The notes beneath the pieces were generated by a model. It had not been told where the DNA came from. It made no database searches and saw nothing but the letters and a program-made list of their open reading frames with translations. A program made the position numbers and the translations under genes. DNA of 64,000 bases from Gemmatimonas groenlandica. Lineage in GTDB: Bacteria; Gemmatimonadota; Gemmatimonadetes; Gemmatimonadales; Gemmatimonadaceae. Of the stretch, positions 1 to 64,000 are shown piece after piece. The stretch is taken from NCBI RefSeq assembly GCF_013004105.1, contig NZ_CP053085.1, positions 744,001-808,000 on the forward strand, given 5' to 3'. Every line of letters starts with the position of its first letter. Position 1 is the first letter of the stretch.

Positions 1-861
1 GCCGCGCTGCCGGTGGGTACCGGCACGCGTCTGGTCGGCGCCCTGGTAATGGCGGGCGACGTGCGCAATCCGTTTACCGCACTCGACGACGACTTCCTGC
101 TTACGCTCGGTCAGCAGGTCGGCGCCGCACTCGAACAGTCGGCGCTCGATCGTCAGTTGGCCACCCGCACGAAGGCACTTGAGCAGCTCTCCGCCCGCAT
201 GGTGCGGCAGCACGAAGACGAGCGTCGTCGTTTGTCGCGCGAATTGCATGACGAAACCGCGCAGGTGTTCTCGGCGGTGAAGATGCAGCTCGAGGCCTTG
301 CGCCCGCTGTTGGCCGGTGGGGCGTCGCCCCGCCTTGATCGCCTGCTCTCGCTGGTCGATACTGGCATCGCGAGCATTCGGCAGGTCACCAGCGATCTGC
401 GCCCGTCGCTGCTCGATGATCTGGGCCTGCGGCCGGCGTTGCATTCGCTGGTCACCGATTTCACTGAGCGGAGCGGGATTCGCGCGACCTTCGACGCGCC
501 TGGCGCGTTTCCGCCGCTGCATCCTGACGCCGATCTGGCGCTGTTCCGCGCGCTGCAGGAAGCGCTGTCGAACGTCGTGCGCCACGCGCAGGCATCGCAG
601 GTCGATGTGCTGGTGACCGTCGATGACCAGGGACTCGTGCTGTCCGTCCGCGACGACGGCAACGGGTTTCCGATCGGACGCAACGGTCGCATTCGCGACG
701 CCGAGCATCGCATGGGGCTGACCGGCATGCGCGAGCGCATCTTCGCCATCGGCGGCGATGTCGTCATCGCCAACCGGAGCAAAGGTGCTGAAGTGCGAAT
801 CAGCGCGCCGCGCGTGGATGTCGGCCTTTCAACGACCCTTTCAACGACTCCGACCCCTTGA
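1..861 (+). CDS. Sensor histidine kinase, NarL/UhpB (HisKA_3) type, 5' end cut by window edge
   Basis: The frame is open from base 1, so the true start lies upstream and 286 residues are visible. The first ~45 residues look like the end of a GAF-type sensor domain. A linker helix leads to the phosphoacceptor box RRLSRELHDETAQ (His about residue 83 of the visible part), the HisKA_3 dimerisation signature. The ATPase domain follows with N-box EALSNVVRHAQA, G1 box DDGNGF and G2 region GLTGMRERI. It should autophosphorylate and pass phosphate to the response regulator 21 bp downstream. The signal sensed cannot be told. The last codons (STTLSTT) are written over a copy of a palindromic repeat also found near 18.6 kb. 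Confidence 0.9.
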   Translation, partial: AALPVGTGTRLVGALVMAGDVRNPFTALDDDFLLTLGQQVGAALEQSALDRQLATRTKALEQLSARMVRQHEDERRRLSRELHDETAQVFSAVKMQLEALRPLLAGGASPRLDRLLSLVDTGIASIRQVTSDLRPSLLDDLGLRPALHSLVTDFTERSGIRATFDAPGAFPPLHPDADLALFRALQEALSNVVRHAQASQVDVLVTVDDQGLVLSVRDDGNGFPIGRNGRIRDAEHRMGLTGMRERIFAIGGDVVIANRSKGAEVRISAPRVDVGLSTTLSTTPTP

Positions 862-862
862 A
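840..862. repeat. Degenerate third copy of the 23-bp TTCAACGACTC palindrome
   Basis: Bases 840-850 are exactly the half-site TTCAACGACTC. The other half (852-862) keeps TTGAA and the 23-bp length but differs at three positions from the perfect copies at 18601-18657. A further partial half-site, TTCAACGAC, starts at 828. The copy overlaps the stop codon of the histidine kinase. Confidence 0.5.
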
Positions 863-882
863 CCTCCTCGTGCGAGCATCTC

Positions 883-1563
883 GTGAAACGACCGTCTGAA
901 GTCGGGCAGGAGCCCGCGCGTATTCGCGTGCTGATCGCCGACGATCACGCGCTCGTACGCGAAGGTTTGCGCTACGTGCTCGATGCGGATCCGGGCATCG
1001 AAGTGGTGGCGGAGGCCGCGAACGGCCGCATCGCTGTGGAAATGGCGCTGCAGTTCGCACCGGATGTCGTCGTGCTCGACATCACGATGCCCGAAGAGAC
1101 CGGACTGCATGCTGCCGCGCGCCTTCGCGAGGCGTTGCCCTCGGCGCGCATCCTCATGTTGAGCATGCACGACCAAACGGAGTACGTGCGCGAAGGGATG
1201 CGCATCGGTACGCACGGCTATCTGCTGAAAGACTCGGCCGGCGAGGAATTGCGGGCAGCGATTCACGCGGTGCATGCTGGTGGTACGTTCTTCAGTCCCG
1301 CCGTCGTGAAACGACTCACCGCGAGCGAAGCGGCACCGGTGTCGGCGCCGCAGGTGCAGCTCGAGCAGCTCACACCGCGCGAACGCGATGTGCTGAGCGG
1401 CGTGGCCCGTGGACTGACCAACAAGGCGATCGCGGCGGAGCTGGGTATCAGTCGACGAACGGTGGAGGCGCATCGCGAGAGTCTGATGCGGAAGCTCGAG
1501 ATTCACAGCGTCGCGGGGCTCACGCGATTCGCGCTTGAAGCGGGGTTGGTCGCCGACGCGTGA
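883..1563 (+). CDS. NarL/FixJ-family response regulator
   Basis: This 226-aa protein starts with GTG, 21 bp after the kinase gene. The receiver domain (residues ~14-130) has the acidic pair D20/D21 in LIADDHALVREGL, phosphoacceptor D66 in VVLDITMP, and the conserved Lys in LLKDSAGEE. The C-terminal LuxR-type helix-turn-helix (about 160-225) reads LTPRERDVLSGVARGLTNK, then AAELGISRRTVEAH. It is the cognate partner of the upstream HisKA_3 kinase and should bind DNA when phosphorylated. Targets are not evident. Length and order are typical of the family. Confidence 0.95.
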   Translation: MKRPSEVGQEPARIRVLIADDHALVREGLRYVLDADPGIEVVAEAANGRIAVEMALQFAPDVVVLDITMPEETGLHAAARLREALPSARILMLSMHDQTEYVREGMRIGTHGYLLKDSAGEELRAAIHAVHAGGTFFSPAVVKRLTASEAAPVSAPQVQLEQLTPRERDVLSGVARGLTNKAIAAELGISRRTVEAHRESLMRKLEIHSVAGLTRFALEAGLVADA

Positions 1564-1632
1564 CATCCCCGTGTCCCGCCGGTGATCGTTCCGTCGGCGC
1601 GCCGTCACGCGCGATGACGAATCTATTTGTCC

Positions 1633-2148
1633 ATGAGCCCATGGCTGATTCGACTCGATGCGCGTGACCGCGCCTTGTTCGCCCGCCTCGCCCTGAGGTC
1701 CACCACCGCGCGTTCGCGCCGGCGCTTCTGGACCTCCCTCACCCACCTTGGCGGCGCCCGCGCCAGCATCGGTCTCGCCCTCACGCAGTCGCTGCTTCCC
1801 GATGGCTCGTTCGCGCTCAGCTGGCGCACGTTGTGTCTGCTCGGGCTGTCGCATCTGGTGGTGCAGCTGATCAAGCGGTCGGTGGGTCGGCCGCGGCCAT
1901 CGGCCGGTGAATCGTCGGGAGCGTTGGTGCTCGTCCCCGATCGGTTCTCCTTCCCGTCGGGGCACGCCTGCGCGGCGATGGCCCTCGCGCTCGGCGTCGC
2001 AAGCGCGGTACCGGCGCTCACCGTGCCGCTCCTCATCGCGGCGCTGCTGGTCGGTTTCTCCCGCGTCATGCTGGGTGTGCACTACCCCGGCGATGTGCTC
2101 ATGGGGCAGGCGATCGCGCTGATATCGGCGTACCCGATACTGGGGTAG
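1633..2148 (+). CDS. PAP2-superfamily membrane phosphatase
   Basis: About 171 aa from ATG 1633; an in-frame TTG lies two codons upstream and neither has a clear ribosome site. The three phosphatidic-acid-phosphatase motifs are present in order: KRSVGRPRP (~80-90), PSGH (~112) and SRVMLGVHYPGD (~140-151), with hydrophobic helices between and after them. Such proteins remove phosphate from lipid substrates (phosphatidate, undecaprenyl or phosphatidylglycerol phosphate) at the membrane. Which substrate applies cannot be decided. The gene stands alone, 69 bp after the two-component system. Confidence 0.85.
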   Translation: MSPWLIRLDARDRALFARLALRSTTARSRRRFWTSLTHLGGARASIGLALTQSLLPDGSFALSWRTLCLLGLSHLVVQLIKRSVGRPRPSAGESSGALVLVPDRFSFPSGHACAAMALALGVASAVPALTVPLLIAALLVGFSRVMLGVHYPGDVLMGQAIALISAYPILG

Positions 2149-2176
2149 GGAGCGGGCAGGAGAACCGCGAACTGCG

Positions 2177-2285
2177 AACTCCCTAGGGAGCAGGAGGGAG
2201 GGTCTCAGGAAGGAGGGAGCAGGAACGACGCGATGTTTCCCTGCCTCCCCCCCCTGATACCCTCCCTCCTGCTCCCTAAGGAGTT
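2177..2285. repeat. Long hairpin repeat element, copy 1
   Basis: An inverted repeat with 33-nt outer arms (2177-2209 and 2253-2285) matching at 31 of 33 positions. A less perfect inner stem continues to about 2224/2238 around a ~13-nt loop. Arms begin AACTCC and contain TAGGGAGCAGG and GAGGGAGGGT. Two GCGAACT heptamers (2167-2180) lead into the left arm. A second copy with perfect 34-nt arms lies at 51198-51309. The gap 2149-2367 holds nothing else I recognise. The element lies between two rightward genes and could act in RNA as a strong terminator-like hairpin, although no clear U-tract follows. Confidence 0.75.
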
Positions 2286-2367
2286 TGCATTCTGGCGTTC
2301 GCCGCGTAGTCGGTGTGCGACACGTCACACCCCGCCGTGACAGCCTCTCAGATGGGTCGTCACCCCT

Positions 2368-2877
2368 GTGAACACCCCACCTTCGCCCCGATCTCCTGAC
2401 ATGTTTCTCCCGGAGCTGCTCGCCGGCAGCCTCACGACGACCCGCGTGACCCCGAATGGTGCGGCCCATCGGCTGCGGCTTCTGAGCTGCCGTTTGGAGC
2501 GCGGGCCGGTCGCAACGTCACGCGTGTCGGTGGAGTTCGAGGGACCGGCCGAGTCACAGCGGATCGTGAGTCGTCAGGAAGGGTCGGCGTGTCCGGGAGG
2601 TGATCTGCGCCTCGCGGCGCTCGCGACCCTGCATGCCATCACGCAGGCCACGGGCGGTGCGCTGACCTTCGAGTTGATCGGCGTGAAGCCAGTACGTGCG
2701 TTCGACACGACCGTGATGATGGTGGCCGTTTTCGCTCAGCATGACGGAGTTGTGACGCGTATCGTTGGAGCAGCGATCGTCGAGGACGATCAATTGGTGG
2801 CCACGGCGCGTGCTGCGCTGCATGCTGCCAACCGGCTGTCTTCGCCCCTGCTCGATCAGTTGTCGTCCGTCGCCTGA
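2368..2877 (+). CDS. Conserved-looking protein of unknown function
   Basis: A 169-aa soluble protein from GTG 2368; ATG 2401 (MFLPELL) is an equally possible start. It has no signal peptide or membrane segment. The alternating pattern, with VSVEFEGPAESQ, LAALATLHAITQ, RIVGAAIVEDDQL and AARAALHAANRL, suggests an alpha/beta fold of repeated strand-helix units. It faintly recalls small regulatory domains such as the LeuA dimerisation domain, but I cannot assign it. It sits between the repeat element and a lytic transglycosylase gene. Coding bias in this frame is good and no opposite-strand alternative looks better. Confidence 0.6.
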   Translation: MNTPPSPRSPDMFLPELLAGSLTTTRVTPNGAAHRLRLLSCRLERGPVATSRVSVEFEGPAESQRIVSRQEGSACPGGDLRLAALATLHAITQATGGALTFELIGVKPVRAFDTTVMMVAVFAQHDGVVTRIVGAAIVEDDQLVATARAALHAANRLSSPLLDQLSSVA

Positions 2878-2960
2878 AGTCAGCGGGCTGAAGGAACGTC
2901 ACACGGGGCGAGGGGTCCGACCGGCCACCCCTTCGATCCGGTTCTCGTTAGGTTCCCCGC

Positions 2961-4613
2961 GTGAAACTTCCCTTCCATTTCGCACCGGTCCTGCTGTTAC
3001 TCGCGACCGGAGCGTGCGGCCGTGCAGGATCGGTCGCTCCCGTCACCACGCCGACACCCGTCGCCGCCAAGTCCGCGCCAGTCGCTGCGACGGTCACGGC
3101 ACCCACGGCGAAGGCGGATCGCGCCACGACGGATGAAGTCGTCAGCGCGGTGGTGGCGGTGTTCGGCGACAGCGCCGTACTCCATCCCGCCGACTCGGCC
3201 AGCATCGCTGACGACCCGATCTGGGACATCAACGTCCGCTCGTACGAAACGCACGATCGGGTCGAGCACTATGTCGGGCTCTTCTCGAACAGCGCGAAGG
3301 AGCGGTTTCTTGCGCGTCTCTCACGCGGCACGCGCTACGAGCCGATGATACGGGCAAAGCTTCGGGCGAGTGGTATGCCGGAAGACCTGACCTACCTCGC
3401 ACTGATCGAAAGCGGCTACGACCCGCATGCCTACTCGCGCGCGGCGGCGGTGGGCATGTGGCAGTTCATGAGCGGCACCGCCCGTGGCGTGGGCATGCGC
3501 GTGGATTGGTGGATGGACGAGCGTCGTGACCCGGCGCGCTCGACCGATGGGGCGATCCGCTTCTTGCGCGACCTGCAGAAGCAGTTTGGCTCACTGTATC
3601 TGGCGGCGGCGGCGTACAACGGCGGCCCCGGTCGTGTTGCGCGTGGTCTCACGCGATTCGCCAGCGAGATGGATGGCGCCGAAGGCGAGGATCGTTTCTT
3701 TGCGCTTGCCGAGCAGGACTATCTGCGAGCCGAAACCAAGAATTACGTGCCGCAAATCATCGCGGCGGCGCTCGTGGCCAAGATGCCGGCCCGCTATGGG
3801 CTGGTGATCGACTCCTTGCCGCTGTACGGGTACGATTCCGTGTTGGTCACCCCGGGCACCAGCCTCGCGCACATCGCGGCGGCCAGCGGCGCGACGAAGG
3901 CGGAAGTGCGCGACCTGAACCCGGCGGTCCTGCGGGGTATTACTCCGCCCGACGCGAGTATCTGGGCGCGCGTGCCGGTTGGACTGGCGGATCGCACGCG
4001 CCTGGCGCTCGACAGCATTCCCGAAGAGGATCGCCGAGGCTTCCGGATGGCCTCGGTGAGTGGCAGCACCGGCACGCCGGCCGGTTTCGCCGACGCGCAT
4101 GGCGTGACGGTCAAGCAGCTTCGCTGGTTCAATCCGACGATCAAGACGACCAAGAAGGGGCGCCTGGTCGCCGGTCAGTCGCTACGGATTCCGAGCGACC
4201 TGGCGATCGATTTCGCGCGGGAGATCCCCGATCCCGGCATCGAGCGGTACGGCGGCTCGTCGCCGACCACGCTGACCTCCCGCGGCATTCACGTGGTGAA
4301 GCGGGGGGAGTCGCTCGGGGCGATTGCCAAGCGCTACGGCACCACGGTGCCCCGGCTGAAATCGCTGAACGGCATCAAAGGCTCTCGCGTAATCGCCGGC
4401 CAGACGCTGCGCGTGCGCAGCGGCACCTCGACGGCGTCGAGCACGTCGTCGTCGGCGAAGAAGTCCGCCGCCAAAAAGGCGAGTGCCAAGAAGGCGAGTG
4501 CCAAGAAGGCGACGGTGAAGAAGTCCGGCGCCAAGAAGTCGACGGCGAAGAAGAAGCCCGTCGCCAAAAAGAAGACGGCGTCCTCCAAGAAGAAGACGCC
4601 GCCGAGAAAGTAG
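2961..4613 (+). CDS. MltD-like lytic transglycosylase lipoprotein with LysM repeats and a histone-H1-like tail
   Basis: 550 aa from GTG 2961. The N-terminus is a lipoprotein-type signal with Cys19 after LLLLATGA. The SLT domain (about 130-240) has catalytic E150 in TYLALIESGYDPHAYS, then AAVGMWQFMSGTARG and LAAAAYNGGPGRV. It would cleave murein glycan strands to 1,6-anhydro products in the periplasm. A clear LysM module (about 442-486, HVVKRGESLGAIAKRYGTT) binds peptidoglycan. Two weaker LysM-like units lie before it (starting GTSLAHIAAASG and DAHGVTVKQLRW). The last ~55 residues are almost only Lys, Ala and Ser in SAKKSAAKKASAKKA-type repeats, an unusual basic tail that could hold the enzyme to anionic polymers. 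Confidence 0.9.
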   Translation: MKLPFHFAPVLLLLATGACGRAGSVAPVTTPTPVAAKSAPVAATVTAPTAKADRATTDEVVSAVVAVFGDSAVLHPADSASIADDPIWDINVRSYETHDRVEHYVGLFSNSAKERFLARLSRGTRYEPMIRAKLRASGMPEDLTYLALIESGYDPHAYSRAAAVGMWQFMSGTARGVGMRVDWWMDERRDPARSTDGAIRFLRDLQKQFGSLYLAAAAYNGGPGRVARGLTRFASEMDGAEGEDRFFALAEQDYLRAETKNYVPQIIAAALVAKMPARYGLVIDSLPLYGYDSVLVTPGTSLAHIAAASGATKAEVRDLNPAVLRGITPPDASIWARVPVGLADRTRLALDSIPEEDRRGFRMASVSGSTGTPAGFADAHGVTVKQLRWFNPTIKTTKKGRLVAGQSLRIPSDLAIDFAREIPDPGIERYGGSSPTTLTSRGIHVVKRGESLGAIAKRYGTTVPRLKSLNGIKGSRVIAGQTLRVRSGTSTASSTSSSAKKSAAKKASAKKASAKKATVKKSGAKKSTAKKKPVAKKKTASSKKKTPPRK

Positions 4614-4641
4614 GTCTCCCTACTCCGTACTCCCTACTTCG
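4614..4641. repeat. Period-7 tandem repeat filling a convergent gap
   Basis: Four degenerate heptamers in a row: GTCTCCC, TACTCCG, TACTCCC, TACTTCG. They occupy nearly the whole 31-bp space between the stop codons of two convergent genes. The same heptamers recur at 52374-52408, and related period-7 arrays occur near 2167, 51314 and 62556. Confidence 0.65.
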
Positions 4642-4644
4642 CCG

Positions 4645-5451
4645 TCAGTCCAAATACCCACGGCCGCGGTAGCCCTTCGTGATGATGCTCTCGTAGCCGT
4701 TGGCGGGGCTCATGCCCATGCTCAGCGACCGCTGCACCGCCACCGGACCGCGGTTGTAGACCAACAGGGCCAGCTTGAGATCGCCCTTATAGTCGCGAAT
4801 GAGGCCACGGAGGTATTTGAAGCCGATCCTGAGGTTCACATCGGGGTCGAGCAACTGTTCCCGGGTGACGTTGGGCTCGAACTCGCGGGCCGTACCGAGC
4901 ATGAGCTGCGTGAGTCCCAACGCGCCGGCGGAGCTGACGGCCCGCGTGTCGAAGACACTTTCCACGCGCACCAGTCGGAAGCCCAACTCCGGTTCGATGC
5001 CGGCCGTCGTGGCGGCATCATAGATCCGGCGGGCAAGTTCCGGTTTGATGCGGTACTTGGCGCTGTATGTATAGATGCGATGCAAGCGACTGAGCGACTC
5101 GCGACGCTCGCCTTCCTTTGCATCGTGCCCGAAAGGGAGCGTCGGGGCTGCGGAAACGGCCTTCGAGCGCTTGAGCACCTCACCCGCCGGACGCCAGAGC
5201 GGCTGGATCGGCAGGCTGGCGGCCTTGGAAGCGGCCGGTGCGGTTGCCGTCATCCCGTTGAAGGCAATCGCCGGAGCCACCGCAGGCGAGGGGGCGTCGG
5301 GAGTCACGATCACGGCGAGCGTAAACACCACCGCTGCCGCTGAGAACACACTCGTCAAACGACGCTTTGCATGACGACGATGCATCCGTCGTCTGCGAGC
5401 CACCGCGTCGCGGCTCGGTACTTTATCGGTCGAATCGGTAGAATCGGTCAT
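4645..5451 (-). CDS. Membrane-anchored lytic transglycosylase (SLT domain)
   Basis: 268 aa. A very basic cytoplasmic N-terminus (RRRRMHRRHAKRR) precedes one transmembrane segment (~33-50), so the enzyme faces the periplasm from an inner-membrane anchor. After a ~60-residue linker, the SLT domain (~135-265) carries catalytic E164 in FRLVRVESVFDTRAVS, then AGALGLTQLMLGTARE and LALLVYNRGPVAV. It lacks LysM modules, unlike the convergent MltD-like gene, so the two neighbours are related in chemistry but not in targeting. The start was chosen as the first Met of the only frame with this domain. Confidence 0.88.
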   Translation of the reverse strand: MTDSTDSTDKVPSRDAVARRRRMHRRHAKRRLTSVFSAAAVVFTLAVIVTPDAPSPAVAPAIAFNGMTATAPAASKAASLPIQPLWRPAGEVLKRSKAVSAAPTLPFGHDAKEGERRESLSRLHRIYTYSAKYRIKPELARRIYDAATTAGIEPELGFRLVRVESVFDTRAVSSAGALGLTQLMLGTAREFEPNVTREQLLDPDVNLRIGFKYLRGLIRDYKGDLKLALLVYNRGPVAVQRSLSMGMSPANGYESIITKGYRGRGYLD

Positions 5452-5475
5452 GACACCTCTCGATCAGCAGGACAC

Positions 5476-5982
5476 TCACGGATCTCGGGTGAAATCCCCC
5501 TTCGTGCCGCCGCGCTTTTCGCGCAGCACGATCTCGGAGATCACCATTGTCCGGTCGATTGCCTTCGCCATGTCGTAAATCGTCAACAACGACACGGAGA
5601 CTGCAGTCAACGCTTCCATCTCCACCCCGGTCTGAGCGGTGGTCCTGACGAATCCCTCGACCCGAAGGCCCGGTAGGGACTCATCAACGTTAACCCGGAC
5701 ATCGATCCCCGACAAAGGGAGCGGGTGGCAGAGCGGGATGAGGTCGGCCGTCCGCTTCGCAGCCTGAATGCCGGCGAGCCGCGCAACCGGAATCACATCG
5801 CCTTTCTTTAATGTGTTGTCACGTATTGCTTTAAGCGTGCTCACCTCCATTCGAATCGAGCCGCTGGCGAGGGCCGAACGGACCGAAATCGGCTTCTCCG
5901 CCACATCCACCATGGTGAAATTTCCTGCCGCATCCAGGTGCGAAAACTCGCGCGCGGGCACTTCCGGCTTGTCTGGACTCAC
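5476..5982 (-). CDS. moaC: Cyclic pyranopterin monophosphate synthase MoaC
   Basis: 168 aa, the usual MoaC length. It makes cyclic pyranopterin monophosphate from the MoaA product, the first committed stage of molybdenum cofactor synthesis. All catalytic positions known from E. coli MoaC are seen with a +9 offset: K60, H86 in LIPLCHPLPL, E121 and E123 in GVEMEALTAV, D137 and K140 in YDMAKAIDR. It overlaps the end of holB by 4 bp (ATGA), so translation is probably coupled. No other moa gene is in the window. A MOSC protein at 26.4 kb is the only other possible molybdenum link. Confidence 0.96.
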   Translation of the reverse strand: MSPDKPEVPAREFSHLDAAGNFTMVDVAEKPISVRSALASGSIRMEVSTLKAIRDNTLKKGDVIPVARLAGIQAAKRTADLIPLCHPLPLSGIDVRVNVDESLPGLRVEGFVRTTAQTGVEMEALTAVSVSLLTIYDMAKAIDRTMVISEIVLREKRGGTKGDFTRDP

Positions 5983-7070
5983 GGGCGGAGGGTCCGGTGG
6001 AGGGAGGAGAGCAACGAGGCACCAAGCAGTTGCGGGCTCACATTGCCCTGTGCCTTGGCCTTCGCGAATTCAACAATGACCACCGCCGACGCGGTGCGTC
6101 GCGCGTCCGCCTCACGTCCGACATCGACCAACTGTTTGGCGCGTGCATGCAACAGATGCGTCAACGCCTCAAGGGTATCGGTGAATGCACCGCGCGCACC
6201 GGCTACGCCCTGACGCGCCGCGGCTTTGATGCGTTCGGCCGTGCCGTCCGGTGTGGACGGTTGCAACGCGGCGTCGAGAATACGCCGCGCCGCCGTGAAC
6301 GCCGCCGCCATCGATTCGCCAGCGAACAACTCGCCGGGTGCGCCATTCATCCGCGCCAGCGCTTCGTCGCGTGGAACGCGCGCGAGCTTGCGCACCACCA
6401 CCGCGTCGTCGAGAAACGCGTCGATGTCAGCGCGGCTGAGGGTGGGCACGCGTATCGCGACCACGCGCGACTTGATGGTGGGAAGCAGATTGCCCGGCTC
6501 GCTGGTGGTCAGAATGATCGTCGTGCCCGGCGGCGGCTCCTCGAGCAGCTTGAGAAAGGCGTTAGCCGCCTGATCGGCGCCTTCCTGCGACACCATGCGC
6601 TCGGCGTCGCCGACCACGAACACCGCCCGGCGCGCCATCGCCGGGCGTAGCGACGCCTGATGCACCAGCGCGCGCACGGTGGCGACATAGAGCCCCTCCG
6701 TACCGATCGAGGGCGCCCACAGCCCCTCCGCCTCCATGCGCTCGGCGATGGCCTCGCTGTAGTCCGCCTTCACGTCATCCGGCGACGCGTCGCCATCCTT
6801 GAGACGCGGACGCGGAAAGAACCAGTGCAGGTCGGGGTGCATGCCGCGCACGGTGTATCGGCAGTGCTGGCAGTCGCCGCACGGTTCGTCGAGGCGTTCC
6901 GACAGCGCCCGCTCGCAGAGCAGGTATTGTCCGAGCCAAAGTCCGAGGCGCTGCTTGCCGACACCGCGGCGACCTTGCAGCATGATGCTGGCCGGCAGCC
7001 GGTCATCGGCGGCCGCCGCCGTGAGCCGATGCCGCAGGGCGGCATGTCCGTAGAGCGGGCGAAGCGACAT
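5979..7070 (-). CDS. holB: DNA polymerase III delta-prime subunit
   Basis: 363 aa. This is the clamp-loader delta' subunit, an AAA+ ATPase-fold protein that helps load the sliding clamp. Visible are a P-loop-like GRRGVGKQ (33-40), the zinc-binding cysteines C52, C64, C67 and C70 (CGDCQHC), a region AVFVVGDAERM where Walker B sits, and TTSEPGNLLPTIKSR where the sensor and arginine-finger (SRC) motif lies, with SRV in place of SRC. The intact P-loop lysine is a departure from the degenerate P-loop of E. coli delta'. DnaX could look similar, but length and the missing C-terminal domains favour HolB. It is co-transcribed with moaC. Confidence 0.85.
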   Translation of the reverse strand: MSLRPLYGHAALRHRLTAAAADDRLPASIMLQGRRGVGKQRLGLWLGQYLLCERALSERLDEPCGDCQHCRYTVRGMHPDLHWFFPRPRLKDGDASPDDVKADYSEAIAERMEAEGLWAPSIGTEGLYVATVRALVHQASLRPAMARRAVFVVGDAERMVSQEGADQAANAFLKLLEEPPPGTTIILTTSEPGNLLPTIKSRVVAIRVPTLSRADIDAFLDDAVVVRKLARVPRDEALARMNGAPGELFAGESMAAAFTAARRILDAALQPSTPDGTAERIKAAARQGVAGARGAFTDTLEALTHLLHARAKQLVDVGREADARRTASAVVIVEFAKAKAQGNVSPQLLGASLLSSLHRTLRP

Positions 7071-7116
7071 GCGCGCAATATGCAGGGATCACGGTCCTCC
7101 CCGTCAGTCCGCCTTC

Positions 7117-8325
7117 ATGACTCCGATGACTCAGTTTTCTGGTCGCAGCACCCGCCTCGTCGCCGTCGGGCTCGCGGTGGTCGCAGCGTCGGCACCGCTG
7201 GCCGCCCAACAGCGCGCCCGCGCCATCGGGTTGGCTCCCGGGGTCTTCGCGCCCGGTCCCAACAACGCCATCACCGATGTGGCCGGCGTGCGCGTCGGCC
7301 ATGAGACGGTGACGCTCGGCGACTCCGTTCGAACGGGAGTTACCGCCATCATTCCACACGGGGGCGATCTCTATCGCGATCGCGTACCCGCGGCCCTGCA
7401 TGTGGGCAATGGCTTCGGCAAGCTGCTCGGCGTCACCCAACTGCGGGAGTTGGGTGAGCTCGAGACTCCGGTGTTGCTCACGTGCACGCTGTGCATCTGG
7501 CAAGCGGGTGACGCGCTCGCCCAGTACATGCTGGCGAAGCCGGAGAACGCGAATGTGCGGTCGATCAACCCCGTCGTGGGTGAAACGAACGATGGGCAGC
7601 TCAATGCCACTCGGGCGCGGCCGGGTATAGCCGCGGCCGTGAACCGCGCACTGGCGAATGCCGACAGCGGACGGGTTGCGGAAGGCAGCGTCGGCGCCGG
7701 GCATGGTACCGTGATGTTCGGCTGGAAGGGCGGCATCGGCACGTCGTCGCGGAAGCTGCCCGCTTCCCTGGGCGGCTACACCGTTGGCGTGATCGTGCAG
7801 GGCAACTACGGCGGTGTGCTACAGATGGCCGGCGTGCCGGTTGGGCAGCTGTTGGGTCGTTACGCATTCCAGCGTGATGTGGAACGGGCGGCGGGCACTC
7901 CGCCGGGGGCGGGCGGCTTCGGCGACGCGGGCGCCGAGCAGGGTGACGGGTCGTGCATGATCGTGATCGCCACTGACGCGCCGGTGCTCTCCCGCAACCT
8001 CGAGCGGATGGGGGCCCGGGCGGTCATGGGGCTCGCGCGCACCGGCTCCAGTGCGTCGAACGGCTCCGGCGACTACGTGATTGCCTTCTCGACGTCGCCG
8101 CGCGTGCGTCGTTCGCCCGATGCGACGCTGTCCACGAACGACGAACTGGGGAACGAAGCCATGTCGGCGCTGTTTCAAGCGGTGACGGAAGCGACGGAGG
8201 AAGCGTTGTACGACGCGCTGCTGATGGCGACCCCGGTCTCGACGCGGGCCGGACGCGTGAACCCATTGCCACGCGATTCCGTGCGCGTGCTGCTGCAAGC
8301 CCGCGGTATTCGCGCCCCTCGATAA
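7117..8325 (+). CDS. Exported P1-family (S58, DmpA-like) peptidase
   Basis: About 402 aa from ATG 7117, chosen because it gives a proper signal peptide (RSTRLVAVGLAVVAASAPLAAQQ); an upstream in-frame ATG at 7069 would bury it. Family signatures are AITDVAGVRVGHETV near the mature N-terminus, GETNDGQLN, and the autocleavage segment GDGSCMIVIATDAPV. S279 there is the expected nucleophile, released as a new N-terminus by self-cleavage at Gly-Ser. DmpA/BapA enzymes are aminopeptidases acting on D-amino acid or beta-amino acid peptides and esters. The exact substrate is unknown. It is divergent from holB and lies 11 bp before a membrane protein gene. Confidence 0.92.
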   Translation: MTPMTQFSGRSTRLVAVGLAVVAASAPLAAQQRARAIGLAPGVFAPGPNNAITDVAGVRVGHETVTLGDSVRTGVTAIIPHGGDLYRDRVPAALHVGNGFGKLLGVTQLRELGELETPVLLTCTLCIWQAGDALAQYMLAKPENANVRSINPVVGETNDGQLNATRARPGIAAAVNRALANADSGRVAEGSVGAGHGTVMFGWKGGIGTSSRKLPASLGGYTVGVIVQGNYGGVLQMAGVPVGQLLGRYAFQRDVERAAGTPPGAGGFGDAGAEQGDGSCMIVIATDAPVLSRNLERMGARAVMGLARTGSSASNGSGDYVIAFSTSPRVRRSPDATLSTNDELGNEAMSALFQAVTEATEEALYDALLMATPVSTRAGRVNPLPRDSVRVLLQARGIRAPR

Positions 8326-8336
8326 CGGACACGATC

Positions 8337-9539
8337 ATGGATTCGGCCTCTCTCCGCATGACCACGGCTGACCGTAGCCGTGTCGACTCGCGCTCGACGA
8401 CACGCGCACTCCCGTGGCAGCTGGCGGCGGTGGTGTTTGCAGCCACCAGTGTGATCGTGGGTCTCATCTGGGATATCTCGTGGCACATGACGATCGGCCG
8501 CGACACGTTCTGGACGCCGGCCCATCTGGCGATCTACACCGGCGGGGCGGTCGCCGGGCTGGCCTGCGGCTTCGAAGTCTTGCGTCGCTCATTCTTCACG
8601 AAAGGCGCGCCCGACGACGGGGTCACCGTGTGGCGCCTGTTCAACGGGCCGCTGGGTGGATGGCTCTGTATCTGGGGGGCGGTCGCGATGCTGACGTCGG
8701 CGCCGTTCGATGACTGGTGGCACGCCGCCTACGGACTCGACGTCAAGATCATCAGCCCGCCGCATGCCCTGCTGGCGTTGGGCTTCATCACGATTCTCGG
8801 CGGCGCGCTGATCATGGCGGTGGCGGAGCAGGGACGCGAAGCAGATCGGAGCGCCGATCGCGCCGCGGAGGCATCGGGAGTGGCGCCGTACATCGTGGCC
8901 TACACGGGTGGACTGGTGCTCGCGATGCTGTCGATCTTCACGACCGAGTATCACGATCGCGAAGCGATGCACCTTGGCAGCTTCTACGTGGTCTCGGCCC
9001 TCGTGTTTCCGTTCGCACTCGTGGCGGCTGCGCGCAGTACGCGGCTTCGATTCGGCGCGACGGCCACGGCGCTCGTCTACACGCTCGTCATGTGTGCGCA
9101 GGCCTGGGTCCTGCCATTGTTCGAGGGATCTCCCAAGCTCGGACCGATCCGCACCGCCGTCACCCATATGGTGTCGTTGGACTTCCCGCTGCTGCTGTTG
9201 CTCCCGGCCATCGGTATCGACCTGCTCATGCCGCGTCTTCGTGAACGTCATGCGTGGGTGCAGGCCGCCGCGTTGGGTGTGCTGTTCCTGGCGGTGCATG
9301 CGGTGACGCAGTGGCCGTTCGCGAACTTTCTCGTGAGCGATGCGTCGCGGAACTGGTTCTTCAACACCGACAATATTCCCTACATGATGCCGCCGGACTG
9401 GCTGCGCCCCATGCGCCAGTTCGCCATCGAGCCGATCTCGCGCACGGTGAGCGCATTCGGGTTGGCGTGCCTGATTGCGGTGTTGTCGGCGCGTGTCGGA
9501 CTCGGCTGGGGCGACTGGCTACGCTCGGTGCGCCGGTGA
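8337..9539 (+). CDS. Polytopic membrane protein with intramembrane His motifs (unknown function)
   Basis: 400 aa with about eight to nine hydrophobic segments. After a short polar N-terminus, the first helix ends in WDISWHMTIGRDTFWTPAHL, which places two histidines and acidic residues near the membrane surface. Further His- and Asp-bearing loops are APFDDWWHAAYG, SPPHALLALG and FTTEYHDREAMHLGSFY. Such clusters suggest metal or haem binding, but I recognise no named family. The stop codon overlaps the start of the next gene in GTGA, and that product also has metal-binding-type motifs, so the two probably work together. Confidence is high that it is a gene and low for any role. Confidence 0.75.
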   Translation: MDSASLRMTTADRSRVDSRSTTRALPWQLAAVVFAATSVIVGLIWDISWHMTIGRDTFWTPAHLAIYTGGAVAGLACGFEVLRRSFFTKGAPDDGVTVWRLFNGPLGGWLCIWGAVAMLTSAPFDDWWHAAYGLDVKIISPPHALLALGFITILGGALIMAVAEQGREADRSADRAAEASGVAPYIVAYTGGLVLAMLSIFTTEYHDREAMHLGSFYVVSALVFPFALVAAARSTRLRFGATATALVYTLVMCAQAWVLPLFEGSPKLGPIRTAVTHMVSLDFPLLLLLPAIGIDLLMPRLRERHAWVQAAALGVLFLAVHAVTQWPFANFLVSDASRNWFFNTDNIPYMMPPDWLRPMRQFAIEPISRTVSAFGLACLIAVLSARVGLGWGDWLRSVRR

Positions 9540-11185
9540 CGCGCGTTCGTTCGGTGCGCACCATCGCGCGGTTGTCGCGAATGGGTGCTCGGCTCACGCT
9601 GCTCAGCAGCGCGCTGTTGGCGTTCGTGCTCCTGTCGGCGCATGTGGGCACCAATCAGGTCGTGTTCGAAGGACAGGCCGGCGGCTATCCCGTACGCGTG
9701 CTGATCAATCCGCCCGGAGTGGTCCCGGCTCAGGTGCCCATTGCGGTGCGTGTGCTGAGCGGAACGCCTTCGCGCGTCACAGTGCGTGCGGCGCAATGGA
9801 ACGTGGGCACGAAAGGCGCGCCACCGGCGGAAGACGCCGCGATCGTGCCCGGCGATCCCGGTGTGTGGGCGCACGACCTGTGGATCATGACGGCCAGCAT
9901 CTACGCGGTGTACGTCGCCGTCGAGGGTCCGGCGGGCAACGGAACGGTGGTGGTGCCGATGCAAACGAGCGCCACGCGAACGCTTGGAATGGAGCGCGGC
10001 ATGGCGGCCGTCCTGATCGCGCTCGGCACGCTACTGGTGGCGGGCATGCTCACCATCATCGGCGCCGCCGTGCGCGAAGGGCCGGTGGCCCCGGGGCAAT
10101 TGCCTCCCCCCGCGAGGGTGCGCGGTGCGCGCATCGCGATTGGGGCCGGTGCGGCGCTGCTTGCGCTCGCGCTGTTCGGGGGATCGAAGTGGTGGGATGT
10201 GGAAGAACGTGCGTACGAGCGTCGCATGCTGAAGCCGATCGCGATGCAGGCGTCGGTTCGACTGGTGGACGCAGAGCGTGTGCTGACCATGGCGATTACC
10301 GATTCCCTGTGGCTCACCAATCGATTCGCCCCGGTGATGCCCGACCACGGCAAATTGATGCACCTGTTTCTCATCCGCGCCGACGGCGCGGAGGGAACGA
10401 GCGTCCTCGCGCACTTACATCCATTGCGCGTGCATGCGGATACGTTCGTGACACGCATCCCCCCGATGACTGCTGGACGATACCTGCTGTTCGGTGACCT
10501 GCTGCTGCAGAACGGCGCACAACGCACGTTGGTAGATACGATCGACCTGCCGGTCGCACCCGTCGTACCCGGCGAGGATGGCGCTGTTGCTACCGTCGTG
10601 AGCTCAGCGGTAGTTCCCTCGCTCGACACCGATGACGCGTGGAGCGCGGTGACGCCCGTGCCGCTCGGCGTCGCCTATCGCCTCGCGAGTGGCGGAACGA
10701 TGGTGCTTACTGCGGACGCGAGGGTCGACGCGGAGCGCGATCTCCGGCTGGTCGCCACGGTCACGAATGCCGACGGGTCGCTGTCGACGCTTGCGCCGTA
10801 CATGGGTATGGGTGGACACGCTATGGTACTGCGCCGAGACGCCGGCGTATTCATGCATCTGCACCCGATGGGAACGGCCAGCATGACCGCGCAGGCGCAG
10901 CTCATGCGCCGAGAGCGCGGCGATACCGCGTTGCTCGATTCCGCACAGCTCTCCGCCGCCATAGCGACGGCGGAGATGGCGACGGCGGAGATGGCGACGG
11001 CGGAAATGGCATCAGGTGGATCGCACGCCGCGCACGCGGCAGGACCGAGTGCGCTCGCGTTCCCCTTTGCGTTCCCGACGGCAGGTGCCTACCGCGTGTT
11101 CGTGCAGGTGCGGCGCAACGACGCGATAGAAACAGCCGCGTTCGACGTCTCGGTAGGAGAGCCGGTACGACCTTTCACGCGTTAG
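9536..11185 (+). CDS. Membrane protein with YtkA/CopC-like extracytoplasmic domains and HLHP motifs
   Basis: 549 aa from GTG 9536, which overlaps the preceding stop by 4 bp. A signal/anchor helix (~18-35) is followed by a beta-rich domain (~40-145) and two more helices (~155-180 and ~195-215). Two further beta domains then carry MPDHGKLMHLFLI, VLAHLHPLRVH (~293) and HAMVLRRDAGVFMHLHPMG (~430-445). Near the C-terminus EMATAEMATAEM repeats lead into GSHAAHAAG, a Met/His-rich stretch. His- and Met-rich beta domains of this sort are known in periplasmic copper proteins, so copper handling with the upstream membrane partner is my inference. The N-terminal half of the open frame before 9536 is only a shadow. 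Confidence 0.72.
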   Translation: MTRVRSVRTIARLSRMGARLTLLSSALLAFVLLSAHVGTNQVVFEGQAGGYPVRVLINPPGVVPAQVPIAVRVLSGTPSRVTVRAAQWNVGTKGAPPAEDAAIVPGDPGVWAHDLWIMTASIYAVYVAVEGPAGNGTVVVPMQTSATRTLGMERGMAAVLIALGTLLVAGMLTIIGAAVREGPVAPGQLPPPARVRGARIAIGAGAALLALALFGGSKWWDVEERAYERRMLKPIAMQASVRLVDAERVLTMAITDSLWLTNRFAPVMPDHGKLMHLFLIRADGAEGTSVLAHLHPLRVHADTFVTRIPPMTAGRYLLFGDLLLQNGAQRTLVDTIDLPVAPVVPGEDGAVATVVSSAVVPSLDTDDAWSAVTPVPLGVAYRLASGGTMVLTADARVDAERDLRLVATVTNADGSLSTLAPYMGMGGHAMVLRRDAGVFMHLHPMGTASMTAQAQLMRRERGDTALLDSAQLSAAIATAEMATAEMATAEMASGGSHAAHAAGPSALAFPFAFPTAGAYRVFVQVRRNDAIETAAFDVSVGEPVRPFTR

Positions 11186-11195
11186 TGCGGTCGTG

Positions 11196-14765
<3,570 letters not shown>

Positions 14766-14770
14766 TATCG

Positions 14771-14820
14771 CAGTTTAGCTCCTTGTTTTACGTGGCGGCA
14801 ATCGGCGGCAAATCACCACG
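14771..14820 (-). promoter_or_regulatory. SAM-II-type (metA-element) riboswitch upstream of metY
   Basis: Read on the minus strand from 14820: CGTGG closes with CCACG (P1), and the loop begins TGATTTG and ends ATTGCCG. The 3' part is TAAAACAAGG followed by AGCTAAACTG. The SAM-II hallmarks are the 5-bp P1, the conserved GATTT in the loop, CCACGTNAAACAAG and the terminal GCTAAA, with loop UUG able to pair with CAA in the pseudoknot. The order and spacing match the SAM-II pattern I know from alphaproteobacterial met genes. It sits 82 nt before the metY start and would switch the operon off when S-adenosylmethionine is abundant. No covariance search was run. Confidence 0.85.
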
Positions 14821-14900
14821 GAAGCGACACCGGCGAATGCCGATGGCCCTTCACCTTCAGTTTTTCTGTTCGAATCTCGAGGATCGACTGCCTGAAACGA

Positions 14901-14938
14901 CTGACGGCCATCGCCGATTTCTCGTCGAAGGCCGTCAG
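14901..14938. terminator. 9-bp inverted repeat downstream of ackA
   Basis: CTGACGGCC (14901-14909) pairs with GGCCGTCAG (14930-14938) across a 20-nt loop. It lies ~130 nt after the ackA stop and ~80 nt upstream of the metY riboswitch, both leftward. It may end ackA transcription, but the long loop and weak U-run make this uncertain. I see no gene in 14821-15070, and no promoter for metY that I would defend. Confidence 0.35.
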
Positions 14939-15070
14939 GACCTCGACTTAGACGGATAGTCAGTGCCACAGGCACTGAGTGCGCGGCCCGTCAAATCGGG
15001 GAAACCGCCGCGCACACGTCAGTATCGTCCGATTCCGCGAAATCTGCAACCCCCTGCGCGCCGCAATGCT

Positions 15071-16312
15071 TCAGGTCGGCTCGACGCCGGCAATGACGCG
15101 GAAGGTGTCGCGAGCGATCAACAGCTCTTCGTCGGTGGGCACCACCCACGCCGCGAGCGGGGACTCGTCGGTCGAGAAACGTCCCTCGCGACCATGTGTG
15201 AGCGCCTCGTTCGCCGTCGGGTCGACGTGCAGTCCGGCCCACTGCAGGCCGTCGCAGATCTGTCGGCGGATCTCGGGCGAGTTCTCTCCGACGCCGCCGG
15301 CAAACACGATGGCGTCGGCGCCCCCCATCGCGGCGAGATACGAGCCCACATACTTTCGCGCGCGATAGCAAAAAATGTCGATGGCCAGCTTCGCGCGACG
15401 ATCCTGATGCTCGTCCGCTTCGGCGAGCAGATCGCGCATATCGTTGGTGAGGCCGGAAATGCCGAGCAGTCCCGACTGGTTGTTCAGCAGCGCTTCGACC
15501 TGCGGCAGCGTGAGCCCTTCTTTCGCCGCGATGTAGTCCAGCAGTGCGGCGTCGATGTCACCGGAGCGTGTGCCCATCACGAGTCCTTCCAGCGGCGTAA
15601 AGCCCATGCTCGTGTCGATCGATGCGCCGCCCTTGATCGCGCAGGCTGAGCAGCCGTTGCCAAGATGCAGCGTCACGATGCGCACATCGGCGCGGTCGCG
15701 GCCGGTCAGTGTGCGCCAGCGATAGGCGATGGAACGGTGCGACGTGCCATGAAAGCCGTAGCGACGCACTTTGTGCCGACGGTAGAGCGGGTACGGAATC
15801 GCGTACAGGTAGGCGTGTTCCGGCAACGTGTGATGAAATGCCGTGTCGAACACCGCTACCTGCGGCACACCGCTGCCGAGCGCCGCACGCGCCGCTTCGA
15901 TGCCGCGGAGGTTGTGCGGATTGTGCAGCGGCGCGAGTTCGATCGTTTCCTCGATGCCGTGCAATACACTGCTGTCGATCGCGACGCTGCTGCGGAATCG
16001 CTCGCCGCCATGGACCACACGATGACCCACCGCGTGCAGTTCGCCGCGGCTGGTGAGGCCGGTACCGCTCTCTTCCGACGTGACGAACCCTACCAGCCAG
16101 TCGACTGCCGCGCGCAAATCGCGCAGCGATGCTGTGCGCTTGCGCGAGACACCGTCGGCACCGCGAATCGTGATGATCGACTCGCCGCCTATGCGCTCGA
16201 TCTGACCGCGGATCAGGCGCTCGTCACGGTCAGTATTGATCCGATCCGCGTCGGTGACGACCACCTGAAATTTCAGGGTCGCCGAGCCCACGTTGAGCAC
16301 GAGAATGTTCAC
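15071..16312 (-). CDS. ackA: Acetate kinase
   Basis: 413 aa. It interconverts acetyl phosphate plus ADP with acetate plus ATP in the cytoplasm. Family features in order are [11 protein letters not shown] at the N-terminus (the usual NxGSSSxK is altered to GSATLK), [12 protein letters not shown] with the substrate-binding Arg, [42 protein letters not shown], the phosphate loop [21 protein letters not shown] and [13 protein letters not shown]. No pta gene adjoins it, so the partner phosphotransacetylase or phosphoketolase must be elsewhere. The gene ends before the leftward met locus and starts next to a small membrane-protein gene. Confidence 0.96.
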
Positions 16313-16358
16313 GGCTGCACGCGTTCGTGGGGAACGGAGATCGGAAGGGCAGGGTGCA

Positions 16359-16736
16359 CTAGAACGGCTTGTACAGCGCCATGTACACCGCCAAGCCGGC
16401 CAGCAGCGGGAGCACGAGCAAGAACGGCTTGGCCAGTCCCGGCTTGCGGTACGGCAGCAGTACCACGGCGCTGAGGATCACCCACACGATGATCTTGACC
16501 CATAACCATCCCGGAAAATTGGTGCCGTGCATGAATCCGAGTCGGGCCAGCATGCCGAACCCGCCCACAAGGATCAGCAGGGCACCGAGGCCGTGAATCG
16601 AACCGATCAACGGGCGCGTGGAACTCGTACCCTTGGAGCCCCCGTTCGCTGCATGCGTCGCCACGCCACCGATGGCGACGAACAGCATGGCGATGCCGAT
16701 GACGTGCAGAATTTCGTAGAAGTCGCGCGGAAACAT
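16359..16736 (-). CDS. Small four-helix membrane protein of unknown function
   Basis: 125 aa from ATG 16736; longer upstream frames run into purK and are not credible. Four hydrophobic segments are evident: around residues 8-27 ([18 protein letters not shown]), ~48-68 ([18 protein letters not shown]), ~78-98 and ~105-122. The first helix bears a His, the second region has IHGLG, and the loop has [10 protein letters not shown]. The shape resembles small heme-pocket or DUF420/CopD-like membrane proteins, but I cannot name it. It begins 8 bp after the purK stop, so it may be the last gene of the purE-purK operon. Confidence 0.7.
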
Positions 16737-16743
16737 GTGGGGG

Positions 16744-17931
16744 TCAGTTAGTGGAGCGAGCGAGCACGGGCTCGTGCACATCGAAGCTCGCGATCGTTTC
16801 CGGCGACAGGCGCCGGTAGCTCTCGAGTACGCGCCCGAGGGCCTGCTGGGCGCTCTCGCCGACCGCTGAGAGATGGCCCATCTTGCGGCCGCCGCGCGCG
16901 CCGGCCTTGCCATACAAATGCAAGCGACTGCCGGGTACTTGGAGCGCGTGCGTCGTGTGTGGCGGCTCGTGCTGTAACCAGACTTCGCCCAGCAGGTTCA
17001 CGATGGCCGACGGGGCATGCACCTCGGTGCTACCCAGCGGCAAATCGCACACGGCGCGGACGAGCTGCTCGAATTGGCTGGTGGCGAGTCCACGCTCACT
17101 GTGGTGATACGTGTTGTGTGGACGCGGGGCGAGTTCGTTCACCAGCAGCTCGCCCTCGGTGGTCACGAAGCATTCGACGGCCAGCAGTCCCACGATGCCG
17201 ATGCGCTCGGTGATCGCTGATGCCAGCGACTGCGCCTTCTCGGACATCTCCGGAGCAATGACGGCTGGGATCACCGCCCAGGTGAGAATGCCGCTCGTGT
17301 GGTGATTGCGCGATGGTGGATACACTGCCATCTCGCCGCCCGGTCGGCGCGCGACCATCACCGAGATCTCGTAGTCGATCGACACCATCTTCTCGACGAG
17401 ACATGTACGACCGCCAAGTGCCTCCCAGGCATCCGCTGCCTGCTCAGGCTCGCGCAAGCGAACCTGACCACGACCGTCGTAGCCACCGTGCGTGGACTTC
17501 GCGATGCACGCGCCGTGTTCGCGGACGGCCGCTTCCACGTCCGCTGCCGATGCCGCGGCAACGAACGCACCGAGCGGAAAGCCCTGCGCGTGCAGCCACT
17601 CCTTCTGACGGATGCGATCCTGAATGATGTACACCGGCGCTCGCCCCGGTCGAAGCGCGGTGTGTTCGGCGACCGCGTCGAGCACATCCGGATGGATCTG
17701 TTCGATTTCCAGCGTGACGACATCGCACGACTTCGCGAGTTCGACGGCCGCCGCGATGTCGTCGAACGGCGCCGTGATGGTGCGAGAGGCCACCGCACGC
17801 GCGGCGCAGGCGGCGTCAGGATCGAGCACCTGGATGTCGTATCCCATGGAGCGCGCCGCGAAGGCGGTCATGCGTCCCAACTGTCCGCCACCGAGAAATC
17901 CGATCGTGGCGCCCGGAAGAATCGGCGTCAC
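16744..17931 (-). CDS. purK: N5-carboxyaminoimidazole ribonucleotide synthase PurK
   Basis: 395 aa ATP-grasp enzyme. It uses ATP and bicarbonate to turn aminoimidazole ribonucleotide into N5-CAIR for PurE. Visible features are the N-terminal GFLGGGQLGRM loop (~10-20), VVTLEIEQIHPDVLD (usual VTxExE), IAKSTHGGYDGRGQ with the ATP-grasp glycine loop, VEKMVSIDYEISVMVAR, GLLAVECFVTTEGELLVNE and the signature APRPHNTYHHSERG. Its start overlaps the purE stop by 4 bp (ATGA), a classic purEK operon arrangement. Confidence 0.96.
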   Translation of the reverse strand: MTPILPGATIGFLGGGQLGRMTAFAARSMGYDIQVLDPDAACAARAVASRTITAPFDDIAAAVELAKSCDVVTLEIEQIHPDVLDAVAEHTALRPGRAPVYIIQDRIRQKEWLHAQGFPLGAFVAAASAADVEAAVREHGACIAKSTHGGYDGRGQVRLREPEQAADAWEALGGRTCLVEKMVSIDYEISVMVARRPGGEMAVYPPSRNHHTSGILTWAVIPAVIAPEMSEKAQSLASAITERIGIVGLLAVECFVTTEGELLVNELAPRPHNTYHHSERGLATSQFEQLVRAVCDLPLGSTEVHAPSAIVNLLGEVWLQHEPPHTTHALQVPGSRLHLYGKAGARGGRKMGHLSAVGESAQQALGRVLESYRRLSPETIASFDVHEPVLARSTN

Positions 17932-18506
17932 GTGGCGGACGGAATGAAGTCGTTGGGCGCGACCGCGTTGGGGGCGATCGCATTCGGGGCGGCCAGCGGG
18001 CGCGCGAGCGCTTCCGTGGCCTTGCTGCTCCGACGGGCGGCGAGCTTGTCACGCAGCGAGGCATCGTCGGCGGCGAGCAACTGCGCGGCGAATAGCGCCG
18101 CATTCGACGCGCCTGGCTTCCCGATGGCGAAGGTGGCGACCGGCACACCCGCCGGCATCTGCACGATGCTCAGCAGTGCATCCATGCCGTTCAAGGGTGT
18201 CGCGACCACCGGCACGCCGAGGACCGGCACCAGCGTCTTGGCGGCGAGCATCCCCGGAAGGTGGGCCGCGCCACCGGCCCCGGCGATGATCGCCCGCAAC
18301 CCACGGGGGAATGCCGTTTCGGCGTACTCGAACAGCCAGTCGGGCGTGCGATGCGCTGACACCACGCGCGCCTCGTAGGGGATGCCAAGCTCGGCGAGAA
18401 TCTCGCAGGCCGGGGCGAGCGTGTCGAAATCGCTCGCGCTACCCATGACCACACCGATCAGTGGCGTGGTCGCGGCAGCGATCGAGCTGTCGGCAGCAGC
18501 GGTCAC
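17928..18506 (-). CDS. purE: N5-CAIR mutase PurE (class I)
   Basis: 192 aa from GTG 18506, preceded at 5 nt by GGAG; the longer frame starts at a TTG inside the palindrome region and is less likely. PurE converts N5-CAIR to 4-carboxyaminoimidazole ribonucleotide. Motifs are GVVMGSASDFDT, VVSAHRTPDWLFEY with the active-site His, and AGAGGAAHLPGMLA. A following purK marks it as the class I (N5-CAIR) type. The C-terminus runs ~30 residues beyond the usual end, with a near-repeat APNAIAPNAVAPND. Two perfect palindromes lie 95-151 nt upstream. Confidence 0.93.
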   Translation of the reverse strand: MTAAADSSIAAATTPLIGVVMGSASDFDTLAPACEILAELGIPYEARVVSAHRTPDWLFEYAETAFPRGLRAIIAGAGGAAHLPGMLAAKTLVPVLGVPVVATPLNGMDALLSIVQMPAGVPVATFAIGKPGASNAALFAAQLLAADDASLRDKLAARRSSKATEALARPLAAPNAIAPNAVAPNDFIPSAT

Positions 18507-18600
18507 GTGCACTCCGTAAAGGGAATCGGCAGCCCAACGGGGGCCGCTCTGAGGTCCAAAGTTACGCGCGCGCGTGACCGCCTCCAACCCGGCCGGCTCG

Positions 18601-18657
18601 TTCAACGACTCGGAGTCGTTGAAGCCGCGGCCCGTTCAACGACTCGGAGTCGTTGAA
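18601..18657. repeat. Two identical perfect 23-bp palindromes upstream of purEK
   Basis: Copies at 18601-18623 and 18635-18657, each TTCAACGACTC, a central G, then the exact reverse complement of the half-site. They are 34 bp apart centre to centre and separated by GCCGCGGCCCG. They lie between a leftward serine hydrolase gene (stop at 18673) and purE (start 18506). They could be paired operator sites for pur regulation, tandem hairpin terminators of the upstream gene, or a mobile repeat. The degenerate copy at 840-862 favours a dispersed repeat. Confidence 0.8.
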
Positions 18658-18672
18658 TCTCAGGGTGTCCGA

Positions 18673-19827
18673 CTACCGCAGCAGGGCCGCCAGAAATTCG
18701 TCGTCTTTGAAAGCTCGGCCGCCCCGCACGGGTCCCATCCGCACGATGACCAGCTCCTGCGACGGAATCAGGTACAGCCGCTGTTTGCCGGCCCCCGCCG
18801 CCATGACCAGATCGCGCGGTAGCCAGTCGCTGCCGGCGGCGCGGGAATCGGCATCACTACCGCGGCCGGCGCTGCCGGTGCCACGTCGGGCGGCGGCCCG
18901 CTGTTTCAGCCGTTCGATGATCCGGCCACGCGCGGCGCCGCGCGCTCCCGCCCCCGACGCGGTGTCGTCGTCGCCGGCCCCGACACCCGGTGCGCCCATG
19001 GCCGGATTGGTCTGAAACGCCGCATCCCGAAGCCACCAGGACATGCCATACGCCGGATTGACGGAACTCGGGCGGAACAGCTGGGAGACCAGCTCGGCTG
19101 GCAGAATGCGCGTGGTGCCATGCATGCCGCCCCGTCGGATCATTTCGCCGAACGTGGCCCAGTCAAGTGCCGTCATCGCGGCGCCGCCGGCCAGCTGTGG
19201 CTTGCCATCGCCGCACGTCATGCGCCAGTCCACCTTTACGCCCAGCGGCGCCAGGACGCGACGTGCGAGATAGGCCTCGAATGACTCGCGCGGATTCACC
19301 CGTTCGATGGCGGCGCCCATCGTGATGAAGGGATACGGACCGTAACGGAACCGGGTGCCCGGTTCGACAAGCGCTTGGGCCGCGACCGCGTCGGCCCACG
19401 TACTCCGGGGGCCGCCACAGCCCGTGCCGGGATTACCAGTCTCGATGCCGCTCTCGAGCGAAAGGAGTTGGCGCACCGTCACGCGTGACTTGCGGGCATC
19501 GCTTTTCCACTCGGGCAGCAGATCGGCCACGGGCTGATCGAGTCTGACGAGTCCATCCGCGACCGCCGCGATCGTGGCCACGCCAACGAAGCTCTTGCTC
19601 CCACTGGCGAGCATCATCGACTTCGATGCACTACCCTCGCCGATGTAGCGCTCGTGAATGATGCGTCCGCGATGCATCACCAGCACCGCCTGTCCCTCCG
19701 TGCGCGAGGCATACGCCGCGGCCCGTTCGAACTGCGCGTTTGTCGGCGCCTGTGCCGCCAGCTCGGCCCCTACGGCCTGCGACGAGAGCATCGCCACTGC
19801 GATGCAGAGTCCCATGAAGCGTGTCAT
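18673..19827 (-). CDS. Exported serine hydrolase, class C beta-lactamase fold
   Basis: 384 aa with a signal peptide ending near AVGAELAAQA. The nucleophile motif SxxK is S75-G-S-K78 (LASGSKSFVG). The region RFRYGPYPFITMGA stands where the YxN motif falls, with Asn not clear, and the C-terminal KTG position is replaced by AGKQRLYLIPSQ. This group covers esterases, D-aminopeptidases and penicillin-recognising enzymes, so resistance should not be assumed. A ~60-residue low-complexity Gly/Ala/Arg insert (about residues 275-335, TASGAGARGAARG and following) interrupts the domain. A second member, without the insert, is at 60305-61474. Confidence 0.85.
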   Translation of the reverse strand: MTRFMGLCIAVAMLSSQAVGAELAAQAPTNAQFERAAAYASRTEGQAVLVMHRGRIIHERYIGEGSASKSMMLASGSKSFVGVATIAAVADGLVRLDQPVADLLPEWKSDARKSRVTVRQLLSLESGIETGNPGTGCGGPRSTWADAVAAQALVEPGTRFRYGPYPFITMGAAIERVNPRESFEAYLARRVLAPLGVKVDWRMTCGDGKPQLAGGAAMTALDWATFGEMIRRGGMHGTTRILPAELVSQLFRPSSVNPAYGMSWWLRDAAFQTNPAMGAPGVGAGDDDTASGAGARGAARGRIIERLKQRAAARRGTGSAGRGSDADSRAAGSDWLPRDLVMAAGAGKQRLYLIPSQELVIVRMGPVRGGRAFKDDEFLAALLR

Positions 19828-19865
19828 GCCTGTTAGACGGGACTCCGGTCGTTCGCGTTAAGCGC

Positions 19866-20195
19866 TCACGTCGGGGACGGGGTGACGTCGGTTTGCGCCG
19901 TACTTCGCCAAAAGTACCATTCACGCGCCGCTGTCCAGCCTTCAGCCGCCGCTCGTTCGTCGCCATACCAGCAGTGCGCACTTGCCTGCGTCATTGCGCG
20001 AAAGGCGTCGTCGAACTCCGTGAGCAGGTCGCGCGTTTCGGCACTCGCCGGTCGCACGCGTAACCGTAGCGCGATCTCGTGGCGCACGCCCAGGAGCTCA
20101 TCGGGCAGCTCTGCGCTCCCCGTACGCGCCGCGTCGTCGATGCCGCGCGCCCAGAGGGCCACCAGCGCTGGAACGTTGACCCGGGTCAGATGCAC
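19866..20195 (-). CDS. Hypothetical protein, 109 aa
   Basis: From GTG 20195. It is soluble and mostly helical, with no signal peptide: ALVALWARGIDDAAR, ETRDLLTEFDDAFRAMTQ and GWTAAREWYFW. I recognise no family. It lies alone between a leftward serine hydrolase (38 bp away) and the rightward potassium channel gene (71 bp away). The regular heptad-like helices and lack of a competing frame argue that it is real, but no ribosome site is evident upstream. Confidence 0.5.
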   Translation of the reverse strand: MHLTRVNVPALVALWARGIDDAARTGSAELPDELLGVRHEIALRLRVRPASAETRDLLTEFDDAFRAMTQASAHCWYGDERAAAEGWTAAREWYFWRSTAQTDVTPSPT

Positions 20196-20266
20196 CGGCG
20201 TGACGGTGGAGGGGAGAGAGTCGACATCGGAGTAGGATAGCGACCAGCGGTGCTAAATTCCCGCCC

Positions 20267-21253
20267 ATGTCATCGATGCTTCCCCCGCCGCCACACGAAG
20301 ACAAGGGCGACTTCGGCCTTGGACGTGATCTGTCCAACACGCGCGGCAGTCGACTCCTGAATGCCGACGGCACGTTCAATGTTCGCCGCGAGGGCCTCTC
20401 GTGGACGCAAGGCGGTAGCCTGTATCACGATGCCCTGACCGTGACCTGGGGCCGGTTTCTCGGCTGGACAGCGCTGATCTACGTCGGCATCAATCTGCTC
20501 TTCGCCGCAGTCTTTCTGCTGCTCGGCAACGACGCCCTCAGCGGTGCGTCGGTCGATCACTCCGGTGGTCTGTTCTGGCGCGCGTTCTTCTTCAGTGTGC
20601 AAACCTTCGCGACGATCGGCTACGGGACGATCGTCGCCAATGGCGTAGCTGGCAATCTCGTCGTCACCGCCGAGGCGTTGGTGGGCCTGATGGCGCAAGC
20701 CCTGATCACGGGGCTCCTGTTTGCGCGATTCGCACGCCCGACGATGGCGCTGCAGTTCAGCTCTGTCGCCGTGATCGCGCCATTCAACGGCGGGACGGCA
20801 CTCATGTTTCGCATTGCCAATCGTCGCAGGAACGAACTGATCGAGCTGGAAGCGCAAGTGACGGTGACCTTACGCGACACCGACAGCGATGGCGGTGGCC
20901 GTCGCTACTATCCTCTGGCTCTCGACCGCCGTGCCGTGAGCTTCCTGCCGACCACGTGGACGCTGGTCCATCCAATAACCGCCGACAGTCCGCTCTGGGG
21001 AATGTCGGCGGGCGATCTGCATGCGCGGGAGGCAGAGATCCTCGTGCTCATGCACGGCACCGACGAGACGTTCGCGACCCGCGTCTCGTCACGACGTTCG
21101 TATCGCAGCGACGAGTTGGTGTGGGGCGCCAAGTTTCGCAACATTCTGCAGACGTCACGCGCCGACGGCGGCGTCTCCGTCGATCTGACGCAGATCGATC
21201 TGCACGACGCGGTCGACCTTCCGTCGCTGGCCGCGCCGCACGAACGCCCCTGA
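20267..21253 (+). CDS. Inward-rectifier-type potassium channel (KirBac family)
   Basis: 328 aa. TM1 spans ~63-87, the pore helix and selectivity filter ATIGYGT ~105-121 (TIGYG at 116-120), and TM2 ~128-153. Only two membrane helices are present, followed by a large cytoplasmic beta-sandwich domain (155-328), as in KirBac1.1. Landmarks there are SSVAVIAPFNGGTALMFRIA, RRNELIELEAQVTV, FLPTTWTLVHPI and the DE-type loop LVLMHGTDETFATRV. It should pass K+ across the inner membrane, gated by its cytoplasmic domain. No regulator is adjacent. It converges with the rhodanese gene, with a 1-bp gap. Confidence 0.95.
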   Translation: MSSMLPPPPHEDKGDFGLGRDLSNTRGSRLLNADGTFNVRREGLSWTQGGSLYHDALTVTWGRFLGWTALIYVGINLLFAAVFLLLGNDALSGASVDHSGGLFWRAFFFSVQTFATIGYGTIVANGVAGNLVVTAEALVGLMAQALITGLLFARFARPTMALQFSSVAVIAPFNGGTALMFRIANRRRNELIELEAQVTVTLRDTDSDGGGRRYYPLALDRRAVSFLPTTWTLVHPITADSPLWGMSAGDLHAREAEILVLMHGTDETFATRVSSRRSYRSDELVWGAKFRNILQTSRADGGVSVDLTQIDLHDAVDLPSLAAPHERP

Positions 21254-21254
21254 C

Positions 21255-22175
21255 CTACTTGCCCGGCGGGCCCACCACCGGCAAGCGCGCCGTGCCGCTC
21301 CACTCCTGGAACGAGCCGTCGAACATGCGCGCATCGTGCCCGAGCATCGTCGCCACGAACCAGAGCAGTGTCGCCTGCTGCCCGATGTGGCAATAGGTGA
21401 TCACCGGCTTACTCTGATCCACGCCAGCGTCGGCGAACAACGTCTTCAGTTCGCTGACCGGCTTCAGATAGCCATTCGTACTTACGCTTGACAGCGGCAC
21501 GTTCACCGCGGTCGGGATATGCCCAGGACGCGGATAGCCGCCGCCGTCACCGTTGAAGAATCTGGTCAGGCGCGCGTCCACGATGTGACGCGTGTTGTCT
21601 TTCGTGGCGGCTTCCACCTGTGCGATCGTGGCGATGATATCCGGACGCAGCTTCGGCGTAAACGTCGCCGAAGGCGCGGCGCCAGGAGCGTCGGTCGTCA
21701 CGGCGCGCGACTCGCTCTTCCACGCCTGATAGCTGCCGTTCAACAGCGAGATGCGATCCATCGCGCCGAGGTACGCGAGTGTGATGAATACGCGCGTAGC
21801 GGATTGCAGCGCGCCATCATGGGGAATCACGATCACGCGCGTCCGGTCGCCGATGCCGTTACGCACGGCCCACGCGGTCAGTTGCTCCACGCCCGCCAAC
21901 TGCAGCGTGAGGCCACCGGGCACGTTCGGCAGCGCCACTTCGTCGAGTGCGGTGTGGCGGGCGCCTGCAATGTGACCGCTGTCGTACTGCGCCTTGCTGC
22001 CCACGTGCAGCATCACGAGATCGCGATCGTTCTGGTGCTCGGCCAGCCAGGCGGTGGTCACGAGCATGTTCGCCGGGTTCGGAGCGGGCATCGCGCGGGG
22101 GGGAGCGTGATGGCAGGCACCGGCCGCGAGCGCGCTCGCGGCCACGGCGACGGAAGCGACGAGGCGCCGCATCAC
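21255..22175 (-). CDS. Lipoprotein tandem rhodanese (sulfurtransferase)
   Basis: 306 aa with a lipoprotein signal (ALAAGACHHAPP). Two rhodanese domains follow: the first (~40-150, VTTAWLAEHQNDRDLVMLHV, SGHIAGARHTALDEV) has no active-site Cys. The second (~180-300, IVDARLTRF, PGHIPTAVNVPLSSV) has catalytic C262 in VITYCHIGQQATLLW. This is the plan of thiosulfate and 3-mercaptopyruvate sulfurtransferases. Export and lipid anchoring place it in the periplasm. Its start overlaps the end of the M16 gene upstream by 4 bp, so it shares an operon with the peptidase pair. Confidence 0.92.
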   Translation of the reverse strand: MMRRLVASVAVAASALAAGACHHAPPRAMPAPNPANMLVTTAWLAEHQNDRDLVMLHVGSKAQYDSGHIAGARHTALDEVALPNVPGGLTLQLAGVEQLTAWAVRNGIGDRTRVIVIPHDGALQSATRVFITLAYLGAMDRISLLNGSYQAWKSESRAVTTDAPGAAPSATFTPKLRPDIIATIAQVEAATKDNTRHIVDARLTRFFNGDGGGYPRPGHIPTAVNVPLSSVSTNGYLKPVSELKTLFADAGVDQSKPVITYCHIGQQATLLWFVATMLGHDARMFDGSFQEWSGTARLPVVGPPGK

Positions 22176-23629
22176 GGCGTGATTACCGGACGGCCACGTG
22201 AGTCACGCACTTCGACCGGCGCGATGCCGGTGGCCTTGAGCGTGGGTTCGATAGTCGCGCGATCGCCGGCAATCACGATAGTGAGTTTGGAAGGGTCGAG
22301 GTACTTGTTGGCGACGCGCTGTGCTGACTGCACGGTGACCGCGCCGATGCCGGCGTTGAAGGCGCTGAGCGTCGTGAGTGGCAAGCCATACGGAATCAGC
22401 TGCGAGAGCTGCGCCGCGATGTCACCGGTGGATTCGAAGTTCTCGGCGTACCCGAGCTGCAGGTAACGCTTCGCCTTGGCGAGTTCTTCGGCCGGCAGCG
22501 GATCACGAATCGCCTTGAGTTCACGCATGAACTCGATGAGCGCGGAATCGGTCTTGGCCGATACCACTTCCGCGTTGGCGCGGAACGGACCGGCCTCTTT
22601 GCGCATGGTGAAGCTCGAGCCAGCACCGTAGGTATAGCCTTTCTTCTCACGCAGCGTGTTGTTCAGGCGCGAGGTGAACGAACCGCCCAGCGCCGTGTTC
22701 ACCACCATGAGGGGGTAGTAGTCCGGCGTGCTGCGCGCGACGCCAAGTCCGCCGAGACGAAAGCTCGACTGCGCAGCTTTGGGCTTGTCCACGATGAAGA
22801 TGGTCGTGGCCTTTCCACCAGCACTGGCCGGTGCCGACTTCGCCGGGAGCGTCGGTAGCGCGCCACGTGTCCACGCGCCGAACGCGCGACGCGCCAGCGA
22901 TTCCGCCTCGGCCACGGACAAATCACCGACGATCACCAGCGTCGCGTTGTTCGGGCGGTACCACGTTTTCCAGAACGTCTGTACGTCTTCGCGGCTGAGG
23001 CTCTCGGTGCTCTCCTTGGTGCCGATAGTGCTTTGGCCGTAGGGGTGCGCCTCGCCGTACACCAACGCCGCGAAGGCGCGATCGGCCATGGCCGGTCCAC
23101 GATCCTGTTCCTGCAGCAAGCCGGTGGTGCGCTCGCTCTTGAGGCGGAGGAATTCCTTGTCGGCGAATGTGGGACGCAGCGCGACGTCGGCCATGAGCCC
23201 CATCGCACTGTCGAGCGTCGCCTTGGTAGAATGCATCGCGATCGTGCTCTGCTCGAAGCCGGCGCTGGTGCGCAGGCCGATCGCCAGAAATCCGATCTGC
23301 TCGGCCAGTCCGAGCGCATCACGCGTACCGGCCCCTTCGTCGAGCAGGTTCGCAGTGAGCGTAGCCAGTCCGGCCTTGCCCTTGGGGTCGGCCTCGGCGC
23401 CAGTGCGAATCACGAGCGACGCGTCCACCACCGGAATCTCGTGCTGCTCGACGATCACCAGCCTGAGTCCGTTGGGCAACACGCGCTCGGTAATCGTGGG
23501 CAGCGTGAGCGGCTTCGGCGCGGTCAGCTTGGGCGGCGTGGTCGATGCCGGTTGCGCCAGCACGGCCTGCGCGGAAAGCATCACCGGCGCTGACGCCAGC
23601 GACGCGAGAACCATCAGTGTGCGGCGCAT
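22172..23629 (-). CDS. M16-family peptidase homologue lacking the zinc site (regulatory subunit)
   Basis: 485 aa with signal peptide (LASLASAPVMLSAQAVLA). The N-terminal M16 domain reads LPNGLRLVIVEQHEIPVVDA, but the place of the HxxEH zinc motif holds TANLLDEGAGTRDA, so metal cannot be bound in the usual way. The C-terminal M16 domain (~250-480) has LRLGGLGVARSTPDYYPLMV and EKKGYTYGAGSSF, containing the R/Y-type pair used to bind substrate in the partner. In paired M16 enzymes one subunit carries zinc and the other completes the chamber. The adjacent upstream gene supplies the zinc-bearing subunit; stop and start overlap (TGATG). Confidence 0.9.
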   Translation of the reverse strand: MRRTLMVLASLASAPVMLSAQAVLAQPASTTPPKLTAPKPLTLPTITERVLPNGLRLVIVEQHEIPVVDASLVIRTGAEADPKGKAGLATLTANLLDEGAGTRDALGLAEQIGFLAIGLRTSAGFEQSTIAMHSTKATLDSAMGLMADVALRPTFADKEFLRLKSERTTGLLQEQDRGPAMADRAFAALVYGEAHPYGQSTIGTKESTESLSREDVQTFWKTWYRPNNATLVIVGDLSVAEAESLARRAFGAWTRGALPTLPAKSAPASAGGKATTIFIVDKPKAAQSSFRLGGLGVARSTPDYYPLMVVNTALGGSFTSRLNNTLREKKGYTYGAGSSFTMRKEAGPFRANAEVVSAKTDSALIEFMRELKAIRDPLPAEELAKAKRYLQLGYAENFESTGDIAAQLSQLIPYGLPLTTLSAFNAGIGAVTVQSAQRVANKYLDPSKLTIVIAGDRATIEPTLKATGIAPVEVRDSRGRPVITP

Positions 23630-25011
23630 CAGCGGAGGTCTCCTGCGATCAACGCGAGTTCCTTCTTGCCTTCCGGCACCACCGTGAGCACGATCTTCGG
23701 CTGGCCGGCCACGTACTGCTTCGCCACGCGCTGGATGTCAGCGAGTGTCAGCGACTCGTAGCGCTCGAGGTCCTTGGCCATGTAGTCGGGCGTGCCCGTG
23801 AAGTAGTTGTAGTAACTGAGCTGCGTCGCCTTGCCGAGGACGCTCGACAAGCGGTCGATGGTGCTGGCGCGCATGCCGTTCTTCACGCGAATCAACTCGC
23901 GTTCGGTCACGCCACGTGCGGCCACGTCCGCGATCGCCTTCGCGATCTCGACGTCGAGCTCACGCGGATGCACGCCGGGCTTGGCGGTCGCCGTCAGCAT
24001 GATCATGCCATCGAGCTTGCTCGAGCTGTTGCCCATACTGACGTCTTGCGCGATCTGCTTCTCGTACACGAGCGTACGGTACAGACGCGAGCTCTTGCCA
24101 CCGGCAATGATGTCGGTGAGCGCATCGAGCGCGGCATCGTCGGGGCTGAACGCCTTCACGCTGTGCCACACATAGTACGCACGCGGCAACTGCACACGGT
24201 CTTCCATCATCATCACGGTATCCTTCTTCAGCGCCACCGCGGGTACGACCGGTCGCGCAATCTCAGCGTTCCGCGGGACGTTGCCGAAATACTTGCGCAC
24301 CCAGGTCTTGGCTGAGTCGGCGTTGAAGTCACCGGCGATGGTGATCGTGGCGTTGTTGGGCGCGTAGTACTGACGGAAGAAATCGCTCACGTCGGTGACC
24401 GACGCGGCGCTCAGGTCGGCCAGCGAACCGATCACCGGCCAAGAGTACGGATGATTCGACGGAAACATTACCGGCAGGATCGTTTCGTAGGCGCGTCCGT
24501 ACGGCACATTGTCGTAGCTCTGCCGCCGCTCGTTCTTCACCACGTCGCGCTGCAGGTCGAGCTTTTCCTTGTCCATGGTCGGCAGCAGCCATCCCATGCG
24601 ATCGGCGTCGAGCCAGAGCATGAGGGGCAGGGCGTTCGACGGACCGGTTTCGTAGTAGTTCGTGCGATCGAAGTTGGTCGAGCCGTTGTTGCTGGCGCCG
24701 GCCGCTTCGAGCCATTCGTCGAACTTGCCGACGGGCACGTTCTGCGAGCCCATGAACATCACATGCTCGAACAGGTGTGCGAAGCCGGTGCGGCCTCGCT
24801 TCTCGTCGCCAGAGCCGACCTTGTAGAAGTTCTCCACGGCCACGATCGGGACCGAGCGATCCACGTGCAGGATCACTTCGAGTCCGTTGGGCAGGGTGAA
24901 CTTCTCGTAGGGAATCGTCGGCGCCTTTTGCGCGGAGGCGAGGCCAACGGAGGTTCCGAGCGCCAGCAGACAGGCTGCCGTGAAGAAACCGACGCGATAC
25001 CGCAGGGTCAT
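23629..25011 (-). CDS. M16-family zinc metallopeptidase (catalytic subunit)
   Basis: 460 aa from ATG 25011; the longer frame (to 25077) runs through the divergent promoter region. A signal peptide (FFTAACLLALGTSVGLASAQ) precedes FTLPNGLEVILHVD. The inverted zinc motif HLFEH (H79, E82, H83) is intact, with LQRDVVKNERRQSYDN about 75 residues later providing the third ligand. The C-terminal domain has WHSVKAFSPDDAALD and AGGKSSRLYRTLV. It is expected to form a heterodimer in the periplasm with the zinc-less product of the next gene. Confidence 0.93.
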   Translation of the reverse strand: MTLRYRVGFFTAACLLALGTSVGLASAQKAPTIPYEKFTLPNGLEVILHVDRSVPIVAVENFYKVGSGDEKRGRTGFAHLFEHVMFMGSQNVPVGKFDEWLEAAGASNNGSTNFDRTNYYETGPSNALPLMLWLDADRMGWLLPTMDKEKLDLQRDVVKNERRQSYDNVPYGRAYETILPVMFPSNHPYSWPVIGSLADLSAASVTDVSDFFRQYYAPNNATITIAGDFNADSAKTWVRKYFGNVPRNAEIARPVVPAVALKKDTVMMMEDRVQLPRAYYVWHSVKAFSPDDAALDALTDIIAGGKSSRLYRTLVYEKQIAQDVSMGNSSSKLDGMIMLTATAKPGVHPRELDVEIAKAIADVAARGVTERELIRVKNGMRASTIDRLSSVLGKATQLSYYNYFTGTPDYMAKDLERYESLTLADIQRVAKQYVAGQPKIVLTVVPEGKKELALIAGDLR

Positions 25012-25075
25012 GGTTCGGAAAGTCGAAGAGGGGTCGCTGGTAGCGCTGGAAATGTACACAAGCCACTTTGGCGCC

Positions 25076-26452
25076 ATGGATATACACGCGCCCCAGCCGG
25101 TCGGTTACGCGGCCCGCCTCGGCCTCTTCTCGGGCACCATGCTGGTGGTCGGCGGCATCATCGGCTCCGGTATCTTCCTGTCCCCGTCGGTGGTAGCCCA
25201 GCGAGTCGGCACGGCGCCGCTTACACTGGCCGCCTGGGGCATCGGTGCGGTCGTCGCCATCATCGGTGGCTTCGTGTACGCCGAACTGGGCGCCCGACGC
25301 CCGCAGGCGGGGGGCACCTACGTCTATCTGCGAGAGGCCTTCGGCACACTGCCGGCGTTTCTCTATGGCTGGGCGCTGTTCCTGATCATGGCAACCGGGG
25401 CTATCGCCGCCGTGGCGATGACCGGCGCCAGCTATCTGGCCACGCTACTGGGGTGGGCGCCGGAGAATGCACGCGCCATCGCCATCGCCTTGATCGTGAT
25501 GTTGACGCTGCTGAACGTCTTGGGCGTGAACATCGGGGCCACTACCGGCAACGTGCTGACCGTGCTCAAGTTGTCGGCCATCGCGATCCTGGTGGTGGCA
25601 GCGCTGATCATGTCGCCGGCGAACGCGTTGCCGGTGCCCACGGTCGCCGCCGCGCCGTTGATGCCTCCGCAAGGCCTCACCGCCACGGTGGTGGCGATGG
25701 GCGCCGCGCTGGTTCCGGTGCTCTTCTCCTTCGGCGGGTGGCAGCAGACCAATGCCGTGGCCGAAGAGTTGCGCGATCCCGCGCGTACGTTGCCCCGTGC
25801 CCTGATTCTGGGCGTGCTCATCGTGGCCGCCACGTATCTGCTGGTGAACGTCGCCTATCTGCGTGCTCTTGGCGTCGCGGGACTTGCCGCCAGCACCGCG
25901 CCGGCCGCCGACACCATGTTCGTGTACCTCGGCCCGGCCGGGCGCACCCTGATCACGTGCGGCATCGTCGCGTCCACTATCGGCTTTCTGGGCATGGTGA
26001 TACTCATGTCGGCCCGCGTGTATCAGGCGATGGCCGCCGACGGGCTGTTCTTTCAGAGCATGGCGGCGCTGCATCCCGTCACGCGCACGCCGGTGGTGGC
26101 GTTGGTGGCACAAGGTGCCGTCGCGCTGGTGCTGCTGCTGACGGGCACGTACGGCCAACTGCTGGACTACGTCGTGTTCGCCGACTGGATCTTCTTCGGC
26201 TCCACGGCTGCCACGTTGTTCGTGTTGCGGCGGCGTGACGCGCATCGCGACGGACCCGCGTTGGTGCAGGCGCCGGGACATCCGGTCACGACACTGATTT
26301 TCATTGCGGCTGCGATCTACGTCGTCCTCGGGTCGATCATCTCGAACCCCGGCAACGCGGCGCGCGGCGCCGGTCTGCTCGCGCTTGGCGTGCCGGTCTA
26401 CCTTTACTGGAACGGGCGGCGTACGGCGTCGCGGCCGCCGGCCACCCCGTGA
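25076..26452 (+). CDS. APC-superfamily amino acid permease
   Basis: 458 aa from ATG 25076 (an in-frame ATG at 25052 is possible; no clear ribosome site for either). About 12 membrane segments. The first, LGLFSGTMLVVGGIIGSGIF, carries the GxxIGSGIF motif typical of LAT/YfnA-type amino acid transporters. FVYAELGARRPQAGG after TM2 and FSFGGWQQTNAVAEEL in TM6 fit the same group. It likely exchanges or imports amino acids across the inner membrane. The substrate is not determinable. It is divergent from the M16 genes and coupled by a GTGA overlap to the MOSC gene. Confidence 0.92.
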   Translation: MDIHAPQPVGYAARLGLFSGTMLVVGGIIGSGIFLSPSVVAQRVGTAPLTLAAWGIGAVVAIIGGFVYAELGARRPQAGGTYVYLREAFGTLPAFLYGWALFLIMATGAIAAVAMTGASYLATLLGWAPENARAIAIALIVMLTLLNVLGVNIGATTGNVLTVLKLSAIAILVVAALIMSPANALPVPTVAAAPLMPPQGLTATVVAMGAALVPVLFSFGGWQQTNAVAEELRDPARTLPRALILGVLIVAATYLLVNVAYLRALGVAGLAASTAPAADTMFVYLGPAGRTLITCGIVASTIGFLGMVILMSARVYQAMAADGLFFQSMAALHPVTRTPVVALVAQGAVALVLLLTGTYGQLLDYVVFADWIFFGSTAATLFVLRRRDAHRDGPALVQAPGHPVTTLIFIAAAIYVVLGSIISNPGNAARGAGLLALGVPVYLYWNGRRTASRPPATP

Positions 26453-27321
26453 ACGCACACGCAACCGCGGACACCACCGTGCGCGTCGCTGCGCTCTTCG
26501 TTCATCCGCTCAAATCGGCAGCGGGTATTCGCGTGCAGGAGCTTACGCTGGACGAACGCGGCGCGGTTGGCGATCGCCGATGGATCTTGGCCGACTCCAA
26601 CGGCGCGATGATCACCGCGCGCGAGACGCACCGCCTCGTGCTGATTCGCCCGTCGTTCCTCACGGACGATCGCCACGGTGGCATCCGGCTCACGGCCCCC
26701 GGTTTGCCACCGCTGGATGTGCCGACCGAGTGGATAAATCGCGCTGCGCGGACCCAGACCGTGCGCGTGTGGGATGACGACGTCGTCGCGCATGACGTCG
26801 GGGACATCGCCGCCGCCTGGTGCTCCGCGGCGGCCGGACGCGCCTGCCGGCTGCTGCGACTGGCTGACGTGGATCGCCGACCGCTCGCGCCGCGCTTTGC
26901 GGGAACGATCGACGCGCACGCCCGCTACGTGGCCATGTCGGACGGTGCGCCGCTGCTGTTGCTTGGTATGGCCAGCATCGACGCCCTCAATGCGCGTCTG
27001 CTCGAGAGCGGCCACGCTGATGTGATGGATCTTCGTCGGTTCCGCGCCAATGTGCTCGTGGCCGGCACGCGGCCACACGACGAAGACACGTGGCGCGATA
27101 TCCGGATTGGCGACGTGTCACTGAGCGTAGTCTCGGCCTGCACGCGCTGCGTGCTCACGACCGTCGATCCCGACTCGGCCGAGAGCGGTCATGAGCCGCT
27201 GCGTGCGTTCGCACAGTATCGTCGCGCCGACGGCGGTGTCATTTTCGGCATGAACACGACGCATCGCGCCGCCGGCGTGATCCGCATTGGCGACGAACTG
27301 CAGGTGCTCAGTCTTCGCTAG
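26449..27321 (+). CDS. MOSC-domain protein (YcbX/mARC-like)
   Basis: 290 aa from GTG 26449, overlapping the permease stop. The N-terminal MOSC beta-barrel (ALFVHPLKSAAGIRVQELTL, GDRRWILADSNG) leads to the catalytic MOSC domain with LRRFRANVLVAG, VSACTRCVLTTVDPDS and FGMNTTHRAAGVIRIGD. The Cys in ACTRC is the expected molybdenum ligand. Relatives reduce N-hydroxylated compounds using Mo cofactor and a redox partner. The iron-sulfur domain present in some YcbX proteins is absent. With moaC at 5.5 kb this suggests the cell makes Mo cofactor. The 3' end overlaps the convergent hydrolase by 14 bp. Confidence 0.88.
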   Translation: MNAHATADTTVRVAALFVHPLKSAAGIRVQELTLDERGAVGDRRWILADSNGAMITARETHRLVLIRPSFLTDDRHGGIRLTAPGLPPLDVPTEWINRAARTQTVRVWDDDVVAHDVGDIAAAWCSAAAGRACRLLRLADVDRRPLAPRFAGTIDAHARYVAMSDGAPLLLLGMASIDALNARLLESGHADVMDLRRFRANVLVAGTRPHDEDTWRDIRIGDVSLSVVSACTRCVLTTVDPDSAESGHEPLRAFAQYRRADGGVIFGMNTTHRAAGVIRIGDELQVLSLR

Positions 27322-28156
27322 CAACGCCTGCCGAGAAGTACTCGGCTACGGCGGCAATCGTGATCGGGTCGCGCAGAATCCGTCGGTGTCCAACGTGCTC
27401 CACGCGCAGGAGTGTGGAGCCAAGCCAGAATCCCGCAATCCGTTCGGCGTCCGCGAAGGGCACTTCCTTGTCGTCGAGCGCATGAATGACCAGCGCCGGT
27501 GCGGTCACCGCGCGCAGGGCGCCTTCGATATCGTCGGTGCGATAGCCGCGCGCCGTGATGCGGCGCCGGGCGTCGCGCACGAAGTGCTCGGTCGCCTTTG
27601 GCGGCAGGTGCATCGCGGCGGAAAACCGGTGCAGCACGTCGTGCAATGAGGACGGGCTGGCGATCAGCGCCGCCCGCGACAACGACAGCCCGGACGAGAG
27701 CGCCAGCGCGATACTCCCGCCACCCATGGAATGACCGACGGCCGCATGCAGGGGACCGAATGTCGCACTGACATCGATCAAGGCCTCGGCGAACCGGTAC
27801 GGATCAGACTCTTTTCCACGCGAATGCCCGTGCCCAGGCGCATCGATCGCGACCACACTGAATCCGCAGGCGAGCAGGGCAGGGGCCATCGCGGCGAATT
27901 GCGTGGCGCGTCCTTCCCAGCCGTGAATCAGCGCCACCGGTGGACCATCACCCGCCCGGAGCACCGACAGCCCGCTGGGAAGGCGTTCCCGTCGCGCCAA
28001 CGCTTCGAAGGGCGCCTCCCACTCGCGGGGCGTGAACTTGCGCGGCGTGGAGAAGATCCGGCGACTCAGGCGCGACGCCAGCGAGGGCGCGACGCGCCCG
28101 AGCGTGCGGTTCGCTCCGCGGATGATGCGGATGCCGACGGGGATGTCGTTGGCCAT
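27308..28156 (-). CDS. Alpha/beta-fold hydrolase
   Basis: 282 aa from ATG 28156, preferred to GTG 28192 because the longer form would begin inside a hairpin. Motifs: PPVALIHGWEGRATQF (oxyanion HGW), IDAPGHGHSRGK, nucleophile elbow VGHSMGGGSIAL, acid in VIHALDDKEVPF, and the catalytic His in VEHVGHRRILRDP. This pattern suits carboxylesterases or lipases of the hydrolase_4 type. The substrate is unknown. The final 14 bp overlap the end of the opposite-strand MOSC gene. Confidence 0.85.
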   Translation of the reverse strand: MANDIPVGIRIIRGANRTLGRVAPSLASRLSRRIFSTPRKFTPREWEAPFEALARRERLPSGLSVLRAGDGPPVALIHGWEGRATQFAAMAPALLACGFSVVAIDAPGHGHSRGKESDPYRFAEALIDVSATFGPLHAAVGHSMGGGSIALALSSGLSLSRAALIASPSSLHDVLHRFSAAMHLPPKATEHFVRDARRRITARGYRTDDIEGALRAVTAPALVIHALDDKEVPFADAERIAGFWLGSTLLRVEHVGHRRILRDPITIAAVAEYFSAGVASED

Positions 28157-28180
28157 ACCGAAGTATCGCAGCGATGCACG

Positions 28181-28210
28181 AAGGGCGGCCACCTGTCGGC
28201 GACCGCCCTT
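28181..28210. terminator. Hairpin after the pilin operon
   Basis: AAGGGCGG (28181-28188) and CCGCCCTT (28203-28210) form an 8-bp stem with a 14-nt loop, 50 nt after the stop of the last pilin gene on the minus strand and just before the hydrolase start. There is no strong U-run, so a terminator is plausible but unproven. Confidence 0.5.
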
Positions 28211-28259
28211 CGTGTTCCGCTCCCCCTCCCGAGGGGCCCTGCAGACTTCGACGACCGAC

Positions 28260-29447
28260 TCAGTACAGCTGCACCCAGCTGCGTTCCTTCGTGCGGGTCA
28301 AGATGGCCGATCCGCGCAGGGCGGACTCGACGGCACACTTGGACCAGTTGAACGAGGAGTTACCGACGATGTCGTTACCGTCGTTCACGTTCGCGTTGCG
28401 GGACATGATGCTGCCCCACATGTCGAAGGTACCGTTGCCCTTCGTGATATCGTCGCGAGCGATGATCAGACCAAACCACTGGAAGTTGCCCGCCAGGCGA
28501 ATGTCGCCGTTCACCAGCAGAATGCCCTGTCCGCGTCCCTTCGTGAGCTGCAGCGAACCACTCGCGTAAATGATCGGGAAGTAGTCGGTGCAGCCGGCCA
28601 CGTACCCGTTGCCGCTGCGCAACGGCTCGCCCCAGTTCGATACATCCGAGATGTCGCAGGTCGTGGCGGTGCCGACCGGTTCCGGTCCGAGGTTGCCCGC
28701 CGGCAGAGTGATATCAGCGTTCGCAACGAGCGTGTTCCAACTTTCCGTTCCGTACCGCACGTAGGTATTCGAGTCGGCGGCGGCAGCACTTTGATTGATA
28801 CCGCCCGTCACCATGTTTGTCTTTTGGATCGTGGCCGTCTTGCCCGTGGCGTAGCTGATCGCGAACGTGTCGCGGCCGGCGATGTTGGCGCACTGCGTCC
28901 AGCCGGTCGGATTGGTATTCGTACCGGTGATCTGTGCGGATCCCTTTACATCGATATTACCAGCCGTCACGATCGCGCCGCCGGGATTGATGGTGGGGTA
29001 CGCGATGCGCACCACCATGTGCGTCTGACGCTGTGCCTCAAGCGTGCCGTTGCCGATATTGGCGCGTCCGACCGACACGACCCAGAACGTCGTTTCGGTC
29101 AGTCGCTGCACGCGCACGCGCGCCGTGTCTCCTTGCGCCACGAAGACATTGGTCGAATCGATCGCTCCGACCGCCATGCCCTTCGGCGCCGGCAAGTTGC
29201 GAGCGCGATCCCACTTGGAGATCTCCTGGTTCAAACCAAACTCGGCCACGGCGAACGCGCGCTGCTCGACCAGCGTATTGCGGCCGGCGCGAAAGTCCTG
29301 CATCGCACCGAGAACCGCTCCGGTCGACAGAATCGCGAGCACTACGACGACCACCAAGGTGATCAGTAGTGCGGTACCGCGACGCACGCGCAGGGTGCGC
29401 GGCAGCTCGGTCATCTGCTCATCACTCGACGCTTCGATGTGGGTCAT
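28260..29447 (-). CDS. PilX-like pilus assembly protein
   Basis: 395 aa from ATG 29447, with GAGGAA seven nt upstream and its ATGA overlapping the previous gene. After a basic N-terminus, a hydrophobic segment (LLITLVVVVVLAILSTGAVLG, ~27-46) is followed by FRAGRNTLVEQRAFAVAEFG, the PilX-type stretch for membrane-proximal helix packing. It lacks the Gly-Phe-Thr prepilin cleavage site, as PilX_N proteins often do. The long C-terminal part (~110-395) is beta-rich and Gly/Asn/Thr-rich (GNIDVKGSAQITGTN, GNGYVAGCTDYFPIIYASG), resembling a polymer-like surface domain. It is the last gene of the minor-pilin operon. Confidence 0.78.
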   Translation of the reverse strand: MTHIEASSDEQMTELPRTLRVRRGTALLITLVVVVVLAILSTGAVLGAMQDFRAGRNTLVEQRAFAVAEFGLNQEISKWDRARNLPAPKGMAVGAIDSTNVFVAQGDTARVRVQRLTETTFWVVSVGRANIGNGTLEAQRQTHMVVRIAYPTINPGGAIVTAGNIDVKGSAQITGTNTNPTGWTQCANIAGRDTFAISYATGKTATIQKTNMVTGGINQSAAAADSNTYVRYGTESWNTLVANADITLPAGNLGPEPVGTATTCDISDVSNWGEPLRSGNGYVAGCTDYFPIIYASGSLQLTKGRGQGILLVNGDIRLAGNFQWFGLIIARDDITKGNGTFDMWGSIMSRNANVNDGNDIVGNSSFNWSKCAVESALRGSAILTRTKERSWVQLY

Positions 29448-30361
29448 TGACGGTTCCTCAGGGCGATACGAAAGGCCAGTGAATCGGTATTGCTCGTGCT
29501 GCTGCTGCCCACGCCGCCGGAGCTGTTCGCCCCCTTGGCGCGCAGGATCATGTCGATGCGAGCTACGTCGCGACCCAACGCGGGGTTGGTGACGGCGAGG
29601 CCCAGGCTGTCGAAGTAGGTGAAACGAATGCCCCCATTCGAGCCGCTCGGCGCCTCGTACGGACCGCTCACGGCCGTCGCCCCCTGCCATGCACCGCCCA
29701 CGTACTCGGCGCGCGTGAGGTAGTACCGCCCGCTACTCTGCGCGGTGAGTTGAAAGCGCGCGCTGCGCGTAAAGCGCAGTGCCGAGCCCACCTTGATTGA
29801 ATCGGGCAGATTGGGCGTCACGGTCACGCGAAATCGCGGTTTCCCGACGTCGAGGATGGCGTCGATGAACGGCGAGAGCGGACAGAGCACCGCGCTCTGT
29901 GACACGGCGGTGATCCGCAGCGGCACCCAGACGTCGTCTTCGGCACCGCGTGACAAGCTGTCGTTGAACGCCCACACCGTGTCACCCGCCTGCGGGGTGG
30001 TGTACCAGCTGGTCACGGTGTTGCGCGCCATGTTCAATGGAGGCAGGTCTAGTGCACTGTTCGACGGTCGCGCGCAGACGGCCGAAGCCCCCAGCACGGC
30101 GCGAAACGTGAGGGAGTTGGAATTGAAGGTCGTGAGGTCGCCACCCGAGGAGGAGATCGAGCGCAGGTCGGCCGGCACCAGATTCATCGCTGAACGCAGC
30201 TCGCGTCGCATCCCCATCTGTTCGTTGGTGCGCTGATAGAAGCGCTGTTGTCCCATCATGAGACGAGACACGATGATGCCGATGACCGAGAGGATGGTCA
30301 TGGTGACCAGCATCTCGACCATGGTGAAGCCCCGGCGGCGCACGGAGGTCAATCGCGGCAT
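29444..30361 (-). CDS. Minor pilin, PilW family
   Basis: 305 aa from ATG 30361. The prepilin leader MPRLTSVRRRG precedes FTMVEMLVTMTILSVIGIIV, so prepilin peptidase PilD would cut after Gly11 and methylate Phe. The long hydrophobic helix continues to ~40, followed by a ~260-residue globular domain with three spaced Cys residues. PilW works with PilV, PilX and FimT/FimU to prime type IV pilus or pseudopilus assembly. Its start overlaps the end of pilV-like by 13 bp. Confidence 0.88.
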   Translation of the reverse strand: MPRLTSVRRRGFTMVEMLVTMTILSVIGIIVSRLMMGQQRFYQRTNEQMGMRRELRSAMNLVPADLRSISSSGGDLTTFNSNSLTFRAVLGASAVCARPSNSALDLPPLNMARNTVTSWYTTPQAGDTVWAFNDSLSRGAEDDVWVPLRITAVSQSAVLCPLSPFIDAILDVGKPRFRVTVTPNLPDSIKVGSALRFTRSARFQLTAQSSGRYYLTRAEYVGGAWQGATAVSGPYEAPSGSNGGIRFTYFDSLGLAVTNPALGRDVARIDMILRAKGANSSGGVGSSSTSNTDSLAFRIALRNRQ

Positions 30362-30729
30362 GGAATCACCATCGAGTAAACGAGAGTCTTCGTGCGACGG
30401 GGGATCTGGATGTTCACGGCGATGGTCTTGATGTTGCGGCCGTCGGTCACGGTCCATGACTCTTTCACGCCGCGCGTGGAGCTGTAGCCGGTCGCTGCCC
30501 CCGCCGCGAGCTGGGCGCAGGAGAGGCTGGTGAGCGAGTCGAGGCGCGCCTGCGCCACGCCCGCCGCGACGGTCTGTCGCACACCGCCGCCCATCTGATT
30601 GGCTACGGCGGCCGAGCTGCTCAGGAGCCCACCGACGGCCACGGTGAGCATGAGGACGGCCACCAGGATCTCGACCAGCGTCACGCCGTCACGTGTGCGG
30701 CGAGGCTTCACGACAGCAGGCTGTTTCAT
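30349..30729 (-). CDS. Minor pilin, PilV family
   Basis: 126 aa from ATG 30729, with AAGGGG eight nt upstream and ATGA overlap with the previous gene; a GTG at 30738 is in frame but would absorb that site. Leader MKQPAVVKPRRTRDG is followed by VTLVEILVAVLMLTVAVGG: the residue after Gly is Val rather than Phe, with Glu at +5 kept. The following region (ANQMGGGVRQTVAAGVAQAR) is the alpha1 helix tail. Two Cys residues in the C-terminal part may form the usual disulfide. Confidence 0.85.
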   Translation of the reverse strand: MKQPAVVKPRRTRDGVTLVEILVAVLMLTVAVGGLLSSSAAVANQMGGGVRQTVAAGVAQARLDSLTSLSCAQLAAGAATGYSSTRGVKESWTVTDGRNIKTIAVNIQIPRRTKTLVYSMVIPCRD

Positions 30730-31214
30730 AGCTGACACCCCTTAGGCATGATGATGCCGGCCGGACTGATGCACAGCGTGTCCGACGATGACGACATGCT
30801 GAGCTTGTACTTGAGAGTCGACACAGGCGTCGGCGTGAGCATGCCGCGCGCATCGAAGTTGAGCGTGACCGGAGAGCCGGACAGCGCCGTCAGCGCAACG
30901 CCGAACTCGGTATCGAGCTTGATCGGCCCGAAGACATTGACCACTGTGCCGTTCAGCCCACTGAGCACCGAAACGCGGGCCGACGACCCGTCGATCGTCA
31001 GTGTCGACGTCTTCCCCTTTTGCAGGGCGGCGGCGCGGGCGGCGGCGAAGACGGCGGTAAGCTCTTGGCGGGCCGCGCGCATCGACGTGCTGGATTTGAT
31101 GGTCGTCATGCGGGGCACGACCATCGCGAACATGATGGCGGCTACTCCCACGACGAGGAGCACCTCGATCATGGTGAAGCCCAGCCGATGGCGAAGCGGA
31201 GCGCGATGGGTCAT
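30726..31214 (-). CDS. Minor pilin, GspH/FimT family
   Basis: 162 aa from ATG 31214, which gives a 12-residue leader (MTHRAPLRHRLG) before FTMIEVLLVVGVAAIMFAMV; longer starts at 31271 or 31298 are possible. Glu at +5 of the mature protein is present. The typical GspH/FimT pattern follows: RAARQELTAVFAAARAAALQ, then TSTLTIDGSS. First gene of a four-gene operon (fimT-, pilV-, pilW-, pilX-like) read leftward. No major pilin or assembly ATPase is in the window. Confidence 0.88.
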   Translation of the reverse strand: MTHRAPLRHRLGFTMIEVLLVVGVAAIMFAMVVPRMTTIKSSTSMRAARQELTAVFAAARAAALQKGKTSTLTIDGSSARVSVLSGLNGTVVNVFGPIKLDTEFGVALTALSGSPVTLNFDARGMLTPTPVSTLKYKLSMSSSSDTLCISPAGIIMPKGCQL

Positions 31215-31238
31215 GACAGCACGGAGGACGAAGGGCGA

Positions 31239-31270
31239 TGCGACACCAGAACCCCTGTTCTGATGCGACA
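31239..31270. other. Small hairpin between direct repeats in the pilin leader
   Basis: TGCGACA at 31239-31245 and again at 31264-31270 flank a perfect hairpin (CAGAAC, loop CCCT, GTTCTG; 31247-31262). It lies in the expected 5' leader of the pilin operon, 25-56 nt upstream of the first start codon. It may influence translation. I do not match it to a known cyclic-di-GMP riboswitch. Confidence 0.4.
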
Positions 31271-31348
31271 TAGACAACGTCACGGTGTCGGGCGTCACAG
31301 AACATTCCTGTCTGGGCGCTCGCCCTCACACTGCGCGTCACTTTTCGA

Positions 31349-31377
31349 TCAATATGAAGCAAAATACATGAAATCAA
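31349..31377 (-). promoter_or_regulatory. Probable sigma-70-type promoter of the pilin operon
   Basis: On the minus strand TTGATT (31377-31372) and TATTGA (31354-31349) are separated by exactly 17 nt, inside the only clearly AT-rich stretch of the region (31340-31400). Transcription would start near 31342, giving a ~128-nt leader before the FimT-like start at 31214. The rest of the gap 31271-31453 holds nothing else I recognise. Confidence 0.45.
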
Positions 31378-31453
31378 CGATTTACGAGCTATTGCACGCA
31401 AGAAAGGCCACCGCGTGAGCGATGACCTTTCTCGTGTCAAACCTTGTGTTCAG

Positions 31454-31527
31454 CTCCCGGGGAGGGACTCGAACCCCCGACAGGGTGATTAACAGTCACC
31501 TGCTCTACCTGGCTGAGCTACCCGGGA
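31454..31527 (-). tRNA. tRNA-Asn (anticodon GTT)
   Basis: 74 nt without encoded CCA. The acceptor stem TCCCGGG pairs with CCCGGGA, discriminator G. D-arm GCTC/GAGC, anticodon stem GGTGA/TCACC with loop CTGTTAA (anticodon GTT), variable loop CTGTC, and T-arm GGGGG TTCGAGT CCCTC complete the cloverleaf. It decodes AAC and AAT. It lies between the pilin operon and uvrA, on the same strand as both. Confidence 0.97.
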
Positions 31528-31611
31528 ATATCGACGGCCGTCGCCGCCGTCTCACACAACCGCGAACGGCCATGCAAGAGCCCAATAGTATCGTCACCCC
31601 ACCCGACTGAG

Positions 31612-34449
31612 TCAAGCGGGCAGCACCGTCTTGAGCCACCGACCGGTGTGCGACGCGGCGACCTGGACGATCTCCTCCGGTCGCCCCATCGCCACCAAAT
31701 GCCCGCCGCCGTCGCCGCCGTCCGGGCCCATGTCCACGATCCAGTCGGCCAGTTTGATCACGTCGAGGTTGTGCTCGATGAGGACCAACGTGTGCCCCTG
31801 ATCGAGCAGGCGCTCGAACACTTGGGCCAGCTTCCGGATGTCCTCGAGGTGCAAGCCCGTAGTCGGTTCGTCCAGCACGTACAGCTTCCGGGCGCCGCCG
31901 CGCGCCGTCAGAGCGAGCTCACGGGCGATCTTGAGACGCTGCGCCTCGCCCCCCGACAGCGTGGTGGCTGGCTGCCCCAGACGTAGATAGCCCAACCCCA
32001 CTTGCTGCACATGCCAGAGCGCCTGAGCCAGCTTGTCCTCGCGCGGGAAGAACTTGATCGCCTCATCCACCGTCAGTTCGAGCACGTCGGCGATGTTGCG
32101 ACCACGCACCCGCACCTCCAGCACATCGGGCTTGAAGCGCTTGCCGCCGCACGCGTCGCATGGCACGAAGACGTCGGCCATGAACACCATCTCCACTTCG
32201 ATCGCCCCGGCGCCTTCGCACTGCTCACAGCGGCCACCGGCAACGTTGAACGAAAAGTGCCCCGGCCCGTACCCGCGCGTTTTTGACAGCGGCATCTCGG
32301 CAAACAGCTTTCGCACTTCGTCGTACGCCTTCACGTACGTCACGGGGTTCGATCGCGGCGACTTGCCGATCGGGCTCTGATCCACCAGCACCACGTCATC
32401 GAGGAACTCCGCGCCCGACAACGATGTGAACGTGCCCACGGTCTCGCCCAGGTGCTCTTTGGCCGAATGCTCGCCGTGCAGACGTGCTTCGACCGCATGA
32501 AAGAGAATGTCGTGGACCAACGTGCTCTTGCCCGAGCCCGAGACGCCGGTCACCACCGTCATCGCGCCCAACGGAAAGCGCACGTCCACGTGGTTCACAT
32601 TGTTCGCACTCGCGCCCTTGAGGTCGAGCCAGCGCGGCCCCACCGCCCGCCGCTTCGCAGGTAGCGGAATCGTGCGCGCGCCCGTCAGATACTGCCCGGT
32701 AAGCGGGCTGTTGGTGATATCGGCGATCGGTCCGGCGAACACGACCTCACCGCCGTGCTCACCGGCGTGCGGACCCAGCTCCACCATATAGTCGGCAATG
32801 CGCATCGCTTCGAGATCGTGCTCCACCATGATCACGGTGTTGCCGTGATCGCGGAGGCGCATCAGGAGCGCAAGCAGTTTGTCGAGGTCGCGCGGATGTA
32901 GCCCGATGCTGGGTTCATCGAGTACATACGTGGCGTCGACGAGCGCGGCGCCCAGCGCATTCGACAGCGTGATGCGTTGTGCCTCGCCACCCGACAACGT
33001 GCGCGTGGCGCGGTCGAGCGTGAGGTATGTAAGGCCGACATCCGACAGAAAACGCGTGCGACTTCGCGCCTCGCGCAGCACGGCCTCGGCGATCTGCGTT
33101 TCGCTGGGCGTCAGCGACAGCGTATCGAGCCACGTGTGCAGATCGCGCACCGGCAGCTGTGTGACATCGGCGATCGTGCGATCCTGAATGCGCACCGCCA
33201 TCGCATCGGGCTGCAGCTTACTGCCGCCGCAATCGCGGCAGGCGCGCGCGCTTTGATACTTCCGCAGGAAGATGCGGATGTACTGCTTGTAGCGCTTCTC
33301 TTCGAGCGCCTCGAGAAACGGAAAGATGCCCGTGTACGCGCGTGACTTGGCACGCAGCAACTGCTCGCGGGCTTTCGCCGGCAGCGTCTTCCACGCGGCA
33401 TCAGGGGACACGCCGAGCGCGCGCGCGAACTCCACGACCGTGCGTCGCTGCTTCTCGTAGCGCGGGGCGGTCCATGGGTCGATGGCGCCCTCACGCACCG
33501 AGCGTTCCTGGTTCGGCACGATCAGCGCTTCGTCGTAGTCCAGTGTCGCCCCGAACCCGTTGCAGGTGGGGCAGGCGCCGCGCGGATTGTTGAACGAGAA
33601 CAGCTGGGGCGTGGGCGTGGGGGCGCGCGTGCCGTCGTTGGGGCACTCGAACCGCTCGGTGAACGCCAAGCGCGATACGGGTTTGTTGCCGGTACTCGCG
33701 CGCAACGCCTCGGGGGGCAGCACCGGCTCGGGGAACAGGAGCACGGTATCGCCGTCGCCCTCGTTGAACGACGTCTGCACCGCATCGGCGATGCGCCCGC
33801 GGGCCGAGGCCTCCACGCGCAACCGGTCGATCACGATCTGGACATCGCCGGCGGCGGCGAGATCTACGCCTTCGGCGTCGACGTCATCCAAGTGCACGAT
33901 GCGCTCACCCAACGCGACGCGCACCAGACCGCGCGCGCGTAGATTTTCCGCGATGACCGCGTGCGTGACTTCGCTGGACCGAATCAACGGGCACGCCACC
34001 ATGAAGCGCGTGCCCTCGGGCAGCGCCATCACCGCATCGGTCACGGTCTGCACGGTATCGGGACGCAGCTCACGACCGCACACGCGGCAGTAGGTCCGCC
34101 CCACCCGCGCCCACAGCAGTCGCAAATAGTCGTAGATCTCGGTGGCCGTACCGACCGTCGACCGCGACGTCCGCGTGGGATTCTTCTGCTCGATGGCCAC
34201 GGCCGGCGACAGCCCCTCGATCGAATCGACCGCCGGCTTCTCCATCCGCTCCAGAAACTGACGCGCGTAGGCCGACAGCGACTCGACGTAGCGCCGTTGG
34301 CCTTCGGCGTAAATGGTATCGAAGGCGAGCGATGATTTCCCTGAACCCGACACCCCGGTCACGACCGTGATGGCCCGACGTGGGATATCAAGGTCGAAGC
34401 CCTTCAGGTTGTGCTGGCGGGCGCCACGAATGCGAATGCGATCCTTCAT
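31612..34449 (-). CDS. uvrA: Excinuclease ABC subunit A
   Basis: 945 aa from ATG 34449 ([20 protein letters not shown]), the standard UvrA start; the open frame upstream lies opposite the ABC exporter gene and is not coding. It is the damage-recognition ATPase of nucleotide excision repair. Two ABC modules are visible, with Walker [15 protein letters not shown] (~30) and [13 protein letters not shown] (second half). Each has [19 protein letters not shown] signatures and Walker [13 protein letters not shown] / [12 protein letters not shown]. Zinc-finger Cys pairs are [33 protein letters not shown] and CDACGGKRF. It is divergent from the next gene across 42 bp. Confidence 0.98.
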
Positions 34450-34491
34450 CCCATGAAAACTATCGGGGCGGCCCGCTAGATTCCGCATCTC

Positions 34492-36495
34492 ATGGCCGCT
34501 TCTACAAATACCACGGCACCAACCGAAGACGACGCGCTCGGCAAAGCGTACGACGCGCGCCTGGTGCGGCGTCTGCTGGCGTACGTGCGCCCCTATCGTC
34601 CCTTGGTCGTCGCGGCGCTGGCGTGCATCATCGTTCAGTCTGGAATGCAGCTGGTTGGACCGCTGCTCACCCGCTGGGTCATCGATCGCGCGCTGCCCGC
34701 CCGGGATGTCGGCCTCGTCGTGCAGGTGGCGTTCATGTACGCGGCCCTGCTCGTGGCCCAGTTCGGTGCAGCCTTCGGCGAGACCATGTTCACGTCCCTG
34801 CTGGGACAGCGAGTGATGCGTGATCTGCGCCGGGAGCTGTTTGAACGGTTGCAGCGCCTCCCCGTCTCGTATTTCGACCGCAATCCGGTTGGGCGATTGG
34901 TCACCCGGGTCACCAGTGATGTCGAGGCGCTCAACGAGCTGTTCACATCTGGCGTCGTCGCCGGTGTCGGTGACCTCTTTACGCTGCTGGCCATCGGCGT
35001 GGTCATGCTGTACGTGGATTGGCAGTTGGCGATGGCGGCATTTGTGGTCATTCCGCTGGTGCTGATCGCGTCGCGGGTCTTTCAGAATTCCGTACGCACC
35101 GCCTACCGGGACATTCGCACGCGCCTGGCGCGCCTGAACGCCTTCATCGGCGAACGGATCGGCGGCATGCGCATCGTCCAGCTGTTCGGTCGGGAGGCGC
35201 ACGAAGTCCGGCGTTTCGACGCGCTTAACCAGTCGCATCTCGATGCCCATCTGAAGTCGATCACGGTGTACGCCCTCTATTTCCCCGTGATCGAGTTCCT
35301 CACCACCTTCGCCTTGGCCAGTCTGCTCGTGACCGCCGGCTTCCGGGTGGGGAGCAGTGCGATCACGGTCGGCACGGTCGCCGCCTTTCTTCAGCTGGTC
35401 CGTCGCTTCTTTCAGCCACTGCAGGATCTCTCGGAGAAGTACAACATCCTGCAGGCCGCCATGGCCGCTTCTGAGCGCATCTTCGGCCTCCTCGATACGC
35501 CGGTGGCGGCTGGTGTCGCCGCTACCCCTGATCGGGATGCGCGCGTCGGCGCCCTGCGATCGGCCGGCGTGACGGTGGTGTTCGAGGATGTCTGGTTCGC
35601 GTACGACCGGGAGCAGGGGGTGTCGGACGATCACTCGCCCACCTCGCAGCGTGCGGCCGACGCACTTCGCCCAGCCGACGCTGATCTCCCCGGGGGCCGC
35701 TGGGTGCTGAAGGGCGTCAGCTTCCGCGTCGCGCCCGGGCAGGAGATCGCGCTCGTGGGGCATACGGGCGCTGGCAAGACCACCATCGTGAACCTGCTGC
35801 TCCGCTTTTACGAGCCGCAGCGCGGTCGCATTCTGGTAAATGGCGTCGATATCCGGGAATTGCCGGTCGATGTACTCCGCTCGGTGATCGGCTACGTGCA
35901 GCAGGACATCTTCCTCTTCGCGGGAGACGTGGCCGGCAACCTCCGTCTCGATGCCGACATCGACGACGAGGCGCTCGCCGCGTCGGCGGCCCAGGTCGGC
36001 GCCGACCGGGTGATCGCGCGTCTCCCCGGCGGGTGGCACCACGAGTTGGCCGAGCGAGGCGGCGGAGTCAGTGTGGGCGAGCGGCAGCTGCTGGCCTTTG
36101 CGCGGGCCGTCGCCGCCGATCCGGCCCTGCTCATTCTGGATGAGGCCACCAGCGCGGTGGATTCGCAGATCGAAGCGGAGATCCAACGGGCCGTCTCGGA
36201 GCTCATGCGCGGCCGCACCACGATCGCCATCGCCCACCGGCTCAGCACGATCGTCGAGGCCGACGAGATTCTTGTGCTCCACCACGGCGAGGTCGTCGAG
36301 CGGGGGACCCATCGCGAGCTGATGACCCGTCAGGGTCTGTACGACCGACTCTTCCGACTGCAGGTCGGCGAGCCGGACGTCCACGAATCGGGCGATCTCC
36401 CGGCCCTTCCAGCCGAGGAGTTGCCTCCCGTCGGGCCCACGGATCTCTCGGCGAGCTCGGCGACGCGCTTGCCAACCGACGCAACTCTCGGGTAG
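34492..36495 (+). CDS. MsbA-like ABC exporter (fused permease-ATPase half-transporter)
   Basis: 667 aa. Six membrane helices occupy ~30-330 (AALACIIVQSGMQLVGPLLT is the first), with coupling-helix sequences such as RLARLNAFIGERIGGMRIVQ. The ATPase (~365-620) has Walker A GHTGAGKTT, Q-loop IGYVQQDIFLF, an altered signature VSVGERQLLAFARAVA in place of LSGGQ, Walker B LLILDEATSAVDSQ and switch AIAHRLSTI. A ~25-residue insert (REQGVSDDHSPTSQRAADA) lies just before the ATPase core, and the C-terminus has a ~45-residue Pro/Leu-rich tail. It should work as a homodimer exporting a lipid or hydrophobic compound. The substrate is unknown. Confidence 0.92.
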   Translation: MAASTNTTAPTEDDALGKAYDARLVRRLLAYVRPYRPLVVAALACIIVQSGMQLVGPLLTRWVIDRALPARDVGLVVQVAFMYAALLVAQFGAAFGETMFTSLLGQRVMRDLRRELFERLQRLPVSYFDRNPVGRLVTRVTSDVEALNELFTSGVVAGVGDLFTLLAIGVVMLYVDWQLAMAAFVVIPLVLIASRVFQNSVRTAYRDIRTRLARLNAFIGERIGGMRIVQLFGREAHEVRRFDALNQSHLDAHLKSITVYALYFPVIEFLTTFALASLLVTAGFRVGSSAITVGTVAAFLQLVRRFFQPLQDLSEKYNILQAAMAASERIFGLLDTPVAAGVAATPDRDARVGALRSAGVTVVFEDVWFAYDREQGVSDDHSPTSQRAADALRPADADLPGGRWVLKGVSFRVAPGQEIALVGHTGAGKTTIVNLLLRFYEPQRGRILVNGVDIRELPVDVLRSVIGYVQQDIFLFAGDVAGNLRLDADIDDEALAASAAQVGADRVIARLPGGWHHELAERGGGVSVGERQLLAFARAVAADPALLILDEATSAVDSQIEAEIQRAVSELMRGRTTIAIAHRLSTIVEADEILVLHHGEVVERGTHRELMTRQGLYDRLFRLQVGEPDVHESGDLPALPAEELPPVGPTDLSASSATRLPTDATLG

Positions 36496-36554
36496 CTTCG
36501 CTTCTCCGCTCCACGTTCCATTCGTCATCCTCGGTCAGACCTCTTCCTATCCAC

Positions 36555-37346
36555 GTGCAGCTATCCGTCGCCGCCGGCACAGATGTCGGGCGCATTCGGG
36601 CAGGCAACGAAGACAGCCTTTATGCGGACGCCGATCAGGAGCGAGGGCTCTTTATCGTTGCCGACGGCATGGGCGGTCACGCCGCAGGTGAAGTGGCCAG
36701 TGAGATGGCGGTGCAGATCGTTGCGCGCGACCTCACTGATGTCCGCGACCTGACCGGCAACCCGCCGCTCTCTCGTATGGGTGAAGCGCTCAAGGCCGCC
36801 AATCGGGCGATCTACGAGCGTACGATTCAGGAAGCCGACAAGCAGGGGATGGGCACCACGGCCTCCTGCATCATGATCGGACAGGGGCGCTGGATCATCG
36901 GACACATCGGCGATTCGCGCGTCTATCTCCTGCGGGATGGCACCCTGCGCCAGCTCACCAAGGACCACTCCTACGTGCAGGAGCAGGTCGACGCTGGCTT
37001 CCTCACGCCGGAACAGGCGCGCTACCACCCCTACAGCAACGTGATCACCCGTTGCGTGGGCGCCAACGCCGCCGTCGAAGCTGACGTGCTGAACGGGGAG
37101 ATCCAGAATGGCGATCTCTATCTCGTCGCCTCTGACGGTCTGACCGGTATGGTCGAGGATCCGCAGCTCAAGAAGATCCTCGAGTCGAAGCAGACGCCCG
37201 GCCGCATGGTCGACGCGATGATTACCGAGGCGAATCGCCGCGGTGGACTCGACAACATCACGGCCATCGTCGTGCAGGTGCTGCAGGTCCATGGTACGGG
37301 GAGCACCGGCACGACCGGCGAGCAGGCTGCCGTCTCGCATGCCTGA
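36555..37346 (+). CDS. PP2C-type Ser/Thr protein phosphatase (Stp/PrpC-like)
   Basis: 263 aa from GTG 36555. All metal-binding motifs are present: VGRIRAGNEDS (~11-21), VADGMGGHAAGEVAS, GMGTTASCIMI, GHIGDSRVYLLRDG, TKDHSYVQEQVDAGFLTPEQ, YLVASDGLTGMVED and GGLDNITAIVVQV. It removes phosphate from Ser/Thr residues using Mn2+/Mg2+. The usual PASTA-kinase partner is not adjacent. The gene overlaps a 67-codon gene and forms a three-gene rightward unit with a thioredoxin-fold exported protein. Confidence 0.95.
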   Translation: MQLSVAAGTDVGRIRAGNEDSLYADADQERGLFIVADGMGGHAAGEVASEMAVQIVARDLTDVRDLTGNPPLSRMGEALKAANRAIYERTIQEADKQGMGTTASCIMIGQGRWIIGHIGDSRVYLLRDGTLRQLTKDHSYVQEQVDAGFLTPEQARYHPYSNVITRCVGANAAVEADVLNGEIQNGDLYLVASDGLTGMVEDPQLKKILESKQTPGRMVDAMITEANRRGGLDNITAIVVQVLQVHGTGSTGTTGEQAAVSHA

Positions 37347-37542
37347 CGAGTCGGTCGGGGAGATTGCCGAGCTCTACCTTGGCAATCTCCTCTATGCGAT
37401 CGAGCGATGTGCGCTGTCGCTCGAGGCCGATGAGAAGCCGCTCGATGCCGCCTTCTATCGCGGCATCGGACGCAAGCTTGCCGACGCACACGGACGCACG
37501 AAGACGCGCCCAGCCGATCAACATTCACCGGACCGCTCCTGA
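37339..37542 (+). CDS. Small conserved-looking protein, 67 aa
   Basis: ATG 37339 lies inside the end of the phosphatase gene (8-bp overlap) and the stop TGA shares one base with the next start, so it is translationally sandwiched. The sequence has an amphipathic helix (VGEIAELYLGNLLYAIERCA) and a basic, polar C-terminus (ADAHGRTKTRPADQHSPDRS). No family recognised. The tight packing between two genuine genes is the best evidence that it is real. Confidence 0.65.
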   Translation: MPDESVGEIAELYLGNLLYAIERCALSLEADEKPLDAAFYRGIGRKLADAHGRTKTRPADQHSPDRS

Positions 37543-38225
37543 TGCTCTCTCCGCGTCTTCGCGCCGGCTGCATGGCCGGGCTTTCGGCGGTCATCCTCGC
37601 CCTGGCTGGTACGCCGACGCCGGCCTTCGCCGCCAGTCGTCCGGGCTGCGTGGTGGGGCAGGACAGCACGCTGCTGTCGCTGTTCAGAACAGGCCAGAGC
37701 TTCCCCGACTTCCTCGCCGCCGCCAAGGCGCGCCGTGAAGGGTGGCTCAAGATGGCCGACAGCGCGCGGGTGGAAGACGCGCTCGTGACCCGCGCCAAAG
37801 CGGTGGGCGGCACCTGGCATCTGCTGGTGATCGCCATCGACGCGTGTGGCGATTCGATGAACAACGTGCCTTATCTCGCGAAGCTGTCGGAGTTGGTCCC
37901 CGGGCTCGACCTCCGCATCGTGCTGCCGGTGAACGGGCGGCCGGTGCAGGATACCCACCGCTCGCTCGACGGACGCACCGCCACGCCGACCTTCGTGCTG
38001 CTGGACAGCAAGGGCAATGACGTGGGATGCATCGTGGAGCTGCCGCGCGAGATCCGCGACTGGGCCCATGGTGTGCGCGGCACGGTCAGCAGCGATTCAC
38101 TGCATGCCGGCATTCGCACCTTCTACGCGGCCAACCGCGGCGTGGCGATCACCACCGAAGCGGTGGAGATGCTGGAGGCGGCAAAGGCCGGATCACCGCG
38201 CTGTTCGCGCGGCGCCCGACCGTAA
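37542..38225 (+). CDS. Exported thioredoxin-fold protein with a single-Cys active site region
   Basis: 227 aa with signal peptide (GLSAVILALAGTPTPAFAAS). The mature region reads HLLVIAIDACGDSMNNVPYL where thioredoxins have their CxxC, but only one Cys (DACGDS) is present. The cis-Pro equivalent is in TATPTFVLLDSKGNDVGCIV. This fits a thioredoxin-like, non-dithiol variant that binds or carries thiols, or lacks redox catalysis. It is the third gene of the phosphatase operon. Confidence 0.7.
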   Translation: MLSPRLRAGCMAGLSAVILALAGTPTPAFAASRPGCVVGQDSTLLSLFRTGQSFPDFLAAAKARREGWLKMADSARVEDALVTRAKAVGGTWHLLVIAIDACGDSMNNVPYLAKLSELVPGLDLRIVLPVNGRPVQDTHRSLDGRTATPTFVLLDSKGNDVGCIVELPREIRDWAHGVRGTVSSDSLHAGIRTFYAANRGVAITTEAVEMLEAAKAGSPRCSRGARP

Positions 38226-38241
38226 CGCGCGCCCGTTCGCG

Positions 38242-39525
38242 CTAGCCCAATAGCGCGGTCCCTGCGTCCAGTCGCGTCCGGACCACATCCGCGTCTTCGC
38301 GCAGCGCGCGCAGCACCCGCGCTTCCGGGACGGGTGCCCGGTCCGTGGTGAACACGCGCAGCCGTCGTGCACTGCGATAGAGTTCGTCGCTGAGCCGCGG
38401 CAGGTTGATCGCGCCTTCCCATCCGGCGGCGGTGAGCTGCTCCACACGACCATCGCGGCGTTGCATGGGGATGTCGAGCCCCAGCATCTGCGTTTTGGCG
38501 GGGTAGTCGAGCAGCACAGCGCCGGCCGGCAATCCGAGCTCCCGCGCGAAGGCATCTTCGACGCGACGCGCGAGATGGAAATCGCTGGCGATCCACTCGC
38601 CCACATCCTCACCCAGCGTAGCGGCGGGGCACTCGTAGGCGCGTTTGTGCAGGCGGCGAAAGCGCAGTCCGTCCAGCATCACGCGGGCCTCCGTCGGCAA
38701 CGAGGGCACGTCGAGATGCACGAGCAGCCCTTCGTCGGTGAATCGGGCGACCGTGTCCGATGCCACGTGGCCGGAGTCGAGTGCCACTGCTACCAGTCGC
38801 TTGTACATCGCCGTCGCACTGCGCACGGCATGGTGCCAATACACGTTGCGATACATCTGGTATTTCGCGAAGAGCAAGGACTCGAGCGCCGAGAGCCCTT
38901 TCTCATGCACGCCGACCATGCGGGTGGTTCGCTCTGGGGTCTGCACGATCACCAGAGAGTTGAGCAGACGATCCACATCGATCTCGCCGTACGGCACGCC
39001 GCACATGGTCGCGTCGCGTTTCAGGTACTCGATCTTGTCGAGATCGAGCGAACCCGAGATGAGTCCCTGCAGCGCATCCGTGCTGCGACCGGTGATCAGG
39101 GCGAACACCTCTTCGGGGGCCGATTCGCCCAGCGCGTCGCGAAGCACGGTCGCCACCGGACCGGAGGTGATCAGCGGGTACGCGACCTGCTCATGGTGCG
39201 TGACGCCTATCTCTTCGAGCGCATGCGAAAACGGATAATGCCCGACGTCGTGGAGCAGGGCGGCGGCCCGCACGATCTGCTGCGCACGGGCGTCGATGCC
39301 ATGGAGGGCTCCGCGCTCCTCGAGCAGACGGAGGGCGACGCCGGCAAGGTGCCAGGCCCCGAGGGCGTGCTCGAATCTGGAATGCGTTGCGCCCGGATAG
39401 ACCAGAAAGGCCAATCCCAACTGGCGCACGTAGCGCAGCCGTTGCACGACTGGCGTTTCCAGCAGCGCCAGGGCCAGGGGGTCGAGGCGAATGTTGTTCC
39501 AGAGCGGATCGCGAAGAATCTCCAT
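38242..39525 (-). CDS. HD-domain phosphohydrolase (dNTPase-like, YwfO type)
   Basis: 427 aa from ATG 39525. The HD metal site is in SRFEHALGAWH and AALLHDVGHYPFSHALEE. The preceding VVQRLRYVRQLGLAFLVYPG and the later LDLDKIEYLKRDATMCGV are typical of dGTPase/SAMHD-like bacterial proteins. It probably hydrolyses deoxynucleoside triphosphates. The C-terminal third (DEGLLVHLDVPSL to the end) is less conserved. It converges with the thioredoxin-fold gene and starts in a 303-bp divergent gap shared with a TonB receptor. Confidence 0.9.
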   Translation of the reverse strand: MEILRDPLWNNIRLDPLALALLETPVVQRLRYVRQLGLAFLVYPGATHSRFEHALGAWHLAGVALRLLEERGALHGIDARAQQIVRAAALLHDVGHYPFSHALEEIGVTHHEQVAYPLITSGPVATVLRDALGESAPEEVFALITGRSTDALQGLISGSLDLDKIEYLKRDATMCGVPYGEIDVDRLLNSLVIVQTPERTTRMVGVHEKGLSALESLLFAKYQMYRNVYWHHAVRSATAMYKRLVAVALDSGHVASDTVARFTDEGLLVHLDVPSLPTEARVMLDGLRFRRLHKRAYECPAATLGEDVGEWIASDFHLARRVEDAFARELGLPAGAVLLDYPAKTQMLGLDIPMQRRDGRVEQLTAAGWEGAINLPRLSDELYRSARRLRVFTTDRAPVPEARVLRALREDADVVRTRLDAGTALLG

Positions 39526-39828
39526 ACCCAAACATATGAAGCGGAGCCGTCAGTGGGGCATCAGCAGCCATCGGGTGGATCGCGAACCCGTACGGGACGT
39601 CCCTGAAATCGGCAGGGACCAAACGCCGCTGCCGTGTCCCCAAACGCAAGCGGCACCGATTGCACTCGCGCGGCGTTGTTCAGCGTCGGCGTTAAGACTC
39701 GCACAATTCGTCAACGAAATCACCAAGCCCCGTGTAATTGGCTCAAGCAGTCCGACGTCGTATTTCCCTCTGCAAAGACGTCCAAAATCCGCTCTTAACG
39801 CGGGTGCCGTTTCCTCGTCTACATTGTC
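39526..39828. other. Divergent intergenic region
   Basis: 303 bp between the leftward HD gene and the rightward TonB receptor. I see no gene or RNA. A possible but weak promoter for the receptor is TTGGCT (39738) with GTATTT 16 nt later. The sequence is less GC-rich than its surroundings from about 39700 onward, which fits promoter DNA. No cobalamin-riboswitch signature was seen. Confidence 0.4.
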
Positions 39829-42800
39829 GTGACCCATACATCTCTCTTTTTCAGACGGCTCCTCGGCGCCATCGGATTGCTCTTCGTGTGCAGTCTGCAG
39901 CTGGCCGCGCAGGCAGTCGATATCATCCGTGGTCGCGTGCTCGGCACCGACGCACAGGCGATTCCCAATGTGCTCGTCACCGCGACGACACTCAGCGGCA
40001 ATGTCAGCCGCTCTGCACGCACCGATAAGAACGGTCGCTACACGATCTCCTTCCCCGGCGGGGAAGGCGATTACTGGGTGACATTTTCGGCGGTCGGTCT
40101 CGGCCCGCGTCGCTATCAGGTGAAGCGCACGGCGGATCAGGAAATCCTGATCGCCGACGCGCGCATGGCGCCGGCCACGATCACGCTCGATGCCGTGCAA
40201 GTCACGGAGCGGGCCGCGGCGTCGCGCACCGATACGGTGTCCGATGTGTCCGGCACGGAAAAGACGGTCGATGATGCGACCGCGGGCTTCCTGAACGCCG
40301 ATCAGCTCGGCGATCTGGCCGCGATGGCGTCGGCGATTCCGGGCGTGCAGTTGCTGTTGGGTTCCGACGGTGGTGCCGACGCCTTCTCGGTGTTCGGCCT
40401 GGGCGGTGACCAGAACAACACGCAGCTCAACGGCCTCAACTTCGGCGACGCAGCGCTACCGCGCGACGCGAACGTGATGACGTCGCTCGCCACGTCCTCG
40501 TACGACGTGTCGCGCGGTGGTTTCTCCGGCGGCCAGCTGCAGGTGCGTACGCGCTCGGGGTCGAACTACATCACGCGCAGCCTGAGCGGCAATCTCATCA
40601 CGCCGCAGACGCAGTGGCTCGACCAAACGGGTATTGCGACGGGTCAGCAGTACACCAACATGTCGCTGGGCGGTTCGGCGTCCGGCCCGATCAAGATGGA
40701 TCGCGCCTTCTTCAACTCGTCGTTCCAGTTCGATCGTCGCCTGCAGGACCTGCAGACGCTGCTCAGCGAAAGCTCACTGGGCTTCGAGACGGCCGGTGTT
40801 GCGGCCGACTCGGTGGCGCGTTTGCTGAACATCCTCGGGTCGAGCAACGTGCCGATCACCGTGGGTGGCTACTCGCCGCAGCGTATTCGCAACAACGTCA
40901 CGATGCTTAACAGCTTGGACTTCGTGCAGCCGAATTCGAATCGCGGCAACACGTTCGCCATCACGCTGTCGGGTAACTATTCGGGAACGTCCCCGGTCGG
41001 TGGCGGTGGTGGTGGTGGGTTTGGCGGCGGCGGTGGCGGCGGATTCGGCGGCGGTGCTGCCAGTCTCTTCACCCCGACGCGCGACGGCACGCGCGACAAC
41101 TACGGCGGCGCCCTGCAGGCGCGCCACAGCGGCCTGCTCGGTTTCAAGGGCATCTTCACCGAGAGCACGATTGGATACAGCCTGAGCCGCAATGAGTCTG
41201 AGCCGTACGCCATTCTACCGGCCGGCACGGTTCGCGTGAATTCGCAGCTCCTCGACGGTTCGGCGGCCGTGAGCAGCCTCCTGTTCGGTGGTTCGACGAA
41301 TCTGAACACCGCCTCCGAGAACACGTCGCTGGCGTTCAACAACACCATGTCGTGGTTCTCCAACGACAATCGGCATCGCGTGAAGCTCACCAGCGAGCTG
41401 CGGAACGACGCGTTCTCGCAGAACGTCACGTTCAATCAGTTCGGCTCGTTCAGCTACAACTCGCTGGCCGACTTGCAGGCGAATACGCCGGCGTCGTTCA
41501 CGCGCACCTTGTCGCCACGCACGCGCACCGGCAGCCAGATCGTTGGCGCGATGTCGCTCGGCGACGCGTGGCGCCCGACGAACGATCTGCAGGTCCAGTA
41601 CGGTGTGCGCGTCGACGGTAACCGGTTCTCGAAGGGACCGCAGTCCAACCCGGCCGTACGCTCGGCCTTCGGCTACGACAACGCGGAAACGCCGAACCGG
41701 TTCTATGTGAGCCCGCGCGTCGGCTTCTCCTGGACGGTTGGCCAGGCCGATCAGATGGCGCTGCTCCCCGGCATGATCCGCGCGCCGCGCGCCGTGATTC
41801 GCGGCGGCGTCGGCGTGTTCCAGAACACGCCCGGCACGCAGCTCATCTCGAACGCCATCGACAACACCGGTCTGCCCTCGGCGCTGCAGCAGCTCACCTG
41901 CCTCGGTACCGCCACGCCAATCCCGAATTGGACGGCGTATGCCGCCGATCAGGCCAACATTCCGACCACCTGCGCCGACGGCACCAACGGCACGGTGTTC
42001 GCCAACAGCTCGCCGAACATCACGTTGTTCGTGCCCGAGTACGCCGCGCAGCGCTCCATTCGCGGCAACCTGCAGTGGGCCGGCGCGGTGCTCAAGAACC
42101 GCTTCATGCTCTCGGTGGACGGAACGTACTCGCGCAATCAGCATCAGCAGGGTGGCGTCGATCTCAACTTCCCGGGTGTCCAGCAGTTCACGCTGGCCAA
42201 TGAACTCGGACGTCCGGTCTACGTCATGCCGTCGGCGATCGTGCCGACCACGGGTCAGGTGGCGTGGCGCGATGCGCGTGTGGTCGATGCCTTCGGTCGC
42301 GTAACCGGGCAGACCTCGACGCTCGAATCGGAGAGCAAGCAGGTCAACGTGAGCCTCCGCCCGGCGGTGTTCAACTCGCACTACAGCTGGAGCCTGGCCT
42401 ACGTGCTGGCCGACGTACGCGAACAGTTCCTCGGCTTCAACAGCACGGTGGGTTCGCCAGCTGGCACGGAATGGTCGAAGGGTGCCTTCTTCGCCCGTCA
42501 TCAGATTCAGTATTCGATCAGCTACAACGCCTGGGATGCCGTGCGCATCTCGTGGAACGGTAACTTCCGCTCCGGCTCGAACTACACGCCTACGATCAAT
42601 CAAGACGTGAACGGCGACAGCTACGGCAATGACCGCGCGTTCATCTACGATCCCGCCGCGGTGACCGACCCGGCGCTCAAGGCTGGACTCGAGAACTTGT
42701 TGGCGACGGGCACGAAAGAAGCCGTGGCATGCCTGCGCAGTCAGCTCGGCCAGTTTGCCGGCCGCAACTCCTGCACGACCCCGTGGAGCATGAGCGGCAA

Positions 42801-43608
42801 CCTGAATGTCTCCTTCAACTCGCTCAAGCTCGGTTTGCCTCAGCGCACGACGCTGAGCTTGCAGATCGCGAATCCGCTGAACGGATTGGATCGCTTGTTG
42901 AACGGCGAAGCTGGCCTGAAGGGATGGGGCGTCACGCCGACGCCGAACGGTCAGCTGCTGTACGTGCGCGGCTTCGACGTGGCAAGCAACACGTTCAAGT
43001 ACGAAGTGAACGAGCGCTTCGGCTCCACGCGTCCGCAGCAGACGACCATTCGCTCAGCGCCGATGGCGATTACGATGCAGATGCGCGTCGACGTCGGGCC
43101 CACGCGTGAACAGCAGCAGCTGTTGCAGCAGCTCGATCGTGGTCGCTCGCGTGCCGGCAACAAGCCGACGTTGCAGCAGCTCCGCGGCACGGCGACGTCC
43201 GGCATCATCAACCCGATGCAGCAGCTGCTCCAGCAGTCGGACACGCTCAAGCTCACGCGCAAGCAGGCGGACAGTCTGGCCACGCTCAACCGCTACTTCG
43301 TGCTGCGTTCCGATACCATCTGGAACCCGGTCACCAAGTTCCTGAACGAGTTGCCCGACAAGTACAACCATGATGCGGCGTACGGGCGCTACAAGGATGC
43401 TCGCGAGCAGACCATCGACATCCTCATCCGGTTCGCGCCTGGCATCAAGAGCATGCTCACGCAGGAGCAGATCCGCGTGCTCCCCACGTCGCTGGTCAGC
43501 TTCCTCGACAAGCGCACCTTGCAGGGATTGCGCTCAGGAACGTCTGGCAACAACCGGTTCGGCATGGGTGGTATGGGCGGCGGCGGCGGCGGCCGAGGAG
43601 GCAACTGA
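39829..43608 (+). CDS. Giant TonB-dependent (Oar-like) outer-membrane receptor, glycine-rich
   Basis: 1259 aa from GTG 39829. A signal peptide (LLGAIGLLFVCSLQLAAQA) is followed by a carboxypeptidase-regulatory-like domain (~30-115, IIRGRVLGTDAQAIPNVLVT), then a plug domain with GDLAAMASAIPGVQLLLG and FSVFGLGGDQNNTQLNGLNF. The rest is a long beta-barrel. A glycine block GGGGGGGFGGGG (~387-410) interrupts the barrel, and the C-terminus is GMGGMGGGGGGRGGN with no typical terminal Phe. A late helical segment (~1085-1230: QQQLLQQLDRGRSR, LKLTRKQADSLATLNRYF) is unusual for barrels. It starts rightward and is followed within 2 bp by a gly-rich partner. Confidence 0.87.
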   Translation: MTHTSLFFRRLLGAIGLLFVCSLQLAAQAVDIIRGRVLGTDAQAIPNVLVTATTLSGNVSRSARTDKNGRYTISFPGGEGDYWVTFSAVGLGPRRYQVKRTADQEILIADARMAPATITLDAVQVTERAAASRTDTVSDVSGTEKTVDDATAGFLNADQLGDLAAMASAIPGVQLLLGSDGGADAFSVFGLGGDQNNTQLNGLNFGDAALPRDANVMTSLATSSYDVSRGGFSGGQLQVRTRSGSNYITRSLSGNLITPQTQWLDQTGIATGQQYTNMSLGGSASGPIKMDRAFFNSSFQFDRRLQDLQTLLSESSLGFETAGVAADSVARLLNILGSSNVPITVGGYSPQRIRNNVTMLNSLDFVQPNSNRGNTFAITLSGNYSGTSPVGGGGGGGFGGGGGGGFGGGAASLFTPTRDGTRDNYGGALQARHSGLLGFKGIFTESTIGYSLSRNESEPYAILPAGTVRVNSQLLDGSAAVSSLLFGGSTNLNTASENTSLAFNNTMSWFSNDNRHRVKLTSELRNDAFSQNVTFNQFGSFSYNSLADLQANTPASFTRTLSPRTRTGSQIVGAMSLGDAWRPTNDLQVQYGVRVDGNRFSKGPQSNPAVRSAFGYDNAETPNRFYVSPRVGFSWTVGQADQMALLPGMIRAPRAVIRGGVGVFQNTPGTQLISNAIDNTGLPSALQQLTCLGTATPIPNWTAYAADQANIPTTCADGTNGTVFANSSPNITLFVPEYAAQRSIRGNLQWAGAVLKNRFMLSVDGTYSRNQHQQGGVDLNFPGVQQFTLANELGRPVYVMPSAIVPTTGQVAWRDARVVDAFGRVTGQTSTLESESKQVNVSLRPAVFNSHYSWSLAYVLADVREQFLGFNSTVGSPAGTEWSKGAFFARHQIQYSISYNAWDAVRISWNGNFRSGSNYTPTINQDVNGDSYGNDRAFIYDPAAVTDPALKAGLENLLATGTKEAVACLRSQLGQFAGRNSCTTPWSMSGNLNVSFNSLKLGLPQRTTLSLQIANPLNGLDRLLNGEAGLKGWGVTPTPNGQLLYVRGFDVASNTFKYEVNERFGSTRPQQTTIRSAPMAITMQMRVDVGPTREQQQLLQQLDRGRSRAGNKPTLQQLRGTATSGIINPMQQLLQQSDTLKLTRKQADSLATLNRYFVLRSDTIWNPVTKFLNELPDKYNHDAAYGRYKDAREQTIDILIRFAPGIKSMLTQEQIRVLPTSLVSFLDKRTLQGLRSGTSGNNRFGMGGMGGGGGGRGGN

Positions 43609-43610
43609 TC

Positions 43611-45296
43611 ATGTCTGACCTGACGAATCGAAATTTCTCTCGACTACAGAGTGGTACTCGCATGAGCGTGTCGCGTACGAAGTCTGCGACGTGGACGATG
43701 GTTGGCGTGTCGATTCTGGCCGCCACCGCATCGACCGCGTCCGCGCAGGTGTCGCCGGAAACCCCGTCCACCTCGACGGTTCCGGTGCGGGAAGTGACGG
43801 CACCGTTGGCCAAGGCCACGCGTCCGATCAACGGCGCGAACATGCTGCGCGCGCTCCCCGACGGCTCGATCTTCATCAACGACGTGCAGCGTCGCCAGCT
43901 GCTGCGCTTCGACCCCACGCTGCAGAACGTGGTGGTCGTAGCCGACACGGCGGCGGGTGCGCTCATGCCGTACGGTCAGCGCCCGATCGGCTTGATCCCG
44001 TATCTCGGCGACTCATCGATCGTGGTCGACCCGGCTACGCTGTCGATGGTGGTGCTGAACAAGGACGGCAAGACGGTGCGCGTGATGGCGTCACCGCGCA
44101 CGAACGATGTGAACACGCTGTCCAACATGAACCTCGGGTCGCACGCTTTCGACCAGAAGGGTCGCTTGTACTATCGCCAGGGCAACGCCGGCGGTGGTCC
44201 CGGTGGCGGTGGCATGGCGATGATGTTCGGAAGCGGCAACGATCGTGGCGGTGGTGGTGGTCGTGGCGGTCAGCCTGGCGGGCAGGGTGGTAACAACCAG
44301 CAGCAGAACCGGGGCGGCGCGCAGGGTGGGCGTCCTGGCGGCGACGCTGGCGGGTTCGGTGGTGGCGCTCCGGGCGGCGGCCAAGGCGGGCAGCCGTTCG
44401 GTGGCCCCGGCGGTCGCGGCTTCAACCCGCAGAGCCAGCCGGATTCGGTGCCCATCGTGCGCGTCAACTTCGACACGCGCAAGGCGGACACGGTCGCGTT
44501 CGTGAAGGTGCCCAAGAACGAAACGCAGATGACGCGTGGCGAAGACGGCAGCACGAAGATCGCGATCAAGATCAACCCGCTGCCGCAGGCCGATGATTGG
44601 GCGCTGTTGAACGACGGCACGGTCGCCGTGATGCGCGTGCTCGACTTCCATGTGGATTACTACCGTCCTGATGGTTCGCACATCGCGTCGGACAAGCTGC
44701 CGTTCGACTGGAAGCGCATCACCGACGACGACAAGACCAAGCTGGTGGATTCGCTACAGACGCTGGCCAAGGCGGCCACCGAGCGAGCCGCTGGTAACGC
44801 GGGCGGCGGCGGTGGGTTCCGCATGTCGTTCGAGCCCGTGGCCGCTGAGAAGCTGCCCGACTACTACCCGCCCATCCGCGCCGGCACCACACTGGCCGAC
44901 TTCGATGGCAACCTGTGGGTGCTTCCCGCCACGTCGAACCTGTCGGCGCAACTCGCGACGCAGTTCATGGGTGGCATGGGCGGTCGTGGTGGCCCTGGTG
45001 GCCCGCCGGGCGCTCCCGGAGCCGCTGGCGCGGCTGCTGGTGCTCCTGGCGCTCCGCGCGCCGCCGGTGACACCACGCGTGGCAGCATGCCCGCTGCCGC
45101 GATGGGCATGATGGCGGCCATGATGAACCAGCCGCCGCTCGTGTACGACGTGATCAGCCCCGCGGGCAAGATGATCGAGCGCGTGAAGCTGCCTGCCGGT
45201 CGTCAGCTCCTCGGCTTCGGCCCCAACGGCGCCATCTTCCTCGGCGCCCGTGAGGGCCGTCAGATCATGGTTGAGAAGGTGATGCGGAAGGAGTGA
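43611..45296 (+). CDS. Exported glycine-rich protein, probable beta-propeller, partner of the TonB receptor
   Basis: 561 aa from ATG 43611, two bp after the receptor stop; ATG 43662 would give a shorter start. A signal peptide (MVGVSILAATASTASA) leads to repeated strand motifs like those of six-bladed propellers: MLRALPDGSIFINDVQRRQLLRF, then MVVLNKDGKTVRV and HVDYYRPDGSHIASDKLPF. Two low-complexity Gly/Pro/Ala/Gln blocks interrupt it (about 185-285 and 460-505). These share composition with the glycine blocks of the receptor. Secretion and adjacency suggest a periplasmic or surface complex. The ligand is unknown. Confidence 0.75.
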   Translation: MSDLTNRNFSRLQSGTRMSVSRTKSATWTMVGVSILAATASTASAQVSPETPSTSTVPVREVTAPLAKATRPINGANMLRALPDGSIFINDVQRRQLLRFDPTLQNVVVVADTAAGALMPYGQRPIGLIPYLGDSSIVVDPATLSMVVLNKDGKTVRVMASPRTNDVNTLSNMNLGSHAFDQKGRLYYRQGNAGGGPGGGGMAMMFGSGNDRGGGGGRGGQPGGQGGNNQQQNRGGAQGGRPGGDAGGFGGGAPGGGQGGQPFGGPGGRGFNPQSQPDSVPIVRVNFDTRKADTVAFVKVPKNETQMTRGEDGSTKIAIKINPLPQADDWALLNDGTVAVMRVLDFHVDYYRPDGSHIASDKLPFDWKRITDDDKTKLVDSLQTLAKAATERAAGNAGGGGGFRMSFEPVAAEKLPDYYPPIRAGTTLADFDGNLWVLPATSNLSAQLATQFMGGMGGRGGPGGPPGAPGAAGAAAGAPGAPRAAGDTTRGSMPAAAMGMMAAMMNQPPLVYDVISPAGKMIERVKLPAGRQLLGFGPNGAIFLGAREGRQIMVEKVMRKE

Positions 45297-45311
45297 TGCA
45301 CCGCTGATGCA

Positions 45312-45352
45312 AACAAACCGCCCCGGAGCTTCATGCTGCGGGGCGGTTTGTT
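45312..45352. terminator. Bidirectional intrinsic terminator T1
   Basis: AACAAACCGCCCC (45312-45324) and GGGGCGGTTTGTT (45340-45352) form a perfect 13-bp stem just after the gly-rich gene. A-run before and T-run after make it active in both directions. The half-sequence AAACCGCCCCGGAGC is identical to that in T2 at 45710. Confidence 0.85.
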
Positions 45353-45385
45353 GTTTGGGGCATTGCGCTACAACAACAGCAACAG

Positions 45386-45694
45386 CTCACCGCGGATTCG
45401 CACGAATGGTCGCGAATGATCGTCGTAGAGCGGGGGCCTGTCCGCAGGCGCGACGCCCAATTTCATTATGCTGTTCATCCGCGAGCACCTGCGGCAATTC
45501 GCGGTCAAGTTGCTGTTTATACGGGTCTTTCACCGCGACGCGGAACGCGCAGTGGTGCAACACGGCACAACCTCACCGCGAGTTGAGCGAATGGTCGCGG
45601 ACGATCGTCGCAGAGCAGGACTCGGTCCGCAGGCGCGACGCCCAATTTCATTATGCTGTTCATCCGCGAGCACCTGCGCCAATTCGCGGTCAAG
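45386..45694. repeat. Tandem pair of ~124-bp palindromic units
   Basis: Units at 45386-45509 and 45572-45694. Their right halves are identical over more than 60 bp (GGCGCGACGCCCAATTTCAT, then TATGCTGTTCATCCGCGAGC) except one base; the left halves are more divergent. Each unit is itself an imperfect inverted repeat: its start (ACCGCGNATT...TCGCGNATGA) returns reversed at its end. They lie between two terminators. The whole 45297-45775 gap has no credible gene, although short frames inside the units (MLFIREHLRQFAVK) appear in both. Confidence 0.85.
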
Positions 45695-45709
45695 CAGTTT
45701 GTGAAACGC

Positions 45710-45744
45710 AAACCGCCCCGGAGCCAATTGCTCCGGGGCGGTTT
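45710..45744. terminator. Bidirectional intrinsic terminator T2
   Basis: A perfect 15-bp stem, AAACCGCCCCGGAGC (45710-45724) with its reverse complement (45730-45744), and a 5-nt loop CAATT. It sits 32 nt downstream of the pckA stop (minus strand) and should end that transcript. The plus-strand T-run serves anything arriving from the left. Confidence 0.88.
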
Positions 45745-45775
45745 GTCATTCAGCGGCCACCGTCAGCGCCGAGCC

Positions 45776-47398
45776 TCAGCCCTTCGGACCCGCGCCCAGA
45801 ATCGCCGGCGACACGGCCGCGCCGAACTTCGTGATGTTGTCGCGGAACATGCCCGCCAGCTTGCTCGCTTGCGCATCGTACGCGGCACCATCGGCCCACG
45901 TGCTGCGCGGGTTCAGCACGTCGCTCGGCACGCCATCGATGGCATTGGGCAGGTGCAATCCAAAGATCGGATCAGCGGCGAAGCTCGCGTTGGCCAACGA
46001 GCCGTCGAGCGCCGCACGCACCATCGTGCGCGTGTAGCTCAGCTTCATGCGCTGACCAACGCCGTATGCGCCGCCGCTCCAGCCGGTGTTCACCAGCCAC
46101 ACCTGCGAGCCGTGCGTACGCAGCAGTTCGCCCAGCATCTCGGCGTACTTCGTGGGGTGCCACACCAGGAACACGGCGCCGAAGCAGGCCGAGAACGTGG
46201 CCTGAGGCTCCGTGACGCCGCGCTCGGTGCCGGCCACCTTGGCTGTGTAGCCCGACAGGAAGTAGTACATCGCCTGCTCGGGCGTGAGCTTGGCAATCGG
46301 CGGCAACACACCGAAGGCGTCGGCGGTGAGGAACACCACGTTCTTCGGGTGTCCACCGCGGCCGCTCGGCACGTGGTTCTTGATGTAATGGAGCGGATAC
46401 GACGCGCGCGTGTTTTCGGTGATCGACTGATTGGCGAAGTCCACCGAACGCGACGGCTCGTTGAGCACGACGTTCTCGAGCACCGTGCCGAACATCTGCG
46501 TGGTCTGATAGATGTCGGGCTCGTTCTCGGGCGACAGGTTGATCACCTTCGCGTAGCAGCCACCTTCGAAGTTGAACGTGCCTTCGGACGACCAGCCATG
46601 CTCGTCGTCGCCGATGAGACCGCGCGTGGGGTCGGCCGAGAGCGTCGTCTTGCCCGTGCCCGACAGACCGAAGAACAGCGCCGTGTCGCCGGCGGGGCCG
46701 ATGTTGGCCGAGCAGTGCATCGAGAGCACACCCTGCTTCGGCAGCAGGTAGTTCATGACCGTGAACATCGACTTCTTGAGCTCACCGGCATAGCGCGTGC
46801 CGCCAATGAGGATCGTCCGCTCGGCGATGTTGAGCACGATGAACGTGGTCGTGCGCGTGCCGTGCTTTGCCGGGTCGGCCTGGAATTCCGGTGCGTGATA
46901 CACCGTGAAGTTCGGCGCAAACGTGGCCAGCTCTTCGACCGCCGGGCGGATGAACATGTTGCGCACGAACGACGCGTGCCACGCATTGGGCAGCACGTAC
47001 CGCACGCTGAGACGCGTGGCCGGATCGGCGCCGCAATACAGGTCCTGCACGAACAGTTCGGGCAGCGTGTTCAGATACTGCTTCACATCGGCTTTCAGCG
47101 CTTCGTAGTGCGCCTGCGCCATGGGCTGATTCACCTTGCCCCAGTCGACATCGGCCTCACTCGACGACTCCTGCACCACGAACTTGTCGTTCGGCGAACG
47201 GCCCGTGTGCGGCGACGTGACCGCCACGAACGGCCCCATTTCAGCCAACCGCCCCTCGCCACGACGGATCGCCGCCTCGACGAGTTCGGAAGCGACGAAG
47301 TTCCAGTGAACCTCGCCGCTCGGTTTGAGGCCCTGGGGAGCGAGGCCTTCAAGGCTCTCGCGACGAACGGCAGCGGACGGGGTGACCTGTGTCGCCAT
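45776..47398 (-). CDS. pckA: Phosphoenolpyruvate carboxykinase (ATP)
   Basis: 540 aa from ATG 47398, with GAGGGT before it. It makes PEP from oxaloacetate and ATP, opening gluconeogenesis. Motifs: SPHTGRSPNDKFVV, SVRYVLPNAWHASFVRNMFI, TTFIVLNIAERTILIGGTRY, SMHCSANIGPAGDTALFFGL, the P-loop GLSGTGKTTLSADP, GDDEHGW and NFEGGCYAKVINLSPENEPD. The 243-bp upstream gap (47399-47641) probably holds its promoter, but I found no convincing boxes. Confidence 0.97.
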   Translation of the reverse strand: MATQVTPSAAVRRESLEGLAPQGLKPSGEVHWNFVASELVEAAIRRGEGRLAEMGPFVAVTSPHTGRSPNDKFVVQESSSEADVDWGKVNQPMAQAHYEALKADVKQYLNTLPELFVQDLYCGADPATRLSVRYVLPNAWHASFVRNMFIRPAVEELATFAPNFTVYHAPEFQADPAKHGTRTTTFIVLNIAERTILIGGTRYAGELKKSMFTVMNYLLPKQGVLSMHCSANIGPAGDTALFFGLSGTGKTTLSADPTRGLIGDDEHGWSSEGTFNFEGGCYAKVINLSPENEPDIYQTTQMFGTVLENVVLNEPSRSVDFANQSITENTRASYPLHYIKNHVPSGRGGHPKNVVFLTADAFGVLPPIAKLTPEQAMYYFLSGYTAKVAGTERGVTEPQATFSACFGAVFLVWHPTKYAEMLGELLRTHGSQVWLVNTGWSGGAYGVGQRMKLSYTRTMVRAALDGSLANASFAADPIFGLHLPNAIDGVPSDVLNPRSTWADGAAYDAQASKLAGMFRDNITKFGAAVSPAILGAGPKG

Positions 47399-47641
47399 GG
47401 TGCGACCCTCACGGAAAACGGACGGCGGGACAGGCGCAGTCGAGCGCGCACGGTGCAGCGCTTGACCTGTCCTGCGGGAGGTATGCTTCAGAGATGTGAA
47501 ACTGCGAGCGACTGGTTCGGCCTTCATTCGGTCGAGCAGCGAACCGAGAATGAAACATGACGGACGAGGCCCGCTGGCTCAAGCGGATTTGCCCCTTTTC
47601 CTGCATGAATTCTCAGTACGGTTGCATGGCACCTGCCCGCG

Positions 47642-48331
47642 TCAGAGCGTAATGTCGGCCGCTCGCCCCAGGAGATTTCGCAGCGTGTTGCGATCGCGAT
47701 CGGTGGGTGCGCTCACGGTCGGTCGCGTGTACATCACGTCGGTGGTTTGCGGACTATGGCCACCGATACCCACGGCGTGCCCCATCTCGTGCGCCACGAG
47801 CGCATCGAGCGACGCCTGCGTCGCGGTCGTGGACATGTCCACGCGAATCACGATCGCTGCGCTCAGCACGGATGAGGCAATCGGGCGCAGACGTTCGGCC
47901 CGACCATTGACCGCACAGAAATACGTATAGCCCGCTGCACCTGACGGGTTGAACGGGCATGAGCCGGTCACCACGGGTTGCGCCAGGCTGCGGTCGTATA
48001 CAATCACATCAGCTACATCGCGGTTCGTCACGACTTCGAGCGTGAACTCACGGACCTGCGGTACGGCGTTCCACGCCACCACCGCGCGCTGCGTCGCAAG
48101 CGCCACACTCACGCTGCTCGCCGGTATCGGCTCCACGAACACGCGCACCTTGGCGCCTGTGGTCCAGCGGTACAGCAGGCCCCCCGTAAGCTCGGTAGGA
48201 TCGTATGCGAAATCCGGTCGGACCGCCGTGGGATTGTCGCAGGCGGCGGCGAGCAGGGCGATGCCGATGAGATGCCGGCCGGCGTGGAACCGACAGCGGG
48301 ATGCGTGTGATCGAGCGCGAGGGCGGAACAT
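47642..48331 (-). CDS. Matrixin-like zinc metalloprotease lipoprotein
   Basis: 229 aa from ATG 48331 (ATG 48367 would add 12 residues ahead of the signal). The lipobox is IALLAAAC. The zinc motif ALVAHEMGHAVGIGGHS is a full HExxHxxGxxGH, with the Met-turn suggested by TTDVMYTRP. Relatives in the metzincin clan cleave proteins at the cell surface. The substrate is unknown. The protein is only ~230 aa, so the catalytic domain is compact. The promoter side faces a rightward gene at 48409. Confidence 0.85.
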   Translation of the reverse strand: MFRPRARSHASRCRFHAGRHLIGIALLAAACDNPTAVRPDFAYDPTELTGGLLYRWTTGAKVRVFVEPIPASSVSVALATQRAVVAWNAVPQVREFTLEVVTNRDVADVIVYDRSLAQPVVTGSCPFNPSGAAGYTYFCAVNGRAERLRPIASSVLSAAIVIRVDMSTTATQASLDALVAHEMGHAVGIGGHSPQTTDVMYTRPTVSAPTDRDRNTLRNLLGRAADITL

Positions 48332-48408
48332 TTGTGAAAGCTGTCTGTCAGACGCCGGATCTTCCATAGCCCGTTGCGTCGTTTTCCCGGAACCGACACG
48401 TTACAGAG

Positions 48409-48756
48409 ATGGCTCGCACGCGCTCCCCACTGCTCACGCGCTTCCTGTTCCTGTTGGCCTGGTTTCAGGTCATGGGGCCGGCCGTGTCGTCGGTGGCCGA
48501 CGCCTGGCGACTCGACAAGCGCGAAGCGTACGTGCACATGGAGTCGGAGACGGGACCCGGCTGCGTGCTCGTGCATGGGCACGACTGTCTCCTGTGCAGT
48601 GTGGCGACCGGCCCGAACGGCACGTCAACGAGCGCGCCGCGCACCCCCATCGTTACCGCGCGCGTCATCGCGCCCGTCAGCCTCGAAGCCCCGCGTCGCG
48701 AGGGTGTCGGTCGCGGCACTGCTTCTCAGCGTGCTCCTCCGATGATGTCGGTCTGA
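48409..48756 (+). CDS. Small exported Cys/His protein preceding a metal receptor
   Basis: 115 aa with signal-type N-terminus (LTRFLFLLAWFQVMGPAVSS). The mature part contains CVLVHGHDCLLCSVATG, three Cys and two His within 17 residues, a compact metal-binding-like cluster. The rest is Pro/Arg-rich and variable. It resembles the short periplasmic metal proteins near metal-uptake TonB receptors (DUF2946-like), but this is a weak call. It reads rightward 84 bp before the ZnuD-like receptor. Confidence 0.6.
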   Translation: MARTRSPLLTRFLFLLAWFQVMGPAVSSVADAWRLDKREAYVHMESETGPGCVLVHGHDCLLCSVATGPNGTSTSAPRTPIVTARVIAPVSLEAPRREGVGRGTASQRAPPMMSV

Positions 48757-48762
48757 GTTGTC

Positions 48763-48783
48763 GGCCATGCCACGTGCATGGCC
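48763..48783. promoter_or_regulatory. Near-palindrome upstream of the ZnuD-like receptor
   Basis: GGCCATG, then CCACGTG, then CATGGCC: 7-bp perfect arms around a 7-bp centre, 57-78 nt before the receptor start and overlapping the end of the Cys/His gene's downstream gap. Its position suits an operator, but the sequence does not match a Zur box I can quote. Confidence 0.3.
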
Positions 48784-48840
48784 CCGGACCATGCGATCGC
48801 GTCATCTACGCGTCGCGCACATCACATTTCTGGAGTTGTC

Positions 48841-51189
48841 ATGCTGCCGAACTTTTCGCGCCGCGACGTCGCCTCGGCGACCGTCGCGCGTCCGGCCGCG
48901 GGCCGTCGTATCAGCCCGCGGACCGTCTTCTCGCTGTTCACCCCTCTGGTGGTAGCCGCGCTCGCGATCGCGAGTGTCCCGACGCGCGGTGAGGCTGCCT
49001 CGCTGGCGCCGACCGCCGCCTCCGAGGCCGTGGTGAATGGCATCGTCAAAGACACGGCCGGAGCGCCGCTGTCGAACGTTCAGGTCGTGGTCAGCGGCGC
49101 GAACCGCAATGCGCTCACCGACGAGCGGGGTCGCTTCGCCATCGAGGGATTGCCGCCGGGCGTGTATCACCTCGACTTCATTCGCATCGGCTACTCCGCC
49201 GCGCATGAAGTCGTGACCGTGAGTGCCAGTGGTTCGCCGGTGCAGGTCACCGTGACGATGCGGGTCGCCACGGTACGACTTTCGAGCGTTAACGTGACCG
49301 CGACGCCCACCGGCACCGATCCGCTCAACGTCACACAGGCCACGGTGCAGCTGTCGGGCAAGGAACTGCAGCGCGCCCTGAGCACGTCGCTGGGTCAGAC
49401 GCTCTCGAAGGAGCCCGGCATGTCGACGCGCTTCAACGGACCGATGGCGTCCACGCCGGTCATTCGCGGTCTCACCGGCGAACGCGTGCTGGTGCTACAA
49501 GACGGTGAGCGCGCCGGCGATCTGTCGGCCGGCGCCGCCGATCACATGAACGCGGTCGATCCGAGTACCGCCGAACGCATCGAAGTGATTCGCGGTCCGG
49601 CCTCGTTGCTGTACGGCAACAACGCCATCGGCGGCGTGGTGAACGTGATTTCGTCGGACATCCCCACCAGCGTTCCTGGTCGCGCGACCGGCTATGTGCT
49701 GGGGCAGGGGGAAAGCGTCACGCCCGGCGGTGTCGCGAGCGTGGGCATCACGGTTCCCGTTGGCTCGAAGCTCGCCGTCACGGCACGTGGTGGGTTCCGC
49801 CACTTCGAGAACATGCGCGTGGGCGGCGGCGCTTCGCAGCCGAACACGAATGGTGCGACCAATCAGTTTGCGCTCGGTGCCGGCACGGTCGGCGGGCGCG
49901 GGTCGGTCGGTGTGGTGTATCGGCAGATGGGGTTCGAGTACGGCCTGCCGCATCCGGCCGGCGACGACCCCATTCGCATCGATGGCGTGCGACGCATGGC
50001 GGCGCTGCAATCCACCATCAGCACCGGCTACGCCCCGATCGCCACGCTGCGCGTGGACGGCACCTCGCAGTGGTACTCGCACAACGAGATCGAGCCGGAT
50101 GGTGCGATCGGCACGCAGTTCACGCTCAACACGCAGACGGTCAACGTCACCGGACGCACCAAGGTCGGCCGGATGAGCGGCGCGGTCGGTGTGCAAGGAC
50201 TGTTTCGTGAGTACCGCCCAGTCGGTGAAGAAGCGTTCGTTCCCGGCTCCACCAACAACAACGTAGCCGCGTTCGTCTTTCAAGAGCTACCGCTCAGCAT
50301 GGGTGCGTCGGAAGACCACACCCCGCGCCTGCAGATCGGTGCGCGCTACGATCGCTTCTCGATTTCCACCGATCCCGGCAGCGAAGCGGCACGTTTCGGC
50401 GCCGCGCAGTCCCGCGCCTTCGAGAACATGGCGGCGTCGTTGGGGCTGAGCGTGCCGGTGACCACCGACATGTCGCTCACCGCGAACGTGTCGCGCGGCT
50501 TCCGAGCGCCGGCGGTGGAAGAGCTGTTCGCCAACGGCTACCACGCCGCGGTGGGCACCTTCGACGTCGGCAATGCCGCCCTCAAGCCGGAGCAGAGCAC
50601 GGGCTTCGAAGCGGGACTGCGCGCACAGACACCGCGCACCTTCGCGCAGTTCAACACGTACTACAATCTGATCGACAAGTACATCGTACCCAGCGCCACG
50701 GGCACGCAGAATGTCGACGGGAACAGCGTACCCCTGGTCAACTTCCTGCAGCGCGACGCGGCGATGTACGGCGTCGAAGGACAACTTGAAACGAAGCTGG
50801 TCCATCGTCTCGTGGGCGGTGTGATGGGAGACTACGTCCGCGCCAAGATCCGCAATAGCGACGACAATCTTCCGTACATTCCCGCCGGCCGTCTTGGCGC
50901 GTCACTGCGCTACGACAACGGCCGCGTGTCGGCGGGCGGCGACGTGCGCCGTGTATTCGCGCAGGAGAAGGTGAGCGGCGACGACCTCGACGTGACCACC
51001 GATGCCTACACGCTGCTCGATCTGAGCGCGACGTGGCTGTTCACGCTCAAGGGAAGCCAGGTGCACTCGGTCACGATGCGCGTGGACAACGCGTTGGACG
51101 AGCAGTATCGCGACGCGACCAGCCGCATCAAGAGTTACGCGTACAATCCGGGACGCAACGTGAGTGTGGTGTATAAGCTGCTGTTTTGA
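48841..51189 (+). CDS. TonB-dependent receptor, ZnuD/metal-type
   Basis: 782 aa from ATG 48841, with GGAG five nt upstream; the longer frame from 48778 has no site. After a signal (VFSLFTPLVVAALAIASVPTRGEA), a carboxypeptidase-like domain (~60-145) precedes the plug, with TPVIRGLTGERVLVLQDGER, the ADHMNAVDPSTAERIEVIRG motif and PASLLYGNNAIGGVVNVI. The barrel includes QMGFEYGLPHPAGDDPIRID, a ZnuD-like loop (YGLPxH) with a single His instead of a His-rich stretch. The C-terminal strand ends VVYKLLF with terminal Phe, as outer-membrane barrels do. Zinc uptake is my inference. It is paired with the Cys/His gene. Confidence 0.85.
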   Translation: MLPNFSRRDVASATVARPAAGRRISPRTVFSLFTPLVVAALAIASVPTRGEAASLAPTAASEAVVNGIVKDTAGAPLSNVQVVVSGANRNALTDERGRFAIEGLPPGVYHLDFIRIGYSAAHEVVTVSASGSPVQVTVTMRVATVRLSSVNVTATPTGTDPLNVTQATVQLSGKELQRALSTSLGQTLSKEPGMSTRFNGPMASTPVIRGLTGERVLVLQDGERAGDLSAGAADHMNAVDPSTAERIEVIRGPASLLYGNNAIGGVVNVISSDIPTSVPGRATGYVLGQGESVTPGGVASVGITVPVGSKLAVTARGGFRHFENMRVGGGASQPNTNGATNQFALGAGTVGGRGSVGVVYRQMGFEYGLPHPAGDDPIRIDGVRRMAALQSTISTGYAPIATLRVDGTSQWYSHNEIEPDGAIGTQFTLNTQTVNVTGRTKVGRMSGAVGVQGLFREYRPVGEEAFVPGSTNNNVAAFVFQELPLSMGASEDHTPRLQIGARYDRFSISTDPGSEAARFGAAQSRAFENMAASLGLSVPVTTDMSLTANVSRGFRAPAVEELFANGYHAAVGTFDVGNAALKPEQSTGFEAGLRAQTPRTFAQFNTYYNLIDKYIVPSATGTQNVDGNSVPLVNFLQRDAAMYGVEGQLETKLVHRLVGGVMGDYVRAKIRNSDDNLPYIPAGRLGASLRYDNGRVSAGGDVRRVFAQEKVSGDDLDVTTDAYTLLDLSATWLFTLKGSQVHSVTMRVDNALDEQYRDATSRIKSYAYNPGRNVSVVYKLLF

Positions 51190-51197
51190 ACAACGGC

Positions 51198-51309
51198 AAA
51201 CTCCCTAGGAAGCAGGGGGGAGGGTATCAGGTAAGAGGGAGGAGCAACGGCGCGCGGTTTACCTCCCTCCTCTGCCCTGATACCCTCCCCCCTGCTTCCT
51301 AGGGAGTTT
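51198..51309. repeat. Long hairpin repeat element, copy 2
   Basis: Outer arms 51198-51231 and 51276-51309 are perfectly complementary over 34 nt (AAACTCCCTAGGAAGCAGGG and on). It has the same plan and motifs as copy 1 at 2177-2285 but distinct bases, so both arms changed together. Heptamers TTCGCCG, TTTGCCG and TTCGCAG (51314-51334) follow. It sits between the stop of the ZnuD-like receptor and the stop of nfo, which converge, and could serve both as a terminator. Confidence 0.8.
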
Positions 51310-51335
51310 GTATTTCGCCGTTTGCCGTTCGCAGG

Positions 51336-52328
51336 TCACCCCGCCGCGTACCCCCGCAATAACCGCAGCATCCGTCCATCCGTCTCCGCCGGCGTGTCGC
51401 CCTTTGGCGTCTCGATCACCTTCGGAATCTGCGCCATGCGCTCGTCGGTCATGATGCGACGGAAGGCCTGTTCGCCGATCGTGCCTTCGGCAATCAACTC
51501 GTGTCGGTCGAGATGCGAGCCCAGCTTGGCCTTCGAGTCGTTCAGGTGCAGGCAGCCGAGCGTGTCGAAGCCCAGCAGGTCGCCGAACTTCGCGAACACG
51601 CCGTCGTAGTCGGTGACCAGGTCGTAGCCGGCAGCCCAGATGTGCGCGGTGTCGAGGCACACGCCCACCCGGCTCCGCAGCGCGGCGGGAATTCGCGACA
51701 ACAAGTCGGCCATCTCCTCGAACGTCGAGCCCAGCACCGTACCCTGACCAGCGGTGAGCTCCATCAGCAACCGCGTGGGGCCGACCTCCGCTTCAAGTGC
51801 GGCGACAATGCCTTCGGCGTTGCGCGCGATGCCACTGGCGCGGTCGTCCATGAAGTTGCCGGGGTGCGACACCAACGCGTCGAGGCCGAGCGCGTGACAA
51901 CGACGCAGCTCGGCGCTGAAGCTCTCCACCGAGCGCGCCCGTAGCGCGTCATCGGGTGAGGCGAGATTGATGAGGTACGAGTCGTGCGCACAGGTCCAGC
52001 GCACCTGTGTCTCGCTCATCGCCGTGCGATAGCGCGCGGATTCGCTGTCGTCGATGTCGCGTTCGAGCCAGCGGTTCGCCTGCTTCGTGAAGATCTGCGA
52101 CCCGGTCGCGCTGATCTCACGCGCCCGCGCTGCCGACTCCCACGTACCTCCCGCGATCGACACATGTGCACCTATCGGTGCTCGGTCCTTCGTGTGGTCG
52201 CCCGCATCGACCACGATGGGCGCAGCAATCGATGGGGCAGGCGGCGATGGCGCCTTGCGGGTGGAGACCTTCTTCGCGGGGGCCGCAGCAGCGGCAGGCA
52301 CCTTAGTGGCGGCTTTCTTGGCAGGCAT
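51336..52328 (-). CDS. nfo: Endonuclease IV with a Lys/Ala-rich N-terminal tail
   Basis: 330 aa from ATG 52328 (MPAKKAATKV). Endonuclease IV cleaves DNA at abasic sites using three metals. Visible: IGAHVSIAGG, CAHDSYLINLASPDD, HPGNFMDDRASG, LMELTAGQGTVLGSTFEEMA, VGVCLDTAHIWAAGYDL, LGCLHLNDSKAKLGSHLDRHE and GEQAFRRIM. The metal-binding His, Asp and Glu positions are all kept. An extra ~45-residue N-terminal region of Lys/Ala/Pro (AKKVSTRKAPSPPAPS) is not part of the usual enzyme and could bind DNA non-specifically. Confidence 0.96.
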   Translation of the reverse strand: MPAKKAATKVPAAAAAPAKKVSTRKAPSPPAPSIAAPIVVDAGDHTKDRAPIGAHVSIAGGTWESAARAREISATGSQIFTKQANRWLERDIDDSESARYRTAMSETQVRWTCAHDSYLINLASPDDALRARSVESFSAELRRCHALGLDALVSHPGNFMDDRASGIARNAEGIVAALEAEVGPTRLLMELTAGQGTVLGSTFEEMADLLSRIPAALRSRVGVCLDTAHIWAAGYDLVTDYDGVFAKFGDLLGFDTLGCLHLNDSKAKLGSHLDRHELIAEGTIGEQAFRRIMTDERMAQIPKVIETPKGDTPAETDGRMLRLLRGYAAG

Positions 52329-52373
52329 GACCAACACTACCACCATCCCCCCGCCACCTCCACACCTACCCGT

Positions 52374-52408
52374 TACTCCGTACTCCGTACTTCATACCCC
52401 CAACTTCG
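52374..52408. repeat. Period-7 tandem repeat before envC-like stop
   Basis: Five heptamers: TACTCCG, TACTCCG, TACTTCA, TACCCCC, AACTTCG. They share TACTCCG and TACTTCN units with the array at 4614-4641. They fill part of the 83-bp gap between nfo (start 52328) and the EnvC-like gene (stop 52412), both leftward. Confidence 0.65.
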
Positions 52409-52411
52409 CCG

Positions 52412-53635
52412 TTACCGTTGCCCGCGCAGCCACTCCAACGGATCCACCGAGCGCCCCTTCGGGCGGATCTCGAAGTGCAGGTGCGGCGGCAGATCAGGGT
52501 CGGTCGCACCCACCGTGCCGATGGTCTGCCCCTTTGGAATCTGCTGCCCTTTCCGCACATCGATGCGAGAGAGCGAACCGTACACCGAGTAGTCACCACC
52601 GCCGTGCTGCACGATCACCGTAGGCCCGTACGTGCCGACGTTGTCGGCCAGTACGACTTCACCGGCGGCAATCGACTTCACGGCAGTGCCTACCGACGCG
52701 CCGATGCCGATGCCGTTCCAGCGGGTGGTCGTGTTGTTCGGATTGATCACGCGGCCGAAGCGATACAGAATCGTGCCGTCCACCGGCCAATCGAGTTTGC
52801 CGAGGTCCGACGTGCGAATGCTCGACGGTGCCGCCGGTCGAGCGTTCGGCGACATCTCGGCCCGGCGTCGTACCGTTTCGAGCGACGCAATGACGCCGGC
52901 CACCTTGGCTTCGTCGCGCGCCAACTGCGTGAGCCGCTCGCGCGTTTGGGTGGCGCTGCGCTGCACGGTCGTGAGATTGCGCTGACGCCGCGATTCGAGC
53001 TCGGCCAGCCGGCGCGCTTCCCGATCCTTTTCGGAACGGTTGCGCGCCACTTCATCCTGCAGGCGCACCAGCAGCAGTCGCTGTGAAATGATCTGATCGC
53101 GTAGTCCTTCCACGCGGCGCACGAGTCCGCGGTCGTGCAGCGCCAGCTCGTGCAGATACTTGTAGCGCGCCACAAGGCCGGCGAACGACTGGGCCGAGAG
53201 CATCGCTTCCACGTCGTACAGGCTACCGCGCTTGTAGATCTCGACCATGCGGCGCTGCAGCGCGGTACGCTTGTTCACCAGCTCACTCTCCGCCTTCACC
53301 AGGCCGGAGCCCGCCTTTACCACTTCGGTGTTGATGGTCTCAAGCTGCTGATCGAGGGCGCCAACCAGTCGCGCCGTCGCCTTCCGCTGCGCTTCAAGAT
53401 TGGTCACTTCATCGGAGAGCGTGCGCGCGCTGCGCTGCAGGTCGGCCATCTTCTTCTCGAGGTCGCTGCGTTCCTTTCGCAGCTTGTCGAGTTCGTCCTG
53501 TTGCTGTCGCAGGCGCTGTTCCGGTGCGCCGCTCGCTTGCGCGCGCGCGATGGTCGGCGTGCCGGCTATCGCAGCCCCCGTTACCGCTACTGCAAACGCG
53601 AACGCGACGACTGCGCGCACTACGCGTCGCGCCAC
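52412..53635 (-). CDS. envC: EnvC-like murein hydrolase activator (coiled coil + M23 LytM domain)
   Basis: 407 aa from GTG 53635; GTG 53620, which overlaps the ftsX stop in TAGTG, is an alternative. A signal peptide ends near TPTIARAQA. Residues ~30-270 are coiled coil (LRQQQDELDKLRKERSDLEK is the first). The LytM/M23 domain (~295-400) has DWPVDGTILYRFGRVINP, GIGIGASVGTAVKSIAAGEV, VIVQHGGGDYSVYGSL and DLPPHLHFEIRPKGRSVDP. The first zinc ligand His of active M23 peptidases (HxxxD) appears as GIGIGASVGT, so it is likely an inactive, activator-type domain. It follows ftsEX, the known transporter partner of EnvC. Confidence 0.92.
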   Translation of the reverse strand: MARRVVRAVVAFAFAVAVTGAAIAGTPTIARAQASGAPEQRLRQQQDELDKLRKERSDLEKKMADLQRSARTLSDEVTNLEAQRKATARLVGALDQQLETINTEVVKAGSGLVKAESELVNKRTALQRRMVEIYKRGSLYDVEAMLSAQSFAGLVARYKYLHELALHDRGLVRRVEGLRDQIISQRLLLVRLQDEVARNRSEKDREARRLAELESRRQRNLTTVQRSATQTRERLTQLARDEAKVAGVIASLETVRRRAEMSPNARPAAPSSIRTSDLGKLDWPVDGTILYRFGRVINPNNTTTRWNGIGIGASVGTAVKSIAAGEVVLADNVGTYGPTVIVQHGGGDYSVYGSLSRIDVRKGQQIPKGQTIGTVGATDPDLPPHLHFEIRPKGRSVDPLEWLRGQR

Positions 53636-54480
53636 ACGCGGCGCAGGTGACGACCCACCGAAAGCCAGCTCCCCACGAGGCCCAGCACGCCGCCGGCCGC
53701 GATCCCCAGCATGACTTGTTCGGCGTTGAAGAACTGCGCGGCCATGAGGTTCTTCGACACGAGCTGCACGGCCGTCCACGCCAGGGCTGCCGCGATCGCG
53801 CCACCGGCGAGCCCTTTGAGTGTTCCATCGATTAGGTAGGGCAGGCGCACGAAATTGTTCGTCGCGCCGACCAGTCGCATGATCTCGATTTCCTTGGTCC
53901 GCGCCAGGATGGCCATGCGGATCGTCGACCCGATGATGATGATCGCAACCAAGGCGAATACACTGCCGAGCACCGATCCGGCGATGCCCGCGATATTGCG
54001 AATGCGATAGAGCTTCTCCACCCACTCGCGACCGTAGCGCACTTCCTCGACCACCGGAAAGGTCTGCAGGCGCCGTGAAATCGTCTGTACCGTTTCGGGG
54101 TCGCGCGCACCTTCCTTCAGGCGAAGCTCCACCGAGCCGGGGAGCATCGCCCCTTCCATCACATCACGAAACTCTTCGAGCTCGGCGCGGGCGCGTTGCA
54201 GCGCCGAGTCGGGACTCACATAGCCCACGTCGGCGACCTGCGGGATCTTGTTGATCCCCTGCATCAACTCTTCCACCTGCGCGTCCTTCGCGCCGTCGAT
54301 CAAAAACGCGCGAATTTCCACGCGATCTTCGATTTCCAGCAGAGCCGATTTGATATTGATCGCGACCAGCCCGAACAGCCCGAACGCGAACAACGAGAAC
54401 GCAATCGTCGTCACGCCGAGCATCGCCAGGAGTGGGGCGCGCTTGAATGCCAGGAACACTTCTCGCATGGCGAGCCTCAT
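53620..54480 (-). CDS. ftsX: Cell division protein FtsX
   Basis: 286 aa. A short cytoplasmic N-terminus (MRLAMREVFLAFKRAP), TM1 (~20-42), a large periplasmic loop (~45-165, with FLIDGAKDAQVEELMQGINK), then three TM segments (~170-190, ~220-240, ~255-275) match FtsX. The periplasmic loop would recruit and activate EnvC on the outside of the membrane. Overlaps ftsE by 4 bp (ATGA) and the EnvC-like gene by 16 bp. Confidence 0.95.
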   Translation of the reverse strand: MRLAMREVFLAFKRAPLLAMLGVTTIAFSLFAFGLFGLVAINIKSALLEIEDRVEIRAFLIDGAKDAQVEELMQGINKIPQVADVGYVSPDSALQRARAELEEFRDVMEGAMLPGSVELRLKEGARDPETVQTISRRLQTFPVVEEVRYGREWVEKLYRIRNIAGIAGSVLGSVFALVAIIIIGSTIRMAILARTKEIEIMRLVGATNNFVRLPYLIDGTLKGLAGGAIAAALAWTAVQLVSKNLMAAQFFNAEQVMLGIAAGGVLGLVGSWLSVGRHLRRVWRDA

Positions 54481-55187
54481 CGGCGGCCTCGCATGTCGGC
54501 CAGCAGTCGCGCCACATCGGTGCCGTCGTGCACCAGCTCACCGTGGTCGAGCTCGAGAAAGCGCAGATTGGAGCGCTGGATCATCGCGACGTCGTGCGTG
54601 GCCATCAGCACGGCCGTGCCCTGTGCGTTGATCTCGCGCAACAGCAGAAAGATGGCGTGGGTGGCGCGGTCGTCGAGATTACCGGTGGGTTCGTCGGCCA
54701 GGAGGACAAACGGATCGTTCGCCAACGCGCGCGCAATCGCGACGCGCTGCTGTTCGCCGCCCGAGAGTTCGTGCGGAAACGCAGTGGCCTTCGAGGCCAG
54801 CCCGACTTGCGTGAGCAGTCGCGCCACCTTGGGGCGGATCTGCGCGTGCGGGGCCCCCGTCACTTCCAAGGCGAACGCGACGTTTTGTTCCGCGGTGCGA
54901 TCGGGCAACAACCGGAAATCCTGAAACACGATGCCCAGTCGGCGGCGAAGAATCGGAATCTCGCGCTGCTTGATCGAGAGGCTCGAAAAGCCCGAGATGC
55001 GCAGTTCACCCGTGGTCGGGCGCTCGGCCATCGACAACAGTTTCAGCAGCGTGCTCTTGCCGGCGCCACTGTGTCCCACCAGAAACACGAATTCACCTTT
55101 GCGCATCTCGAACGAGATGTCGCGCAGGGCGGCGCCTGAGCGGGGATACTCCTTGCTGACGTTTGTCAGGCGAAGAATGCCGGACAC
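54477..55187 (-). CDS. ftsE: Cell division ATP-binding protein FtsE
   Basis: 236 aa from GTG 55187, preceded by GGAG; a TTG at 55190 is one codon upstream. ABC ATPase: Walker A GHSGAGKSTLLKLL, Q-loop VFQDFRLLPDRTAEQNVAFA, signature LSGGEQQRVAIARAL, Walker B VLLADEPTGNLDD, H-loop ATHDVAMI. All are consistent with FtsE rather than an exporter. It follows the PLP-fold gene with no gap (that gene's TAG is at 55191-55193) and couples to ftsX, giving the FtsEX complex that controls murein hydrolysis at division. Confidence 0.96.
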   Translation of the reverse strand: MSGILRLTNVSKEYPRSGAALRDISFEMRKGEFVFLVGHSGAGKSTLLKLLSMAERPTTGELRISGFSSLSIKQREIPILRRRLGIVFQDFRLLPDRTAEQNVAFALEVTGAPHAQIRPKVARLLTQVGLASKATAFPHELSGGEQQRVAIARALANDPFVLLADEPTGNLDDRATHAIFLLLREINAQGTAVLMATHDVAMIQRSNLRFLELDHGELVHDGTDVARLLADMRGRR

Positions 55188-55190
55188 CAA

Positions 55191-56258
55191 CTACTCCAAT
55201 GCCTGAGTGAGATCGCCGATCAGTGTCGACGCATCGTCGAGTCCGATGTTGAGGCGGATCGATCCTTCGGGGAGGGCGCTCGCTACCGACTCGATGCCGC
55301 CCAGTCGCGCGGCGCGCTCCGCGTGGCGCACATGAAAGTGTTGCAGTCGGCCGAGCAGCTCGCCAACCGCCGCGTCGCCATCGCGCAGGGTGATCGACAT
55401 CAGGCTGCCGTACCCCGAGAAGCACTCGGCGGCCACCGCATGATCGGGATGCGAAGCGAGTGCGGGGTAGTGCACCGCGCTCACGGCACCGTTGGTGGCG
55501 GCGAATGCGGCCCCCCACTGCGCCACGTGCAGCGCCGAGCTGTTCTGCCGCGCGACCCGAACGCCGAGCGTCTTGAGTCCGCGGGCCAGATGCTCCTCAG
55601 CCGCTGGATGCGGCTCGGCGCCCCACGACCGCATTTTGGTGCGGACCTCGTCGATCACCGCGTCGCTGCCGCACACGACGCCGGAGAACCCGTCAGCATG
55701 ACCATCGAGGAACGCGCTGGCGGAGTGAAGCACCACATCGGCGCCGTGCTCGACGGGCCGAAAATTGATGGGACTCGCCAACGTCGCGTCGACCACCAGG
55801 GCGATCCCGAGCTCCTGAGCCAGCGTACGCACGGGGCGCATGTCCACGATGCGCGTACTCGGATCGACCGGCGACTCGAGATACACCAGGCGCGTCGTGC
55901 GCGTCAGGGAGCGGCGCCATCCACGCGTTTCGGTGGGATCGACGAAGCTCACCTGTACGCCGAGCGCCGGAAGTTCATGCTCGAAGAACCGGCGCGTCTC
56001 GGGACGCAGCCAGCGGCTCGCGAGCAGGTGATCACCGGGGCGGAGCAGGGAGACCATCGTACACGCCACGGCGGCCATGCCGCTGGCCAGTACCAGCGCC
56101 GACTCGGTCCGGTCCAGCTGCGCCAACTCACGCACGACCGAGTTGTCGGGCCGCCCGGGCACGAGGCCATCGGGCAGCCCGTCCGGGACGGGCAGCCCGT
56201 CGGGAAGGCCGTTCAACGGCATGGGGGGCATCGCGTCGATGTCACTCATGTCAGGCAC
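55191..56258 (-). CDS. Cys/Met-metabolism PLP-fold protein lacking the Schiff-base lysine (probable pseudoenzyme)
   Basis: 355 aa from GTG 56258 (ATG 56249 is also possible). The fold is clear: ALVLASGMAAVACTMVSLLR, LGIALVVDATLASPINFRPV (cofactor Asp kept), and C-terminal SIRLNIGLDDASTLIGDLTQ with the substrate-binding Arg. But the lysine motif HSATK is HSASA (residues 178-182; codon 55715-55713 is GCG), so no internal aldimine can form. The N-terminal ~50 residues that hold the tyrosine/arginine cofactor contacts are replaced by LPDGLPVPDGLPDGL repeats. A regulatory or binding role is likely. It lies immediately before ftsE. Confidence 0.85.
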   Translation of the reverse strand: MPDMSDIDAMPPMPLNGLPDGLPVPDGLPDGLVPGRPDNSVVRELAQLDRTESALVLASGMAAVACTMVSLLRPGDHLLASRWLRPETRRFFEHELPALGVQVSFVDPTETRGWRRSLTRTTRLVYLESPVDPSTRIVDMRPVRTLAQELGIALVVDATLASPINFRPVEHGADVVLHSASAFLDGHADGFSGVVCGSDAVIDEVRTKMRSWGAEPHPAAEEHLARGLKTLGVRVARQNSSALHVAQWGAAFAATNGAVSAVHYPALASHPDHAVAAECFSGYGSLMSITLRDGDAAVGELLGRLQHFHVRHAERAARLGGIESVASALPEGSIRLNIGLDDASTLIGDLTQALE

Positions 56259-56312
56259 GGCGGGTTGGGTGCGGAATAAATGCGGAGTTGGCCGGCAAGG
56301 GGCCGGACGAGG

Positions 56313-56645
56313 TCAGACGCGCGTCCGGGAGTCGGTATCCAACTTGATCACGCGCACGAGTTCAGACGGAGCCGCCCCGACCACGTCCCGCAAAACACAC
56401 CCGCCGCGAGGCAAGGTGTCGTCGATCTGCAGCTCGGCCAGTTCAGAACGTCGATCCGATACCACACGCACCAGCTCGTGTCCCGTCACGAGACGCACCA
56501 GCGCATCGTCGGAGCGAAGGCGCACCATCGGGCCCCGTTCGGCGTCGCCGGGCTTGCTGCTGATGAAACCCACGACCTGCAACACCGGGGAGAACCCGCT
56601 GAACATCCCCAACTTTCGGGCCTTGGCCTTCTCGTCGTCGTTCAT
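56313..56645 (-). CDS. Unknown 110-aa protein with a dinucleotide-binding-like domain
   Basis: 110 aa from ATG 56645, overlapping the STAS-like gene by 4 bp (ATGA). After a polar helix (DDEKAKARKLGMFSGFSP) the sequence reads RLRSDDALVRLVTGHELVRV and LQIDDTLPRGGCVLRDVVGA. The spacing of a DA-type turn, VxV strand and LPxG resembles the C-terminal molybdopterin-dinucleotide-binding fold or a small beta-barrel domain. This is a weak resemblance only. It ends 54 bp before the PLP-fold gene. Confidence 0.6.
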   Translation of the reverse strand: MNDDEKAKARKLGMFSGFSPVLQVVGFISSKPGDAERGPMVRLRSDDALVRLVTGHELVRVVSDRRSELAELQIDDTLPRGGCVLRDVVGAAPSELVRVIKLDTDSRTRV

Positions 56646-57199
56646 GATGCCCTCGCCACGGTGCCGGGCACCGTGAAGCCGTCGTCGCGTCGCATGATCA
56701 ACCGGCGGACCCGCAGCCGGTCCAGCTGCTGGGCGGCAAACGCCTCGCTCACGGCCAGAATCGGCGCCAGCGCCTCGGCCCAGATCGGTCCGTGGTCGCG
56801 GACCGCTTCCCAGTGCGAACGCTCGTCGTCGTCCACATGGCCGAACAGTTCGGCCGCCCCCTCATGCCACGAGACCAACGCCAGCGCGTGACGTTCGAGG
56901 ACCGTCTCGATCGGATCGATATGGCCTTCGTGAATCCCGCGGAAGGTGAGGAATCCCGGCAGTCCGTCGTCGCTGGCGTAACGCAGCAGCAACTTGGCCA
57001 CGATCTCGTCGGCGCACGAGAAATCCAGCAGGTTCACCTGCGAGAAGTCGATCGTGGTGACCACAGACGCACCAAGCTCGAGGACCTGCTCCTCGATCGC
57101 CGTCCGGACGGCCGCGCCGGTCGGGCGGGTGACCAGATTCGAGTACAGGTCGCACACGGTGCCACGCAACACGGTCCCGACGTCGATGTTCACGGTCAT
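56642..57199 (-). CDS. STAS-domain-like regulatory protein
   Basis: 185 aa from ATG 57199, with GAGGGCGCG before it. The strand-helix pattern TIDFSQVNLLDFSCADEIVA is that of STAS/anti-sigma antagonist domains, where the segment following the second strand carries the phosphorylatable Ser (here LLDFSCADE). It lies 7 bp after the HATPase gene, the classic arrangement of partner-switching pairs. The C-terminal ~70 residues (SHWEAVRDHGPIWAEALAPI onward) are extra and helical. Confidence 0.7.
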   Translation of the reverse strand: MTVNIDVGTVLRGTVCDLYSNLVTRPTGAAVRTAIEEQVLELGASVVTTIDFSQVNLLDFSCADEIVAKLLLRYASDDGLPGFLTFRGIHEGHIDPIETVLERHALALVSWHEGAAELFGHVDDDERSHWEAVRDHGPIWAEALAPILAVSEAFAAQQLDRLRVRRLIMRRDDGFTVPGTVARAS

Positions 57200-57206
57200 C
57201 GCGCCC

Positions 57207-58154
57207 TCACAGCGTGCCCCGCGGGCGCGCACGTGACGCACCGGCGCTGCGGGCCCGCACGGGCGCCTCACCGAGGCGTTCGGGGATCGTGACCTGCATC
57301 TGCGCACCGGGGAAGAACGGAAGTCCCTCCGTCATCGGGACATCTTCATCCCAGTCCGGCGTGATGGCGATGCGGGCGGCGCCGCTGCGCACCGACAACT
57401 TCCCGTCCCACCGACCGACGAAGCGACGAATGCCCGCCAGACCTTGGCCGCGTCCCTTGTCGCCATGACGGAAGCGGCTGACCGCGCGCAGCACGGCATC
57501 TTCAAGCGCCATCGCGTCATCCCAGCGGTCGCTGCGCCGATGTCCCGGCGAACTCTCGAGTGATTTGCGGAAGCCGACACCGGCATCGCACACCGCGATC
57601 ACCACCACACGGCGACCGAGTCGGCGCGCGTACTTGTACGTTTGCACGGCCACCCAGCCACCAAGGCCGGCATGCTCCACGATGTTCTGACACGCTTCAC
57701 TCAGCGTCATACCGAAGGCGCCGGTGATGGCGGTATCGAGATTCAGCTGGCCGTGCAGAATGTCGGCGGCCTTCTGCTGGATGCGGCCCACCACCCCGTG
57801 CACGTCGTCGCTTTTGGTGATCGGCGTAATCTCGAGCAGCACATCCGACTCATGTGCGTCACGCGCGCGCGGCACAGTCCCATGCATGTCGTACAACTCG
57901 GCCGCATGACGGAAGAATCCCGTGCGCGACCAGTAGGACACCGTGTCGGCATGTTCGGGCACCGCGAATCCCATGCGGTCGGCGCGTGATTGCGCGACGC
58001 AGAGCAGCGCCGTCAGTCCGTAGGGCGAGGCCCATCGCGCATGACGGGCGTCGACCAGGATCTTGTCACCTTCGGGGACCAACGCCAGCTGCTCGAAGAC
58101 TTGCTCGAAGCTGTGTTCATCGAGTGATGGCGGTACGCTGATGACAGACGTCAC
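57207..58154 (-). CDS. STAS-like + HATPase protein (partner-switching kinase type)
   Basis: 315 aa from ATG 58154, overlapping the PfkB gene (ATGA). Residues ~1-115 look like a MlaB/STAS-type alpha/beta domain (ILVDARHARWASPYGLTALL). The HATPase domain (~125-300) has the N-box TLSEACQNIVEHAGLGGWVA, G1 VCDAGVGFRKSL, and G2 region GQGLAGIRRFVGRWDGKLS. It lacks a histidine kinase phosphoacceptor, so it resembles RsbW/RsbT-type Ser kinases that phosphorylate a STAS partner. The next gene is such a STAS-like protein. The sigma factor or output target is not in this window. Confidence 0.78.
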   Translation of the reverse strand: MTSVISVPPSLDEHSFEQVFEQLALVPEGDKILVDARHARWASPYGLTALLCVAQSRADRMGFAVPEHADTVSYWSRTGFFRHAAELYDMHGTVPRARDAHESDVLLEITPITKSDDVHGVVGRIQQKAADILHGQLNLDTAITGAFGMTLSEACQNIVEHAGLGGWVAVQTYKYARRLGRRVVVIAVCDAGVGFRKSLESSPGHRRSDRWDDAMALEDAVLRAVSRFRHGDKGRGQGLAGIRRFVGRWDGKLSVRSGAARIAITPDWDEDVPMTEGLPFFPGAQMQVTIPERLGEAPVRARSAGASRARPRGTL

Positions 58155-59218
58155 GAAAGGCTCAGCTCTCCGCGGAGATGATTCGCAAGACCGGAGGCCC
58201 CGCGATGCTCGACGTTGCGCGATGCGGCTTTGTTCGCCGTCGCAATCGCATCAGTCAACATATCACCGGCAAGCAGCCGCGAGAAATGGGTAGCGCCCCA
58301 TACATCGCCACATCCGGTCGGATCTCCGGGGCCATCGACCCGTGGCGGAACACTTGGCACCAGTCCCGTGCGCAGCGCGCCCAGCGCACCACTTCCACCT
58401 CGCGGCGATGTGGATAGCGCAGAAGTGTGACCTCGCACGGGCGGCAAGTCGCGCAGACGCTCAAAGCCTGGAGCAGCCACGTACACCGCGCCGCGTTTGC
58501 CGAGGGTGACACAGAGGCAGGACACACCGGCCGCCATCGCCGTGGCGGCGAGCGCCATCGAGTCGGGTGCCATCATCTGCATCTCGTCTTCGTTCACCTG
58601 GAGCACGTCGAAGCACTCGCACCACGCCGCCACGTTGGGCAACGGCTGGGCCACGCGCAGGCCATCGGGCAGCACGGCCATGATCTTCATGTGCAGGTCG
58701 CAGTAGATCGGCCCGCTGAAATGCGCGCGCACCAGCTGCGTGGTCTCGAGATCGAGCTCCCAGCCGCTCAGGAAGTTGATGTACAGCGCATCGAGCCCCG
58801 CTGCATCGAGCACCGGCTTGAGTCCCATCCACGTCCACGCCGGTACACCACCCGATAGATGCTCGGTACGACGTTCGTCGTCCAGATAGCGCAGCTCTAC
58901 CCGATTATTGGGGTAGGGCACGCCGATGATCTCGGCGTCGGGCGCCATGTGCCGTAAGGTGCGGCAGAACAAGCGCGCGCGATCGACCAGATCATCGCCC
59001 ACACGCGCCAACGGCACGATCTCCCAATCATCGGGCAGGGCGGCATCGAGCGCCGAGAGTGAGTAGGTGATGCCGCCCCATTCCTCCACGGGCACACTGC
59101 GCTTGTCACGGCCGTGCAGCACATCCCAGACGAACGAACCGATCACGCCCACGCGCTTCTTGCGTGGTTCGCTATGCGGTGCGCTTCGTGATTCGCGCGG
59201 CAACCCGGCGGTACTCAC
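58151..59218 (-). CDS. PfkB-family carbohydrate/nucleoside kinase
   Basis: 355 aa from GTG 59218, which overlaps the ROK gene stop in GTGA. N-terminal KKRVGVIGSFVWDVLHGR, glycine patch in EEWGGITYSLSALDAALPD, and the C-terminal PfkB signature PGDPTGCGDVWGATHFSRLL with the catalytic Asp of TGCGD. It phosphorylates a sugar or nucleoside using ATP. The N-terminal substrate loop is not close to ribokinase or fructokinase by eye, so the substrate is open. Confidence 0.88.
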   Translation of the reverse strand: MSTAGLPRESRSAPHSEPRKKRVGVIGSFVWDVLHGRDKRSVPVEEWGGITYSLSALDAALPDDWEIVPLARVGDDLVDRARLFCRTLRHMAPDAEIIGVPYPNNRVELRYLDDERRTEHLSGGVPAWTWMGLKPVLDAAGLDALYINFLSGWELDLETTQLVRAHFSGPIYCDLHMKIMAVLPDGLRVAQPLPNVAAWCECFDVLQVNEDEMQMMAPDSMALAATAMAAGVSCLCVTLGKRGAVYVAAPGFERLRDLPPVRGHTSALSTSPRGGSGALGALRTGLVPSVPPRVDGPGDPTGCGDVWGATHFSRLLAGDMLTDAIATANKAASRNVEHRGASGLANHLRGELSLS

Positions 59219-60222
59219 GCGGGCGGCCGACCGGTGTGCTGCGCGATGAACGTGGCCACCGCACCCACCACACCAGCGGTGCCGGGCAGCGTACCGGGCA
59301 CGATCCGACAGGCGTCCACCGCCGGCTTGAACGCGCGACGACGCACTTCCTGGCGCAGCGGCACGAACAACGCCTCGCCGGCTTGCGTGACGCCACCGGC
59401 GATCACGACGCAATCGGGATTGAACACGTTCAGCAGATTCGCGATGCCAGTGCCCAGAAAGCGCGCGGTGTCCCGCACGATCTCGATGGCCACGGCATCA
59501 CTTTGCGCCGCCGCGGCATATACCGTGGCCGCCGTGATCTTCGACACGTCGCCGTTCACCAGGTCGGGCAGAATCGACAGCTGCTCGAACGACAGCGCCT
59601 CACGCGCGCGTTCGGCGATCGCCGTGCCCGACGCGTATGCCTCGAGGCAGCCGTAGTTACCACAGCCACAGCGACGGCCGGTCTGGTCGATGGTGGTGTG
59701 GCCGATTTCACCAGCCACGTCACTCGAGCCGTGATACAGCCGACCGTCGAGGATGATACCACCGCCGATCCCGGTGCCGATCGTCATGCCGATGACGTTC
59801 TTCGCGCCGCGGGCGGCACCGACCCACCATTCGCCGTACGTCGCGCAGTTCGCGTCGTTGTCGAGTGCGGCGGCGAGGCCGGTGAGCTCGGTCATGCGAT
59901 CGCGCAGCGGGATGTTGTGCCAGTTCAGATTCGGCGCCACGAGGACAATGCCCTTTTCCCGATCGAGCGGGCCGGGCGCTCCCACACCCACGCCGAGAAA
60001 CGCATCGCGCGACACCCCGGCCTCGCGCATCGTGTCGGCCACCGCCGTGTTCACCATGCGGGCCATGCGCGCGATCACGCCATCGGCACCTTCGTGCGCG
60101 GCGGTGGGTTCGGAGCAGAGTCCGTATTGGCGCGATCCATCGGCGGACATCGCGCAGACGACAATGTTGGTGCCGCCAAGATCGACACCGACAATGAACT
60201 GGTTGGCTGGGAGAGCAGTCAT
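59215..60222 (-). CDS. ROK-family sugar kinase (glucokinase type)
   Basis: 335 aa from ATG 60222. ATP-binding FIVGVDLGGTNIVVCAMSAD, sugar-binding DNDANCATYGEWWVGAARGA, catalytic GTGIGGGIILDGRLYHG, the ROK zinc signature CGCGNYGCLEAYASG, and GVTQAGEALFVPLRQE. Likely phosphorylates glucose, so glucokinase is the probable function. It is the first gene of a nine-gene leftward run ending in the EnvC-like gene. A promoter is expected in 60223-60304. Confidence 0.92.
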   Translation of the reverse strand: MTALPANQFIVGVDLGGTNIVVCAMSADGSRQYGLCSEPTAAHEGADGVIARMARMVNTAVADTMREAGVSRDAFLGVGVGAPGPLDREKGIVLVAPNLNWHNIPLRDRMTELTGLAAALDNDANCATYGEWWVGAARGAKNVIGMTIGTGIGGGIILDGRLYHGSSDVAGEIGHTTIDQTGRRCGCGNYGCLEAYASGTAIAERAREALSFEQLSILPDLVNGDVSKITAATVYAAAAQSDAVAIEIVRDTARFLGTGIANLLNVFNPDCVVIAGGVTQAGEALFVPLRQEVRRRAFKPAVDACRIVPGTLPGTAGVVGAVATFIAQHTGRPPA

Positions 60223-60304
60223 AAGGCGAAAAGATAATGCTGCCGCCCAGTGCTGGCTGCGCTGGCGGTCGTTAACGCACGTGGCGGCCGGTCGTCCAAT
60301 GGTC

Positions 60305-61474
60305 ATGCGAATGCCGCCGACTCCTCGAAGCGCTCAACTGCCTGCAGTTACCCGGCCCCGGATCGCGCGCTTCGCGTGGGAGGTCGCTCTCGGGCTCACG
60401 ACCGCGTGTGCCAGCGCTGACGTGACCGCGACGTCAACTGCACCGCCCGCCGAGCCACCACCGGTCGTCGTCGATCCGCGCACGCTGGCGCCCTACTTTC
60501 CGCCGACAACGGGCGCGTCGTGGGACACGATTGCCGGCGCGCGACTCGGTTTCGACACGGCCGCTCTCACGGCCGCTCTCGACTGGGCAGGCACACAGCG
60601 CTCGACCGCGGTGGTGGTGCTCTGGAGAGGCCGGATCGTGGCCGAACGCTACTGGAGCGGCTGGACACCCGCGAAGGACTCGATCATCGCGTCGGCCAGC
60701 AAGTCGGTGCTGAGTGCGATCGCCGGAGAGCTGGCACGATCGGGACAGCTTGCGCTCGACAGCGCGGCCACGCGATACCTCGGGAGCGGCTGGTCGCGCA
60801 GTCCCGGCACCGAGGTGCGCATTACAGTGCGTCATCTCATGGGTATGATGTCGGGTCTCAACGACTCACTGCAGACCGTCGTGCAGCCCGGCACGCGATT
60901 CTACTACAACAATCCAGGCTACTATCAGCTATTCGGGGTCGTGCAGGCGGCGAGTGGAGAGAGTATCAACGTGCTGTCGCGGCGCGTGCTGTTCGACCGC
61001 ATCGGGATGTCCGGCTCCACGTGGTTCCCCAACGTCGACACCGGCGAACTGGGATGGATTCTGAGTAGCACCGCGCGCGATATGGCGCGCTTCGGCCTGC
61101 TCGCGCTGAATCGCGGTCGCTGGAACGGCGTCGCGGTGTTGGCGGATAGCGCATGGTTTGCCGCGTCGTGGCGCGCCACCCCACCTGATAACGCAGGATA
61201 CGGCTTGCTCTGGTGGCTCAACGGTAGCACCAGCTATCGCATTCCCGGTCCGTATCGGCTGCCGTCGCAACCCGGCGCGCTCATTCCGTCGGCGCCCGCC
61301 GATCTGGTGGCGGCCCTCGGGAAGGGCGACAAGAAGATCTATGTGGTCCCGAGCCTCGAACTCGTCGTCGTTCGCCACGGGGAAGAAGCCGATGCGTCGG
61401 GTGGCAATCCACTCGCGGTATCGACCTTCGACGAGCAGTGGTGGCGCAAACTCAAATTGGCGTTTCGCTACTGA
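60305..61474 (+). CDS. Exported serine hydrolase, class C beta-lactamase fold (paralogue of 18.7 kb gene)
   Basis: 389 aa from ATG 60305 (ATG 60299 or 60311 also possible). Lipoprotein-type N-terminus (EVALGLTTACASA). Motif SxxK is S130-A-S-K133 (IIASASKSVLSA), YxN is in FYYNNPGYYQLFG, and the C-terminal block GKGDKKIYVVPSLELVVVR takes the place of the KTG box, as in the gene at 18673. Compared with that paralogue it lacks the low-complexity insert. Likely an esterase, DD-peptidase or similar. It is divergent from the ROK kinase gene. Confidence 0.87.
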   Translation: MRMPPTPRSAQLPAVTRPRIARFAWEVALGLTTACASADVTATSTAPPAEPPPVVVDPRTLAPYFPPTTGASWDTIAGARLGFDTAALTAALDWAGTQRSTAVVVLWRGRIVAERYWSGWTPAKDSIIASASKSVLSAIAGELARSGQLALDSAATRYLGSGWSRSPGTEVRITVRHLMGMMSGLNDSLQTVVQPGTRFYYNNPGYYQLFGVVQAASGESINVLSRRVLFDRIGMSGSTWFPNVDTGELGWILSSTARDMARFGLLALNRGRWNGVAVLADSAWFAASWRATPPDNAGYGLLWWLNGSTSYRIPGPYRLPSQPGALIPSAPADLVAALGKGDKKIYVVPSLELVVVRHGEEADASGGNPLAVSTFDEQWWRKLKLAFRY

Positions 61475-62508
61475 GACGGGCCGCTCATACGCACGACCTG
61501 CGCTAACACAACGCTCGGCTCCACATCCCGCATACACTTCCAATGACCGAGCGGGCAGGCCTGGCCGCCGTGCGCGCTGCATGGTCGGCAGGTCAGCTCG
61601 TCGCGCCCCATCACGACATGACGATCAGAGAGCGGGCCGAATCCCATTGCCGGCACCGTGGGGCCGAACAGCGCAACGGTCGGCGTGTTCATGGCGCTCG
61701 CGAGATGCAGCGGCGCGGAGTCGTTGGTCACGAGCACGGCGCAACGGGAGAGCAGGGCGGCTGATCCGAGCAAGGACAGCTTGCCGGTGGCATCGAGAAT
61801 TGGCGGGCCACCGCGCTGCTGCACCGCGGTGCCGATTGCCGTCGCGAGCGAGGCATCGCTAGCCGCTCCGAGTACCGCCACGCGCCCAGCGCGGAGCCCG
61901 GCCACGAGTTCACTCGCCAACGCATCGTACGACGGCCATCGCTTGGTGGCCCACACGCTGCCGGGCGCCAGGGCGATCAATCGCTCGCTGGGTCCGACCC
62001 CGGCGGCGTGCAACAGCGCGACGACCTGCGCCTGATCAGACTCACCCGGATAGAGCGACGGTCGCATGGACTCCGGCGCTCGCAGTGATCGGTCGCCCGG
62101 ATTACTCGCCAACGCCCAGAGCCGCTGGGCGTGATGCCAGTCTTTCCGATACACCACGCGGCGCGAGTACAACCATCGCCCCGCTGAAGTATCGAAGCCC
62201 ACGCTGGGCACACCCGCTAGCCGCGCTAACGCCGCCGTACGCCACGAGCCTTGTGCCATGTACGCCGTGGACGCCCCGGTCGCTCGGAGTCGCGCCGCTA
62301 CGCGACGCAGCCCCGTCAATCCCGCGTCGGTGTTGCGCTTGTCGTACACAATCACCGACGCTACCGACGGGTGATTCGCCAACACCGCCGCATTCGCCGG
62401 CGTCGCCACCACGTGCACCTCGCCCTCACGCGCCAACCGCTCGATGAGCGGGGTCGTGAGGATCATGTCGCCAAGAAAGGAAGTTTGCAGTACCGCCGAA
62501 ATCGTCAC
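61468..62508 (-). CDS. ADP-heptose:LPS heptosyltransferase-like glycosyltransferase (GT9)
   Basis: 346 aa from GTG 62508. N-terminal TSFLGDMILTTPLIERLARE and C-terminal APGSVWATKRWPSYDALASE, LLSRCAVLVTNDSAPLHLAS and PTVALFGPTVPAMGFGP are hallmarks of WaaF/WaaC-type GT9 enzymes, which add heptose to lipid A-core in the cytoplasm. The C-terminal CRPCSAHGGQACPLGHWKCM cluster of Cys is also typical of WaaF. It overlaps the convergent serine hydrolase gene by 7 bp. WaaF versus WaaC is not settled. Confidence 0.9.
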   Translation of the reverse strand: MTISAVLQTSFLGDMILTTPLIERLAREGEVHVVATPANAAVLANHPSVASVIVYDKRNTDAGLTGLRRVAARLRATGASTAYMAQGSWRTAALARLAGVPSVGFDTSAGRWLYSRRVVYRKDWHHAQRLWALASNPGDRSLRAPESMRPSLYPGESDQAQVVALLHAAGVGPSERLIALAPGSVWATKRWPSYDALASELVAGLRAGRVAVLGAASDASLATAIGTAVQQRGGPPILDATGKLSLLGSAALLSRCAVLVTNDSAPLHLASAMNTPTVALFGPTVPAMGFGPLSDRHVVMGRDELTCRPCSAHGGQACPLGHWKCMRDVEPSVVLAQVVRMSGPSQ

Positions 62509-62520
62509 GTGGGTTTCGCG

Positions 62521-62563
62521 TTGTGAGTAAAAGTTTGGAGTCGTGTGTATCGCTTACTCACAA
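62521..62563. terminator. 10-bp inverted repeat downstream of lepA
   Basis: TTGTGAGTAA (62521-62530) pairs with TTACTCACAA (62554-62563), loop 23 nt. It lies between the lepA stop (62603) and the waaF-like start (62508), both leftward, and may end lepA transcription. A long loop and AT-poor tail lower confidence. Confidence 0.45.
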
Positions 62564-62596
62564 CCCGAGACTTGAACCCACAACTCGAAACTCACG
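62556..62596. repeat. Period-7 tandem repeat, lepA 3' side
   Basis: ACTCACA, ACCCGAG, ACTTGAA, CCCACA (one base short), ACTCGAA, ACTCACG: five heptamers and a hexamer in register. It overlaps the right arm of the 62521-62563 hairpin and ends 7 bp before the lepA stop, in the intergenic gap. Comparable arrays are at 4614, 52374 and beside the hairpin elements. Confidence 0.55.
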
Positions 62597-62602
62597 CGAG
62601 TA

Positions 62603-64000
62603 TTAGTCGACCTGTAGCACCGCAAGGAACGCTTCCTGCGGAATCTCCACGCTGCCGACCTGCTTCATGCGCTTCTTTCCTTCCTTCTGCTTCTCGAGCA
62701 GCTTCCGCTTTCGCGAGATGTCGCCGCCGTAGCACTTGGCCGTCACGTCCTTTCGCAGCGGCTTCACAGTTTCACGCGCGATGACTTTGGCGCCGATGAC
62801 CGCCTGAATGACCACTTCGAACATCTGGCGCGGAATCAGTTCTTTGAGCTTCTCTGCGACCTTGCGACCCCACTCGTACGCCTTGTCCTTGTGTACGATG
62901 ACGGAGAACGCGTCGATTGCGTCGCCGTTGATGAGCATGTCGAGGCGCACGAGATCGCTCTCGCGATACTCGAGAATCTCGTAATCCAGTGAGGCGTAAC
63001 CGCGGCTCACTGTCTTCATCTTGTCGAAGAAGTCGAGAATGATCTCGCCGAGCGGGAATTCCCAATCCAGCTCCACGCGTACCGTATCAAGGAAGCGCGT
63101 GTTCTTGTAGATGCCGCGACGCTCCATGCCGAGCGTCATGATCGGGCCGATGTAGTCCGACGGGCACATGATACGCGCCCGTACGTACGGCTCTCTCACG
63201 CGCGTGATGACCACGGCCGGCGGCATGAGCGCGGGGTTCTCCACCAGCAGCTCGGTGCCATCGGTCTTCAAGACCTGGTACTCGACGCTGGGCACGGTGG
63301 TCACGAGATCCAGATTGTACTCGCGCTCCAACCGCTCCTGCACGATTTCCATGTGCAGCAGGCCGAGGAATCCGCAGCGGAAACCGAAGCCCAGCGCGGT
63401 GGACGTTTCCGGCTCGTACTGCAACGACGCGTCGTTCAGCTTCATCTTCTCGAGCGCGTCACGCAGCGTTTCATACTGCGTGGTGTCGGTCGGGTAGATA
63501 CCGGCGAACACGAACGACTTCACTTCCTGATAGCCGGGCAGCGCTTCGGCGGCGCGATTGTCCTGGTCGAAAATCGTGTCGCCGGCGCGCGTTTCGCGCA
63601 CCGAGCGCACGGCGGCGAGCACGTAGCCTACTTCGCCGGCATGCAGCACATCGGTGGGCACCTGACGCAGCTGCAGATAGCCCACTTCGGCCACTTCGTA
63701 CACGTTGTCCGACGCGCCGAAGGTGATCTTGGTGCCCTTCCGCATCGCGCCGTCGACCACGCGAATGCTGGGAATGGCCCCGCGGTACTTGTCGTAGTAC
63801 GAGTCGAAGATCAGCGCCCGAAGCGGACCGTTCACATCGCCCGACGGCGCCGGGACGCGTCGCACGATCTCTTCGAGCAGCTCGGGCACGCCGGTGCCTT
63901 CCTTGCCGCTTACCTGCAGCACGTCTTCCGGCCGGCAGCCGATCAGGTCAACCACTTCCTGACGACGACGCTCCGGTTCGGCGCCCGGCAAGTCGATCTT
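62603..64000 (-). CDS. lepA: Elongation factor 4 (LepA), 5' end cut by window edge
   Basis: 465 residues visible; the frame stays open to base 64000, so the GTPase domain start lies beyond. Visible parts: the end of the G domain ([20 protein letters not shown]), domain [22 protein letters not shown], domain III and the LepA-specific [34 protein letters not shown] and the C-terminal [38 protein letters not shown]. LepA is a ribosome-associated GTPase acting in translation. The conserved C-terminal domain is complete. Confidence 0.97.

Follow-up and report, generated by a model that had tools for sequence, protein, structure and literature searches.

Enzymes of cysteine and methionine metabolism that depend on PLP have active sites in which the roles of the individual residues are well established, and in the members of the PF01053 family a tyrosine and an arginine on the N-terminal arm complete the active site of the neighboring subunit. 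Proteins of PLP-enzyme families can also act without catalysis, as the serine palmitoyltransferase subunit Lcb1 and antizyme inhibitor do; both are eukaryotic, act by binding a partner, and have an established function. A further example is TSB-like, a pseudoenzyme that arose from the tryptophan synthase beta subunit with two key residue changes and for which both the partner, TSA, and the function have been shown (PMC12727527). Genetic work in Caulobacter has assigned to the citrate synthase CitA a control over the cell cycle that is independent of its activity (PMC7083601). Among the papers searched, none joined Gemmatimonas and ftsE or described the pseudoenzyme analyzed here, and nothing relevant came up for a cystathionine-family gene with ftsEX. 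As precedents exist both for a pseudoenzyme derived from a PLP enzyme (PMC12727527) and for enzyme-independent cell cycle control (PMC7083601), the kind of protein is already known, and the case itself is new.

The gene lies in a 64,000-nucleotide stretch of the Gemmatimonas groenlandica chromosome (NZ_CP053085.1, positions 744,001 to 808,000), referred to here as the window, whose source genome is a single contig of 5.18 Mb from a Gemmatimonas-type genus. It is read on the minus strand from 56258 to 55191, with a GTG start, a TAG stop, and an intact frame of 355 amino acids. Pfam Cys_Met_Meta_PP (PF01053) matches residues 42 to 354 (E = 8.5e-72; 242.2 bits, the cut-off being 27), and the AlphaFold2 model (pLDDT 90.7, with low confidence over the first 35 to 40 residues) matches methionine gamma-lyase (MGL) 5dx5 over its whole length (VIA-align Z 43.5; 316 residues aligned). 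The score above the gathering cut-off and the whole-length fold together place the protein in the family by sequence and by structure. The NCBIfam equivalogs within the family (e.g., PRK08249, TIGR01325, and TIGR01328) do not reach their cut-offs, the best score being 232.8 bits against 600.

Directly downstream, on the same strand, is ftsE (54477 to 55190; TIGR02673, 285 bits against a cut-off of 264.85). Its start may be a TTG at 55190, immediately following the pseudoenzyme stop codon, or a GTG one codon further on. A GGAG within the last pseudoenzyme codons is a candidate ribosome-binding site for it. Then follow, also on the minus strand, ftsX (53620 to 54480; Pfam FtsX and FtsX_ECD, with TIGR00439 at 220.7 bits, below the cut-off of 255), a protein with a peptidase domain (52412 to 54025; Pfam Peptidase_M23) that is EnvC-like by its conserved position downstream of ftsX, and a gene named from its sequence as endonuclease-IV-like. 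Directly upstream of the pseudoenzyme, a gene for 110 amino acids (56313 to 56645, minus strand), with a weak Pfam Molydop_binding match below cut-off, is seen by gene-order comparison to be conserved in one family of the order (f1).

Active-site residues were numbered by alignment to Pseudomonas putida MGL, in which the two numberings differ by 29 throughout, as far as the lysine. The family motif HSATK reads HSASA in the window protein (H178, S179, A180, S181, and A182), and the position of the catalytic Lys211 is occupied by codon 182, GCG for alanine (55713 to 55715, minus strand), as seen in the DNA, its translation, and the alignment. Arginine stands for Tyr114 (residue 85) and in the Ser340 column, aspartate for Asn161 (residue 132), and serine for Thr210 (residue 181); of this second set, Ser208 alone is kept in the window (Ser179), and the loss is clade-wide. 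The arm tyrosine and arginine (Y50 and R52 in A2 numbering) are missing together with the arm, and the Schiff-base lysine of the (H/S)S(A/T)TK motif is replaced in 26 genomes of the genus. What remains is the cofactor aspartate (Asp157, for Asp186), which is invariant, and the carboxylate-binding arginine (Arg335, for Arg375), which is kept in at least 90% of 63 sequences. These two residues, the second of them in most copies, and the fold could be taken to mean that the protein is still an enzyme, acting through another residue or through a reaction independent of the Schiff-base lysine. However, Lys211, Tyr114, Asn161, Ser208, Thr210, Ser340, and the arm have no conserved replacement, and the lysine column holds 10 different residues across the genus (A, L, M, R, T, V, G, H, E, and F), which leaves this reading scarcely credible.

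The preliminary description of this DNA had reported the coordinates, the missing lysine, the surviving aspartate, arginine, fold, and frame, and the stop abutting ftsE, all of which our analysis bears out. It had also described the N-terminal cofactor-binding part as replaced by DGLP repeats, and here the account has to change. The nearest relatives begin with MPPMP and pass directly into (T)DNSV and the first helix without any such repeats; comparison of the N termini thus indicates that the arm was deleted and that DGLP is a small tandem insertion, added later and in the window genome only. The first 35 residues (56154 to 56258, minus strand) would then be the remainder after the arm deletion plus this insertion, and they are predicted to be disordered (pLDDT 41 to 60 over residues 1 to 40). 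The repeats were considered as a new domain and rejected as such, since the closest relatives lack them.

The loss extends well beyond the window. The lysine column is non-lysine in 26 of the 30 genomes of the genus. Of the remaining four, one incomplete genome (G003) yielded neither the gene nor ftsE. In two others (G028 and G012) ftsE is present and the gene is missing beside it, and one basal genome on a short branch (G007) keeps the lysine in HSATKYLNG, its contig beginning within the gene. In the same ftsE slot of other genera of the order, 49 of 50 copies keep the lysine, and the active-site tyrosine, arginine, asparagine, aspartate, serine, and threonine are invariant among 37 aligned live relatives outside the genus. 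The expectation attached to the first description, that a normal HSATK in the same operon of relatives would mark the change as strain specific, is therefore borne out in its first half only: outside the genus, the relatives do have a lysine motif, be it HSATK or its equivalent, but the loss is a property of the genus, and both a strain-specific mutation and a sequencing error were rejected on that ground.

Phylogeny groups the copies of the genus into one clade (100/100) nested within the enzymes of its family. A lysine-less copy from a different genus within that family (G134, contig L090) reads HAEATSLSG, has also lost the arm, and lies 120 bp upstream of ftsE; it is probably a second, independent loss. 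In the approximately unbiased (AU) test, a single clade of the non-lysine rows of the genus gave p 0.53, and a single clade that included G134 gave p 0.06. One event fits the losses within the genus, and G134 looks independent, though not firmly so; a single event for all losses, G134 included, is accordingly doubtful. One dead copy (G026, contig L139) is extremely diverged, with about 43% identity and an end branch of 1.84, and it is still open and beside ftsE.

A retained but inactive protein should be distinguishable from a decaying gene, and the pattern of substitutions supports the former. Pooled over seven close pairs, dN/dS is 0.147 (0.125 to 0.170); single pairs give 0.06 to 0.28, with an upper limit of at most 0.41 in 13 of 13 pairs, against means of 0.81 to 1.17 in neutral simulations. 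Under neutrality, 0.2 substitutions per site would be enough to introduce a stop into 97% of copies, and the frames of the genus are open. The low dN/dS and the open frames reject a neutral pseudogene, and the loss of catalytic residues under purifying selection at the protein level defines a pseudoenzyme, so that the retention of a dead PLP-fold protein, as first proposed, is upheld by the genus-wide lysine loss, the wider dismantling of the active site, and this selection.

Selection is not evenly spread along the protein. By region, dN/dS is 0.098 for residues 42 to 178, 0.124 for the lysine loop, and 0.222 for residues 240 to 355. When conservation in dead copies is divided by that in live enzymes from their own family, the ratio is close to 1 for residues 53 to 178 and for 197 to 212, about half in the loop at 181 to 196, and between 0.16 and 0.44 at residues 277 to 340. 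The sequences thus indicate that constraint is kept in the large-domain half (residues 42 to 212, encoded at 55623 to 56135 on the minus strand), where most segments have a ratio near 1 except the active-site loop, and is largely lost in that loop and in the C-terminal half. The rate of evolution, expressed as a multiple of that of FtsE, is 3.9 for the dead protein and 1.16 for the live enzymes; this roughly 3.3-fold acceleration relative to ftsE means that part of the constraint is gone. Four residues, A54, V56, L96, and E149, vary among the enzymes but not among the dead copies, which hints at a new constraint.

Natural deletions bear on what is being retained. Five lineages with ftsEX (G028, G012, the g31 genomes G083 and G122, G043, and G136) lack the gene beside ftsE; a protein obligatorily associated with FtsEX would be kept wherever ftsEX is kept, and these absences mark the present one as accessory, with a dispensable role. 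In the close relative G028 (contig L140, reverse strand, about 6177 to 6280), with an FtsE that is 95% identical, both ftsE and the upstream gene persist, and an in-frame remnant of 33 codons, VSAVVYPGLATHPEPIGLKDASIRIGDLTQALE, lies between them. It reads as two joined pieces of the protein, ends next to ftsE in the codons that also end the full gene, and would represent a natural near-complete deletion; the assembly is 57% complete and the join is provisional.

Such a remnant invites the view that the gene is a relic acting as a translational leader, in which a redundant enzyme is on its way out and the reading frame survives chiefly for the sake of ftsE, into which ribosomes would be fed by translation of the frame and by its last codons with their GGAG. 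The G028 remnant, the slot losses in several other lineages, the faster evolution with a weakly constrained C-terminal half, and the stop and ftsE start that abut or nearly do so in almost all copies of the genus would all be accommodated. A leader, however, needs only an open frame, yet dN/dS at residues 42 to 178 and at 240 to 355 lies far under the neutral simulations; moreover, about 1.1 kb separates the enzyme gene from ftsE in some lineages, and in others the gene is lost outright. The leader fits G028, and the conservation at the protein level means that a pure leader does not fit elsewhere, so that we consider this explanation unlikely, if still worth weighing.

The history of the operon changes how the position before ftsE can be read. 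The order pfkB-like, HATPase, STAS-like, enzyme, ftsE, ftsX, and M23 peptidase, with the 110-amino-acid gene before the enzyme in f1 only, is common to the three families of the order. Outside the order, 22 genomes representing six further families of the class and phylum were examined, and none has the enzyme upstream of ftsE. As the slot is held by a live enzyme elsewhere in the order, the protein did not enter a division operon but died there, and adjacency inherited from an ordinary enzyme is weak evidence for a role in division. Upstream of ftsE in the window (56313 to 58154), the HATPase-domain protein, the STAS-like protein (no Pfam hit), and the f1 protein of 110 amino acids stand in an order conserved across the taxonomic order, and this set beside ftsEX could possibly form a partner-switch module. 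In some of L070 (G031), L089 (G113), L100 (G087), and L135 (G073), an automatic measure found extra DNA of about 1.1 to 1.2 kb between the enzyme gene and ftsE.

It could be speculated that the dead protein is a dedicated regulator of FtsEX or of division, binding cytoplasmic FtsE or FtsX and sensing PLP or the state of the sulfur amino acids. The conserved slot directly before ftsE, the conserved fold and Asp157, a family-typical R112-x-W114-R115 on a helix, and the greater conservation of A54, V56, L96, and E149 in the dead clade than in enzymes would be in keeping with this, as would the Caulobacter precedent for enzyme-independent cell cycle control by a metabolic enzyme (PMC7083601). Against it, the adjacency is inherited, several lineages retain ftsEX with no such gene before it, and no comparable ftsE-linked gene was found in the 22 genomes of other orders. 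In addition, about half of the dead clade, by sequence weight, has aspartate in the phosphate-pocket Ser208 column, which speaks against a conserved PLP pocket or PLP-sensing role. Such a regulator is therefore improbable, and the sensor or scaffold for cell division suggested in the preliminary description finds no direct support. A more specific form, in which a genus-specific cytoplasmic regulator would bind FtsE through a conserved large-domain surface (R112-W114-R115-R116 and E149) and, without catalysis, couple septal peptidoglycan hydrolysis to sulfur-amino-acid metabolism, is a long shot.

Placed into metabolic context, the loss of the active site becomes easier to understand. The window itself encodes a canonical O-acetylhomoserine sulfhydrylase that keeps its lysine (HSATKW; 13313 to 14704; TIGR01326, 629 bits against a cut-off of 495), near which lies an acetate-kinase-family gene (15071 to 16312). 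The same genome also has an O-succinylhomoserine-sulfhydrylase-like (OSHS-like) copy, a copy resembling cystathionine gamma-synthase or gamma-lyase (CGS/CGL-like), and a PRK07582 CGL. Genomes of the genus hold 2 to 7 PF01053 members, mostly 4 to 7; in the order's other two families there are often only two per genome, one of them beside ftsE. The OSHS-like paralogue is found in 27 of 30 genomes of the genus, counting one in which it is a fragment with 91% identity, and few genomes outside the genus carry it. It is absent from two genomes with a dead copy (G008 and G019) and from G134, and several genomes that have it keep the lysine. A strict swap, with gain of this paralogue as the cause of lysine loss, was rejected as the match is not one to one; the paralogue was at most permissive. 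Backup enzymes plausibly allowed the lysine to be lost.

Taken together, we think it probable that the window gene encodes a retained pseudoenzyme with a non-catalytic role exerted through its folded large domain, accessory in nature and occupying an inherited operon slot. Most of the order has a canonical lysine-bearing CGS/MGL-like enzyme in the ftsE slot, and at or near the base of the genus the N-terminal arm, the lysine, and the surrounding active site were lost. The large-domain core remained under purifying selection, with the C-terminal domain and the active-site loop free to drift, and the loss may have been tolerated owing to other lysine-bearing sulfur-amino-acid enzymes in the genus. 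The survivor could act without catalysis as a binding partner or scaffold, its likeliest partners being further copies of itself, which would give a homo-oligomer, or active paralogues, for instance the O-acetyl- or O-succinylhomoserine sulfhydrylases, in the manner of pseudoenzymes that modulate active relatives. It would be translated with ftsE as an accessory protein and not as an obligatory part of FtsEX.

The locus thus catches the change from enzyme to pseudoenzyme within one genus and in a fixed operon slot. The series at hand comprises the ancestral enzyme, a basal copy with lysine (G007), numerous dead copies, what is probably a second loss in another genus (G134), and a deletion of nearly the whole gene (G028), which makes the reason for keeping a dead enzyme directly testable, as selection protects one half of the fold and offers sites to mutate. 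It also carries a warning that the ftsE-linked gene in this genus should not be annotated as cystathionine gamma-synthase.

Compared with MGL, CGS/CGL, and the O-acyl-homoserine sulfhydrylases, the window protein shares the whole-length fold, the sequence family, the cofactor aspartate, and the C-terminal arginine, but differs in lacking the catalytic lysine, the Tyr114/Asn161/Thr210 set, and the N-terminal arm, and in its weakly constrained C-terminal half. Like Lcb1 and antizyme inhibitor it is a PLP-family protein predicted to act without catalysis, although the subfamilies are unrelated. TSB-like belongs to a different PLP fold type. It offers a parallel as a PLP-enzyme paralogue that does not catalyze and is retained for a non-catalytic function (PMC12727527), but in the window protein the whole active site is lost and the partner is putative. 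With CitA the window protein shares a metabolic fold and, possibly, a part in the cell cycle that does not depend on catalysis, the link in our case being drawn from genome position.
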